64,000 nucleotides of DNA, from NCBI GenBank assembly GCA_029532415.1, contig JAQOTA010000057.1, positions 791,882-855,881 of the forward strand, given 5' to 3'. A program made the position numbers and the translations under genes. Numbering within the stretch: the first letter of the stretch is position 1; each line of letters begins with the position of its first letter. Of the stretch, positions 1 through 64,000 are shown piece by piece. The DNA comes from Marasmius tenuissimus (taxonomy: Eukaryota > Basidiomycota > Agaricomycetes > Agaricales > Marasmiaceae). The notes beneath the pieces were generated by a model. The model saw only the letters and a list, made by a program, of their open reading frames with translations, did not search any database and was not told the DNA's origin.

Positions 1-28
1 GGTTACAGTTCGAGCCTCACTCGGGCAG
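1..28 (+). pseudogene. tRNA-Asn remnant lacking the anticodon arm
   Basis: The first 28 bases join the D-loop end of tRNA-Asn (GGTTACAG) directly to its T-arm and acceptor end (TTCGAGCCTCACTCGGGCAG). The anticodon and variable regions are missing. It matches the intact tRNA-Asn genes at 490, 2750 and 32806 apart from one acceptor change. The 5' half lies outside the window, so I cannot tell whether more is deleted. Confidence 0.6.
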
Positions 29-223
29 CTAAACTCTTCCATCTGCATAGCCTTTTTTTATCTCTCCCATACCGAACGTGCTGTTTCATGTGTGCTTTTT
101 TTTCTATTCACTACTCGGGCTCCCGAACGCTCATTCATGTTATGACAAAACAACTGGGGTTTGGTGGCCCGTCGAGTACAAAGTATGTACTAGTTGAATA
201 AAAAGTCTGCCTATCATTATTCA

Positions 224-318
224 TGCATTAAGAGGGAATCGAACCCCCGGCGGGTCGAGACAAATTGTGCGAAAGCCTCATATGGCAACGACCCAGGTTA
301 CCACTACCCCATTAATGC
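224..318 (-). tRNA. tRNA-Gly(GCC), intron-containing
   Basis: On the minus strand the acceptor stem GCATTAA/TTAATGC is perfect, the anticodon loop reads TTGCCA-intron-T, and the T-arm B box GGTTCGATTCC is intact. The intron lies after position 37 (about 259-282, 24 nt). A T5 run downstream on the minus strand would serve as a Pol III terminator. It sits about 170 bp downstream of the minus-strand tRNA-Asn at 490-584, forming an Asn-Gly pair. Confidence 0.93.
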
Positions 319-489
319 TTCGTTGAATAGACGGGGGTTGTGTATATATAGGTATCATGTATCAACTTGAGCATGGAAGGACATGATAGTTTACAGGATA
401 TATAGGTCAGAAAATATCCGAGCACGATATGTGGAGGCCTAATACACAAGGGAACGACAAAAAAGATAAGCTTTCACCGAAAACTCTAG

Positions 490-584
490 CTGCCCCAGTG
501 AGGCTCGAACTCACGACCTTCCGATTGAATCCAGGGCAGGGAAATATAACAGTCGGACGCTGTAACCAACTCAGCCATGGGGCA
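490..584 (-). tRNA. tRNA-Asn(GTT), intron-containing
   Basis: The minus strand gives the T1-A72 acceptor stem TGCCCCA/TGGGGCA with G73, the D-arm GCTGAGTTGGTTACAGC, anticodon loop CTGTTA-intron-A, and T-arm GTGAGTTCGAGCCTCAC. The intron spans about 526-546 (21 nt). Its exons agree with the copies at 2750 and 32806, but the intron sequence is unrelated. Confidence 0.93.
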
Positions 585-634
585 TGTATCAGTCTACAAA
601 ATTAAGGTAATATGACACCACAAGAAGACTTGGA

Positions 635-943
635 CTATGGCGTCATGTTTATTTCTGCCTTCGCTTCCCAGGACCTGGCAGCTGGCTTGTCCACATACTT
701 CCACAACCTCCACTCGTAGTCATACCGAACATGTCCAGCTAATTCAATGTCTCTAGCCAAGTCGCTTATCGGGTTCTCCGCAGCCCCTTTTTGACGTTCC
801 TCGGTAGTATCGGTATCGTCATCAACAACGGTAACGGGATATGGTCCGATCCGAGAGCTCCGCACCACACATTCGCTAACGGTTATGCGGGGGCCAGCCT
901 TTGGTTTCTGACTACTACCACCACGACGAGTCCATGAAGACAT
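635..943 (-). CDS. Hypothetical small protein, 102 aa
   Basis: This is an open frame starting at ATG 943 and ending at TAG 635. The composition is protein-like: a basic N-terminus, an acidic middle (DDDTDTTEE) and an aromatic C-terminal part with GHVRYDYEWRLWKYVD. I do not recognise the family. The predicted start lies only 39 bp from the divergent start codon of the mitochondrial carrier gene, so either the two share a very compact promoter or one start is misplaced. An unseen intron is possible. Confidence 0.4.
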   Translation of the reverse strand: MSSWTRRGGSSQKPKAGPRITVSECVVRSSRIGPYPVTVVDDDTDTTEERQKGAAENPISDLARDIELAGHVRYDYEWRLWKYVDKPAARSWEAKAEINMTP

Positions 944-982
944 CGACAAACTAGAACAACACGACTATCACGGCCTAGAAAT

Positions 983-2557
983 ATGGACAGCGCGACTCAG
1001 AATGGTATGTTCCTCGTTGCTGTCGGTCGGTATAGCGGTATTTCTGACGGTTTTTGGCTCGTGTTTAGATACCCAACAGCAAGCACAGGCTTTGAACCCG
1101 ACGGTTGACTTTATAGCTGGGACTATCGGCGTATGTGACACGTTTGACCTTCTCAATTTCGTTCGTATCCTAACAAACCCTCATTCGTTATCGCCCATCC
1201 CCTCCAATATCTTATCGCACCGCACCGCAACAACTCGGACGAACGCAAATAGGGCGTAGCAGGTCTCGTAGTCGGTTTTCCCTTCGACACCGGTGCGTTC
1301 CGTTCCGTATTTCGCTCACTATATCATCATGTTCCCACTAACCTCACCTTGACCTCGTTAGTCAAAGTACGCCTCCAAACCGCCTCCACCTCAACCCGTA
1401 CCTCACCTTCACCCTCAACTCTCCACTTAATGCTCTCTATCGCTCGAGAAGACAAACGACTCGGAATATGGGGCTTATTTCGGGGTATATCCTCCCCCAT
1501 CGCGACTGCTGCACCCTTAAACGGGTTGGTATTCGCCAGTTATCGGTTCTTGTTGGACTTTCAGAGACCTTCCGGGGAAGTACAGACGGAAGCGGAGTGG
1601 ACGCCGACGTTGGGACAGATCGCGTTGGCTGGGATGGGATGTGGTATTGTTGGCTCGTACGTCAGCTCTTTCTCTCTGTCTCTGTTCGTTTCTAACTATC
1701 GTTCGTTCGTTTGGTAGAGTGATAACAACCCCAACCGAACTAATCAAGATCCGACAACAAATGCCTTCTTCCTCCTCGTTCTTCAACTCATCCCCCTCCA
1801 CCCTCCCAACAGCAAGACAAGTAGCAACCGACATATACAAACGACACGGTATCCGAGGTCTCTACCGCGGTATAACAGCTACCGCATTACGCGATTTAGG
1901 ATTCGGATCCTACTTCTTCGCTTACGAAGCTACATGTCGGTACCTCCCCCCTCTTTGGGGGTCTCTTGGTTCTGGAGTGACGGAGAGGAGGAGAAGTGAG
2001 ACTGGTGCGTTGGTTCATGAGATGGATCATAGAGAAGGGAGTGAGAGTGCGGGGTTGGGAACGTTGTTGGTTGCTGGGGGTGTTGCTGGGATCGGTGAGT
2101 CCCTCCTTTCGTTTTTGAGTGGAGTTGAGCTGACTCCTGACGTTGGATAGCTGGATGGATATTCACGTTCCCGATGGACGTGGTGAAGACGCGTGTGCAG
2201 AGTCATGATGGGGGGTATTATCTCTCCTCAGCATCTACGGCTGTGGGTACACCGGCACCAACGGCGATTTCGTCTTCCGGGTCTTATGGGCACAGTCATT
2301 ACCCTCATCCACAATACCAACACCAACATTCATACCCCTTCGCGTTTTCTCGAGGTCTCCACCAAGGCCAAAGTCCCTCCGCACCAAAGAGAACTCTAAA
2401 CCCGTACCGAACGACGTTATCCACGTTCCTCCACTCGTTCCGTACCGAGGGGCACGCAGTGTTTTGGCGTGGACTGGGAGCTACGTTGTTAAGAGCTGTA
2501 CCGGTGAATATGGCTACGTTTGGTGTGTTTGAAGGGGTCGTTTGGGTTGTTGGGTGA
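983..2557 (+). CDS. Mitochondrial carrier (SLC25) family protein
   Basis: Six exons join in frame into 400 residues: 983-1004, 1069-1130, 1253-1292, 1362-1656, 1718-2094 and 2151-2557, all with GT-AG introns. The product has three repeats, each with the carrier signature at the end of its odd helix: PFDTVKVRLQ, PTELIKIRQQ and PMDVVKTRVQ. Family members exchange metabolites across the inner mitochondrial membrane. The PTELIKIRQQ form of the second signature resembles the amino-acid/carnitine-type branch, but I cannot assign a substrate. A low-complexity His/Pro/Ser insertion (about residues 285-340) lies in the loop of the third repeat, making the protein longer than the usual 300 residues. 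The exon joins are my own reconstruction, supported by continuity of the carrier fold. Confidence 0.88.
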
Positions 2558-2749
2558 ACGTGGTGTGTGTGTGTGTTGGTTGGAGACTTGCATACCCTAG
2601 GACCAACATCTTACTAGCATTTCATGTATCTTATTTATTCATCATCTCGTCGTGCATAGCTACACTTGTACTTACTACCACTGGATAAATATATACCATT
2701 ATCTCGCGTTGACCGCTATATATCCACATGTTCGGAAGAGGAGGTATCC
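2558..2749. other. Intergenic spacer, carrier gene to tRNA-Asn
   Basis: This is the 3' region of the carrier gene, with a short GT repeat just after the stop codon. I see no gene in it. Confidence 0.5.
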
Positions 2750-2845
2750 TGCCCCATGGCTGAGTTGGTTACAGCGTCCGACTGTTATCCAAAGTGCTCA
2801 AACATGGCAATCGGAAGGTCGTGAGTTCGAGCCTCACTGGGGCAG
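2750..2845 (+). tRNA. tRNA-Asn(GTT), intron-containing
   Basis: A complete cloverleaf with anticodon loop CTGTTA-intron-A. The 22-nt intron is at about 2788-2809. The exons match the other two complete copies. tRNA-Gly(GCC) follows 218 bp downstream on the same strand. Confidence 0.94.
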
Positions 2846-3063
2846 ATCACTTTGCACAGAGTTGATTTATTTTATTTTATTTTTGCTTTCCCTCTGTCGT
2901 TAGGTTTGATCTTCAACCCCTCCTCCCCTTTTTTGGTATTTAGCTACCTGTCGAGTGCAGGTATGTATGTCTCAACCTCGGTAGGGTGTTTGGTGAGTTT
3001 ACAAGGAAAGGTGGGACTGAGTCGGTACCGTATATGTCATACGATTTCATATGAGAAAGAAAG

Positions 3064-3155
3064 GCATCAATGGGGTAGTGGTAACCTGGGTCGTTGCCAT
3101 AGTAAGTAAATACGACAGCCTCGACCCGCCGGGGGTTCGATTCCCTCTTGATGCA
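3064..3155 (+). tRNA. tRNA-Gly(GCC), intron-containing
   Basis: Acceptor GCATCAA/TTGATGC with A73, A box GGGTAGTGGTAAC, anticodon loop TTGCCA-intron-T and B box GGTTCGATTCC. The intron is about 3100-3120 (21 nt). A T5 tract follows within about 30 bp. Confidence 0.94.
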
Positions 3156-3558
3156 ATTCAAGGCGTTGATTGATTCAATTTTTCTTTCCGCTTGTTCTTC
3201 TTCTTTTTCTTTTTCTTTTCCTATTTACTGTGCCCAATCGAAGTGAACGATGAACTAGGGTGTTGGGATGCCTCGTCGTCGATACTCGGGAAGCTTCCCT
3301 AGGTTCCAACTTCTAGTCCAGCCAACCTCCCCCTCCCCTTTTTTTTTGAAGCTGAGGACTATGATTATGACGACGTACGGTATATGGTACACAGTTTTTT
3401 CGAAGCCGATTGATCTTAATTTCTAGTGGCTCCTCCCCGAAAGAGTCTTCAGTGGAAAGAGCATCATACTGATTTATTCCTTTTATTCTTAGGTTATTCT
3501 GAGCCCCCGGCTCGTGATTGGGTTTCTTTCGATTCGTCGTGGGGCCCACTCAGCGCTA
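3156..3558. other. Spacer with pyrimidine tracts, no gene seen
   Basis: The first 60 bases are a C/T-rich run, with another C/T-rich tract near 3325-3350. I see no coding potential beyond short chance frames. Confidence 0.4.
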
Positions 3559-3609
3559 GCACTGGGGTAGTGGTAACCTGATTACTCGAGTTGAATTCCT
3601 TCTTAATGC
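3559..3609 (+). pseudogene. tRNA-Gly remnant lacking the anticodon arm
   Basis: The A-box half (GGGGTAGTGGTAACCTG) is followed within 12 bases by a degenerate B-box and acceptor end (GTTGAATTCCTTCTTAATGC). The anticodon arm is deleted, the same kind of loss as in the tRNA-Asn remnant at the window start. Confidence 0.6.
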
Positions 3610-3744
3610 CATCTCTTTTACTTTATCTCCTTGACTGACTCGAGGCGTACGCCCGAAGTCCCGAGTACCGTCGCAGCGAACGTTATCTTTCATCAACCCC
3701 TTGCGTCATCGTATATCGGTCCATAACTCCCGTTAGTTAGGAAC

Positions 3745-3790
3745 GCTGGGATGGCCGAGTCGTTAAGGCGAGTGATTTGTATGAGATCAT
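3745..3790 (+). pseudogene. 5' half of a class II tRNA (Ser-like)
   Basis: The acceptor strand GCTGGGA is followed by a class II D-arm (TGGCCGAGTCGTTAAGGCG) and the 5' strand of an anticodon stem (AGTGAT). No matching anticodon stem, variable arm or T-arm follows. Its acceptor and anticodon strands are complementary to the orphan 3' half at 32405-32451, so both probably derive from the same tRNA-Ser type. Confidence 0.5.
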
Positions 3791-4378
3791 TTTTCATCGG
3801 AAATTAGTATGCACTTGACAGAAATACGTATGCACTAGTGTTCGGGCTTTGCGTTGTTGACGTCTGGCCTTGCGGTATTGGTCTTGAAAAACATGATGTC
3901 ACGTCATTGTGTTGATCTTCACGAGCTCTCTGTCGCTCAGTCGCGCTTTGACAACGCGGGGTCCGTCATACGCCTTGCAGTTCTTTTGCATCGGTAGTCT
4001 ATATTTGGATGGGTGAGAGGTACGGGCGGTCATGATTCCGTGTACGGCCCGACTTGTCGAGAGTCTGGCTGATACAGATATTGTACAACCAATAACAAGA
4101 GAGGGTGCGGGAAGTGTTCGTTCGCTCTTCGATGAAACACGTTTAGTGTGCAACAGAAATTGACCAAATGACAGCATGGTTTTGCAAGCTGCGATTTCCT
4201 ATCTAATGCTCAACGATACAATCCTCGCATTTCGACAATAAGAGCCCCGTCTGAGCCCCTTTCAAGAACAACAATCGCTACTATACTTCCCCTCATCATT
4301 GCTCCATTCTTACCAACTTTCATCATAAGTTCCGTTCCAAATCCACCAAGCCTTTGACGTTCTTTGCTCAAGAGAGAG
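3791..4378. promoter_or_regulatory. Upstream region of the HECT-like gene
   Basis: There is no convincing gene here. The last 130 bases before ATG 4379 are C/T-rich, as is common in fungal promoters and 5' leaders. A chance minus-strand frame at 3899-4177 shows no recognisable domain. Confidence 0.35.
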
Positions 4379-7300
4379 ATGGCCGCTAATCAGCTTCCCT
4401 CCGAAACTCTCTCCCAACTCTATGCTTTCTTGCAGTCTCAGCCGGGATTCAGCTTCCCGGCAGGACCCTCTCAGGTCACATCCGCCCCCTCACAGCCAAA
4501 TCCTACTCTAATATCGGGACCGGTGGGGACTACGGTTGCATCAGCTGTTAATACCACTACGAATGCAGCACCTCAGGCACCTCCCTCTCAATCCACAGAC
4601 ACTTCGATTCTATCGGCCCCGCCACCACTTCTCTCTCTTACCACTTCAACAGCACCTTCCACATCATCCTCTTCCGCTCCTCCAATCTTATCCCAGGCTC
4701 CTGCTCCGATTGGTCCATACTCTAGTGTCAGCATGCTCAATGCCGTCGCAGGTGGTTCCTTATCTGGATCAGAGTCTTCCTCGCCGGGCCGTCCTCGCAT
4801 CACGACTCAACCTGGTTTTCCCGCTCTCACTATCGTTCAGCGCGTGAACGAAGCCAGGAGGGAGCATGCCAACGAATCGCTCCCCCGTAAACCTCGTGGG
4901 AAGGCCAAGAAGCCTCCGAGCCTGGTGTCACAGGAGAAAGGGCTGTCTCTTGACGACTGCCTTCGTGTAACCCCGGAGAAGAAGGTCCTCATGAATCTGG
5001 CGGTGAACGTTTACCCTCCCAGGCCCCCGAATGACATCTTAAACGTAAGCTTCTCTCTTGTCGTCATGGAAACGCATAGTGACACTGTTTCGCACAGGCA
5101 TTTGGGATTCCTCGACATATTGTCCTCTACATCAGACACGGCGATTCTTTCAATGCGGCCCTCAACAGGCTGCATCTCTATCACGAGTTCCATGAAGTTG
5201 ACGTGAAGACACCAGTTGTAGATGTTCTTACCGCCGTTTGTGACGAGCTCAAGGCATATGGTTACGACTTGGATAACACGGCAACCCAATCTACCTTTGC
5301 TCCTCATGAGAGCCTTCCATTGCAGCTGTTGGCATTCACAAACCTTGGACGGCCTAATGGCAGATCCAAGTCCTGCAAATTAGCCACTGGGGCTTTCAAT
5401 GCCGACACAACCCTAGAGGATATTCTTCGCAGACGTGAGTATGCGAATGCGAAGCTCTCAATTACGCAGCGTGGATTCTTTGAGCTCAACACTGGTATGG
5501 CCCGTTGATTTCTATCCTTTTATTTCTCTCATAAAACCTTTGTATCCAGTCATTCGGAAGTCCCATTACCCCCTTTCTATAGATAAGAGCCTTGCTGATC
5601 TCAGCCTGGGTGGTGATACCGAGATCAAGACTCACCGGTGTATATCCAAACGTATCTATGGAATGTTTCGGGACGATGAGGACGTTGACGCCATGGCTAG
5701 GGAAGGGGACTTGGAACACTCATGTGGGGAAGAGGAGGAGAGTGATGAGGAGGTGAGTCGAGCTCGGGATCTACCATAGGCTGAACTTATAATTGACCTT
5801 CCTTTAGGACGAGCAAACAGTGGTGAATATGCTTCTTTCCCGCCCGCCACTGACATTACGGCCCCTTTCTGGTCCCACTGTTGCTGTCCCTCCCCCGGCT
5901 CTTGCCCGAAGTGCTCCAGACTTGACAGCCAATCAAACAGACCCTTCTGCACGGAGGGCTGTATCTAACCCCACACCTTCCACCTCGACTGGAACCGCCA
6001 CAGCGCCACCCTCCACCCAGGGTGTTGCAGTTGCAAGTGTTGCTCGTCAAGCAAACCGAGAGGTAAGTCTAGCCCTGCCGTCGTGGTATCTTATTGCAAC
6101 TCAGTTCGATTCTTCCATGTCAATATAGGCAGTCCCAGATGCTCCTGCGATCCTGTGGACTGTTGTCTGGGATGAGAAGCGGGAGCAGGATCTGATGACT
6201 ATCTATGCATTCGAAAGGACCCCAAGATTTTTTGAAGTTGTCTCAGAGACTTATGAGTCGACTCACGATGGAAGGACTTTACCAGGTCTATTTATTCGAG
6301 GGCGAACTCAACAGGAACTCAGTCAACGATTAAAGGGAGTAATAGTGGATTGTCTCGAGCGCCAAGACTTCACTCCCCTTTTGACTTCTGATCGTCTGTT
6401 TGCCCTGTAGGTCAATCTCTCTAACCTACCGATCAATAATAACAACTGAACAAATTCAGTGTAGATGCGAGTGGCGATCTGATCAGTAGTGGTGCTGGAC
6501 TTGAACGAGAGGTCGTTCAAACCCTTTGCCACTCATACTTTATCAAGAGCGCCTCCACGTTCTTTATGCCTCTAGGACCCGAGTTCTCAACCCTTGCTGC
6601 TGTCAATGGTGCGTCAGCGCGTTGGATGTCCGAAGCGCAGAAGGTAGAGTGGGGCGTCCTTGGCACTTTGGTCGCACTCTCCCTGATCTATGGTTTCGAC
6701 ACCACTCCTCTCAACCCGTTGCTTTTGATCTACCTCATCAATGACTGTGATATCATTTCACTCCACTCTTTGCTGGTCCTTCGGTGGTTTCCCGAGCTCC
6801 ATGCCACACTAAAGGCCTGGACCCAGTTGGGACACCAGGATGACATTACTCAATTTGCCGGACACTTTGCCTCGTATCATGATTGTGATGTCTGTCTATT
6901 ACTCCTTCTCCCGCGCATGTTACATTGACATCCTTCCATAGGTTTCCGTGCTCCAGGTCAGAAGTGTCGAACAGCACCTAGCTCTCGCATGGGAGATGTT
7001 GCACAAGGGAATCATTGGCACGGGAACCAGTGACCATCCCGCTTTTGTGTCTTTTTTGAAAGGTTTCAAGATGCCTTGTGATAAAGGCTATACGTTTACT
7101 CAGGTATGTCGCGATCTGGAGTATTCTCCGTCGGATACTTACCTCAGATTCGATAGATTGCTCGTTCTTTCCAAGGAGGTTCTGAGAACTTCGTAAACTT
7201 GGTGTATCAGAATCACATTTCCCACTATTCAGACCTCCTTCTTGATCATCGGTCGAGACTTGTGCCAGTGACGGAAACAAACCTGAGGGAAGCGCTTCAC

Positions 7301-7856
7301 GCCAATCCATCTTTGGAGGTGGAAGACTTCGAAGACTTGTTCCGCGCATTTCTCGAAGGAACCGGATACCCCTCCCTTGGCCTGATGGAGGGAATGGATG
7401 GTCGCTTCAACACCATTGTTGACCTCAGCGACATACACGATGACACCTTCAGAATGTGAATGCTCTGCTGGGCTGCTACGGGTGCACCGTACATACTCCC
7501 AGATGGAGTGCCTACCAAGGCAGGTCACTCCTTATTCTACAAGGTCTGTTACCCAGAGCTAATGAACGACCGAACAACATGTCATACTTGTGGAGGACGA
7601 CGATACTGAATATCGAGCAGGTCTAGACCATCTTCAGTCGACACGTCATCTCAATGCAGGGGTGTGCAAGTTTCGAACTTGTGCGCGTGAAGTTATGCTC
7701 CCTGCTTCGTTCCTCATTCGTCTTCTCGGCATTGATTATTCTTCCTCGAATGGTGATGTTGAATCTTCTGGTTCAGGTCTGACTGTCGAGGAGGCAATTC
7801 ATCAATGGCTTTTAGTCGCAATTTTGGACAACATTGGCCAAAACAACTTGGCGTGA
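4379..7856 (+). pseudogene. HECT-like domain protein gene, C-lobe interrupted
   Basis: Exons 4379-5044, 5098-5494, 5550-5752, 5808-6062, 6129-6406, 6460-6889, 6942-7103 and 7157 onward join in frame with GT-AG introns. The N-terminus is Ser/Pro/Thr-rich and the middle acidic. From about residue 520 the pattern is that of fungal HECT-like proteins, with a helical N-lobe-like stretch, a QGGSENFVNL motif and a C-lobe-like MLCWAATG segment. Further on is FRTCAREVMLPASF, whose Cys sits where the HECT catalytic Cys would be. HECT enzymes transfer ubiquitin. An in-frame TGA at 7457-7459 cuts the protein (about 897 residues) just before MLCWAATG, and I found no canonical splice joining 7460-7540 to the final segment 7590-7856. 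It is either a recent pseudogene or contains sequence errors. The HECT assignment is by pattern, not search. Confidence 0.6.
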
Positions 7857-7859
7857 CAT

Positions 7860-8271
7860 AGCTCATATCTCACGAGAACTTCTTGGTCATAAACATATAT
7901 TATACTACGCCTAATACAACAGTCTTTACTTCTCTTAATGTGTGTCCAAACTACCGTCCGTCTCTATGAGTGTGACAATCTTGAAACCCGTCGACTCCGC
8001 TCTGGATAGCTAATCAAAGTTGCGGAAAGAGAGAAGCTATTGGCCCGGGCCCTAATGAAATCCTGAAGGACTCAATAAGCGCCCACCGATGATGGGGTTT
8101 CGTTCAAACCACGACCACCACAACGCTGGCATCCAAGTGCCAATGCCTCCTGGATACTACACTCACCGACAAGCCAAAGGAGACAATGAAACATGTTTAG
8201 TGTCTCGCTTCAAGATTAAAGAAGTTGTTGCGCTTGGGTACGACTTGAAAGGCAGGTTTTGCTTGCCATTG
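7860..8271. other. 3' flank of the HECT-like gene
   Basis: This is A/T-rich 3' flank with short chance frames only. I see no gene. Confidence 0.35.
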
Positions 8272-8314
8272 TTTATTCACATCGACGGAGGTCATCTCCA
8301 TCGACGCGAATAAA
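8272..8314. repeat. 43-bp hairpin repeat, copy 1
   Basis: Two 18-bp arms surround a 7-base loop (GGTCATC): left TTTATTCACATCGACGGA, right TCCATCGACGCGAATAAA. Homologous to the hairpin at 21257-21299, including the flanking GATATACAAA on its right. Confidence 0.7.
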
Positions 8315-8799
8315 GATATACAAATAAACCTTTGGTCAATCTCCGCAATTTCCGAAGTGCCGGAAATGCCGGTTCTTCCCTATCAAAGCCCTTTGCCCCG
8401 ATCCACTGTCTAGCACCTCGGCGCTCGGCGCTCAGCGCTCAGCATTCTCCTCCTCCCTGGACTCCTCGTTTTTGAGCTCTCAACTCTCAACCTGCTGCAC
8501 TACTCCACTCTAACAACAACCCCGGAATGCCAGCCCATCATCCTCGCCTAAACTCTCTGCAGTGGAAAACTCGCCGCTCCTTGTCAGCCAAGATCAATAG
8601 GGAGAAAAACGTTCGAAGTTGGGATTGGGAATGGGACTGCGGACGAGACCAAGGATGTCGCCGCCTTGGAATCTACGTCGGGCGAGGTTCATCTGCAGAC
8701 TGTGGGCGAGGCTAGTGACGAGTGGTGGGCTAGGGTACAGCGCTTCTCTGCGTTTATCTCGTCCTCACCATCTGAACTAACTTCCTATCCTATTTGATC
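8315..8799. other. No gene recognised
   Basis: It contains a short GGCGCTCGGCGCTCAGCGCT-like run near 8420 and chance frames. It may include 5' debris of the acetyl-CoA synthetase pseudogene that follows. Confidence 0.3.
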
Positions 8800-9795
8800 A
8801 GACCGCTTGTGAAACCCTATGTTAGTTCCGTGACTTCTAAACCGTCCAACACGGTGCCTTCGAAGGAGGCAACATTCTTGTTCCCCAAAGGTCGACTCAA
8901 CTCCCCTACAACTGTCTTGACCGCTGGGCTTTCAAACACCCCAAAGACTGAAAAGTTATTATCTACGAAGCAGACAAACCTAACCAACACGAGCACATCT
9001 CCTAATCCAAACTCCTTAACGAGACTTGCGCATGTATCGGTGCTATCCATTCAGTCGTCTTTGCTGGGTTCTTCTCCGAATCGCTACGGGATCAGATCTT
9101 CGATGGTAAATGCATAGTCCTCATCAACTTGGACGAGGGTAAGCGTGGTGGGAAGAGTATCGCGACCAAGGCGAGTGTGGATGTTGCGTTGAATAGTCAA
9201 GAGTGTAAAGGGATCGAGGAGAAGGCGGCTGTGTTGAAGAGAATGGGGAATCAGGTTGATTTCGTGGAAGGTGGAGACCTTTGTTAGCATGAGGAGACTG
9301 CAAAGGTTTTGGCGCATTGTTCGCCTGAGACGATGAACTCTGAGAATTCGTTGTTCATGCTCAATGTGCGTCACCCCTTACTTTTTTGTTCTACTTTCGT
9401 GCTGACTGACGTATGACATTCATCAGGCCTTTGGATTGACAGGCAAGCCCAAAGGCGTTGTTCATACGACTGGTGGACATCTCTGTGCAGCTTTGACTGT
9501 CGAAAATGTCTTCAACGTTCACCCCGACGACCAGTTCACCTGTATGGTCGATAATGGTTGGATCACTGGACACGTGGGTTCTCCTTCTCTTCTTTCGTTC
9601 ATCATTTGACCCTCTCTCCCCTTATGCAGGCACATCGTCCACGGTCCTCGCCAACGGTGTAACCACCAGTGACCACGGTCTTCAAAAGCACGCCCGTCTA
9701 CCCAAACCCCTCCCGCTACTGGGAAACCGTTCAAAAACACAAACTGACCCAATTTACTCCGCCTCGACTATACAACTCGCCTTTCACTGTTCTCC
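8800..9795 (+). pseudogene. Acetyl-CoA synthetase (AMP-forming) fragment
   Basis: Pieces in different frames spell the N-terminal half of acetyl-CoA synthetase. In order they show a region like YNCLDRWAFKHP, then [11 protein letters not shown] near 9040, then a [13 protein letters not shown] stretch. Next come the adenylate-forming P-loop region ([15 protein letters not shown], about 9440-9480), HPDDQFTC and a GWITGH motif, and finally [20 protein letters not shown] near 9690-9760. The TSGST part of the P-loop is altered, an in-frame stop sits near 9285, and frames shift several times. Introns of 50-60 bp persist (around 9365-9425 and 9572-9630), so this is a DNA-level copy. The intact enzyme makes acetyl-CoA from acetate, CoA and ATP. 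Confidence 0.8.
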
Positions 9796-9924
9796 TCCTC
9801 CCTTGATTTGATTTTCATTCGCTCATGGTCCACATTTCCAATTCCTTCCTCTGGCGCGTTCGCATTAGCGCTCACGTTCATGATCCGCGGAACTAGAAGT
9901 AGGTGGACGCCAAGGACCGTCTTC

Positions 9925-10190
9925 TATTCTCGAAGGTGTAGGTGCTTGAATCCCACCGGAATGGTCGCAACCCCACCTTCTGGTGCTACATTGGCGTCTT
10001 TTACTTCCGGACCAATCAGTTCCGCGATGCTCTCGACGCTTACTCCCAAGCCATTGGAATTGACCCTTACACCCCCGAAGTCTGCTTTGACCTGGGCCCA
10101 CTCTACGAGAGTTGCGACGATCAAATCTCGGATACGACTGGTGCCTATGCTAGAATTTCGAAATTGAATCCCAGCAACGAAGTAATCAGT
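9925..10190 (+). pseudogene. CYC8/SSN6-like TPR fragment
   Basis: A frame of about 80 residues reads RNGRNPTFWCYIGVFYF, FRDALDAYSQAIGIDPYTPE and ISDTTGAYARI. This is the TPR arrangement of the general transcriptional co-repressor Cyc8/Ssn6, which works with Tup1. Only two or three TPR units remain. It runs directly into the PRP8 fragment at about 10190, which is not a normal gene order, so the two were joined by rearrangement. Confidence 0.7.
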
Positions 10191-12165
10191 GGGAGGTATT
10201 GCCCCATGGTGGGCCCCAGAACCTCACAGTCGTCGTTCGGGCCGGATGAGGCGCGCTCAGGATATACCTTTGGTCAAGAACTGGTATCTGGAACACTGCC
10301 CGCCCAACCAGCCAGTCAAGGTCCGAGTGTCGTACCAGAAGCTCCTCAAGTGCTATGTTCTGAACGAGCTCAAAACATGACTGGAGAAGGCGATGACAAA
10401 GAAGAATCCCTTCTGTCAACTGAAGTCTACGAAGTTCTTCCAGACGACAAAGCTGGATTGGGTTGAAGCCGGTTTGCAAGTGTGCCGACAAGGTTATAAC
10501 ATGCTGAACCTGTTGATTCACCGAAAGGTATGTGCCCCACGGATTACGGAAAGGAATTTCCTTCTGACGCCTTCCCGTTAGAACTTGAACTACCTTCACT
10601 TGGACTACAACCTCAATCTGAAACCCGTGAAGACTATGACTACCAAAGAACGAAAGAAGTCCCGTTTCGGAAATGCCTTCCATCTTTGTCGTGAAATCCT
10701 TTACCTGGCGAAACTGGTGGTCAATGCCAACGTCCAGTTCCGTCTCGGTAACGTTGATGCCTTCCAGCTTGCCGATGCTCTCCAGTACATCTTCGCACAC
10801 ATTGGTGCCCTCACCGGAATGTATCGTTACAAGTACAAGGTGGGTTCCGAGCTTGTTCTTGCGTAAACTCAATGACTTATGACTCCATGCAGTTGACGAG
10901 ACAGGTCCGAATGACGAAGGACTTGAAGCATCCGATCTACTAGCGCTTCAACACTGGTCCGGTTGGAAAGGGTCCTGGTAATGGATTCTGGGCACCCGGG
11001 TGGAGAGTGTGGTTGTTCTTGATGAGAGGTATTGTGCCTCTGGAGCGATGGTAATGTGTTTCCCGAATTATCAACGTGCTGTGGTTAACATAGTTTCAGG
11101 CTGGGCAACCTTCTTGCACGTCAGTTCGAGGGGAGAAACAGTAAAGGAATCGCCAAAACTGTTACAAAGCAGCGTGTCGAATCTCACTATGACCTCGAAT
11201 TGCGAGCCGCCGTTATGCACGATATCCTCGACATGATGCCTGAATCCATCAAGCAAAACAAGGCAAAGACAATTCTGCAGCATCTGTCGGAAGCTTGGCA
11301 ATGCTGGAAGGCGAACAGCAAGTTGATGCTTTCAGAACTCTTGAGATATGTTTCTCACGAGGTACATCAGTCCCTTGGAAGGTGCCCGGTATGCCGACTG
11401 CTATCGAAAACATCGTCCTTTGATACATCAAGAGCAAGGCCGACTGGTGGTGTTCCGTTGCTCACTACAACCGAGAGCGTATTAGGCGCGGTGCTTCTGT
11501 CGACAAGGCAGTCATGAAGAAGAACTTGGGTCGTCTCACTCGTAAGTGCCCTTGCAATGTCTTTGCCCATGGTGTCTGATGCTACCACAACTCCTTAGGG
11601 TTGTATCTTAAAGCGGAACAAGAGAGGCAGCATGCCTACCTCAAGGATGGTCCTTATATCAGCGCCAAAGAAGCTGTCGCAATCTACACGGCGACAGTGC
11701 ATTGGCTGGAAAGCAGGAAGTTTGCGTCGATCCCCTTCCCGTTAGTGAAGTTTTCACCGTCCCATGACTTGCGTCTCACGTTTTTGCTAGGCCCCTGTCC
11801 TACAAACATGACACGAAACTGCTGGTTTTGGCACTCGAAAAACTGAAGGAGGCTTATTCGGTCAAGGGTGAGCTACCATACCCCGTGTATCTCATGAACC
11901 ATAACTGAAAACGGCGTTTCAGGTCGTCTCAATCAATCTCAGAGAGAAGAACTCGCCCTTATCGAACAGGCTTACGACAACCCGCACGAATGTATGTGGC
12001 TTCATCATTTTTATCTCTTCCTCGCTCATCAGTGCCACAGGTCTATCTCGTATCAAGCGTCTGCTGTTGACGCAGCGTGCATTCAAGGAATCTGGAATCG
12101 AATTCTTTGACACGTATGACAAACTGATTCCTTGCTACGATATCGAGCCTATCGAGAAAATGCCA
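10190..12165 (+). pseudogene. PRP8 spliceosome protein fragment
   Basis: A long stretch is unmistakably PRP8, the central U5 snRNP protein. Recognisable pieces in order are [107 protein letters not shown] and [20 protein letters not shown]. This covers roughly 500 residues of the N-terminal half of a protein normally above 2300 residues. It is broken by an in-frame stop (near 10942) and several frame changes. At least four introns with splice-like ends remain (for example about 10529-10581 and 10840-10893), so it was copied as DNA, not as cDNA. Homology stops abruptly at about 12165. Confidence 0.9.
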
Positions 12166-12480
12166 TTTCCTCTGAACATTCCACTCGCGTACCCCGTACC
12201 TCTGTTCGAATGGACTTTCGACGATCCTCGGGTTCTAGATCCTGATATCTATGTGAGGTTAACGTTGACCTCGATTCGAAACTCCTGGACTCACCATAAC
12301 CCCCGCTTTATCTTTCCGGATATTGTATTTCGCGTTCCGCCGACCCCACAACACACTGGTATCCAACTCCAGATTTCGTGTCGTGTTCCTTACTCCCGAT
12401 TTACTTGCACAGCGGCGTTTACATCTTCTCAACAGTCACCGACGCTCAGGTGGTACCGCTGAGCGAGTTTTTTGAGAGGC
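12166..12480 (+). pseudogene. Unidentified gene fragment fused to PRP8 piece
   Basis: The frame continues from the PRP8 part into residues such as [17 protein letters not shown] and [15 protein letters not shown], which are not PRP8. The composition looks like real protein, possibly with an intron after 12254. I do not recognise the source. It is a fourth captured piece in the same array. Confidence 0.4.
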
Positions 12481-12529
12481 AAGTGGCAACAAAAATCTTT
12501 TGAGACAGCGCGTGTACCGTCCTAACGAA

Positions 12530-13440
12530 CAGAGTCAATAGACATGTACTTGGCAATTATATACAGAACGTACGTACCTCGCGACTGATCTGCTCGGTCA
12601 TTCTCATGGCAACTTCCCCTCGCCATAAAGCTAATCGCATATGCGATAGCTTCATAGAGTTTGTCGGCGTGGAGAACCTTGAGACGAATCGGAACAGGCC
12701 AAATTGTCATACTAGAGATAACAAAGAGCCTCCTTCGGGTGACCACCCTCGCGGTCAACGTATCAGAGGTATAATGAGTGCACGTCCTGTACGGGGGTAT
12801 ACGGTATACCCAAAGAGTTGAGCTGCGTTTGTATTCGCAAAAGTAGATGGGAGAACGAGCTTCATATCCTCGACCGGACATTCCGATCACTCCAAGAACC
12901 GCACAAGAGACTCCACCGCAGCATCTTCACTCAACGGTGTGTTGAGCTTGGGCTTCAATCGCTGCAGGGAGGGGAGTACCAGCCAGTCAAGGAATGTCCA
13001 AGGGTGCTCCCCACCAAACGTCAAGTCGAGTGAGCGAAGAAAAGGGTGGCCGTGATAATCTTTCGGATGTGGGTGTAGTGAGGAAAATCGATCGCGTTGA
13101 TGACAATTCCAACTACTACTCCGCCTGAGGTCCGGGAACACATGATCTTTTTCCCTAAGAGCGACTGGAGCAGGACAAGCTACGATAGAAGCTGGAACTG
13201 CGACGAGATCGAGTCGAAACCTTGTGATTGTAAGACCTCATCCGAGTCGGCCATCTGCTGGTCCCATCCATTTCGAAGCCTGGGCAAACGTCACTATGAG
13301 TTCGTCGCTCACAAGAGTGATCGAAAAATACCCTGTACGTCCCGCATTAACAGAATAGCCATCGCCTGAAAGTTGGCTTTGTGTTCCGTACGGGGAAGGG
13401 GGTACTTCTGGACCTGAACACAATTCAGACACTGCTCGGA
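12530..13440 (-). pseudogene. F-box/LRR-like protein relic
   Basis: On the minus strand, frames broken by shifts contain HPFLRSLDLTFGG followed by WTFLDWLVLPSLQRLKPKL. This leucine-rich pattern is typical of basidiomycete F-box-like proteins, which present substrates to SCF ubiquitin ligases. A further piece reads LVSDELIVTFAQASKWMG. Stops and frame changes show decay. Assignment is by pattern only. Confidence 0.4.
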
Positions 13441-14780
13441 CACGGGCGAAGGTGGCCTACGTGAAACGACGTACCGATATTCCCGAAACCCTCCGAGTTG
13501 TTCGTGACAGCAGTCGCCTGAGAAGATGGTCTTGTAACACCTCCAAGTCCACCCAAACATCTCCCGACCCACATAAAACATCTCCGAAGCCCCATCAAAC
13601 ACCCTCAGAACCCCTACGACCACCCTCTAACGCGCCTCTCCCTCGCCCAAACAACGTCCACCGGATAGGCAAAACCCGCCGTATGTATCTTTCGCAAGTT
13701 CACGGTGTAGTTTTCAAGCTAATACGCTTGTACGCCACACATCGTTTGCGGAGAGATTAAGGTGCATCGTCTAGCAATGAAAGACGTTCAGCATATAATA
13801 TGGAGAATTCTGAGCGGCACTCACGATGCTGTCGTTGGGTCTAGCCTCAACCAGCTTCCCCTCTTCCGACTTCGGAGTAAAAGTCAAGTTCTATGGATGC
13901 CTCCCGGCCATGAAACGAGTCACAAGCAAGCTCATTACCATCAGGATCCCGGGATTCTGACAACGCTTTCCCCCAACCTGAACGGGATTTCCATCGCTCC
14001 GAGCCCATAACAGCAACCGGATGGTGATTAAAATATTAGCCTCCCATCTCCAAATCTACGCGTACTTGGACCAGAAAGTGTCGTTGTTGAGACCGATAGC
14101 AACGTCGCCAGTCGCTAGTTTCGCCGGACGAGTCCACTAGGATGTATCGGCCACCCCACTCTAGATGTTTAGACCGTTCGGAAGGAGAACGAGGAACGAG
14201 GAAGTATCGTCCGAGTCCATGACGAATGCTGCATCTAGGTAGTGTACACCTGGTTCTTCGATTCTGATATGTTTGTCTGCCCATTCATCTGTGACGAGGG
14301 AGGTATCTGGCCTGCCTTTCGTCGAAAGGTAGGAGGATGCCTCAAAAAACACAGCCAGTCAGTACGGAGGAGAATGCGACGACTGCCTCCAAAGTAACGT
14401 ACGACCCAAGTAACCTCTCTTGAACTTCCAACTCCGTCTTCGAGACTTCGTTGGGTTGTTCTAACCATCGTTACTTTTTCGCCGTTTGTCCTTCTGGGCA
14501 ACAGTGTTGGGAACAGGGCCCAGGCGCGCCGGATGCCTCGAAATTGGCTGAGGGAGATTCAAGCCGTGGTGGTTTCCACCTCTGCTGGCGGCAGAAGGAA
14601 ATAATTTGCATAGAATGACTTGTTTGGCAAAGAAGTCGGCTTGGATGATCGAATATAGCTCGTCGTGATGGTGGTTTCGGTTGGGGTTACGGGCGCCAAT
14701 TGTCTTCACGTGCCTTGTCCGCGACAACCACTTTGACTCCCAAACTCAGAGCAGTGAGTCCAAGATGCTACAAATCAGAA
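13441..14780. other. Unresolved region with short protein-like pieces
   Basis: Minus-strand pieces near 14461-14700 (HHHDELYSIIQADFFAKQV) and 14180-14350 look protein-like but match no family I know. They are probably more decayed gene fragments. No intact gene is visible. Confidence 0.3.
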
Positions 14781-14789
14781 ACTGTGGGC

Positions 14790-15335
14790 TAGGTTACGGT
14801 ATGTCCGTGAGTTGCCCATTCGACACGTTACTGACGAGCGGCTAGTCACCCAGAGACACTCAGAGAACAACAAACAGAAGATCCAATGTGTTTGAATCCC
14901 ACAAATAATCAATGACACTCATCCAGTCACTCGTCTGAGAGAACAGACGGCAGATACTTTGGTTGCTGTTAGGCTGACCTAGCTGTACGTCTCTTCCACG
15001 CCTTCTCCTCACCTTTCTATCTCATTCGTCCGTCGTACTTGTCTTTTTTCCCTTACCATTGTCCTTTTTTCTCGCTAGCTGATCTCCCTTCTCCCTATAG
15101 GTATAGGTCAACGTTGTCATCTTCTCACATCCAAAAACATTCGCGGTCCCTCTCTCGAAAGCACCAGTCGTTCCCGTCTCGGCTTCTCTCTCGACTTCCC
15201 GGTTCTCCAAACGAGAACCTGCGTCGGCGTCACAGCGTCATCCCATCCAGGCCAACTACAACTACAACTCGAATCGCGTCACTGTACCAAAATTTCGTGG
15301 CCTGCTCTCAACTCTCGGCCATCAACCTACGCCTC
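14790..15335 (+). repeat. Diverged 0.55-kb direct repeat, copy 1
   Basis: It runs from GGTATGTCCGTGAG to CTCTCGGCCATCA and is readily aligned with 19705-20290. Shared blocks include GTCACCCAGAGACACTCAGA, CCAGTCACTCGTCTGAGAGA and AAACATTCGCGGTCCCTCTC. Small indels and substitutions show an old duplication. A second shared block follows at about 15925-16035 and 21075-21175. Confidence 0.8.
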
Positions 15336-18300
15336 GATATCGGAGTGGAGCGTATAGACGATAGGGGCGCTGGGGATAAAGCTGAGCGGGCGCAAGAGAC
15401 TGTTACGATTGGAAATAACAACGAACTCGGACCATCAACTGCGGCCTCCCTTGCACGAATCATCCGAATCAGACGGCGCCCTATCCACAGCTGATCATAC
15501 ACCCCGTTTTTCTGCCAACCTCTACCGTTGGACGCGTAGCCCCCACCGACATCTCGGCGTTCGCTGCACCACTATTTAGGACGTCAAGTCCAAGATACAT
15601 TCCATTTCCGCGAGCACAGGCTCCCCCCTTAATCCCAAGAGATCAACCGTCACAGGAGGGAAGGGTGCGTAGATAGTAGATGCGCCGAGGATGGTCCAAC
15701 TTGTTATGAAAAGCAGGAGAAGGGGGGGCCGCCGGGATAGACGAAGGAGTTGTTGTCGAAAAAAGTCGGCCAAGAGATCCCTCGCTGTGCTATGTCGACC
15801 TCTAGCGAGGGTCTGGTGGACAAAGACCTCCCTTACCGTTACTTGATTGGTTTTTTTAAAAATTTCTTTTCATTATCAGCTACAGACTGGCATACCCTCA
15901 TTCTGCGTCCTCACATCACGGATCTGTAGCATCAAGTACATATTTCTTTTTACCTGTTTCCTCCGTCACCGCTTGTTGTCCCATTGCACCTGTAGTCTTT
16001 CTTCCTGGTCAATGCGCTACTTCAGTCAACGCTGTCAACACACTTTACAACTCGATTATGAAGGTATATCTGTCCTTTCTGCCCATCTAGTTTGTGAGAA
16101 CCTGCATACGATAACTTCCATCTGTTTGGCTTTGACCACCTCCCCGCCATCACGTTCACACTCTCGAGGATCTCGAACTTCGGGCTTCAAGCTTCGAGGA
16201 CCACAAATGGAGCTCTTTGGGATCTATTTCAATCACCCACGCTATGTACTGTTAACAGCCCACGTAACATAGGTAAGGCAATGTCAATCCCCGCACACAT
16301 TGAAGTTTTCACCCCGCCCATCCGGGCTTCTTTTTTAATCTCAGGATATACACTCTAGATGCTAGCTAAGGCTTCGAGCCAGTATTATGATAACAATATC
16401 ACCGATGTCCTGACGAACGCTTGGAGGTCTCAGGTGGGTATAGCCACCTCCTCTGCGGGCACGTTCAAAGTTCTTTCAAGTCCTCCTTCTTTGCAGTTCA
16501 CGCACTGATTCCGATTCCGCTACTCCAGCCTCCAGGTTGCCAACTCCTCGCGCTAAAATCAGGGCAGTAAAAAGCCGTAGCCATAGGGACACCACTGGAT
16601 TGGACTCAAAATGCACTCCAACATTTCCTCATCAAGCTTTTCTTTTTCCTCGACTTTACCCTCAAATCGAGTTCACGCGTGTGCGGTTAGACTTTTCGAC
16701 GGATTCCAACGACGGCAGCGAGCTACAGTCCTTTGTTGAGTTTTCGAACATGGCATACCGATTACGATGCGATACCACTGAACCCGGACAGATTCAGCAT
16801 TCGCATCTCCCGACACCTCGGTACCGTTTTCGATGGAGATTGGGGGAGTTGCAGGACCAGGGCCCAGCCAACTGCTCCCAATTTCTGTTGAAGAACCGCG
16901 GCGACCTCTCCCAGCCTACGGGCAGGCGAACTGTAGGATGTGACGATGAAAGGCCAATCATCGTGGTACGAACCAGAACCTGATTGTGAGTCCACCTCCC
17001 TTACCTCCCAAACCGCTACAATCCGAAATCCACCGCCCCCCCCGTCGTCCCGCAGTTATCACTATAACCGACCTGGATCACTCTGAAGATGAACACTCTG
17101 AAGATTCGGACCAAACCCAAAGTCATATCAAGATATCCCCGGTCCTCTTTCAGTGAATCCATTAGAATGTCACCTTTCGTTCTATACTTCTGAGCACGCG
17201 GATAAACATCGGTGTTGTGTCGACCGTTGACAATTTGCGGACGGGAAGGACGAGGTAGGGGAATACCAATGCCGATACCGATACCGACACCGGTGTCGTT
17301 GGACTAATCGTTAGTTCCCCAACGAACGGTGCCCACATCCCGATAGCCTCTCCAAGTCTAGGCCTTCGATATTCAATCTTCCAATGTAGAGTTGCGTGTG
17401 AATCGAAATAATGTTTATTTCTGGGTATTAATACATAGATGACTTTTAGTTCCCTTGATTAGGATACAACTGCTGTTCGAAATTGAGGGTGGAGTGGTGA
17501 TGGCGAGCGTTTGCGTGGGGATGTGGTACGTGGTACATCTGAATGCTGTGACGATGGTGTGGTTGGGAATGATGGTGAGTGATGTGAGAATGCTGGTGGT
17601 GTTGGTGTGTGGGATAGGAGAGGTGAGTGTGACTGGCGCAGAGTTTACGGTTGGTGCTGGTGTTAGTGCACAGGGAAGAGATGGGTAGACTAGGTTTCTG
17701 GAGACGTGTCGGACGAGACGACGAACAATGTTGGAGTCCCGGCCAGCTTCAATTCACTCGCACCCACTCGAGGTCAGTACCCCGCCGCAACCGCCTACGC
17801 AGGTGAAAACCCCTGGGGTACCCGTTAATCAACACAGCCCCCTTTCGCCGCCTCTTTCCCCTCACGAGCCCACTGTCCTTATGACCTTCGGACGTCCGAC
17901 GCGATTCTTTGCAATGTCGTTCAAAGTGTAGTGTGGTCCTCCTATGTTGCTTTTGGAGGGCGGGATACTCGTTTTCCTAACGAGTCCGAGTGTTCGATGC
18001 TTGTGATATCGGATAGCGCCAAAGTTCTGTGGTTATCTGGCTACGTAGAGGACTCAGCGAGATCTGTGTCGATGATCATGATGGGGATGATTCGGTGAAT
18101 GTAGAAGTCGTCCGGGAGGTTGATTGAGCAGGTGAGCGGAGGATCCAGGAGGGTTTTGATACCCGGTTCCGCCAGTATGTGGACGATTTGAGAATGTTGT
18201 GAGCTAATAGGGAATGCAAACAACATTTTTGGGGGGGGGCAGGGCGGAATACGAAATCCACTCGACATTAGATTCATCATCGAACGCGGTGCAGATGAAA

Positions 18301-19300
18301 GCTGGGCAGATGAGGGTTTTTACCGTTGACGGTGACGACCGCGTCGTTCTCATCTCCGGGTTCCAAGATATGGCTTATAACCCGGCCAGTATCCAGACGT
18401 CTGACTGCGCGTGGCACCTTCAGCTTGAGCTTGAAGAGCCACCAGTGTCGCCACCGCTGAATCCACCTCCGCTGCACCTCCCGCCTCCCTTCCATGACTA
18501 GAGCCCAGCCCTCCCTGACTAGTGGAACGACCCCGCGTATTACGACGACCAAGGATTAGGGCGACCGCGAATCCAACCACAGATCCCTCGACGGCGCCTA
18601 TACTGTCGCTGGCGCTGTTTTTACCACCTTGCCTCAGAAAACCGGGTTGTGGTATGATCGGTCTCGAAAGACTTGCAAGTTGCGGTTCTCTTCTTTCGAG
18701 GGCCTCGAATATTTCCACCATGTCCTATCATTCGACACGTTTCATCCTGCATAGATCGTTCCCCCAACTATTCGAGTGCAGGTTCACGCGTGTTTTGCAG
18801 GGGAGTAGGAGGTGGTAAGAGGAAAGAGGAAAGAGAGAACCGTGGGACCTCTTTGTGGAGGAGTCATTGACGAGCGCCCATAGGCGCCTACTGCTCCTGT
18901 CTTCCGTTTGTTTGACTATGGTACTGTACGTCCCATCATACTTGTTTATTCTCTCAAAACGGGCCTGAATTTCTCGCCCTCAAACTTTCCTAACTCTTCT
19001 GCCATGCGATTCAACTTCCAGCCTTACATTCCCTGGCTCTAAAAGTGGATTCGAATCACCGTCAATCACCACGGGCCTCTGGCATGGGCTCTCACGAGTC
19101 GCTCTGTCAGCTACTGCAACCGCTAGATGGGTCAAGGGTATGCAGCCAAACACAACGTGCCCCAAACATGCCCTCCATACCACTACCTTGCCTCTCAACG
19201 ACAGGCTTCTTTATACCCTCTGTCCTTCACCGCCATCCTTTCACAACCCATTGGATTGAGAAGTCTCCTAGTCAACACTTCTGAGAATCGTACTTCCTTG
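15336..19300. other. Unresolved decayed region
   Basis: I see no intact gene in these 4 kb. A minus-strand frame at 15576-15773 has a hydrophobic segment. A minus-strand frame near 18350-18721 has a Gly/Ala-rich single-membrane-span-like segment (AVEGSVVGFAVALIL). A G10 run lies at about 18229-18238, and a short GATACC repeat near 17275. The block 15925-16035 repeats at 21075-21175. None supports a gene call. Confidence 0.35.
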
Positions 19301-19320
19301 GTCTGCTTGACAGTCCGCCC

Positions 19321-19670
19321 ATGGATGACAGGACATTCATCATACGAAATCGACACACTGGTCCAGGCGTGCAAAACAACAACAATGACACAGGAATCCA
19401 GAACGTCAATACGGGTGGCCACATAGGCCACATGTCTGGAGGTTCGGTTCAGTTCACAGAGAACAGGACAGCTCCCATTTGTGAGTCTTGTATCTTGTTC
19501 GGATGAAGCTTGTAGGTGATCTCACCCACGTCGAAACAGCACCCAAAACCCTCCAAGAAGCAGTCGCAGGCATTGGGGCGTCCCATAACGCAGAGCAGCA
19601 GTATTCACGTGGGGAGTGTCTTGAAGGAACCCGCGAGGTCACTGAAAAGGTGCATGTCTTGGAAATTTAA
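19321..19670 (+). pseudogene. Fragment of a fungal STAND/NLR-type protein
   Basis: Pieces include VQNNNNDTGIQNVNTGGHI and GASHNAEQQYSRGECLEGTR. In Agaricomycete NACHT/STAND proteins, an Asn/Gly-rich linker followed by an AEQQ...R-x-C-L-x-G-T-R motif comes just before the nucleotide-binding P-loop. Here the frame ends soon after that motif and no P-loop follows, so this is a truncated remnant. Confidence 0.5.
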
Positions 19671-19704
19671 CCAGGAGGAGACGGCTCTGAAATGCAAAGT
19701 AGAG

Positions 19705-20290
19705 ACTGGACTAGGTATGTCCGTGATTTGCCCATTCAACATGTTACTGACAAGCCGTTAGTCACCCAGAGACACTCAGAGAGCAACAAACGGAAGATTC
19801 AATGTGTTTAAATCCCACGGATAATCATTGAAATATTGACGTTCATCCAGTCACTCGTCTGAGAGAACAGACGGCGGATACCTTGATACCTCGGTTGCTG
19901 TTGGGCTGACCTAGCTGTACGTCTCTCCCGCGCCTTTTCCTCACCTTGCTATCTCATTCGTCCGTCGTACTTGTCCTTCTTCCCTTCCTTGCCATTGTCT
20001 TTTTTTTTCTCGCTAGCTGATATCCCTTCTCCCTATAGGTCAACGTTATCATCTCACATCCAAAAACATTCGCGGTCCCTCTCTCGAAAGCACCAGTCGC
20101 TCTCGTCTTGTCGTCTCTCGACTCTCCGGTTGTACGAAGGCCCGAGCTTGTTGCCCTGACCTAATCACTCCAAACGAGAACCTGCGTCTGCGTCGTGGCG
20201 TCATCCCAATTACAACTACAACTCGAATCGTGTCACTGTACCAAAATTTCATGGCCTGCTCTCAACTCTCGGCCATGATCCTGCGCCTGG
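19705..20290 (+). repeat. Diverged 0.55-kb direct repeat, copy 2
   Basis: Second copy of the 14790-15335 repeat, in the same orientation and about 4.9 kb downstream. It has a roughly 40-bp extra stretch near 20130-20170. It ends at CTCTCGGCCATGA, about 255 bp before the hAT relic. Confidence 0.8.
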
Positions 20291-20544
20291 ACTTGGGCCC
20301 TCCCTTGACTACGCCCTGAAAGACTAAAACCTCTCCTATGACCTCGTAACGCGCTACAGAAACACCATATGGTCGATTTTGGTAGTAAAGAAATCAACCG
20401 TAAACGGGAATTGATGAATCTACAGTCCCCAAGATTGTAGGCGACGTAAAACTTCAAAGTCCCCTTAAACGAGTACGTTCCAATCAATTCCAGGTTTCAA
20501 AATCTAATCCCTATGACCTCTCTATTCCGTAGCTTCGCTTCATC

Positions 20545-21060
20545 ACTACCAAGATTGTTTCTTCGCCTCAACATCGACGCAAGTTTCGAAATATATGCTT
20601 GGTCAAGTACGAAAAAGACCCTGATACCGGGAAGTTAATGGTTGTCCGGGACGTGCGCACCCGTTGGAATTACACTCACGCTACGATACGAAGAGCCCTT
20701 TGTCTTCGGAAGGTCAGTTTCGAAATGAATGAAGTACGCAAGTACTCATCTCTATTATCTGTGCAGGCTATTGATACATGGACATTTGAAACATCGGAGC
20801 TACGACTGCTGCTCCTCGCCGACGCGGAATGGGATCTACTCAGCAACACTGCTGACATGCTAGAGGTACGCACCTAGTCATCGGAGGTGACTGTCCGGCT
20901 CATTGACCTTACACCGAGATAACGAAGATCGTGTCGCGTGGTGGTAAACCCACCATCTCGTTTGTTCTCCCGGCATACCAGCAGATGGAGAGCCATCTGA
21001 CTGAATTGGTGGCTGCCATACTACAACCAACATTTCACGGCACTGATGTCTCGCACCGCA
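20545..21060 (+). pseudogene. hAT transposase relic
   Basis: Two introns separate three pieces. The first has KIVSSPQHRRKF and then VRDVRTRWNYTHATIRRAL, the DxxTRWN(S/Y)T signature of hAT transposases. The second reads LLLLADAEWDLLSNTADMLE. The third reads GGKPTISFVLPAYQQMESHL. This is the central part of the RNase H-like domain and insertion region. The N-terminal zinc finger and C-terminal dimerisation region are absent, so it is inactive. Confidence 0.75.
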
Positions 21061-21440
21061 CGTATAACTCACCTCACGTTATGGATCTGTAACATCATAC
21101 ACATATTTTTTACTCCCTCCTCCCTCTCTGCTTGTCACCCCGCTCCATTCGCTATCTTTATTTCATCAGTCAACGCACATTCTACTACTAGTTACATCTG
21201 GCAATTGCGATGTTCGAGATTCGTACAGCATTTGATGTCTCGCTTGTGTATACTTATTTGTTCGCGTCGATGGAGGTCATGTCCGTCGACACGAACAAAG
21301 ATATACAAACAAAGACTCCCTTCATTCTCGTTGTCCAGACCAGGCCCAGACCCGCGACTACTTATTAGGTATTTTTACTCGATTCCTGTTACAAAGAGGC
21401 CAGCCCTAACTTACTGATATCAATTATATACAGATAAGTC
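21061..21440. promoter_or_regulatory. Upstream region of the chromodomain gene
   Basis: It contains a block shared with 15925-16035, and the hairpin at 21257-21299. No gene is visible. The last 70 bases before ATG 21441 are A/T-rich. Confidence 0.35.
21257..21299. repeat. 43-bp hairpin repeat, copy 2
   Basis: Arms TTTGTTCGCGTCGATGGA and TCCGTCGACACGAACAAA flank the loop GGTCATG. Relative to copy 1 at 8272-8314, the fourth base pair changes from A-T to G-C on both arms, keeping the pairing. Confidence 0.7.
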
Positions 21441-24400
21441 ATGGATTTCGCACAGGAAAATATAGCTGTGGATCCTGCAATCCTTGTGGCGAGCGTGGAA
21501 TTGAATGTACCGGCCTACGGAGGACCTGGTTGGACTTCTTGTCCTTTCGGTCTTCGATCTGTTGGAACGCGACCTTTGCAATACTATCCCCCCGTTCTCA
21601 GATCGATTGCATATGATCCTGGAGAATTTTCAGAGGAATCTGAAGAATTATTTGAGAACTTCACGCCGGGAGAGTATCTCCTCAAGATTGCCGAAAGAGA
21701 ACGGTCAAGGGCAGACAGTGCGTACTTGTTTCTTTGCTCCAGGATGGGGTTGATAATCAAGCTGTTCAGAGGCCAGAATGAGGTTTGGTCTGCCAATCAA
21801 AGACATCGAGCTCGTGCCACTGCCTCTACCCATGGACCCCAAGTATCTTTACCCCCCTAACCTCCTTTCGAATCGAGGGTTCCCCCACCGTCCAACTGCT
21901 TCCACACTCTCCCCAAATCCACTCACCAGACTTCCACCGCCGGAATATGCATTCCCAATAGCACCGGTGTATACGCTCAATGAGGAACTTGACCCCCGGT
22001 GGCGAAGGGGCTACGTCTATTCCTCGAGCGTCTCAGTCCGGCACGAGGACAAGGCTCGAGAATCAGATAGATTATACAAGATCGCTACACCTCCAGGTGT
22101 TGAACCTGTTCGCTATGACTCTCACAGCAAACGATGGATCATGAACCCTGTAGACGGTATGATTGAAATGCCTGCAGGAATTCCGTTTGTCGCGAAACTC
22201 GATGGATTTGAGTCAACCTCACACGGGGAAGGCCGTGAGCGTTACCTCACCACAGCCTGTCTTCAGACCTTGGACAGCATCGATGAATTGTATCCGTTGG
22301 AGTCCCCCGCAGTCAGGACCTACGTCAAAGAGGTTCAGGCCATCACTTGGGGAGATCGTAATACACGGCCTTTGTTTATGATGGACGGTCGGAAGCTGAA
22401 CAGTCGTTCAGCCACCAAGGTGGAGGGTTGCGCTGATGGATCAAGCTCGCACGGACCCACTGTTGAGGAGGTTGGGCCCGGTTGGGTTATACCGGCTTCA
22501 CAAGGCAGCTCAGACTTTGCTTTGGTTCAACAGATGAAGTTGTTGACGAGGTTGGCTGCTCTGTATCGCCTCATAGTCCCAATGTGCGTCTCAAAGCTGG
22601 AGTGGGATGTATGGTTGGCACGAGCGCAGGACGTTAATGCTATTTGCTGCGGAGGATCCTTTGGTTTTACGAGTCTTCAGAAGAACGTCTCCTCGAAGAG
22701 GAAAGGTGGAGTTCTGGCAGTCCTTGGACTACTGGCTGCGGCATGGCATGTTGATATAGATGACGATCCGGCTGGATGGACACTTATTCTGTGTATCTTG
22801 CGGCTACCACCAGGTCTAGTCTATATCGTCCTTATCTGCGATAGCAGCTGACTCTGTTACAGGCACCACTGTTGGAGACTTCATGCTTGGACGAGCGGGG
22901 CTTTATGCTCGACTCTGGCCAGACGAAGAAGGGAACGTAGTGTTCTTCCTCTTGTTCAAGGGGAATGACATTCATTCGGGGACGGCCCCCACTGCCGACG
23001 ACAAAGCCTGGGATGAATTCATCGCCAAAATCACTCCTCTCTTCTCTCACGTGGGATCTGAGAACCGTGTCGTCTATGTGATGTATCCCAACAGACACTG
23101 TGCACGACGGGATGCTGGTGTTTCCATTGCAAAGGATGTTGGTTTTGGTAGTACGCAGACACCTCGAGACCACACAATAGCCGAGGAAGGTTTCCCTGCC
23201 CTGGGAACATGGGATGACCTCCAGGTTTTTCTGGTTCGGGAAGCAGCCATGTACGATTATAACTTTCGGCGGCTTTCAGGCATCGAGCCTGTGAATTTTC
23301 CTACCGATCTCTTCTATCACGACCTTCGAGGCATCAAGGTCCCCGTCAACCTCCCTTTTGACCCTGAGGCCGATTTTGCTCATATCTCAGAACTACGTGG
23401 CCAATATGCCAATCTGGATCTCAGTGGTTCCTTGTACAACTTACGAATGTCAAAGCCTCGATTTAAGACCATACAAGAAGCTACGTTGGCTGCTTCAGTC
23501 ACCACTCTAGCCATCAATACTCCCGAAATTGTTGTCTCAGACCCTGAGGCAGTGACGGTCGAGCTGAGGGCTGTGGAAGCACCATCTTGCGGCGCTTCTA
23601 CTCCTACAATTCCTGTCACCGAACCCCGGCGTTCCGATCGTCAGCTTGCTAAGGGACTTGCAGAGTCATCCGTTGTTGCAGAGGCGACCAGTCAAGTTGC
23701 TACCAGCCAACAAGCAAGGGGTCAGAAGAAGGATGGGGGTGAACAGGGACGTCCCAAAAAACGTCATGGCGCTGTCCAGCGTGAGCTGAAAGCGGTCATC
23801 GAGGAAGATGGAGAAAGTTATAGCGTATCAATGTTGATCCGGACGCGTTACAATATAACGGTGAGCTAAAAACCTTTCATCATCTGATACTCAAACGTCT
23901 GATCGTGAAATACATAGCATGGGATGAGCGAGTACCTTTGTCGGTTTTCTGGATATTCGGAGACAGATGACTGGTGGGTTCTCGAAAGCGACCTGAGGTA
24001 TGTTGATTCCCGGGGAAGTGCTATAGTGTACTCATTGCAAGGATAGTGCCCCGCAACTGGTTGAGGAGTTCAAACTCAAGAACAATTCTAACCCAGGCGA
24101 TCAGGTACACTCTGATTATCTGAACAGGATCTCCCCGTATTCCATGCGGGATGACAACTGTGATGCTGTCGATGCCTTGGAACGATTACTTGATATCGAT
24201 AACCTGGTTTCACTCTCCCATACCGTTGCAAACCTCAGCCGACGTCGCGCATCTATCCCTCTTCCTAAGCAGTGCGAGAATCTCCTCACAGGAACACATG
24301 ATCTCGCAGCATCATTGGCGACCTGGAACGAAGATCAAAAGTTTAGCGGCAAATCTGCGGACGATCTTTTTGCACATCTTACCTTTGCGGGTAAAGCATT

Positions 24401-26573
24401 AGCGAGTTCAACGACCATCCTGCAGGAGGTAGAGATCATGCAATCAGCTACGTCACTCTCAGTGTGTCGCAGCCTGAGGTTTATCTATCTCTGGCGAAGG
24501 CTGTTTGGGCCCAACCTTGCAGAGTGCGTATTCGATGAGGTCCGTGAGAAGGGCGAGTCTTCGAGTTGGCAGGATGCATCTGCGCTTATGAAGGCAATCC
24601 AAGGCTTGGTGGAGGAAGAGGCCTCTTGTCGGGAGTCAGAACCCAAGTCGAAGCGGAGCAAACGGGGCAAGGCTCCAGAGCCCCTTTCTGCGGCCGCTTT
24701 TAGCCTGACTAGCTCTTTACCAGTTTCCGCATCATCCACTAATGCGACTGGAAAACCAGCTAAGAAAGGAAAAGGCAAGCGGCCTGTAGAGGACACAAGG
24801 ATTTCAACTCTGCCAGGCAATCTCTATGGTTTGATCAGTAGCCCCACAATGGACAGCATCACGTTTTCCCTCTCTTCCTCAGACATCCGTCTTGACAATT
24901 CCGACCTACAACGAGAAGTTGCCTGCAATATCTTTGTCACTCTCATTTTCAATGTGATTGTCGCCCCGCACATGGAGACTCTGGACACCTATATAACGAG
25001 AAGCGCAAAGACAGCTGGCTACACTAGGCGTCCCGGCCTCAGTGATAGTATGTCTATCCAGGCCCGTACTCTACTCCGCGGGGCCCTGTTGGACTCGTTC
25101 GTCGACTGGCTTGATGATGATGGGCTGTTTGCGTCGCCTGTTGTCCTTGAGGTGCTACAAAGTCCACTCGGTATGCTGAATCTCAACAGGCGTACAGAGA
25201 CCAAAGTGCTTGATAGCATGGCGAAAGGAACGGAGGTGTTCTTGGCATTGGAGAGTTGGCTCCGAGAGATGTACGATGCTTCGGATATCCAGCAAGCAGG
25301 ATGGTCATTGGCGGAGTCGCTCCAAGAGGCTCTATCACATCTGAGCAAGCGCGCCATCTCTGTTCGCACCCAACCATCCAAAAGTCTACGCCAGTCTCAA
25401 GGAGGTAGCTTTATGGAGATTCACGACCATTCAAAGCCCCGTGTCTCTCCAGATACTCCCCTCTCCAGCCTGTGCCCTTACTCTGATGGTTTCCGAGTGG
25501 ATATGCTTGCGTTTATGATACGTGAAGCACTCAACTATCACGATCACCGAGGCATTGGCGACTCAGCTCTATCGAAAGTCATCCGGGGGACTGATCCTGT
25601 AGTTCGTATCCAGATGAAACTGAAGAATATTGATCATTATAATCCCATCCGCGCTCATAATTCATTACAGACCATGGTGCGCACAAGCTTCGCAAACCTT
25701 GATTTCAGCGAGAAACCTTACGGACTTTCGAACCTCCTCGTTATCCTCGGCACTGGGCAAGGGGAACCCACTCGTGCCTTTTTTGATCGCTCACTTTGTG
25801 GGAAGTTCTTTACTTCTGCCGATTCCTGTGTCGATGCATTCCAGTCAGCATTCTCGGCAAATCCAAACATTTGTCTGGACAACAAAAGATGCTGGGGTTC
25901 AGCATGCTCATGGCTAGGGTTCACACGTGCTGGTGAAGATCGTCGCCCTCAGTTTCGAGAGAAGCTGGATCCATACTTCTCTGAACACGTTGTTCAGCTT
26001 TGGAACGCTTTCCGAACCGGCAGTCGGAAGTCCTACAAGGAGGCTCTTGCACTCTCGGAGAACACAAAACTCGATGGCTTTCGCTCGGGTCTCACCCGAA
26101 TGCAGCTTGCCAACACTTTGGCACTCCTTGGCTTGTGCGAGCTTCCCAGTTGCGATGAGATGGCTGATATTGTCCACATGCACAAGAACAAGGGTGCTTT
26201 TGAAGGATTACAGCGGCTGGGACTCAATGTCACTGCCAGCTCCACAGTTGAAGAAGTACGGTTGGCCTTTCGGTGTGTTTTCGATTTCCTTGACCACCAA
26301 TTACGGCCGGAAGACAAAGCCATCTTGGACTTCAACGCTATTTTTGTGGAGCATCTGTTGTGCAAGGTGACCCGATGGGAGAAGGCGTTCCCCGCCAAGG
26401 CCAATCATACCCTTCGTACCATGGCGGAGAATACACGAAACTCGCGATCAGAAGTTGCAGTATCACAGCCGGGGGAAACGGCGACTGCACGATCCTTTCC
26501 ATTTCCACTTGAAGTAGATCGAAAGCAGCTGCTGACATGGATTGAGAGTAATAGAAATCGAATTGGTATATAG
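21441..26573 (+). CDS. Chromodomain protein of unknown function, 1641 aa
   Basis: Five exons join in frame: 21441-21717, 21770-22813, 22863-23860, 23918-23997 and 24047-26573, all GT-AG. Residues about 757-815 form a chromodomain-like module encoded across the three last exons. It includes HGMSEYLCRFSGYSETDDWW and ends in SAPQLVEEFK; the aromatic residues and the acidic terminal helix fit the fold. Chromodomains bind methylated histone tails. Basic stretches precede it (RPKKRH, near residue 736) and follow it (KRSKRGK near 1001, KKGKGKRP near 1039), suggesting nuclear location. The other 1400 residues match nothing I recognise; the C-terminal 800 are largely helical in appearance. It converges with the next gene, 308 bp away. 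No stop or frame damage is visible, so it appears functional. Confidence 0.75.
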
Positions 26574-26881
26574 CAAAATTGATAGCCTTTTAGTAGGGTA
26601 GATGGTTGTTTATGCATTCATCCAGTTTTGTACGTAGTTTTCCGGGTCTTTCCGAGTAGTTCTGAATCAACTGCAATGCGTTCCGAATCACTGAATACTT
26701 ATATCTCAGACGGATGGCTAACGGCAGAGTGCAGTACTTCATACGTAGTTCCGACGGGCGAGGACTAGAAGGTGAACAGCGCAATAATTGAAAAGGAAGG
26801 ACTTGTATTAGATGAAGCTAGATTACTAGTAGCTATAGACGGTGTTCCAAGAAAAAGTGGACCTCCAGGTATTGGTCGGTG
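26574..26881. other. Intergenic region between convergent genes
   Basis: This 308-bp spacer holds the 3' ends of the chromodomain gene (plus) and the unknown gene (minus). No further gene is seen. Confidence 0.5.
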
Positions 26882-29165
26882 TTAGTCCCACTGAGTGTTT
26901 ATCAACATCCGTTTCATTGCCTTCTTGTTATTTTGGCAATGTCCCAGCAACAGGCCGGAGGCCAGACGCTCCTGAGCATCTTGACTGTCTGGGTCGGGGG
27001 TTCGTTTGTGTCCTTGCCTGCGCCACGCAAAGAACGCCACAATTTTTTGATGAACATCGTAGACTGAAAAAACAAGAATGTCATTAGTGATCAAAGTCCG
27101 AGTTCATATACAGTCTGAGGAACTTACGTTCATGAGCGGTCCCTAGTTCTTCCCTCCATGAAATCCTTGAGCACGACTCTGCCCAACGAAAGTTCTGTTC
27201 TCGGTCAGTGTAGTTTCTCTCAGTATCGCCCGTCCCACTCCATCCCAGTACGCGTTCGAGCAAATCTTTTGTGGTCATCTTCGTTCCGTCCTTCAGGATA
27301 TAATCGCATCCATCAAGGATGTTCTTCATTTGCGTTGATTTAAAGCCCCCGAGTCGGTATAGAAAATCATAGGCGCGCTCAAGACTGTTGAGAATAATAG
27401 TAGGAGTTCTCTCGTGCATCGGGAGGTCGGTGTAGGGTCTGTACTTCCCTCGGTCGATCTCCATGATATTCCAGATTTCCGATAGGTGTTCCAGGTCTAT
27501 ATTGAGACCTGCAGGTGTATTGGTTGTTCGACAGGCCAAAGTTCTGACCAAGGAGCTTCGTGGAGGCAACGGATGCTGCTGAAAGTAGGCAGTTCTGAGT
27601 GGCGGTGGTGATGGGCTTTGGCTGGGAGGCCAATCACTTCGGATGCTCGGGGAACGGGAGAGATTTGGCTGAGCGGCGTTGAAGAAGCCGGGGGTACAGG
27701 ACTGCGAACTATCAGGATGCGACAATGGAGAGTGTCCGGGTTGGGCCGGTAGAACCCTTGGAGTAGTAGGGCGCCGGATTTCCTCTAGGATCAGGAGAAA
27801 GTGTGTAGCTCCCCGAAGGGCAGGCGGCAGTGCTGCCTCTCTCGAATAGACGAAGAAATAGGTGGGAGGATGATATTGCGTGTCCAGTGGCTGGAGCTGC
27901 AGTGCTGTAGCCTGGGTGAGTGGACTCCAATCGGAAAGTTGTCGATAATTTTGGCCGGCATGGAAAAACGATGCCAGAGTCCTCACATCCTCACCAACCT
28001 CTGGTACTCTTGTGAGGGTATGCAGGAGGAGGCAGTCATGGTGAACTGACGACATCATGTCCTTGAACGTTGAGTTGTTTGATATCAAGACACTCGCAGC
28101 AACAAAGTGTAGAGGGATATCTCTAATGCTGGATCGTCCATAGATGTCGTTCATCAAATGTCTCTCTGACAGAGACAATGGGACAAGGGCATGCGTCTCG
28201 ATATTTGGTGGCCCGTTCAGAGGTATTGTGAGGATGTGAACCGTGACAGGAACTTAGAAAGGCGGATTAACATGCAGCTTTCCACTGGTGTATGGGAACG
28301 CAAGATACTTACAAGTTAAATGTGTACGATCCGGCGCCTCCAACCTGGAAGCAGGCTCGAGATGGCTCATTGTATGTGCCCGAGAGCTCACATCCGATGT
28401 GGTGGAGAATGAGGAGTCCAAGATGGGGTCCCAGGACACCGGCGCATATGGACTTGTCACGGGGGAAACCAAAGAGTTGGGGAGAACATTGGCACAAGCA
28501 TCCGGGAAAGCTGGAGGATGTGCATTGCTCGCAACAGAGCCCGGTGAGTTTTGAGCATAGACGCTCGTGTGAGGTTTCCAGAAGGTGGCTGTGTATGGAG
28601 CAATCGCAGCGGGAACAGGATGGTCGGGGACGCGATGGTCAAGAATGGGATGGTCAGGGAGGTGATGATCGGCATGAGCATTCGGGGGGGCTTGAGGATA
28701 CGTATTGTCCGTGATGAAACCTGGTAGGCTTTGAATGTAGACGGGGGTGTGTGTATGAGGACTTGGGAGTGTCGCTGCCGATATCAAATGGTCTGAGGGG
28801 AGACCCTGAACGATGGCGTGAGCATCTGGGGGGGCCAGGGCATGTGTTTCCCTCGCAATGGGTCCAAGTGAGCTCTGAGCGCCCAAATCTTCACAAGGTT
28901 CCGAGTTCAAGGTTGTTGGACGATTTACGTGATGTATCGGGGACCACGAAGACAAGAGGTCACTGGAAAAGATGGGATCTTGACCTGATTCTTCTACAAT
29001 CTGATTTAGCACGGTATCGGTGCCCGCTTGAGGGTCACTGAGAGCACCAAGAAGCTCTTGCAAATGCTGAACCCATGGGCCATCTATGGGTAAGGGCGGT
29101 GTGACGGGGTTCTGCCACTGCGTACCGGAATCGAACCAAGGACCCTGAAGTGGCGTGTCTTCCAT
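26882..29165 (-). CDS. Pro/Ser-rich protein of unknown function, 719 aa
   Basis: Three exons on the minus strand: 29165-28313, 28252-27128 and 27063-26882. Introns of 60 and 64 bp have good ends (GTAAGT, and TTTTTTCAG for the second). I chose ATG 29165; an in-frame upstream ATG at 29252 would add a Leu/Ser-rich stretch from what looks like the pyrimidine-rich leader. Residues 1-284 are low-complexity and rich in Pro, Ser, His and Ala, with repeated D-H-P-V/I units. The C-terminal 300 residues are more globular (LEHLSEIWNIMEIDRGKYRP, RAYDFLYRLGGFKSTQMKNI). The last exon adds a basic helical tail. I do not recognise the family. It is divergent from the integrase gene and convergent with the chromodomain gene, which suggests a shared unit. 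Confidence 0.65.
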
Positions 29166-29818
29166 TTCTGTCCTCTCTGTAGAAGAGAGAGATATTAGAG
29201 GGAGAGAAGGAAGGAAGAGGGAGCAGAAACAAAGAGTAAGGATGGGAATCAAAAAGAGAAGGCGAAATTAGAGAGAGAAGGAATGTACGAAGGAAGGGGG
29301 GTGAGAGTAAGGGGGAAAAAAGATGGGTCCCGGGTCCCAGTCTTAGTTTTCTGTTATCGAGACTCGCCTAATTGATAGCATAGAATAGGCGTGTCTGAAC
29401 ATGTAAGTGTTGCGGTTTATACGACGCAGTGATCCGGGGATACTACCAGAACTGGAATTCTGGTAGAGATTGCCTGCCTCGGCTAGTTATGTGGAACGTG
29501 CACTCAGTAAGAGTTCTACAACTGCTGAAACATAAGTGATGCAGTGTCACTTATACCTTTGCCTTCTGATCTGTAAGAGAATAGACGGGAATACAAGAAA
29601 GATGAATATTGGAGAAGATATTGTTGATACTTTGGATAAAACAACTCGACGCAATGTGCGCCTACAACAATACGTAACCTACAAGAAATTGCCGAGAGGC
29701 TTGTTTTCCGTGGAGCAACTAATTTTAGACGATTCTACGGAAGTTGCCGAAAAGTCATGGGAAACCCTCAGTCCATTAATTCATCGATTGGAATTAGAGC
29801 ACTTTTTGTTCAACTACC
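29166..29818. promoter_or_regulatory. Divergent intergenic region between unknown gene and integrase gene
   Basis: This 650-bp region separates two divergent starts (29165 minus, 29819 plus). The part next to the minus-strand gene is purine-rich on the plus strand (C/T-rich in its own orientation). A frame at 29536-29940 overlaps the integrase start, but shows no domain and I leave it out. Confidence 0.4.
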
Positions 29819-31686
29819 ATGGCTACCAATGTCAGTTTACTCGAGGCCTTCAGAATTCACTACACTCAATTCAACGAGTCTGTACATGCTGCGCAAAATC
29901 TCGATGCCACAGATGTCTTCCTCCTCGAACTGCTGGGTGAAAATCTGGAATCATTCCGGGAGATCGTGGAACAAGTCAGGACTAAATCTAATAGCATCTC
30001 AAACTTTGAGCTAATTTTATTTACCAGAACCCCGATGCATTTCCTGATCGTGCGGAATGGGAACAACTGAGGTCGAATATTGGAGTGATGGTGATCGATC
30101 TCAGAACAATTCATCACAAGGCATTAGAGGCGAGTCACCAAGGGCGACCTTCAGTAGTTCGTTATGTCTCGGACGGTGGACCAGGAAGACCCCGTGCAAT
30201 TATTGATCCTCATTTTCTTGCATGGGCTTACACTCAACGGACCACAAGTGGGATCGCGGCCTTTTTGGGGTTGGGGAGAACCACCGTCCGACAAGCCCTC
30301 CTAGATTATGGAATTGTTACACCGGGTGGTGATCCATTTCCTGGTGGCACAGAAACCGACTCTAGTGACTCCGAACATGAGTCCGATGTTGGGGATCCTG
30401 AAATTCCAGTCTCCGAAACCATCCCATCCACTAGCCGCGGACCATCAAGTGCGATCTCTGAATACCTCTCGGTCATGGACAATGACGCCCTTGATGTAGC
30501 CCTACTGGATTTGAAGTCGAGATATCCCAGGGCTGGTATCAAAAGTCTACAGGGGATGCTTAGGGTGAAAGGACACATTGTCCAGAACGATCGTATTCGC
30601 CAATCACTCATCCGCATTGACCCTGTTCATCGCGTGTTCGAACGTGTCACAGTCAAGCGTCGCAAATATAAGGTCCCGGGGCCGAACTTCCTTTGGCATC
30701 ACGACGGACATCACGGTAAGTACCACCCATTTGACTGGCCATGAATCCTGCTGTAGCTTACAATACAACACTACAGCCCTTATCCGCTGGGGAATTATTG
30801 TTCATGGCTTCATCGATGGACACTCCAGGTTGATCACAGCCCTGCGCGCAGCCAACAACAACTATGCTTCCACCGTGCTGCTGTTGTTCATAATGGCATG
30901 CATGATTTATGGTGTTCCTTCACGGCTCAGAGGAGATCATGGTACTGAGAACATATGGGTCGCAGCGTTTATGGAATTCGCAAAGGGCTCAGGCCGAGGA
31001 TCATACCTATGGGGAAGGTGTGTTCGCAACATCAGCCAGATAGTGGTTTTACTTGCTGACAGAGCTGTAGATCTGTTCACAATGTTCGCATTGAACGCCT
31101 TTGGGGAGACGTACGAGTGAACATCACCTCTGTTTGGGATGAAAGGTTCACAGATCTGGAAATGAACGCGGCGCTGAATGTGTACAACCGCAACCACATA
31201 TGGCTATTGCACCTTCTCTTCCTTCCCATCATCAACGAAGAGATGGAGTTCTGGTACAAGGCGTGGAATCAGCACAAGATAGCTGTGAAAGGCGGAGTCA
31301 GTCGGAGTCCGGAGGACATGTTCGGGTTTGATATGCTAGTTCATGGGTACAGAGGCGATAACTTGGCGAGTTTCCCTATGACAGAGGAGGACCTGGAGCT
31401 TTTCGGGGTCGACTGGGAGGGGCTGCACGATGACACCCTCTTGAGGGCGCTTCGACAGAGCTACTCTAAAGATGGTGCTACATCTTGGATAGGGAATCAA
31501 GGACCGCCTCCCAATCTCAATGACGTTCCAGTAGACCCCCCGCCCTGTCTAATTTCCGAAGAAAATATCGCTGCTCTATTGCGACACGTGGAACCATTGC
31601 CGAAGACTTCCCGAAAGGAGGATGTTCGCGGTCTGTGGGTAAACGGACTGGCATATGCCAGATATCTTTCCCCTGAAAATTTCTAA
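29819..31686 (+). CDS. DDE integrase/transposase with N-terminal HTH, 566 aa
   Basis: Exons 29819-29974, 30028-30715, 30777-31017 and 31071-31686 join in frame. Around residues 110-150 a helix-turn-helix-like region reads GIAAFLGLGRTTVRQALLDY. The catalytic core has WHHDGHH (Asp278), RGDHGTEN (Asp335) and RIERLWGD (Glu370). This gives a complete D-D-E triad with 34 residues between the second Asp and the Glu, as in retroviral-type integrases. VHGFIDGHSRLI and PSRLRGDHG match the integrase family widely expanded in mushrooms and some animals (the group with an H-x-D-G-x-H first motif). Such enzymes cut and join DNA ends. No frame damage is visible, so it may be active. It is not a retroelement integrase here: no reverse transcriptase is linked. 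Confidence 0.85.
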
Positions 31687-31844
31687 CCTTAATCACGCTC
31701 GACTTCTGTACGTTTAGTTACATAGCCATGTAGTCACTAGAGATTTCAAAGGTCAATGCTCATGCCCTCATCCAGCACATGCGCTTCGCACCTCTTATGA
31801 TTTGTAAAAAAAAAGTTATTGACTCAACTGCCGATAGACATTCA
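31687..31844. other. 3' flank of the integrase gene
   Basis: A/T-rich sequence with an A9 run (31806-31814) before the tandem repeat. No gene is seen. Confidence 0.35.
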
Positions 31845-32019
31845 CCGCATGCGCAAAGTAGAGTCTCCGTACACGCGAAGTAGAGCCTCCGCATGCACAA
31901 AATGAAGTTTCCGAACACGCAAAATAAAGTTTCCGTACGTGCGAAACAAACTTTCGTACGCTGTAAGTAAAGTCTCCGGATATTCAACTCAATGTTGCCG
32001 GACATGCGAGGCGTGCCAA
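31845..32019 (+). repeat. 22-bp tandem repeat, about eight degenerate units
   Basis: Units begin at 31845, 31867, 31889, 31911, 31933, 31955 (21 bp), 31976 and 31998. The shared pattern is CCG, then CAT or TAC, then RCGCAAARTARAGTYT; the last two units are the most diverged. It lies 158 bp after the integrase stop codon, where a subterminal repeat of a transposon end would be expected. Confidence 0.8.
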
Positions 32020-32404
32020 CCAAAGAGTTGACTAGTATTGCTTTGGGGAATTAACCGGTGAGCTAAAGGCCCTTTCACCAACCCAGATGCCCAATACTAG
32101 TTCTGATTGAGGTCTAATCCATTCTACTTCCGCCTTGATCGTCAATGTTTTTACCACGCAGTTCAGGGCGTCAAAGTCTGAGTCCAAACGTTTTGATTAA
32201 TAGGCTGAAACCTGGACAAAATTGAGTGACTAGCCGGACATAGCGAGCCCCAACATCAGATAACCGAAGGTTTGGAGAGGCCCGAGCCCTTATGTCTGAG
32301 AAAAACGCAATGACGTAGACTCTGTGTCAGACGATTTCCTTGAGACCATACAATAGCCGACGAAAAATGCGCTCATAGATTTGAATTGTCCAGTACATTC
32401 AGTT
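32020..32404. other. No gene recognised
   Basis: Contains another GCCGGACAT segment at about 32233, echoing the last unit of the 22-bp repeat. Nothing else stands out. Confidence 0.3.
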
Positions 32405-32451
32405 GTATCACTTGGTGTTTCACCGCGTAGGTTCAAATCCTGCTCCCAGCG
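32405..32451 (+). pseudogene. 3' half of a tRNA-Ser
   Basis: It has the anticodon-stem strand ATCACT, a long variable arm (TTGGTGTTTCACC), the T-arm GTAGGTTCAAATCCTGC and the acceptor strand TCCCAGC followed by G73. These are the features of eukaryotic tRNA-Ser. No 5' half is found upstream. A T7 run near 32474 could be a Pol III terminator. Its strands complement the orphan 5' half at 3745. Confidence 0.55.
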
Positions 32452-32805
32452 ATACCGGGAGTTGATAAACTCTTTTTTTGTTTCTCCCTGTCGGCAGAAT
32501 GAGACCGACGGTGGCAATCTTTCAAAGTACCTTCCCGCCAAATCCGGGCGTATCCTTGAGGTTTCTAGCCCTACCGCGAGTACGAGTTTGGGGATTGTTT
32601 TTTTTTTCTTTATCCCCTCCTGTTGTGTTTCTGTTCCAATCGGCTTTAAGAACAGAAGGAGACTGAATACGACGGTACCATTCTTCATCCTTTCGAAATC
32701 CTACTAATGCTTGATGTTAGGGACCGTGGCTTCAATGACGAGTGTGAGTGGTCGGAGGATGAGAGAACGTTGATATGGATCCCACATCTTCACCAGAAGA
32801 TATCT
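32452..32805. other. Spacer upstream of tRNA-Asn
   Basis: It holds T-rich tracts (32474-32480, 32598-32610) and no gene that I can support. Confidence 0.35.
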
Positions 32806-32908
32806 TGCCCCATGGCTGAGTTGGTTACAGCGTCCGACTGTTATTCATGTCATATAGGTTGTTCATATAGCTATCGGAAGGTCGTGAGTTCGAGCCTCAC
32901 TGGGGCAG
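32806..32908 (+). tRNA. tRNA-Asn(GTT), intron-containing
   Basis: Exons match the copies at 490 and 2750. The intron is the longest of the three (32844-32872, 29 nt) and unrelated in sequence. Without the copia insertion, tRNA-Gly at 42510 would lie about 420 bp downstream, restoring an Asn-Gly pair. Confidence 0.94.
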
Positions 32909-33281
32909 TATCATTATCGCTTCATGCGTTATTTTTTTGTGTGTGAGTGAGGTTTTGTTAGACTGAAGCTGAGATCTTCGAATAAACGGTGATCGGTTTC
33001 CTTGTCGCCCCACGCCATTCGCTATCGCGTCACTCCAAAGTTCCGGAGGCGGATCTTGAGCGAAAGATGCGTTATGTCTGGTACGCTCCACTTTCTTGCT
33101 AGCAAGGATTCAGGAATTTGTTCCAAACTTGGTTCGGGTTGCGGCATGTCGTTTAGATTTCAATCTATCGCAACATCGTTTCTTGTTTCTTTCTTTTCTT
33201 TTTCCCCCCCCTCCGTTCTGTCGCTGCGGCTTGATATTCAATTTTTGTGTAGGGCAAAGCTCTCTACTGTTTTGCGTTGTT
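32909..33281. other. Spacer between tRNA-Asn and the copia insertion
   Basis: No gene seen. A C/T-rich tract runs through 33175-33225. This is part of the pre-insertion Asn-Gly spacer. Confidence 0.35.
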
Positions 33282-33286
33282 CTTCT

Positions 33287-33806
33287 TGATGAGCCAGCAT
33301 AGTTAAAGTGCACAGTGGGTATAACGAAGTAAACCTCACATGGGTAATACACAGAGTGTTCTTGTAGTCTTTGAGATGCTTGAGAAGAGGTGATAATCGA
33401 GTAGATTGTCCTAAGGCTTAAGGCCTTTCATCCAGTCTTTTATACATAAGTTTCTGGTACATGTAATAAGTATTACACTAACTGAAACTACTACTAGAAG
33501 TAGGTATTCGGCCCTAAAGGCGTAAAAGACATTAGTACTGTGTAAGTACTTCTACCATGAATGGTAGTATGCTTGGTGAGCATAGTCATGTTTGCCTCAT
33601 GTATTGGAGGCTCTACTTATGCTATTGGATAGCGACTGTCTATAGTGTCATTTATGATGAAACTACTAGGTACGTAGTGAGATACGTAGACAGAGACGTA
33701 GTACTTGCATGAGGACGCAAGTGTTCTAGAGGCGTAGCTCTATAAATAGTGTGACGCGTAAACAACACGTCAACAGTGTATCACATGATATTCATCATGT
33801 TCAACA
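33287..33806 (-). repeat. Copia 3' LTR
   Basis: 520 bp, identical to 41944-42463. On the minus strand it starts TGTTGAACATG and ends GGCTCATCA. It is the 3' LTR because it adjoins the purine-rich tract and follows the gag-pol stop. Confidence 0.96.
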
Positions 33807-33817
33807 CTCCCCCTCAC
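33807..33817 (-). promoter_or_regulatory. Polypurine tract of the copia element
   Basis: On the minus strand the sequence GTGAGGGGGAG directly abuts the 3' LTR. This is the expected primer for plus-strand DNA synthesis. Confidence 0.85.
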
Positions 33818-33841
33818 TAAGTTCATCATGCAATCATGGAA

Positions 33842-36800
33842 CTAGTGAAATGTTAATCCTAAAGATTGCCTGAACAATTCGAACTTTGTTCTGCCAAGAT
33901 TCTTCGTAAGAAGATCAGCAGGTTGTTTAGCAGTTTCAACGAAATAGATTCGAGTCTTTCCGTGTTCCACTGCTTCCCTGATGAAGTGGTATCGATTGTC
34001 AATGTGTTTTGTTCTTTTATCAGTAGCTTCATTGCTGCTGAGAAAGATAGCGCCTTGGTTGTCGCTAACACATGGAACTGATCGAATAGGGAAGTTCAAT
34101 TCGTTCAATAATGACTTCATCCAGCAAGCCTGACGTGTACAGTCAGATAGAGCCATATACTCTGCTTCTGTAGATGATAATGCAACCGTTTTCTGTTTCT
34201 GAGAGACCCAGCAAACTGGTGCATTGGCAAGCTTTACGATATATCCAGTCTGTGATCGACGATCATCTTTATCAGTTGCCCAATCAGAGTCAGCAAAGGC
34301 AAGTAGTCCTTGGTTGGATCTACCATCGTAAACAAGTTCGTACTTTGCAGTGTGAACAAGGTATTTTACGATGTAAAGTGCCTTCTGGAGGTGTTCCTGA
34401 TTAGGATTGGCTCCATACTGTGACATCTTGATTACAGCAAAGGATATGTCTGGTCTCGTTCCGAGAGCCAAGTAAAGTAATGATCCGATAACTGATTGGA
34501 ATCTATGCCTCATCTCGGGATTAACCTCCCCCTGGTTTTGGGTTGGGTTATAGCCTTCTGGCAAAGGCGTATATGCCGTCTTGGCGTTCAGAACTCCGAA
34601 TTTACGAATTATCTTTTCAAGATAGTCTTGCTGATCAAGGATCAGTCTGCGATTCTTCCGATCTCGAGTAATTCGCATTCGCAGAAATTCTGTTGGCTCG
34701 CCTAGATCTCGGCATTCCCAGATTTTCATGAACTCGCTTTTTAGTCTGTTGACAAGGTTGCGATCAGGACCCATAAATAAAGCATCGTCGACATAGACGA
34801 CGGCAATGACCATATTGCCATTCTTGTTGAAGACATATACGCCAGCATCGGATAAGCATCGTTTGAATCCCAGACGTTTCATGGATTCAGTACATTGACG
34901 CCACCAGGCACGAGAAGCCTGTTTTAATCCGTACAATGCTTTGCGTAACCTCCAAACCTTGCTGGAGTCCGTAACGAAGCCTTCAGGTTGTTCCATGTAG
35001 ATCTCCTCATCTAAGGCACCATAAAGAAATGCTGTTTTAACGTCTAGCGCAGAGATCTCCCAATCTTCAAGCGCTGCTAGTGCCAATAGAAGTCGTACGG
35101 TTTCGAATCGTACTACAGGAGAGAACAACTCGTTATAGTCTATCCCTTGTTTCTGCGAAAATCCTTTCGCAACAAGTCTTGCCTTTTTACGGCCATCAGA
35201 CTTGATGTCAAATACCCAGCGGGATTTCACCGCTTTTCGGCCTTTAGGTAGTGTGACCACATCAAAGACGTTTCTATCCTTGAGTGATTGTAATTCCAGT
35301 CTGCATGCTGCTTCCCAAGATGGTCGTTCATCTTTAGGACGCTTCTGGACTTGTTTGTATGTCCATTCACGAACGTTATCATAACTACTGGCTTGAAGAC
35401 CATATAGTTGATGACCGTTATTCAGCAAGTAAACCAAGTAATTTTCTCCCCCTTGCTGAGCAAGATCGCTCATATCGTCATCTGTGTCCATAGGAGCGGC
35501 TGGATCAGGAACCCTATTTGGTATTGTTTCAGGTTCATTTGTCGGATTAATTTGACTTTGCCAGCGTGCCTGAGAATCGATATCGCGTTCGATCTCAACA
35601 GGATGTCGATTTCCATAAACATTAAACGGACGGTTGGGAGTTACTCTATTTCTTGGAGGGTTTCTTCTGATAGCTGCTGGTGGAGGAGCTCGTAAATTCT
35701 CCCACTCATCATAGTCAGCTTGACGAAATCCAAATGGATTTGTCGATCCAGAAGAACCAGCAGACCGTGGATCCGGACCATACTGATTAGGATTGTGATC
35801 GGAGCCTTTCGGTGATCCGAATCCATCAGTACTTGGATGATTGCCGTTGTGCACATCATCGCTTTTATCATCCGGGATAGGATCCAAGGGAGGATCTCCC
35901 CCAGGCTGATGATCGTCATCATCTGATCCTGGTGGAGGTGGAGGATTGATAAAATCATCATCATTGTGATGATCTTCGTGGCCATCATATGGGTACGTTG
36001 GAAAGGGTATAGACCGGACAGGTTTGTCGGTTTTATCAAACTCTATGGATCCGGGCACTTCTTTCTGACATTTAGGAAACCAGTTCTCATCGAAAACTGC
36101 TTGTGGAGTAATGTATACAGAATTGTTGGTTGTTCGAAAGAATCGATAAGCTTTTGATCCGTTCTCGTAACCAATGAAGATCATTGCTTCGGAGTGTGGA
36201 GCAAGCTTATTTTTACGTTTCGGTATGTATGCATATGCGCCACAACCGAACGTCCTGAAGTATGATACATCAGGCTTCTTATTTTCAAACAATTCAACTG
36301 GAGTTCTGTATTTCCTCGAACGAATCGGAGTTCTATTGTAGATATGGACGGCTGTGAGAATTGCAAATTCCCACCAGTTTTCAGGCGCACAAGCCTGAAA
36401 GCGCATAGCTTCAGATTTCTCTCGTAGTGTACGATTAAATCTTTCCGCTCGTCCATTCTGTTCATGCACGTTGGGAGAACCTCTTTGTGGAAATATTCCT
36501 AGAGAGTTATACCAGTCCCATTGTTCATTTGAAAAGAATTCTCCCCCTCGATCAAAATGCACATTTTTGACCTTTTTATTAGTCTGGCGCTCTACAAGAG
36601 CTAGCCAATTGCGCAATTTCTGATCTGTATCACTCTTTTTACGAATTGGATATACCCATCCGTATGATGTTGCATCATCGAATAAGGTTAATGCATATTC
36701 GTTTTGATAGTAAGAGCGAGTTGGATATTCTATCAAATCACCGTGCACGAGCTCAAGAGGCTCCTTAGCTCGTTTCGAGGATAAAGGGTACGATTTGGCA

Positions 36801-39800
36801 ACCATTTTGCCTTTGGCACAGCCTCGGCATGGTTTCGTTTCTTCCTTCGAAGTAACCAACTTCGTTGGAAGCCCTTTAACATTATCCATTAATTTTCCTA
36901 AGACTCTGGGATCACAGTGTCCCATACGTCTATGCCATAATTCAGAAGTATTGAAAGATACAACAGATGTGAAGGAAGTTTCTCCCACAAGAACCTTCGC
37001 GTTCATCCATCGTAAAGGATCATCTTTATGGCTTGGGTAAAAGCTCATTAAAAGAGAATCATCTTTCTTGCTCCGGATCGAAGTCTCTGGAGAGTCCAGT
37101 ATAGTATAGTAACCTATACTCCGGAACTTCCCACTAGAGATTAAACGATGTGGGCTGTCGGGATTATACATCACTGGGTATAACTTTGTGACTTGCGTCA
37201 CTCCTGCGCTATTGGTGTGTCGGATGAGGACAGTACCATAGCCTACTATTTGCACATTTGCTTTATCACCCGCTGATGTAGTAAGACCTATTGGCATTTC
37301 CAAAGTCTGATAGTCTGAGAAATCCGTTTTATACGGAGTCATATGCGCTGATGCCCCACTATCAAGTAGCCAGGCATTTCGCGTATTTCTCACTTCACAA
37401 TCACTCGAAAATGCAGCAGAAAACGACTTATATTTCGTCGTTGCATATACAGAAGTAATACTACATTTCCTTGGTACTGTGTTCCTTAGGATATGATAGT
37501 TCTGCATCGAGGATTTAGTGAAAGTTTGACTATTAGAACTTTGAAAAACTTGCCAGTCTCCACGATCGTTGCTTTCAGCCCAATCGTTATCAACTCCTTC
37601 AAGGCCATCTCCATAGTCACCATCATCAAAGTACCGTTCATGCCATTGAAGCGGTTCTTGATTCTGACTTTGGAATCCTTGACGAACAAGAAGCTCTCGT
37701 CCTGTTCTGAGTTCTTGTTGATAACGCTGATTAGCGGCCTCTTCAACTTCTATCCAAGCTTCCAATTGGCGTCTATAGTTCTGCCATTGAACGAATCTCG
37801 TGGCTTGATATGGCTGATTGTTATTGACAACCAAAGTGATATTGCCAATACTTGTGCCATCAGCAACGTGTAAAGGCGGTCCATTGGTCCTTAGTCCAAT
37901 TACTGCAGGTCCGTAATTCTCAAATTGAGAGTTTCGGGGATCACTTGGAGATGTAACCCAAGGGTCAACCTCAGGTTGTTCATCTACCGGACTAAGTCTT
38001 TCCGGTTGATCCGGTGGAGCAGTGGTTGGACGAGAAGGTACTTCAATGTAATCCTCTTCTAAGGATTGTATGCCATAAAAAGATTCGGGAGAACTTGGAG
38101 GTGTGTGGACAATTTGGTCCTGCCATTGTCGTACTCTAGGTGGTGTAGTTGCGGGGCGATTTATGTATTCATGGGTAGTAGGGATTGGAGATTTGGAACG
38201 ATTAAGTGACTCGGCTAATTCCATGAAATCTCCAGGGTATGTTCTTGGTCGTTCATTGAAGCGACCACCCTCAAGTTCTCTTCGAGGAATATCAGCTTGA
38301 GTCATGGGAACAGACATTCTAATGTTGTTCATCCATTTATACAAGTGCGTGTGCCAGTTATGAACATCTGGAAGACTAAGGTGAGGGATAAAGCGAACCC
38401 AGCGCCTATTAAACCCTGGTTGTCTCCATTGAGATGTTCTAAATTGACTCGCTCTTATGTCTGTTGTTCCAAATAACCATTTCCCTTCAAGACCAAGCTT
38501 GACTAACGAATGCCAGAAGATAGGATTCATCACTTGTATAGGAAGTGTGAAGTTCTTCTTATTAACTCGGAAAGCTTCATCCACCGAAGTTGAACGAGGG
38601 TTTTTCACTCGTTGAACAAAATCTTCAACGGTGCTGATCCAATTTTTGTTATTGATTTCAGCTATAACCGTTGATAGGTGTTGAAGGTTCCAGGTTTGGT
38701 ATTCGTAATGAAGCGTGAACTTGGTGTCTTCTACTGTTTCCACATGTAATATCCTTTGTTGTATGCGCAATTCATGAAGAGCTTGACGAGGTGTCATATT
38801 ATGCACTGCATCTCTTCTAATAGCATACATAACGACATATTCTCTGGTCCTAATCAGAATCCAGATCCAAAGGTTGTGGTCTGGTATACTGCGTATTAAT
38901 TTGTAACGCATTCTGATCATGGATTCCTTTAATGTCATGTCGTTAGTCGTCTGATCTCCGAAGTCTCGGAACTCTTCGACGACAGGAATTGGGAGTCTAA
39001 TCCCATTTATTATATGTGGTCTATTATTCCTAAGGTTAACTCGTCGCATCATGTTGTCATGTTGTTCTTTGTATTCTTGTAAGAATCGCCATTCAACTTT
39101 TCTATTGATGAGAGGTGGCTCTTTTATGTCATCTCCATCTTGAGAATAGTTTTCTGGTCTGAACAAGTGAACAAGATCGGCGTGGTTCCTAGGAAACATA
39201 GAACTTGCCCATGGTCCATAATCGTCAGGAGGTGTAGAAACAGTTACACGTATGTCTTGTTGTGTGGGTGATGCTACTTCGAGATTCTCACCTTGGTCAA
39301 CTTCGTCCGCAGGCGAAGTATGATTAGGTGTCACCTCTCGTTGTGGCATTGTGAAGATAATTTCTTCATTACTATGCGCGCCATAAGAGTATGCAGAACA
39401 TGTATGACTATCATTTGATGAATTATCAGATGAAGAGTCACTATCAGGTTCCGTCGGAGTATCAGAGATGTACACCAAAGATGGTATCTCATCTCCATCG
39501 CTGTCTATGTTTGAATTGGAAATAGTAGCCGAAGCAATAGCTTCTTCTACTTGTCGAACCTGTTCATCTAGTTGAACAGTTCGTCTATTGTTCCATTCTT
39601 GAACAGAGATGTGTCGTGCTGGACGATCTTCTCTGTCAGCAGCGATTCTCTCTTCTAGGCGTGCTTGTTGAAGATCATACGTGTTTTGGAATGGATTTGG
39701 TGCAGATGTGCTACCAGTGGGGTAGTGGTAGGACATATGAACGTTAACTGGCCCAGCCATTTCCCGTTCAAAAACTGAGCTGATTTGCTCGTTTACTGCA

Positions 39801-40921
39801 TTAATTCGTTTCTGGTATTCAGAAGGTTTCTCAGAAGGTTCAAATACCGCAGTGTGCGATTGTTGCCCCCCTTTTTGAGTATCCTTCTTCTTTCCTTTGC
39901 CTTTTCCTTTGCCCTTTCCTCCTTTCTTCTTTCCTTTCTTGGAAGAAGATCCACCTTGGTTCTGATTGTTCTGGTTCTGGTTATTGTTTTTATTATTGTT
40001 CTTCTTTTGATTTGCAGAAGTACCAGAACGAGACTGATCAGACCATTTAGGAGGAGCGTTAAATCTATTAACACCAGAAATTTTGGCGTTATGGGCAGTA
40101 TAGGCAGCAGGACCAGAATGAATCCCATTCCTTCTATTCCATTCATTCGTAATTGCAGCAATCAAATCGGTAGGTTTAAGTTCTTCCTTCTTCATACGGG
40201 ATACTTGCTGCTTGAAAAGCTGCCAGCGCTTTTCATTAAGCTTAGCTGTGATCATAAGGCACAGCAAGTCGTCCGAAATATCTACTCCATGATCCTTAAG
40301 TTGGTCCCGAACAGTCAGCATGTAACTGATTCCAGGGACTGGATTAAGGTGTTCAGGAAGTTGGACGTTATGCAAGTCCGTATATAGATTCATCATCTTC
40401 GAAGAAGATTGAACTCCAAACGTAGATTTGAGTTTAGATAAGGTTGAAATTACCGAAGTTTTATCAACATGCGCGTCGTGAGCACGACGAGTTCGCATTT
40501 TGATAATACCAATTACTTTGTTACGCCTAGAAGTCCACTCAATTAGAGCGGTAGCTTCCCCTGAAGTAGCAGGAGAGGATGTTTCTGGCATTTCTTCATC
40601 CAAGGCTTGAGGTATGCCTTGGGTAAAGAGGTAACCCTCAAGTAATCGGTACCAATCTTCGAAATTCAAACCATCATCTAGCAAAACTGGAATGATACTA
40701 ATTCCTCCTGACCCAGCAGGAAAGCTGCTGTCCGCAACCTGAGAGTACAATGGTTCCGTACTGTAGTTATAAACTTCTACAGAATTTTCTACTTCCGTTC
40801 CCAGAGTATATCCCGGCGTATTGCGAACAAACGTCGTTGGAGGATTACCACTTGGGGAATGAGAAGCAGACCTTGATCCTGATTGAGACATATTGAGGTC
40901 TGCCAAAAGTCCCGTGAGCAT
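33842..40921 (-). CDS. Copia Gag-Pol polyprotein, 2359 aa
   Basis: One uninterrupted frame from ATG 40921. The N-terminal part is Gag-like, with a Lys/Gly-rich basic stretch near residues 330-360 and no obvious CCHC knuckle. The protease motif LLDSGASAHM is near residue 1190 and the pre-integrase HRRMGHCDP near 1332. Integrase has its first Asp near 1413, DRGGEFF near 1459 and GRAERFNRT near 1494. Reverse transcriptase has FLYGALDEEIYMEQPEGF and YVDD near 2044. RNase H has ADSDWATD and SSTEAEYMAL near 2220-2260. The order integrase-before-RT defines Ty1/copia. It is some 800 residues longer than usual copia polyproteins; the extra length lies between Gag and protease (about 480-1150), including a globular segment at 600-870. 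Every catalytic motif appears intact. Confidence 0.96.
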   Translation of the reverse strand: MLTGLLADLNMSQSGSRSASHSPSGNPPTTFVRNTPGYTLGTEVENSVEVYNYSTEPLYSQVADSSFPAGSGGISIIPVLLDDGLNFEDWYRLLEGYLFTQGIPQALDEEMPETSSPATSGEATALIEWTSRRNKVIGIIKMRTRRAHDAHVDKTSVISTLSKLKSTFGVQSSSKMMNLYTDLHNVQLPEHLNPVPGISYMLTVRDQLKDHGVDISDDLLCLMITAKLNEKRWQLFKQQVSRMKKEELKPTDLIAAITNEWNRRNGIHSGPAAYTAHNAKISGVNRFNAPPKWSDQSRSGTSANQKKNNNKNNNQNQNNQNQGGSSSKKGKKKGGKGKGKGKGKKKDTQKGGQQSHTAVFEPSEKPSEYQKRINAVNEQISSVFEREMAGPVNVHMSYHYPTGSTSAPNPFQNTYDLQQARLEERIAADREDRPARHISVQEWNNRRTVQLDEQVRQVEEAIASATISNSNIDSDGDEIPSLVYISDTPTEPDSDSSSDNSSNDSHTCSAYSYGAHSNEEIIFTMPQREVTPNHTSPADEVDQGENLEVASPTQQDIRVTVSTPPDDYGPWASSMFPRNHADLVHLFRPENYSQDGDDIKEPPLINRKVEWRFLQEYKEQHDNMMRRVNLRNNRPHIINGIRLPIPVVEEFRDFGDQTTNDMTLKESMIRMRYKLIRSIPDHNLWIWILIRTREYVVMYAIRRDAVHNMTPRQALHELRIQQRILHVETVEDTKFTLHYEYQTWNLQHLSTVIAEINNKNWISTVEDFVQRVKNPRSTSVDEAFRVNKKNFTLPIQVMNPIFWHSLVKLGLEGKWLFGTTDIRASQFRTSQWRQPGFNRRWVRFIPHLSLPDVHNWHTHLYKWMNNIRMSVPMTQADIPRRELEGGRFNERPRTYPGDFMELAESLNRSKSPIPTTHEYINRPATTPPRVRQWQDQIVHTPPSSPESFYGIQSLEEDYIEVPSRPTTAPPDQPERLSPVDEQPEVDPWVTSPSDPRNSQFENYGPAVIGLRTNGPPLHVADGTSIGNITLVVNNNQPYQATRFVQWQNYRRQLEAWIEVEEAANQRYQQELRTGRELLVRQGFQSQNQEPLQWHERYFDDGDYGDGLEGVDNDWAESNDRGDWQVFQSSNSQTFTKSSMQNYHILRNTVPRKCSITSVYATTKYKSFSAAFSSDCEVRNTRNAWLLDSGASAHMTPYKTDFSDYQTLEMPIGLTTSAGDKANVQIVGYGTVLIRHTNSAGVTQVTKLYPVMYNPDSPHRLISSGKFRSIGYYTILDSPETSIRSKKDDSLLMSFYPSHKDDPLRWMNAKVLVGETSFTSVVSFNTSELWHRRMGHCDPRVLGKLMDNVKGLPTKLVTSKEETKPCRGCAKGKMVAKSYPLSSKRAKEPLELVHGDLIEYPTRSYYQNEYALTLFDDATSYGWVYPIRKKSDTDQKLRNWLALVERQTNKKVKNVHFDRGGEFFSNEQWDWYNSLGIFPQRGSPNVHEQNGRAERFNRTLREKSEAMRFQACAPENWWEFAILTAVHIYNRTPIRSRKYRTPVELFENKKPDVSYFRTFGCGAYAYIPKRKNKLAPHSEAMIFIGYENGSKAYRFFRTTNNSVYITPQAVFDENWFPKCQKEVPGSIEFDKTDKPVRSIPFPTYPYDGHEDHHNDDDFINPPPPPGSDDDDHQPGGDPPLDPIPDDKSDDVHNGNHPSTDGFGSPKGSDHNPNQYGPDPRSAGSSGSTNPFGFRQADYDEWENLRAPPPAAIRRNPPRNRVTPNRPFNVYGNRHPVEIERDIDSQARWQSQINPTNEPETIPNRVPDPAAPMDTDDDMSDLAQQGGENYLVYLLNNGHQLYGLQASSYDNVREWTYKQVQKRPKDERPSWEAACRLELQSLKDRNVFDVVTLPKGRKAVKSRWVFDIKSDGRKKARLVAKGFSQKQGIDYNELFSPVVRFETVRLLLALAALEDWEISALDVKTAFLYGALDEEIYMEQPEGFVTDSSKVWRLRKALYGLKQASRAWWRQCTESMKRLGFKRCLSDAGVYVFNKNGNMVIAVVYVDDALFMGPDRNLVNRLKSEFMKIWECRDLGEPTEFLRMRITRDRKNRRLILDQQDYLEKIIRKFGVLNAKTAYTPLPEGYNPTQNQGEVNPEMRHRFQSVIGSLLYLALGTRPDISFAVIKMSQYGANPNQEHLQKALYIVKYLVHTAKYELVYDGRSNQGLLAFADSDWATDKDDRRSQTGYIVKLANAPVCWVSQKQKTVALSSTEAEYMALSDCTRQACWMKSLLNELNFPIRSVPCVSDNQGAIFLSSNEATDKRTKHIDNRYHFIREAVEHGKTRIYFVETAKQPADLLTKNLGRTKFELFRQSLGLTFH

Positions 40922-41925
40922 ACTCTTCAAATATAGAAGGGTGGAGCCAAGAGAGTGTCAATCGACGAAGGCTTCTAAGAAGCACCCATAAATAAATAGG
41001 GTTCGATGCACACCGAGAAATGCTCCAAAGGTCTAGGACTTTTAACAGGCTGTATGCGTCAAACAGATCATGGGGTGTACCGCGTGCAGGTAGTGCAGGG
41101 GAGTTAATCTGGTTACGAAGCCCTGCCCAATTGCTAGGGTCTTACAACGTTCCCAGTGTGTATCGGTGTCTGGTGTCCCATCGTGCTATCTGGTCTCAAC
41201 CCCAGACTAGCGAAAGTATGAGTGATCAGCCCATACTAACCGAATGACCCATAGAAAGTTATTATTAAACCTAGTCTTCCATATGAATTGAGTTCATGCA
41301 CCCTCTGCCTTAGGCATGTCGGTGACCAGAAAGCAATCATAGGTGAGCTAGAGTTTAACAATAACGTGGAAGAGAGGGGTCATCGGGAGGGGAGTCCCTG
41401 TACATACTAAAGTGGCCATGTGATACCGTAAAAACTGTATAGTATCAAAACCTAGTTGTAAGGAGATCAAATCTCCCAGCATGTATGTCATGCCCGGTCT
41501 TTCGACCGTCAGGAATCATGGCGAGTTGGTTTATAAGCACAACCCCATAGACCCCTAAACGATGCCTCATGGTGAGGATCATCGCCAACCATTGGTTTTC
41601 ATCGGCATTAGGCAGTGATAATTTAAGATCAAAGCCCAATCCGGGTTATCAGCAGGGAGACAGAGCCGCATGTGCGGATAGGTCTGTGCCGAAGAAGATG
41701 AAGCCAAGACAGTATGTACATGCGTTCGTGCAACATGCAACAGTACAGGGACATAGTGGATAGGTGTAAAGGGAACTAACAACCCTTTGACCTTGACACC
41801 AGACGATGACAAGCCCGACATCGCTAGAGACTTCCATAACCCATGTAGGTTACAGGTCGTCCGCTAGGATGGTGGCGACACACGGGAGCTAGGCTACTCC
41901 GATCATAACATCGACCTGACCACCG
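40922..41925 (-). other. Copia 5' leader, about 1 kb
   Basis: Non-coding sequence between the primer-binding site and the gag-pol ATG. No long frame is present on either strand. Its length would suit packaging signals or internal translation control, but no structure is evident by eye. Confidence 0.7.
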
Positions 41926-41943
41926 CTTGCGGGGCCCATAACC
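41926..41943 (-). promoter_or_regulatory. Primer-binding site matching the initiator tRNA-Met anticodon arm
   Basis: Next to the 5' LTR the minus strand reads GGTTATGGGCCCCGC. Its complement contains GGGCCCATAACC, the anticodon stem-loop of initiator tRNA-Met with CAT as the anticodon. Priming from an internally cleaved half-tRNA is known for Drosophila copia and yeast Ty5. Confidence 0.8.
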
Positions 41944-42463
41944 TGATGAGCCAGCATAGTTAAAGTGCACAGTGGGTATAACGAAGTAAACCTCACATGG
42001 GTAATACACAGAGTGTTCTTGTAGTCTTTGAGATGCTTGAGAAGAGGTGATAATCGAGTAGATTGTCCTAAGGCTTAAGGCCTTTCATCCAGTCTTTTAT
42101 ACATAAGTTTCTGGTACATGTAATAAGTATTACACTAACTGAAACTACTACTAGAAGTAGGTATTCGGCCCTAAAGGCGTAAAAGACATTAGTACTGTGT
42201 AAGTACTTCTACCATGAATGGTAGTATGCTTGGTGAGCATAGTCATGTTTGCCTCATGTATTGGAGGCTCTACTTATGCTATTGGATAGCGACTGTCTAT
42301 AGTGTCATTTATGATGAAACTACTAGGTACGTAGTGAGATACGTAGACAGAGACGTAGTACTTGCATGAGGACGCAAGTGTTCTAGAGGCGTAGCTCTAT
42401 AAATAGTGTGACGCGTAAACAACACGTCAACAGTGTATCACATGATATTCATCATGTTCAACA
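41944..42463 (-). repeat. Copia 5' LTR
   Basis: 520 bp, identical to the other LTR. It should carry the element promoter, read on the minus strand. Its outer end is 46 bp from the tRNA-Gly start. Confidence 0.96.
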
Positions 42464-42509
42464 CTTCTGTTGGCCTGACTTATCCTATGCACATCATTCA
42501 GTGTATGAA

Positions 42510-42603
42510 GTATCAACGGGGTAGTGGTAACCTGGGTCGTTGCCATCTGCATAGACACCATATGTGGCTCGACCCGCCGGGGGTTCGATTCCCTCTTGAT
42601 GCA
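42510..42603 (+). tRNA. tRNA-Gly(GCC), intron-containing
   Basis: Acceptor GTATCAA/TTGATGC has one G-T wobble pair (T2-G71). The anticodon loop is TTGCCA-intron-T with a 23-nt intron (about 42546-42568), and the B box GGTTCGATTCC is intact. The copia element lies just upstream. Confidence 0.92.
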
Positions 42604-43174
42604 TTTGGCAAAGTACAATCGCTATATTTTATTTCATTTTCTCTTCTCCAAAAGCCTTTCCCCCTTCAGTGCGAAAGTGTTTCGAGTATCGAACTAAGGC
42701 GCGGTCAATCTGGTGACCTGGGATACAAAGTATGCGAGCTAATTTTTTTACTTAAAGTTGCTATGGATTTTGCTTACAGTAGCCCAGTCCCGATTGTCTA
42801 GTGCGTGCCCCGTTGGTAAAAAAAATAATCTTAGGTCGTTACAGTATTCATGTTCTTGTAAGTTGTACGGTCAAGGTGAACTCGTTCGGTAGGGTGTTGG
42901 GGGGGAGCATTTGTTGTTGAGTAGATCATCGGCGTGTATATAGGGACAACCTTATATTTATGGACATAATTAGATACTACCAACATAATCAAACATGATC
43001 ATGCTATGGTTTGAGCGCCATTCTCTATTGAAATTCCAGACAAAACGGGAAAGACGAGTGGTGAATCTGCGATCTCATGTCACAGGCAATTTATTCAGCC
43101 ACAAGTCATCTGGAGTCTCGTGTTCACACTTTGTAGTCCTACTCGGAGTCAGATCTGACACCTCCGGCGTTGGC
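42604..43174. other. No gene recognised
   Basis: It contains T-rich tracts after the tRNA and a short G7 run near 42900. No coding sequence is supported. Confidence 0.35.
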
Positions 43175-44100
43175 TTACTGTACTGAGGTTGGTTCGAAGG
43201 TCGACATTGCAAAGTGCATTGTTCCGACGGTTGCTTCACCGGTACGAACACCGCCTTGCATACTCCTGTCCTCCTCTTCTCGCAGATCGAAGAGCATTCG
43301 GTTTCCGCATATAGAGAGGACCACCAGCGTTACTGGGGCCAATATCCCGGACAACGAGGGCTGTCAGGTATCAGAAAGCCAATTTCAGATGACTAAGCTC
43401 TCAACAAAAACATACTCACATCCGGATTGGCAAAGAGAACCGCATTCGCAATGTACAAAACGAATACACTTGCGAGTGATGAGTTAGCGGGTCGGAACTG
43501 TGGACTATAGCTTGAGTAGAATATACGCACATGATCAGATATAAGGTCATGTTACGAAGGAGAAGGAATACTAGGGACGGCGACAGAGTGCCGTTATTGA
43601 AATAAGCATGGCACTTCCTTAGCACAAGGAGCAAAGTGGTGCTCTCGTAGGCCAAGATGGGAATCCTGGCCGGACGTGTCAGAAAGTTATGACACAAGAA
43701 ACACTCACCAAAAAAGCCACAGGAAAGAGTACCATGTGACTACCACGCAACGTTGTACCCCCGGAACAGGATCAGCGGTCCCTAATATGTCGCGTGAATT
43801 ATCATCCAGCAGAGATGGCTAGGAGCATGTACCTCTAGTTCGGCTACCAACCACCCCAATAACCGCAGTAGAACATGCGATACACACGACGAGCAGAGCA
43901 CCCAATCGTCCCTTGATATTTTTGGAGTACCCATACAATGCGCAAACACAAAGCCACATGATGATGTCGCTGATCATCTGCTGTACGAGGCCTCCGAGAG
44001 CACCTGTCAACCCACAGAAGCTGCTGTGAGCTGGGGTTTTGGGACTCACTGGTACCGACAGGCCAGTACGCGAAGGCGAAAACGCCTAGTACTTTCAATG
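43175..44100 (-). CDS. DUF6533-like seven-helix membrane protein (partial or decayed N-terminus)
   Basis: Minus-strand exons fit the Agaricomycete DUF6533 membrane protein family, with several transmembrane helices and often called GPCR-like. One piece (about 44010-43830) has hydrophobic helices, IIMWLCVCALYGYSKN and LGALLVVCIACSTAVIGVV. A second (about 43695-43530) has RIPILAYESTTLLLVLRK then LVFLLLRNMTLYLI. The last (about 43366-43175) reads SGILAPVTLVVLSICGNRML then FDLREEEDRS, the usual ending, with stop TAA at 43175. The first two or three helices and a start codon are not clear upstream of 44100, so the gene may be truncated. Function in the family is unknown. Confidence 0.5.
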
Positions 44101-44329
44101 AGGGTCAGATCGCACACAATTAGCTCTGGTTCTTACAGCTGTCCCCAAGGTAGACAAAGAAGTCAGAACAATGTAATGCATCAGAAATATTGAGGGAGAC
44201 CGACTCACAACTGTGTGGTTGCAATACCCCCCAGAATCCTGCGGTCAGATACCGAATATCGCATATCTCAAGAGCACCTACATTATAATTCACATTGCTT
44301 CCTACGTGTGCTATCATGATGGTAGTTTC

Positions 44330-45746
44330 ATTAGATGTGAGACGTGCAATAGATGCCTCCGAGTGTTACAGTTACGAAAGGGGTATATCATTTCCTTCAT
44401 CTATGATATCTTATCTATGACTTTGATATGTTTATTTATCTAATCACAGTGCTATTTATCAGACCACAGTATTGGCAGTAGTTCGTAGTATGTACGCAGT
44501 CCAGATTGCAGTATTTACAACAGTTCGCAGTATGTACGCAGTTCCAGTTTTAGTATTTATACTTGTACAGTAGTAGGTCTTGCTCTTCAGCTTGACCTTA
44601 CAACTCAATCTCACATTCACGACACCAGAACCAAGACAGGTCGATAACTCAGTATTGAGCTTACGTTGTGAACATAACACCGAGGGCACCAACTGTGTTC
44701 ACCACTTGTGTGACTATGAGTTGCGTCAAATTGGTAGGGGCTTCTTGCGATCCCTGACGGGTGGCTCACCTTCGATATATCCGTGCCACAAGTTATGCTT
44801 CAACAAAGTTGTTGTCGGAACGGCTGCTTCCATACTTGTTGAGGATGGCGTGCAAGAAATCAAGAATCTGGGAGAGAGATTGAAGTTTGGGGGGGGGGGG
44901 GGCAAATTTATGCTAATCATTCTAGGTTTGGCTTTGACTTGGCTTTGGGCTTGGTTTTAACCAAGACCTCCCGAAATCTGATGATTCTTTGCGCTGCTCA
45001 TTGAGCCAGTGTTCAGATTGCAGTGTATCACCTACAGTAACTTGTGATTCTACCCTCCTTTTTCTTCTTCGGAACCTTGACTGTCATATCATGATGTAGG
45101 CAAACTGGTAGGTGCTGGCTAGCCTTGCGTCAGTTTGGTCTTCGGGAGGATTCTTACCCGTAACTTACTGGGAGGGTCTGGAGGGCCCTGGTCAGTTACT
45201 GGTAACTTATCGGTAACTTTGGCCAGCCTGGGACTCTGGGTACACCAGAAATTTTCTTTGCGCTTTGCGCATTCACCCAAGCTACAGCTTTCTCAGGCAT
45301 TCGTCAGCTACATATATAGGCACCAGCAAAACCATGGGAACCTGCTCAGTGGCTGGTAAGGGCTGTCAGCCAGGACGAGGTACTGTTAGGCAGCCAGTAC
45401 CTGGTCTGAAGTGTTGTTTTGCACAAGGGGGCTTCACGTAATGGCAGACTTACCGTAGCTTGTAATCATTGTAAGTATGGTACCACCTGATAGAGAGATT
45501 TCAGTATAACAGTGGCTGATCAGTGGCTGAAAAGACACACCAGAGTGACCGTGATGCTCAGACGCGGTCAGAATGACTGGTATGTCCAGAAGTCATCAGA
45601 ATGAACAACCTGTTAAGAAACCACCAGAATCACCGACAAATTCAGGTATGGTCAGAATGACTGCCATGACCAGGAGCCGTCAGGATTACTGGCATGGCCA
45701 GAAGCTACCAAGATGACCGATGTGGTCAGAAGGCTTGAGAACAACT
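44330..45746. other. Repeat-bearing region, no gene
   Basis: A short tandem repeat of roughly 43 bp (units with GTATGTACGCAGT) covers 44465-44555. A G12 run lies at about 44890-44901. Around 45570-45735 an irregular repeat of GGTCAGAATGAC/GGCCAGAAG-like units appears, spaced about 40-45 bp. No coding sequence is supported. Confidence 0.45.
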
Positions 45747-46276
45747 TGTTGAACATGTGGTTACCATGTGATACACTTTATTGACGTGTTGTTTACGCAT
45801 CTATCATTTATAGACTCTTTCACTATGACACTTGCACTCGTATGAAAGATCCTGTACTTACTCAGACAGACTCTGTAGTTATTCAGTACTCACACCTTAT
45901 CTCTATGGTTTATAACAAGGTTCAGCTTTGCACCCAATAGCATTCAAAGCTGACTGAGCTTTCTCTCTAGATTACTTAGATAGAAAGCTAGTATGACTAT
46001 GTCTACTTACTCACTCTGCTCTTTGAGCACTTATGCTTACTGATATGCAATATGTACCATATGCTATATTCTCACTTGCCTATGTTCTATGACTTGTAGA
46101 TAGACAAGGACTCTTGTACAAAAGCTGGAGACTTTGCGTCTCAAAGCTTTAGGACAATCTACTTGATTATCACCTCTAGCAAGCATCTGCAAGAACACAA
46201 GAATTCTCTTATAGTCAATATGTGAGGTTTTAGTTTCATCTCACTGTGCATTTAACTATGCTGGCTCAATACAACT
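45742..46276 (+). mobile_element. Solo LTR related to the copia element
   Basis: The LTR spans 45747-46271. It starts TGTTGAACATG, followed by ATGTGATACACT and GACGTGTTGTTTACGC, as in the minus strand of the intact copia LTR. It ends AACTATGCTGGCTCA plus three bases. Direct repeats CAACT flank it exactly (45742-45746 and 46272-46276). The middle is diverged, so it is an older copy of a sister family. No internal element sequence remains, implying LTR-LTR recombination. Confidence 0.85.
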
Positions 46277-47600
46277 GGCATGGTGAGGGGACCTCAGTAT
46301 AGCCATTCTTGTCAGCTGGTGCAATCCTAGTGACTATGACGAGGCAAAGTCAGTCTATGTAACGGGCCTCTTTTCTATGCTAAGGCAGGAAGTGAAAGGG
46401 GGAAGTTGAACACAGAAGAATATGGCCTTAGCCCAAACTCAGCAGATCCTCTGACTGGTTCAAATGTATGGACACATCCTACAACACAACACAGACACCT
46501 GAGATTGCCGATCAAAGGTGTTTTGCCAGGTTGAACCTGACCAGGAGCAATGCAGATATTTCAGGGGGTTTGTCCTTTGGGGTACACAGACAGTCACAAC
46601 CAATATAGGGCTTTAACCAAAGACCTAGAACAATGAAAGAGAGGTTAGAGACAAGACTTTGAATGTGAAACACACCAGATCAAAAGCTTGAAGCTGTAGA
46701 CTTGAGATTTTCAATAGACAGAAAATCCAGTACATGGTTTGTAGCTACCTAGCTTATATACCAGTGAGAATTGTGGTCATGATTCAAACTGGAGTCATAC
46801 TGTTTCATATGGCTCATAAATGACGTACGTAGTCCAAGAGAAATAGTGAAATACAAGGGAAATGATTGGAGGATCAAACATAGACAATGTGGTTTGGGAG
46901 TGCAGCATGGCCGGGATGAACGAAGATAGGACAAAGGCAGAACTACTACTCAAAGGGGCATGGAAAGAGTACTATGGTCAGGAATATGTAGATGCTGGAT
47001 AGTTGGGCCGAGCTGGGACAAGGTCTGGGGATGAAGGAAATGAAGAGGAAGTGCTTTGATTGACGAAATGGGCCATTAGATGCTGGGTATGGGTGGTAGT
47101 GCCTTGGGTGCTTGATGCTCTGGATGCGGATATCCTGGGTAGGGCTTATGCATGGGGTTATTATATGTTGTGAGGGGGTTGTAGCTTGTCAATAGAGTGT
47201 TCATTGAGTGAAAATGAACGAACCCTTACAGTCTACTACAAATGGTCAGTGCACAAAATACTAAGGAACATAATCATACATACCAAACATTACGGCCCAC
47301 AACAAGCAACAGCTAGGCTCTCAGATTCTTATGGTGATCAGGCTGGCTCTACAGTGTTGGTAGGTGATACACATCATGACATTGAGAGGACTGCAACATG
47401 CAATACAGTACAGGCAGCAAAGAGCACAGACAAGCAAATGACAACAAACATGATAGCAAGCAAAAGAAAGTTGAGACTGCAACTCCTAAACAACAACAAT
47501 GAGAGCAAGGGAAAAGAGAACAAGGGTGGGAGCATATGAAGATACAAGCAGGAAAGCGAGGAATGATGACAAGAGCAAGTAGAAAGGGAATGAAAGCAGC
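46277..47600. other. No gene recognised
   Basis: This 1.3-kb stretch has only short chance frames. No transposon domain is visible. Confidence 0.35.
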
Positions 47601-47972
47601 CTAATTACCATCACCACCATCATCACCACCACCATCAGCAGCAGCAGCAGCAGCAGCAGCCTCCTCTGCAGCAGCCTTCTTTGCAGCATCTATCCAATCA
47701 TGACCTGTGGAGCTTGTTGACGTTGGATTCTTTTGTGGGCTTTGAGGACCAGAGAGACTTCTCAATGCGGCCCTTTGGGTTACCAAAGTTCTCCCTATAT
47801 CATTGTCAGTGTGTGGTTGAATGTGCAAAAGAAGACCAATCACATACTGGTTCCAGAAGGCCAAGATCTCCTTCCTCTGCTTCAGATCCAGGTGCTTGTA
47901 CATATAAAGGGCGTTGTAGTAGGAGTGAATAAACAAGAACTCCTTGTCATCACTACCCCATAGGGTCTCCAA
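47601..47972 (-). pseudogene. Open frame with polyalanine tail from CAG repeat
   Basis: A minus-strand frame of about 120 codons has a plausible globular part (YYNALYMYKHLDLKQRKEIL) and then a polyalanine/Gly-Asp tail encoded by the trinucleotide repeat at 47608-47670. There is no ATG before residue 44 (MYKHLD), so it is probably a fragment of a longer decayed gene. Family not recognised. Confidence 0.3.
47608..47670. repeat. CAC/CAG trinucleotide microsatellite
   Basis: A run of CACCAT-type repeats passes into about eight CAG units on the plus strand. Confidence 0.85.
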
Positions 47973-48222
47973 AGTTCAGTTCAGTCTGGTTCAGGGTACC
48001 CTTTTCCTGGACCCCGAATCAGGATCTAGATACCCAGCCCCAAACCAGACAGAACTAGAACTGGACCTCTGCAAACATGGTAAGTAGGTTCAGTCCAGGT
48101 TCAATAGCAGTTCGGACCAGGTTCTATAGAAAAATATGAAAAAATGGCTTCAAATTCCTTCTATGAGTCTATGTCTCTGTTGTAGTTGTAAGAACCCTTG
48201 GGAGGCACCACTCCTTGGGCTC

Positions 48223-48560
48223 TCACTCTGCTGCCTCAACAGACGCCTTCAGCAACCCTGACCGGTAAGCATCCTTCAAGATCTGCAGAGCCTTGAGTGT
48301 TGCTGGGCTGAGCTGGTTTTGAATCTTTGAATCTGTTAAACTGCACTGAGAGAAAAGGAGCTCAGCAGGAACAGAAGAACCTTGTATTCTTGTATTGGAA
48401 GAAAATCCTTTGCCATCGCGGCAAGAATTGGATAGAGACTTTGAATCTTCTGTACTGAATGTGAGCATGGATATACATTAAAACATTGATCAAGCACATA
48501 CACCCCACCAACCAACAATATTGTAGATCTGCCCACATTGCAATAAACATTTCATTCAAT
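48223..48560 (-). pseudogene. hAT transposase C-terminal (dimerisation) relic
   Basis: On the minus strand YPILAAMAKDFLPIQ is followed after a short interruption by SSVPAELLFSQCSLTDSK, then LSPATLKALQILKDAYRSGL. This is the hAT C-terminal dimerisation region (V-P-A-E-x-L-F-S). The catalytic part is not seen upstream. It is a different hAT relic from that at 20545. Confidence 0.65.
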
Positions 48561-48849
48561 TGGGCTCTCACACATGGTGCTACCCTGCCCTTTGAGCAAC
48601 TAGACAGGCTGGACATGCGCTAAACCTTCCTTGACTGGACCAAAACAAAACTGGAAACAAGCATGATATACCCAAAATTGAGATTGATGTTCCTCTGATC
48701 AACCAGGTTGAACCTGCTGTTGTTACAGATGCTGAAAAGAATGACAAAGTTCCAGGCACACAAGTACATTTTTTTTAATGATTGTTGACTGAAGGCTTTG
48801 TTCTAAACTTCTATTCAGCAGTTTCAGCAGTCTCAATTAGCCAGACTAT

Positions 48850-49644
48850 CACGTAACAGGAGGATGAACCTCTGCAACCACAAAGACCTCCCTCTCAACC
48901 TCCATTGCACTCTCCTTCACGTTCTCCTCAGCCTCCCTCTCAGTCTTGTTTGCCTTCTCCTTTGCAACCTCCATCTCCACCCCTGTGTTTGCCTCAGAAC
49001 CCAACAATGCAGGACTTTTCAGGGTGCACTGGTATTACCAGCCTCTCAACAATGTCAGTTTGTTCACAGTCCCCAAAAACACTCCTCAGGCACCAAACTG
49101 AGTCTTTGGGATGGTGAACACAGATAACAAAGACAATGGTCCTCCATCTGGACCCAGCAGTAATGACAATGAGCTTTTGCCTTGGCATCCACATTCCAAC
49201 GTCACGATAGCACACCTTATGAGGTAGCACTATTGCCAAGGACACTCAAAGTCCAAGGGTTCCCTTAACCAACTTGTCAAGAATGTAATCTTGCAGCCTG
49301 ATTTTGAGGTCGATCACCTGGTGGGCTTCAGTGCACAATGTGAGACAGACCATGTTTACAATCACAAGCACTCGAAATCACCCCAACTTACCTTTGCAAA
49401 CCATGATGGCTGGATCAAGAGCAAAGTAAAGGTGGTCTTGCTTTGCGCAAAAACTGTGTGGAAGAAAACAATACACCCTCTCTGTGTTAAGGACATGTGG
49501 TATCAGAAACTGTTCAATGTCATCCAGACAGAGATGGCTGAACCATATACAGCACAATTCCACCTGAAGCCATACAAGCTCTTCTGGAAACATCCTAAAG
49601 ACCCTGAAAAGCCCATTCAATGTTATCATTCTGATGCATCCTGA
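48850..49644 (+). pseudogene. Plavaka-like (CACTA-type) transposase fragment
   Basis: The first part is Pro/Gln-rich, and a frame from 49291 reads QLTFANHDGWIKSKVKVVLL, then VKDMWYQKLFNVIQTEM and FHLKPYKLFWKHP. The W-x-x-x-L-x-x-V-I ... F-x-L-x-P-x-K pattern is that of Plavaka transposases common in Agaricomycetes. The upstream section is in broken frames and the catalytic part is missing. Confidence 0.45.
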
Positions 49645-51403
49645 CCAGACGTAGTTGTTCTTACACTTTCTGACCAGTGGCTGGTAAGGTTCAACCAATC
49701 TTCCATGATTTGGGCAGCAGCTGGTCACTATCTGGTCAGGCTTCTCAATGCTGACAACACCTGTTGTTCTACTTTCAGACTAAGGGTACGTGACAATACA
49801 ATGACCATTAGATTTCATTCTGATTCTACATGTACAACTCGTGGTCATATATGGTAAGGCTTACCTTGAATGAAAATCCCTGTAAGGTGCTGACAAAGTT
49901 GGCATTGTTTTGCTGGTGGGCTTGGCACAAGGCTGAGTTTATTGAAAAACTATATGTCTACATCAAACTAATACCAAAATTTTGATTCATGTCACCCAAA
50001 TCTGTCTCATTCAACATCTTCCAGACTTTCCCAGCTGCCTTCGGGGCTGCACCACTGGCTACCTTACTCTTGATAAGTGAGTAAACCCTGAAGATATGGA
50101 CTGTCAAGGTTCACCACATTTTTCACCACCTTGAGCAACCGGTGCCAGCTCCCAGGTGACTCCAAGTCTGCTTACTCATTTTTGTCCACCCACTTGTCAA
50201 TCTATTGATTATCCTCTTCTTCCTCAAGAGGTTTGGTGTCTTTGCTCACCACAGTTGAGGGTGATTCCTTTTCCACTTTGATGACTTGGTGACACTTGAG
50301 AATTGGCTGGGGGTTTGATTTGCAGGTCTGAGACAGGGAAAGACATGAGTGAACAAGTTTTTATGTGCCAGAAAGAATCAAACAAACCACAATGTCATTA
50401 GCCTTGTAATACTAACAGACTGTTGTCATGTGTGACATTGTAGCAATACTCATCTTGTTCTGTACAGGGGTGATTGACATAAAGTTGGAGACAGTTTGTT
50501 CTTCTGCCATAGAATTTGGTTGTAGAGCATAGATCTTGAGGGCAATAGCCTGTTGCAATGAGCTTATTAGGATCCAACACAACATTGAATGCATGACTGA
50601 GAGACTTAGTGGTAGAATCTTATTTGGCTCAGCTACTTGGACCCAGCCCCACCAATATCAAAGATATCATCATAGGAGAACCGGCAACAGGTATAAGCAA
50701 CAAACTCATGCTTTAGGTGGGCAGAGAACTGAGCCCCACATTCTCTATACTGAGTAAACTGTGGATTATCACCATTCTTGACCTCCGGGAGGGCAACATG
50801 GTCATGAAGATAGGTCAAAACCCTGAAAAAGATGCTGACTGAGCAAGTTCCACAATAATCCTCCTTAGAGTTATCATGGTCCTTGCAAAAAATCCCAGAC
50901 ATGCAATCCATGTACCCTGGTAGGGTCAACTGTCAATGATCCAATGTAGATCATGTAACCAACAAGCACTCACCAGGGTTAAGATACACTGGTGCAAGGA
51001 ACACTGGGCTCCCAAGAGCAGGTTTGAGTCCAAAAAGCTGGTTATATCAGTAGGTGACCTTATCCATAATCTCCATTTTGACATCTGCCACCATCTCTGA
51101 GGTTCTCTTGTTTTCCAAAGCTTTGGAAATTGTATGGATGAAAGCATGCCAGCAGATGAAAATGTCAGCACAGGTGGCTTGTGTGGCTTTAAGGCAGCAG
51201 AGCACAATAACAATGGGATGGCCAACCAAAACAAACTGGCAGTGTTATACATCATACTGGGCAGTCACTAGTCACTAGTGTTGAGCCGCTCATGTAACCA
51301 GGGAAATCCTGCAGAAGAGATATCAGAAATGTGGATAACTAGGTATCAGTATTGATTATGCATGTACTGTACAATCTATAGCTCCATTTCTGACTATAGC
51401 TTA
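49645..51403. other. Decayed sequence, no gene recognised
   Basis: Minus-strand frames at 50633-50929 and 50926-51255 have protein-like stretches but no family I know. They may be further pieces of the transposon graveyard. Confidence 0.3.
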
Positions 51404-51956
51404 GATAGTGTTACGATTCACCTCTATCCTCACCAACAAGCGCCCATACAGATGCCTCTCCCTACCCAACTCACCTCTCCCTTACCACCTTTCCCACTCA
51501 TTCAAAACATCTCTATAGACGACTCCGCGGAGTAAGTGGAGCTATGCATCCAGACCACAGCTCCAGACCATGCCCAGCAGACATCTCCACATGCCACCCC
51601 GAGTCATAATATATGAACAGCCGCAACAACTCACACAACATTCGCAGCCACTCCCACGACAACTCAGTCCAACTACAAGCAACTCACACACCTGTGACTC
51701 AGCACGACTCAGAGCGACTCCGGACCTAGACAGATTCCAGTATATAAGCCCAATGTACATACAACCTTTCCTTAGCTTAACAACTTGGTTAATACACCAG
51801 TGAAAGCCCACCTTGACCCCGACCTTCGACACTTGACCTTCAACACTTGACCTTTGACCCTCGACGCTTGACTCTTGATTCTCGACCTTCGAACCTCGCC
51901 CTTGCTTAAAGGAGTGACTTGAGAGGACACTAGCCGTGCCCTACTGTATCAGATAG
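51404..51956 (+). mobile_element. Solo LTR with 5-bp target duplication
   Basis: The LTR spans 51409-51951, starts TGTTACGATTCA and ends CTACTGTATCA. GATAG flanks it directly on both sides (51404-51408 and 51952-51956). A TATA-like GTATATAAGCCC lies near 51740, and a short minisatellite of CTTGACCTTCGAC-like units near 51820-51900 in the presumed U5. It is unrelated to the copia LTR. Confidence 0.75.
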
Positions 51957-52949
51957 CTGCATTGCATTGTTGAACAGAGATAGCTGCATGTACAACCCCA
52001 CCAAAACACATCTTCTTTTAGGGACCTTGTAGGACAAAAGCACATCTTGGCTTTGCTGAGATGGCTTTCATCACATTAGAATGTCAGGATCTGCTGGTCA
52101 CATCCCAAAGACCTGGGAACCTGCATGTGATCACCTGTATGATTTGCGTGTGACTGCCTCAGCTTTGACCTTGACGATAACCATGACTACTCACCACAAC
52201 ATCTGTGTTGCTGCGAGAGGAACATCAGCTGCCACCACCTTATCAAGGACAATTCCACACATCCTTCTGCGCTTTTTTGAGGATGTTGAACAGTAGAGAG
52301 AAGAAAGACTGAGGAGGATATTGATCTGGTGAGTTCCTTCCCCACTGTTGTATCATGTATCCCTATTTCTCACCTCTAATTTTCTTGACCAGTGAGCAGC
52401 CATGCCCCTTTGAGATTATTAATCCGTACTTGCCACCATTAAAAGTTCATAGGCTTGTTCATCTTTGTTTGCCAACAGTAGTTGAGTTTTTTGCTCTCAC
52501 CACCACTAGCTAGTATTCAACAATAGCTTAGCACTTGCTGGGCACCGACTTGATTTTTGGAAGGTAAATTTCTTGAGTTATCAATGCTTACATGGCTTCT
52601 TATCTTAATATCAGACTTCTGAGGATATGCACATTCAAAGCTATACTTGGATGACATAAAGCAGAGCTTGTGGTTCTGAGAGGCATGCAGATCTTGTGCC
52701 ACAAGACTTTGGTTGTGCCTGGATGAGCTGAGTCAGCAATGGTGCATCTCTGTGTGCTGCACCATTGCTGAGTAAGGGACCGGGAGCTGCAAGCACAAGA
52801 GCTTTTGCTACATGTAGTTGTCCACTGCATGTAGTCTGAAGTAACAACCAATCAAACAATCAATTGTTCCTTCACATATGAACAGAGCCCAATGCTCAAT
52901 GTTGATTTTCTTTTCACCCCTTAATCTGTACCTCTGGCCAGTGAGTTGC
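51957..52949. other. No gene recognised
   Basis: About 1 kb with only broken short frames. Confidence 0.3.
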
Positions 52950-54505
52950 AATGCTGTCTGAGACAAGCTCTCCATTGTATGGAAAGAGACTATTCCATAT
53001 GTTCAAACACTTTCAACATGCAAGCCCACCCAAGCTCCCAACAGATGATCACCCCATCTCTGCACCGACAATGCCACCTGACAAGCTCTTCGGAGCTGAG
53101 CTTCTTCTCAGTGCTGCCACCCCCCACCATCATCCCCTGCTTCCTGTGTTTTACAAGGTCAATGGCCCTCATCCTCTCAGGCCCGACAAGTTGAAAGATC
53201 TTGGAAATGACTATGTGTTTCCATTCCACTTGTGTCATGAGGTCTACAGTCAATCCGTTATCAACACTTGCAAGAGTAGGACTATAGGGGTGCCCAAGGG
53301 GCCTGATGAAGATATGGATGCACATGGTGAGTCACAGGTCAGGATTATATGTTTGCAGTGTTGGGTTGCTTATCTTGCTCTAGGTTTATATGAGTTAGGT
53401 GTGGGCAACATAGTTTGGGTGCATGACCTTGATGCTCCCGATGTCAGTCCAGAAACCAATGAACCTCAAGTATATGTTTGCCATCCATAAGTGTTCTCAT
53501 TATCAAATGTCTGTCTGGACGGGTTGCTTTATGATTTACTAGGAACAAGTTTGGCAATGAGTGGGCAAATATTCAAGCGGCCATGAACTCCCTTTGAGAT
53601 ACATTGTTAGGGCCATGGGAATGCTATACCAGGACGCACATTCAATTTGTAGACTCAAACAGGGTGAAGCCCGTGAAGCAAGGTGCAAGGTGCTATGCAC
53701 TTGGTTTCAGCCACCAAAAGGCAAACAACACCACTACACCTAATGTGGGGATGAAGCAAAATCGGGACAAGCCCAATTCTGAGGTAGATGTACATCATCT
53801 AAAAGTTTGGGAACGACTCCTCAATGTGAGTTGTAGTCAAATTCAACACTTGTTGCTGTTGTTGAACGTGCTTATTATGCATGTAGGACATTGTTCCATT
53901 CTCTGTTCAGAGGTTCAAGTCCCGCTTTCCCTTGGTCTACGAAATGATGGACAATGCTGCTTCACTCTTCAATACTCCTCAAGTCTCCCACAACTCCAAT
54001 TTTGGACAAACAGATGGCTGAATGATGCTGTTCCAGAGCTCTATAAATATGGTACATATGTGTTCACAAACATAGTGGTTTCTGATGGTGTATGGCCTTT
54101 GTAGGTGGAACAATGAAGGGAATGGCCACTTTCTCAGAGGAAGACAGATGGAAGCAACTCAGTTATGGTCCATCCCAGTTAACCAGTAATAGCGATCTTC
54201 CTCCTGGCTATGAAGGTGGACATTTCAATTTCATTGAAATGGGATGTTATGTCAAGTTAAATGGGCTTGTATTTGTTGGATTCTCTGGCCAACGATTCCT
54301 TGGCAGCACACCACCCCTTGCTCAACCGTCTGTTGAACAGGAAGGTGATATTCCCACATGGGCTTATCGCTGGGTTCACATCCTGTACCCTCAGGCCCCA
54401 GTACTGGAGGGCACCGCCACTTTCAATATTGCTGTGGCCATGGGTGATAATAAGCCACCTGTTGTTCAGCTCACATCTGACATGAAGGACCTAACTGAAA
54501 CTTGA
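52950..54505 (+). pseudogene. Decayed multi-exon gene of unknown family
   Basis: Several plus-strand pieces in changing frames look protein-coding: KLKDLGNDYVFPFHLCHEVY near 53190, DIVPFSVQRFKSRFPLVYEM near 53890, and GGHFNFIEMGCYVKLNGLVF, then GQRFLGSTPPLAQP and WAYRWVHILYPQAP near 54210-54400. Stops separate them (for example at 53596). The last section is 137 codons open. G-x-R-x-x-GSTPP next to W-A-Y-R faintly recalls fungal Fe(II)/2-oxoglutarate oxygenase-like proteins carried by transposons, but I cannot support that call. Confidence 0.35.
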
Positions 54506-54689
54506 TATCCTCTCAAGATGAGTAAGTGACTTCTGCGTACCTCACCCTCAGCCAGCATAGTCTAACAAACATATTAGCCACAGTTCTACATTTCTCATCA
54601 AGTCTGGTGTGTCTGTCAATCTCAAGTATGTATTTTCAATTTAAACTTGGTAGTCTTTATTAGCCGCTTCTAAATGTAGTAGTTCAAAT

Positions 54690-55400
54690 ATTGTGTCCCA
54701 TATGAAATTTGCTCAATTTATTGGTGATCACTTTGCCACATGTGCAAATTGTAAGGGAAAGAATGCAACTGGTAGCTTGCAAGAGCAGATTGTCAATTTG
54801 GGTGCTTCATCGCATTTTACCTATGATCTTGAAGATTTTGCCGAGTATGAAATCATTAACAATGGACCGCAGCTAAACACTGTGTTGAGGAACAACCCTA
54901 TTCAAATTAAGGGAAAAGGGACTCTGTCAAGCCTTACCTTGACTGGATTCACAGTGGGATTGCTATCATGCACGAGAATGAGGAGCACTTCAAGTCCAAC
55001 TTCTTCTGATATCTAAGCAGTGCTGGGCACGTCAATAATTGTGCATTGAATAGGCAAATCTCTGAAGATGAGGTGAAGGAGAAGGAAGCCAATATGGGCC
55101 TCAGAGTGAGGCTCTTTCTCCAATACGTGACTGGAAAAGAGCATCTTCCATGGCAATCCAAGAGAATTCAGGTATGTGCACAGGTTGTTGATGTGCTTCA
55201 GGTTCTGTGTTTAATGTGATTCCTCCAGATGGCTTTCCAAGTGGTTACAACAACAGAGAGTCAAAAGAACTCACGGTTCATCCTATGTATATGTTTGAGT
55301 CTGACGCAATGTTGACAGATTACCCCTGGGTGCTAGACAAAAACACTGCCTCCTATTGAGGTTCATACCTGCTATAGCCAGGTCATAATCCCTCTGCACA
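54690..55400 (+). pseudogene. Copia gag-pol relic (protease region)
   Basis: A frame reads CANCKGKNATG (knuckle-like) and then LGASSHFTYDLEDF, corresponding to the copia protease D-S-G-A-S-x-H with the catalytic Asp lost. NPIQIKGKGTL follows. Pieces downstream are frame-shifted. It belongs to a copia family different from the intact one at 33282-42468. Confidence 0.6.
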
Positions 55401-56069
55401 AATACTTATTAGAGTTGCTTGTTGGACTGGAAGAGGATGCGACATGGTCTACCTGCATTCCACATTTGTTGATAATTCATTCAATGCTGTATAGTGTTTG
55501 CTACACAGATTTGAATGACATTCTGAGTATTGTAACCCACAAAATAGAATATAAACAACATAGAATAAGCCATGTAAATAATGTAGAATATCTACAACAA
55601 ATTAGACAATTGCTGCACTCAGACTTTCATGTCCTTCAACTTTGTTCCAAGTGACTCTGGCCAACTTGAAGGGGGAACAGCAACCCACAGCTTGAAGGAA
55701 ACTAAGTAATGTTTCCAGTACATGTGGTATAGTTCCCCAACACGCGAGGTGTACCTGCCCTCTAACAAGCGTTGAAGATGATCCAGAATCAAGGAGGTGT
55801 TTGCAAGCTCCATCTTCTTGTTGAGGAATGTCCCTTGGTTAATCCCAACCTAAGCATAAACATCCTGCAGGCATACATTGACATGATTATCACAAAGAAC
55901 AGAATTCTGCACTTTGCGAGTATCTAGAGCCAAACCCAAAGTGGAGCAAACCAACCTGATAATGAGAAATTGGCGGTAGCTTCAATACACAGGTGCTGTG
56001 TTTGGCCCTAGCAAACACAACACTGAGATTTCTGTGTTCTCATCCTGGAATCATTCAGATAGGTACCGT
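55401..56069. other. No gene recognised
   Basis: A/T-rich, with short broken frames, up to the proposed Ty3/gypsy LTR start. The five bases before that start are ACCGT. Confidence 0.35.
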
Positions 56070-56544
56070 TGTAGCGCCTGCTATTAAAAAGCAGCTTCGG
56101 AGCCTTGTTTTTGTGCGATTTTAGCATAAAACAGATAAGAAATGACTAGGTAATACGAGTACTAGAGCGAGTCCCGAGCGGCTAGTAAAAGGCTCAGATC
56201 CTAGCATAAGGAGAGAATAGCGCCTCGGAGGCGTCTCTCCTTATCTCTGAAAACTGTAGGAGTCGTATAACTGACGAAAGTATCACTTCGGAGGCACGAC
56301 TAGGACCTGTAGTCATAACAAGGGAATATCTCCAGTGGCTCGGAGGCATAGTATTAGGGATTAGAATAACAGAATCAGACTTGACGAAGACCCGTACTAG
56401 TAGGGATAGACAGAGGAGGTCACCGCGGAAGCATGAATGGTCGGAAAACGAGACTAAGTCGAGCCTCAGAAGCTTGGTATAAGGTCGAGGCCTCGCTTTG
56501 GAGGCATGATGGATTCAAGTATACTAGGTATACTACAGGTTACG

Positions 56545-57239
56545 CTAGTCATCCATATTGGCTAGAGCTACCTCGTCCCAACCGAAGTAATTATCTACGT
56601 CGGAATCTTCAGGATAATAAGAATCAATGAAGGTTTCATGATCTAGATAATCGGTATAGAATGGATCGCATAAAATAGGATTATAGAAAGAAAAGGATCG
56701 AGAGAGCCAACGGCCCATGACAGGGGAATACTGGAAGAAAGAGAGCTTGGTATAGTCAAGCTTCGGAGGTGCTGGGCACTCAGCACAGCTGGCGACGGCG
56801 TCGATCCAAGCGTTGACGGCTCCAGGAGTACGAGCGGTTTTGAAGTCGAGGAATCCCACTCGAGCAATGGACTCGGCAACCATGTCGATGATAGACCTGG
56901 CGTCGTGAGGAATGAAGTGGTCAAAGGTGTCCTCGCAGAGATAGATTTCGTCCTGGATCATGTCGTAACGAATCACGTAGCCCCAGTAGACGGATCTGTG
57001 GCGACTGAGGAAGAACTGCTGGAAGATGATTCCGAGGATAGCTTCTCGTTCTGCGTCAAGTGGAATGGGTAGGATGATGCGGCGCTCCTTGATCTTATCA
57101 GAGTAATCTTCTGGATACCACCAGAGCTTATACAACTCTGGAGAGGAAGTCAGAAGGCCGCCTCGGAATCTAGAAAGTAGAAAGGCTTACTATAGAGTAA
57201 GTTGCGAAAGTGGTCTTCAATGTTATGCAAGCGTGCCAT
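56545..57239 (-). CDS. Antisense spliced gene inside the gypsy LTR, 213 aa
   Basis: Two minus-strand exons (57239-57191 and 57137-56545) join in frame through a 53-bp GT-AG intron (GTAAGC to CTCCAG). The product is rich in aromatic and acidic residues (YKLWWYPEDYSDKIKER, YWGYVIRYDMIQDEIYLCED, DVDNYFGWDEVALANMDD) and shows no known domain. It lies wholly within the presumed U3 of the LTR and opposite to gag-pol. Such antisense or additional genes are rare in fungal elements. It could also be a host gene captured by the LTR. Lack of stops over 200 codons and a good intron support coding. Confidence 0.55.
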
Positions 57240-58087
57240 AGTACGCTCGGGGAAAAGTAAGCAAGGAATTGGGACAACCTAGCACTTGCTTTTACTGACC
57301 TCTGGACTGGCCGCTGAAATGGAAATTTTACTTCGGAAACTAGGAAATTAGCGCTTCGGAGGCGTGGATCCGAACCAGGCACTGGGCGCTAAACAATGAT
57401 CGAGAAGTGATTGAAGGAGTTGCACCGTCAAGGTGCCTCCCTTATACTCGTACATGGAGATATTGACTGTACTAAGGGCATAGTTGGTGCTGGTGGCAAA
57501 ACACAGTGCTCAACTGCACTGGGAGGCAAGGGACTAGAAAGAAAGGAATGGTGTACCAAGGAATCGAGTAGGAGTTCTGGCTGAACCATTGAACTATTAC
57601 CCGGTATCCAAGGCACCAAGATTGGATATAGTGGGGCGGCCATATGGATGGCAGGACCTCAGAATTATCCGAGCTACGGAAAGGACATCGACCTGGCTAT
57701 GAACGGCTGGGTAACTCCATGAATATAGGCATCTAGTAGCACTTCGGAGGCAGGTACTTTGCTTCAGACGAAGGGAGTATATGCTTCGGAGGCAAACAGA
57801 ACAGGATGACCTACGACGATTGAAGGGTCTAGAACCGGAGAATCAATGCTGCGGAGGCAGATAGGCAGAACGGAACCATCGATAGGAGAGACCCGGAAGA
57901 AAAGAATGTTAGAGAATGTTCGAGGCTGATGATACTTCCGAAGCAAATTATTGGTTTTGACTTTGGGGTTCAAAAGCGTAGATTAAACACAAAACTCTCC
58001 AAGTATATTCCAAAGTAGGTAGTTTATGCCTCCGAGGCATGGTTTATTCGATATTTGTACAATTAGGTAGAATTAGAGCCTCCTAGG
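57240..58087. other. LTR U3 sequence with dispersed motif
   Basis: No gene is seen. Copies of the CTTCGGAGGC-like motif occur near 57330, 57355, 57742, 57782, 57849, 57935 and 58027. Confidence 0.5.
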
Positions 58088-58096
58088 GTATATAAG
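58088..58096 (+). promoter_or_regulatory. TATA box of the gypsy LTR
   Basis: GTATATAAG, on the same strand as gag-pol and about 660 bp before the proposed LTR end. It is the likely core promoter of the element. Confidence 0.6.
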
Positions 58097-58762
58097 CAGT
58101 GGGGTTTTCATCAAGAATCCCCAAGCAATCCGTACGATTAGTATTCAGAGGATACGAAGCTATTCCACTTGTTGGGTAGTCAGTTGACTCGGGAGCGCTT
58201 CTGGAGAGACATTAGAACGGAATAGAACTTTGTTTGCCCAAACCTAGAAAATCCATTGAACACTTGCTTGACCTTGACTTTGCATTGTTTGTCTGCGACG
58301 CCGACTTGACTGGCTGAGCTATTGTTGAACTTCCGAAGCTAATTGGGCTGAGGATATTGTTCGCCGTTGACAGTTGGTCTTCGGTCATTGACAGACTTGA
58401 TTGGAGTCTTATTGCCATTGTTTGATTTGATTGTCTTGTTGCCCCTCGCTGTTCGAGTGGTTCTGAAGCTAGTTGAAGCCTAAGAACGCACTTCCGAAGC
58501 ACCAAACAAAACTCTACGCTCCCCGAAGCAACCTATAAACCTCTCTTCCGAACCCCACTTTTGACCTCCGAACTGGTTTCAGAGGCGAAGCTACCTTAGT
58601 TGGATAGTTTCTTGAGTCAGATTTCCTTCAGCCTACTATTGCAGTCTGGCTAAGAGCGGAACCTACGATCAACGCCGATCCCCGATTCCCGCACCCTTCA
58701 GCTACACTCTTGAGTGTTGGGAGGATTTGACCTACGAGTTAGATTTTATTATACACCGCGAG

Positions 58763-58783
58763 TGGCGCTTTACATCTGGAGCC
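58763..58783 (+). promoter_or_regulatory. Primer-binding-site-like segment
   Basis: TGGCGCTTTACATCTGGAGC begins with TGG, as primer sites complementary to a tRNA CCA end do. It lies 7 bases after the proposed LTR end. I cannot name the tRNA. Confidence 0.4.
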
Positions 58784-58879
58784 CGACCTTGAGGGAAGGA
58801 TCTAGTTTAGAGTGTACTAGTGGTAGATAGTGAAGTCTGTTCAAGAATTATACAACTTTTGCTGTTTCGTCCAAGTTAG

Positions 58880-60997
58880 GAAGTCACCGTACATTCACAC
58901 CGATTGAGCTTCACTCCGAAGCTCAGTTATTCAAAAGAGATTGCTCCAGTTTTAAGGAACAAAATTCCTAGAGACTCGGCGACCTCATCTGCAGCTGGTT
59001 TAGGGTCAGTCAACGACTACCTGCCTACCAGAAGAACGAGAAAGAAGAATCCGGTTATTCCGGGAGCTTTTGAAGAAGAAACACCTGTACAGGAGGAAAC
59101 CACACCTCCAAAGATCCACGTTTCGGGATTTGGTTCTGAAGACTCAGAATTAAGCCCTATCACAGATTCGTCTGAGGAAGTAGACAGACAAGTCAGATTT
59201 CGGGACGAAGAGTCATTGACGCAGGAACTACCTCCGGCAGGACTTGGCATACCAGAGTCGGACTTTACTTTTCAAACTCCTCAGGAACGAGTGAACCTCG
59301 ATCTTAACACCGCAATCTTGGGACTTAGATTTCTCAATATCATTAGAAAGAACGACGAGCTTCAGAAGAAGATAATTCGGAAACGAAGTAAGAAGGACCC
59401 AGAGTTTCGCCTAGAACAAAAGAGAAAGGCAGCGCTTCGGGGCTTTCATCATCAGAAGTTTAAAGTTCGTATACTACCACCAGAAGAGAAATCAGATTCC
59501 GAAGACACGATGACAGAACACGTAACAAGAGAAAGTTGGAGAGATCTGACTGATGCACAGAAAGAACAGGTGGCGTCTGAAAAGGGGAAGGCGCATAAGT
59601 TCCCAGTGGCGTTTCAGGGCAATACGGAAGACGAATGGCTCTGTTGGTTCGACGATGTCGAAGCAGCCTTTGTTGCGAAAAAGATCACTATGGATGAAGC
59701 GAAGATATTTTGTGCTATTAGTAGCATGAGTTACTCGCTTCGGAAGGAAGTAGAGACTCTTAAATCGAGCAGAGGGCGCAGCTGGGAGGAATTCAAGAAA
59801 GAAATTGAAAGTGCATGGGCTATAGACGCCAAGTATGGAAGCCATGAAGCTCTGAGGAGGGTCATTGATGAGTTCGCTACGATGTCCCTACAAGTGTCAG
59901 AGTCTAGATTCAATGCCTTTGTTCGGAGGTTCCGAATGGAGGCGGCGAAACTTCAGAAGCCTCCGGCGTTGCTGTCCAACAAAACACTAGTAGATATGTT
60001 TCTGAAAGCATTTGATTATATGGCAATGAAAGCCATTGTGGATGGATTGCAGATTAGAGCCCAAATGAAAGCTCAGACAGGGGGAGGTAATGCGGAAGAA
60101 AGCGAAAGACGGAAGCAGGACCCTTACACCCTGGAGGAAGTGATTGGTCAGGCGGAGATGATCATGAAGTCTGGGAGCGGATATACCTACATGCAGACCT
60201 CCTCGGAATCAAAGATGAAGAGGGACGCTGCGGAGGTACCAGTACCGAGAGAGGTTCGGCAGGGTACACTTAGAACACATGGAAAGTCTGAACCGGCGAA
60301 AAAGACGGAATTGGACGATGATACCATGAAGGTGCTAGCAAAAGTGGATACCTACGATACGAAGCTGAAAACCTTCCAGTCGGACATGGAACAGTTCCAG
60401 ACTAGAGTGATTGAGAATCTGCAGAAATCCGAGAAGACGTTGGATAATAATTTGGTAGAACTGCGAAAGCTGATCATGACTTCGGCAACAAGAGAAGCGC
60501 CGAAGGCATCCTATTCTAGTGGGTACAAACCACCTATGAAGACGGGAACCGCAATGCTGGGGAAAGCCGCTCAGGATATGTCGACAGGAACTACTTGTTT
60601 CATGTGTGGCAAAACCGGGCATATGGCGCCAGAGTGTGATTACCAGGAGGAATGTATCAAGAAAGGATGGATACGGAAGGGTGATGGAGGAAAGTACGTC
60701 TTATACGATGGCTCTCCAGTACCTTTTGTAAGATTCGGCGAGAACAAGCAGAGATGGGAAATCATTAAGGAGAAAGCTGAAGCTAACCACTGGCCTAACA
60801 CCAGTGGAGGGGAAGACCCTACGGCGGTATTGTTCGCAACTGAGCAAGAACCAGGCCGGGAGAGCTTCATGCAGAAGACAGCCCCTGATATATCGGATCA
60901 CCCGTTAATTAAGGAAATGGCTGGCAGACTTGGATCGATGGAGGATGTGATGGAATCCTACCTTAATATGGAGTCAAAAGATGAGTCAAAAAACTAG
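58880..60997 (+). CDS. Gag of the Ty3/gypsy element
   Basis: The open frame runs from 58880 to TAG 60997, but its first ATG is at 59510, about 200 codons in. The upstream part still reads like protein (PTRRTRKKNPVIPGAF, acidic and Ser-rich stretches). Initiation may be at a non-AUG codon such as TTG 58904, or a leader exon is spliced on. Downstream comes a capsid-like helical segment (EWLCWFDDVEAAFVAKKI near 59630) and one zinc knuckle, CFMCGKTGHMAPEC, near 60600. Gag packages the RNA into cytoplasmic particles. The last codons before the stop form the slippery heptamer A_AAA_AAC. Confidence 0.85.
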   Translation, partial: EVTVHSHRLSFTPKLSYSKEIAPVLRNKIPRDSATSSAAGLGSVNDYLPTRRTRKKNPVIPGAFEEETPVQEETTPPKIHVSGFGSEDSELSPITDSSEEVDRQVRFRDEESLTQELPPAGLGIPESDFTFQTPQERVNLDLNTAILGLRFLNIIRKNDELQKKIIRKRSKKDPEFRLEQKRKAALRGFHHQKFKVRILPPEEKSDSEDTMTEHVTRESWRDLTDAQKEQVASEKGKAHKFPVAFQGNTEDEWLCWFDDVEAAFVAKKITMDEAKIFCAISSMSYSLRKEVETLKSSRGRSWEEFKKEIESAWAIDAKYGSHEALRRVIDEFATMSLQVSESRFNAFVRRFRMEAAKLQKPPALLSNKTLVDMFLKAFDYMAMKAIVDGLQIRAQMKAQTGGGNAEESERRKQDPYTLEEVIGQAEMIMKSGSGYTYMQTSSESKMKRDAAEVPVPREVRQGTLRTHGKSEPAKKTELDDDTMKVLAKVDTYDTKLKTFQSDMEQFQTRVIENLQKSEKTLDNNLVELRKLIMTSATREAPKASYSSGYKPPMKTGTAMLGKAAQDMSTGTTCFMCGKTGHMAPECDYQEECIKKGWIRKGDGGKYVLYDGSPVPFVRFGENKQRWEIIKEKAEANHWPNTSGGEDPTAVLFATEQEPGRESFMQKTAPDISDHPLIKEMAGRLGSMEDVMESYLNMESKDESKN
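60988..60994 (+). promoter_or_regulatory. -1 frameshift site, gag to protease
   Basis: A_AAA_AAC sits exactly in the gag frame (TCA AAA AAC) directly before the TAG at 60995. After a -1 slip the frame continues CTA GAA CGA CCA AGG into ATG 61009 of the protease frame without a stop. This is the classical X_XXY_YYZ form. Confidence 0.75.
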
Positions 60998-61008
60998 AAC
61001 GACCAAGG

Positions 61009-62508
61009 ATGGAGCGCAGAAGCTCACCTCGGAAGAGTTCTGTGACTCCGGAGGTTCCACAGGTAGTAATACCACCAGCCCCACGAGCTATTAGAGAGTG
61101 GAAGCGGAAGCAAGAAAATAAAGAAAAACCACAAAAACAAGTTAGAATTTCTGAGCCTGAGGTTTCTGTTTCTGTTCGACCTAATACACCGCCTCCGAAG
61201 CGTAGGGAGATTAGAGCGGTTGTACCGACAATTGATACCCATGCATCTTCAGATGAGGAGGATGAACCCCCCGAGGAATCTGTAAGTGTAAACCCCGTAG
61301 GAGGAAGGACTGGGCGAGATAAGGACGCGACCCCAGTGACTACGCCACCTCCTTCGGTGAAACGACCTTTTGACGATGTACCGGCTGTAACCAGACCGGC
61401 TATACCCAGAGATCACGTCGTCTCCATTAGCGATGTTGCGGGGAATGTTCGTCATGTCACCCCGAACACGGATACCCTAAGACTTTCGAAGGGACCACAC
61501 AGGCCGCAAGGTCCGGGCGCTTCGGAAGCACCCAAAAGGACAATTATTAAGTCCACGGATGTGGAGGAAGAAATCGTGGAGAGGATGATGAAGCAAGAGC
61601 TTTCTGTGACGCAGGAAGAGTTGCTAGCCATTTCACCAGGAGTTAAGAAGATCTTCCAACGCAAAGCTCGAAATCGAGCCATTCAACGTACTTCGGTGGA
61701 ATCTTTTATTCAGGAGATTGCCTCCGAGGACGTTGAGAAAGTTGAGAAAGTGATTGGCATGGAAGCGTCGTACGTTGTTCAAGTATCTGACATGGACCTG
61801 GATGAACAGTTCGAGGTTCTGAAGGTCGCAGTCGGAGATTTGCCCGCCGGGGCGGTGGTTCAGAAGGACATTACCGAAGTGTTTCGACAAGATATAGAGT
61901 CGAGCGACCGCAGCAAGATCATTATTGTTGCGAGCACCTCGGATGCACTGAGGTCGGTATATCCTAAAATCAACCAATCGGATGAGGTAGAAAGCATCTT
62001 GGATAGCGGGTCGCAGATCATTGCCATGGATATGATGGTCGCTGTTGGGCTCGGTGTACATTGGGACCCAGACACGGTTATTCATATGCAGGGAGCAAAT
62101 GGACAGTTGAAGAAGACGAGGGGACTGGCTCGTAATGTGCCTTTCCGCTTCGGCGACTTGACATTCTACTTGCAACTGCACATCTTAGATAGCGCACCGT
62201 ACAAAGTGCTACTAGGACGGCCATTTGACGTATTAACAGAATCACAAATTCACAACTATGCCGATGGGTATCAGGAATTGACCATCCGGTGCCCTAACTC
62301 AGGACAGAGGTCAACAATAGGAACATATCCGAGGGGACAGGGTAAGAAAATAGTGCCTCGGAGGACTGAGCACACCCTGAAAGACATGGGACGACCCTCG
62401 GAGGAACAGCAATCTGCAGAGGAAACGGAAAGCGATAAGGAACAGCCTCAAGATAATAACTACTCTTCGGAGGAGGCTGGAAATTTTCACGATACCTTGA
62501 TGAACTGA
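61009..62508 (+). CDS. Protease ORF of the Ty3/gypsy element, 499 aa
   Basis: Open in the -1 frame relative to gag, with its own ATG at 61009. The first 300 residues are basic and Pro/Ser-rich. A retropepsin core follows, with ILDSGSQIIAMDMMV (catalytic Asp at 62002), then HWDPDTVIHMQGANG and YKVLLGRPFDVL, the ILG/LLGRPF pattern of gypsy proteases. Retropepsins act as dimers and process the polyprotein. It ends at TGA 62508, 19 bases after a second slippery heptamer. It could be made by frameshift fusion or by reinitiation, since its ATG is 12 bases after the gag stop. Confidence 0.85.
   Translation: MERRSSPRKSSVTPEVPQVVIPPAPRAIREWKRKQENKEKPQKQVRISEPEVSVSVRPNTPPPKRREIRAVVPTIDTHASSDEEDEPPEESVSVNPVGGRTGRDKDATPVTTPPPSVKRPFDDVPAVTRPAIPRDHVVSISDVAGNVRHVTPNTDTLRLSKGPHRPQGPGASEAPKRTIIKSTDVEEEIVERMMKQELSVTQEELLAISPGVKKIFQRKARNRAIQRTSVESFIQEIASEDVEKVEKVIGMEASYVVQVSDMDLDEQFEVLKVAVGDLPAGAVVQKDITEVFRQDIESSDRSKIIIVASTSDALRSVYPKINQSDEVESILDSGSQIIAMDMMVAVGLGVHWDPDTVIHMQGANGQLKKTRGLARNVPFRFGDLTFYLQLHILDSAPYKVLLGRPFDVLTESQIHNYADGYQELTIRCPNSGQRSTIGTYPRGQGKKIVPRRTEHTLKDMGRPSEEQQSAEETESDKEQPQDNNYSSEEAGNFHDTLMN
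62481..62487 (+). promoter_or_regulatory. -1 frameshift site, protease to pol
   Basis: A_AAT_TTT lies exactly in the protease frame (GGA AAT TTT). After a -1 slip the frame continues TCA CGA TAC CTT GAT GAA CTG, crossing the protease TGA (62506-62508) out of frame and entering pol, which is open to the window end. Confidence 0.65.
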
Positions 62509-64000
62509 TCCCAGATCAGGGAGAGGTGGCCGTAGTACTCGAAGCGGATGAAGCTGGGCAAGTCCATATAACGAAAGTCAAGATTCCAGATCAGAGAAAA
62601 TTTGATGATAGAGAGCTTGCGGAAGCATTTATGTTGGCCTCCGAGCCAGAGGAAGCTGAAGCAGCAGAAATGCTCGATGCGTACGTCAACCAAACCATCG
62701 AGGATGGAAAGTGTGTATATAGTACTTGGCGTGAGAGTCTGGATCGGGAACCTCCGAAGCGGACTGTCTCCTCGTACATGCAGAGACCACTACCTGAGAG
62801 GAAAGGACCACCGCCTCGGAAGATGGTGTCTCGGCCTAGTACTGTCCCTAGATCAAAGTACAAAGCTGTATTTTCAAAGAAATTCCCAAAGGAACTTGAT
62901 AGACTAAGAAGGTTCGAGATTAGAAAGCTCGGAGCCTGGAGAAAACTTATGGACGTCTTAGATTTCATATCGGACTACGGACAAACAGAACTGATAGATG
63001 CTTTTGAACGAAACCTTGGGACTGACCCCTCCAAGACTGGATTCGAGGGCGAGCTAGCGAAAATCATTATTCGAGAGCTTGCGGCTCGGAAACAACGGGA
63101 ATCCAAGCCCGGCCAGCTACCTAACCTGTTTTCGACGTTACTTTCAGAACTCAGTGACTTAGGGAGGGTCTTTGAACAAATAAAAGAAATTAGAAAAGAG
63201 CATATGCAGTTTGAGGGGTGTCAGTTGGACGGTGAGGAATTAACGGAGTTCGTGAGTAATGATACTCTGCATCAGGTTCTTGTCTACGGATGGTTGCGAC
63301 ATCCAGATAACAGTGCTGGAGTCGGGAAGGTGCTTCGGATGTTTGAAACCATGGATCAGATTTGCGAAGAAGGTGGCTCGGAGGCTAATGTCGCCGAGGT
63401 ATTCTCGCAGTTTGAACTGGGCTCCGAAGACCTACAAACTGTGAAGTCGGTGTTTGGGAAATACAAACCGGTTGCCCTAAAGGTAAAACCTGTCAAGGCT
63501 CCGCTGCCGGGAGAGTTCAGAGTGGAAAGGAATATTGAAGGGGATCCACTGGCGGACCTACCTGAACTGCCTATTCACCCTCCTGAATTCCAACCGACAG
63601 GCCGATACACTGAAGAAAGAAAAGCCATCATAGATCAGAACCATGCGGAAGAGTTTTTATGGAAAGAGGAGCGTAAATTGATGCACTATCTGATGATGGT
63701 GCATGAGTCTGCGTTTGCCTGGAGTCCGGAGGAAGGGGGATCGTTCAGAACCGACTTCTTCCCACCGGTCAAGTTTCCGGTTCTACCCCACACACCTTGG
63801 GTAGAGAGAAACATACCAATCCCACCCGGGATTTTCGAACAAGTATGTGGCATTATTAAAGATAAGATTAATGCGGGGGTCTATGAACCTTCGAGTTCCT
63901 CGTATCGATCGAAATGGTTTTGTGTTCTTAAGAAGGATGGAAAGAGCCTCCGACTTGTGCATAGCTTGGAACCCTTGAACGCTGTGACTATTCAGTATTC
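62487..64000 (+). CDS. Pol of the Ty3/gypsy element (start of reverse transcriptase), incomplete
   Basis: Read in the third frame, codons are open from the slip site to the last base, over 500 codons. About 400 residues of linker precede the N-terminal reverse transcriptase region, which has WVERNIPIPPGIFEQV, VYEPSSSSYRSKWFCVLKKD and SLRLVHSLEPLNAVT. This is the fingers part of Ty3/gypsy RT (Y-x-P-S-x-S-x-x-x-x-x-x-F-V-x-K-K-D). The catalytic FADD/YxDD motif, RNase H and integrase lie beyond the window. No stand-alone ATG starts the frame near its beginning, which supports production by frameshift. Confidence 0.85.

Follow-up and report, generated by a model that had tools for sequence, protein, structure and literature searches.

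How does an LTR retrotransposon express its proteins when gag, protease and pol occupy three different reading frames? The window, the 64,000-nucleotide stretch of Marasmius tenuissimus DNA analysed here, ends at the end of its contig, and this 3' end lies inside a + strand LTR retrotransposon. A sequence-only reading of the stretch had proposed a Ty3/gypsy element with two tandem -1 frameshift sites. From the frames at both junctions, their conservation among genomic copies and the layout of related families, we conclude with a probability of about 80% that the element is a giant Ty3/gypsy LTR retrotransposon that was active recently and whose proteins are apparently made by two programmed -1 ribosomal frameshifts in succession.

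Results

The window ends inside a giant Ty3/gypsy element

The element is a giant, with a 2.7-kb LTR and a total length of about 20.4 kb in the C30 copy, where the LTRs span 1827671 to 1848031 and about 6.6 kb separates the end of pol from the 3' LTR. LTR elements generally carry a primer binding site that starts with TGG just after the LTR; TG...CA ends with TGG 2 bases beyond the LTR, as in the window copy (Table 1), fit a Ty3/gypsy (Metaviridae) element. The pro frame matches Pfam Asp_protease_2 (E 3.8e-6). In three other genomic places pol is open for 1566 codons and contains the RT motif YVDD at residue 599, RNase H at 740-875 and the integrase H2C2 motif at 1084-1137, with RNase H and the integrase zinc-binding domain identified by Pfam. 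The RT domain itself was unmatched in a Pfam search of pol from the window copy's family, which we call family A; it aligns with the RTs of two related families from the same genome, family C (RVT_1, 34.4 bits, above the cut-off) and family D (22 bits, below the cut-off). The order protease, RT, RNase H, integrase is that of Ty3/gypsy (Metaviridae) elements, and the earlier assignment to this group fits it.

Table 1. Coordinates of the element's features in the window
Feature	Position	Strand	Description
5' LTR	56070..58774	+	2705 bp, TG...CA ends, TATA-like sequences; ends from repeat matches; recurs at many other places
Probable primer binding site	58777..58794	+	starts TGG, 2 bases past the LTR
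gag frame	58880..60997	+	705 codons open, first ATG 59510
Zinc knuckle CFMCGKTGHMAPEC in gag	60596-60637	+	motif reading
pro frame	60985..62508	+	-1 to gag, 507 codons, Asp protease, third-position excess
Slippery heptamer 1, A_AAA_AAC	60988-60994	+	directly abuts the gag stop TAG
Low-change stretch, moderate stem-loop	60995..61060	+	copy comparison and folds
Protease motif ILDSGS in pro	61996-62013	+	motif reading
pol frame	62460..64000	+	-1 to pro, truncated where the contig ends
Slippery heptamer 2, A_AAT_TTT	62481-62487	+	18 bases ahead of the pro stop TGA (62506-62508)
Region following heptamer 2 (weak stem only)	62488..62537	+	z -1.68, 10/200 shuffles as good

Both frame overlaps contain an in-register slippery heptamer

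The gag frame ends TCA AAA AAC TAG, with the stop codon at 60995-60997. The pro frame is open from 60985, following a TGA at 60982, to its own TGA at 62506-62508, and the pol frame is open from 62460, following a TAA at 62457. Counting stop codons, the overlap of the frames measures 13 bases for junction 1 (60985-60997) and 49 bases for junction 2 (62460-62508). At each junction a heptamer fits X_XXY_YYZ in the register of the upstream frame, which is the pattern of a frameshift signal; the second lies within GGA AAT TTT at 62479-62487. Direct reading of the letters therefore confirmed the claim that gag, protease and pol lie in successive -1 frames, with both junctions free of stops and provided with in-register heptamers. 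Such heptamers are rare in the element: we found one among 695 positions in gag, one among 505 in pro and none among 510 in the part of pol held by the window, and the sole examples in gag and pro are exactly the two sites in the overlaps. Resampled codons placed a heptamer in the first overlap in 0.65% of trials and in the second in 2.1%, and the product of the two rates is about 1 in 7400.

Under the proposed mechanism, most ribosomes would terminate at the gag TAG and release Gag, some would slip back on A_AAA_AAC to make Gag-Pro, and some of the latter would slip again on A_AAT_TTT to make Gag-Pro-Pol. The three products would accumulate in falling amounts, with protease more abundant than polymerase.

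Heptamers and frames are conserved among genomic copies

A search of the genome with the junction region of about 1.5 kb returned 16 matches, some of which are only pieces. The sequence AAAAAAC followed by TAG is kept in all 11 places that hold junction 1, and AAATTTT is kept in all 13 that hold junction 2; two further pol places, C30:47958 and C35:875k, have no alignable junction 2 in the fetched loci and were left out of the 13. The sequence-only reading had named two patterns that would speak against it, copies whose gag, protease and pol share a single frame, and heptamers that vary freely between copies. We found no copy of the first kind: at both junctions the frames agree among the aligned copies, and the substitutions in older copies are patterned according to each of the three frames. 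As for the second, the heptamers are invariant.

Seven places are nearly identical to the window copy. The pro frame is open throughout in four of them; in each of the other three the six-C run at 61267-61272 is one base short, and two of these have additional gaps. The missing C may be a true difference or may reflect a sequencing error in the length of the run. Six of the near-identical places reach gag, and its 705-codon frame is open in five of these. Differences among the near-identical copies lie at third positions in 22 of 22 cases in gag, 3 of 5 in pro and 2 of 4 in pol.

Between the window copy and older copies, third positions account for 39/47 differences in gag, 39/57 in pro and 20/30 in pol at C30:353k, and for 41/65, 47/74 and 23/39, respectively, at C10. 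The excess is weaker in more degraded copies, with 42/74, 47/87 and 47/85 at C35, a place that supplies two rows of the comparison from two overlapping loci (the shorter giving 18/40 in pol), and 9/18 in pol at C7:685k; the old copies have common ancestry, and these counts are not independent of one another. Two of 62 shared differences in pro create stops. The codon-position pattern indicates that all three frames have been under selection as they stand. Because differences favour third positions in each frame, the three-frame layout is not damage to one copy, and together with the conservation of the heptamers this rules out such damage as the source of the layout.

A low-change stretch follows heptamer 1

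Across positions 59483-63900 of the older copies, 783 of 14789 aligned cells differ. The 81-base window from 60986 has 2 differing cells in 290, both of them in one copy, and ranks first (lowest) of 434 windows. At third positions of 60997-61075 none of 90 cells is changed, compared with 196 of 1916 in pro, a result with simple binomial odds of 6e-5 when shared ancestry is ignored. The two windows of junction 2 rank 43 and 61 of 434, which is moderate conservation only. A second run of windows with no third-position change lies in pol, starting at 62814-62850, so windows of this kind are not unique to junction 1. We also considered a short overlapping frame-0 ORF with an ATG at 60981 as the cause of the conserved stretch and rejected it, since, of the four older copies that align at this point, two have a change at position 60982.

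Of the stem or pseudoknot that the earlier reading had looked to RNA folding to reveal after each heptamer, we found a moderate stem at junction 1, a weak stem at junction 2 and a significant pseudoknot at neither. Pseudoknots were sought with a simple script that uses stacking energies without loop costs and compares each sequence with 200 shuffles. The best H-type pseudoknots were not above chance, with 47/200 shuffles as good at junction 1 and 110/200 at junction 2. The stem in the first 50 bases at junction 1 was equalled by 2/200 shuffles, and by 10/200 and 13/200 when the window was lengthened or shifted; of the 50-base folds, the best starts at the gag stop codon itself. At junction 2 the stem listed in Table 1 was equalled by 27/200 shuffles in a shorter window, and folds in 80- and 110-base windows were no better than shuffles (z +0.2 and +1.1).

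Less likely routes from gag to pro

The low-change stretch spans both heptamer 1 and an in-frame ATG at 61009, just 11 bases past the gag stop. Pro could thus be made by termination at the gag stop and reinitiation at this ATG, which would leave a -1 shift only at the pro-pol junction. Reinitiation does not account for the only in-register heptamer among the 695 positions of gag falling in the 13-base overlap, and a protease not fused to Gag would lack an evident way of entering the particle. Reinitiation of pol is implausible because the first ATG of pol is at 62631; junction 2 would have to be passed in some other way, of which a shift is the simplest. We consider reinitiation at 61009 unlikely, while it is the strongest of the alternatives.

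Heptamer 1 is also a run of six A, on which transcriptional slippage could join gag to pro; splicing could do the same. We hold either to be improbable, because six A is short for slippage by RNA polymerase, because both processes leave A_AAT_TTT unexplained, and because the low-change stretch reaches well downstream of the A run, which transcriptional slippage does not explain. That the three frames are indels inherited from a dead master copy is hardly credible: frame breaks do occur elsewhere in several copies, but the places that hold the junctions have the same heptamers and adjoining frames, recent and old copies alike show the third-position excess in each frame, and an indel origin would have to supply two separate junctions that both carry in-register heptamers.

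Families B and D show a single shift, between pro and pol, where readable

The two-shift reading of family A can be set against the relatives of the element in the same genome. Family B occupies four places, and its protease is 41-47% and its RT 53-56% identical to those of family A. In L041, the sole copy readable in this region, the zinc knuckle and protease share one frame of 459 codons, the end of the protease being itself disrupted. In all four copies pol is at -1; at the corresponding site three copies have T_TAT_TTT and one has G_TAT_TTT, neither of which is a standard heptamer. The pseudoknots of the two copies tested are weak (9/200 and 29/200 shuffles as good).

Family D also occupies four places (RT 34-38% identical). 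In the two copies read upstream, a single frame, 838 codons long in one and 840 in the other, covers gag and protease, and pol is at -1 in all four, at G_GAT_TTT in three and G_GGT_TTT in one, with a stop immediately after. One common H-type pseudoknot register is present at all four junctions, and by stacking score it was matched by 0/200 shuffles at each. In the alignment of this pseudoknot 93.4% of 76 cells pair, 4 of the 19 pairs have compensatory changes, all in the first stem, and the covariation score was reached by 2/500 shuffles. Slid versions of the pseudoknot pair at no more than 49%, a comparison biased in favour of the structure, which was derived from the same sequences.

Family C (C27, C62, C26 and C64) was left out of the layout comparison, as its protease homologue was not placeable by eye. 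A search with the RT alignment in IMG/VR and in bacterial and archaeal genomes gave 90 and 63 pattern matches, respectively, none of which was confirmed as a relative.

In all three copies of families B and D that are readable there, gag and pro are thus in one frame, with a single shift between pro and pol. The pro-pol -1 shift is common to families A, B and D and is therefore most likely old, that is, ancestral in the group. The gag-pro shift is seen only in family A, where it falls in the linker that joins the zinc knuckle to pro's LLAISP motif, and its gain in family A is the simplest and most likely account of the layouts. The linker of family B that corresponds to the gag-pro linker is lysine-rich. 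Our guess is that a lysine-rich linker could be a natural source of A runs for heptamer 1; there is no significant alignment at this place.

These layouts would fit a history in which the retroviral -1/-1 arrangement arose independently in a Ty3/gypsy element. An ancestor with a single old pro-pol shift, one driven by a pseudoknot at least in family D, would have gained a second shift in the gag-pro linker, and the dose of protease would thereby have been separated from those of Gag and Pol. We regard the odds for and against this history as evenly balanced.

Discussion

The gag-pro heptamer of MMTV is A_AAA_AAC, and the gag-pro site of family A is the same. The sequence-only reading had called two -1 shifts typical of MMTV and HTLV, which holds for MMTV and fails for HTLV: excerpted text of PMC1224870 gives gag, pro and pol as -1/-1 for MMTV and JSRV and as -1/+1 for HTLV. 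Family A is like the betaretroviruses MMTV and JSRV, as that excerpt describes them, in that gag, pro and pol occupy three frames, each -1 to the preceding one. According to an excerpt of PMC5009743, certain retroviruses make two -1 shifts, of which the first is the more efficient, and pol is at -1 to gag in 28 of 51 animal LTR elements. PMC5009743 also describes a pseudoknot at the gag-pro site of MMTV, unlike the gag-pro site of family A, which has no significant one. Compared with betaretroviruses on the gag-pro-pol layout, family A further differs in being an LTR retrotransposon with pol relatives of Ty3/gypsy type and in having apparently gained its gag-pro shift independently.

Sushi-type elements and Drosophila elements are examples of Ty3/gypsy elements with one -1 shift. 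Family A resembles the one-shift elements in the order protease, RT, RNase H, integrase and in reaching pol through a -1 shift, and it differs from them in having the protease in a frame of its own and two shifts. Skipper of Dictyostelium has been described with gag, pro and pol as three ORFs, as in family A, but with a stop codon rather than a -1 shift separating its gag from its pro. In excerpted text of PMC5006619, Skipper-1 is drawn with two ORFs, the protease being with pol. Families B and D share with family A a related pol, the protease ahead of it and a -1 shift between the two; unlike family A with its two shifts, they have one shift, with gag and pro in one frame where readable, and family D has a clear pseudoknot.

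At the level of titles and the starts of abstracts, with most subscription literature outside the scope of the search, we found no description of a Ty3/gypsy element with two -1 shifts, an absence that proves little. The -1/-1 layout is already known in betaretroviruses; what appears to be new here is the two-shift layout in Ty3/gypsy, with the reserve that the relatives were compared within one genome. A pair of -1 shifts in series, a hallmark of certain retroviruses, apparently occurs here in a Ty3/gypsy element beside one-shift relatives in a single genome, which offers a direct comparison on how a second shift is gained and on how a retroelement is affected by the dose of its protease. With their covarying pseudoknot, the junctions of the four family D copies are in addition a ready natural series for frameshift studies.

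A last observation concerns the other end of gag. The gag frame is open for 210 codons upstream of its first ATG (59510), and this stretch holds no ATG at all; given this, the start of gag may be a third control point.

Start of the gag frame in the main element

In the window copy of the main element, the 735 bases directly 3' of the LTR contain no ATG in any frame. The gag frame is already open within this stretch, from 58880, and its codon-usage score there was 0.124, which is coding-like, versus approximately -0.17 in each of the two remaining frames; the score for gag proper was 0.197. Because the stretch lacks ATG and yet holds an open, coding-like gag frame, the sequence suggests that gag begins at a non-AUG start or is joined to a spliced leader. 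By eye, we also noted a candidate 3'-splice-like sequence immediately 5' of 58880.

Features located in the window
Feature	Positions	Strand	Description
Ty1/copia-type element	33842-40930	-	one 2362-codon frame; Pfam RVT_2, rve, Retrotran_gag_2
ATG-free stretch	58775-59509		
Low-change stretch in pol	62814-62928		

Other features of the main element

The main element is about 20.4 kb long in its C30 copy, where the post-pol part accounts for about 6.6 kb. Most of a 1.5-kb piece of the post-pol region (L014:4774-6501 and beyond, a locus from the same genome) is repeated in 9 places. Antisense, exon-like stretches were seen by eye in this region. The low-change stretch in pol is a second one with zero third-position changes between the old copies aligned there.

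Two short motifs were in excess over the dinucleotide expectation in 57700-64000: TCGGAGG occurred 14 times, counting both strands, versus 1.0 expected, and TTCGGAGG 7 times versus 0.3 expected. Neither was in excess in window positions 1-56000 (7 versus 6.2 and 1 versus 1.7 expected, respectively).

Related families in the same genome

Family C, a related element (L059, L076), shows a first frame spanning 1016 codons within the piece examined, together with two long, overlapping frames 5' of RT. Family D is represented by four diverged, Ty3/gypsy-like copies (L068, L069, L070, L071), at whose junctions a covarying H-type pseudoknot lies 3' of a G_GAT_TTT or G_GGT_TTT site.
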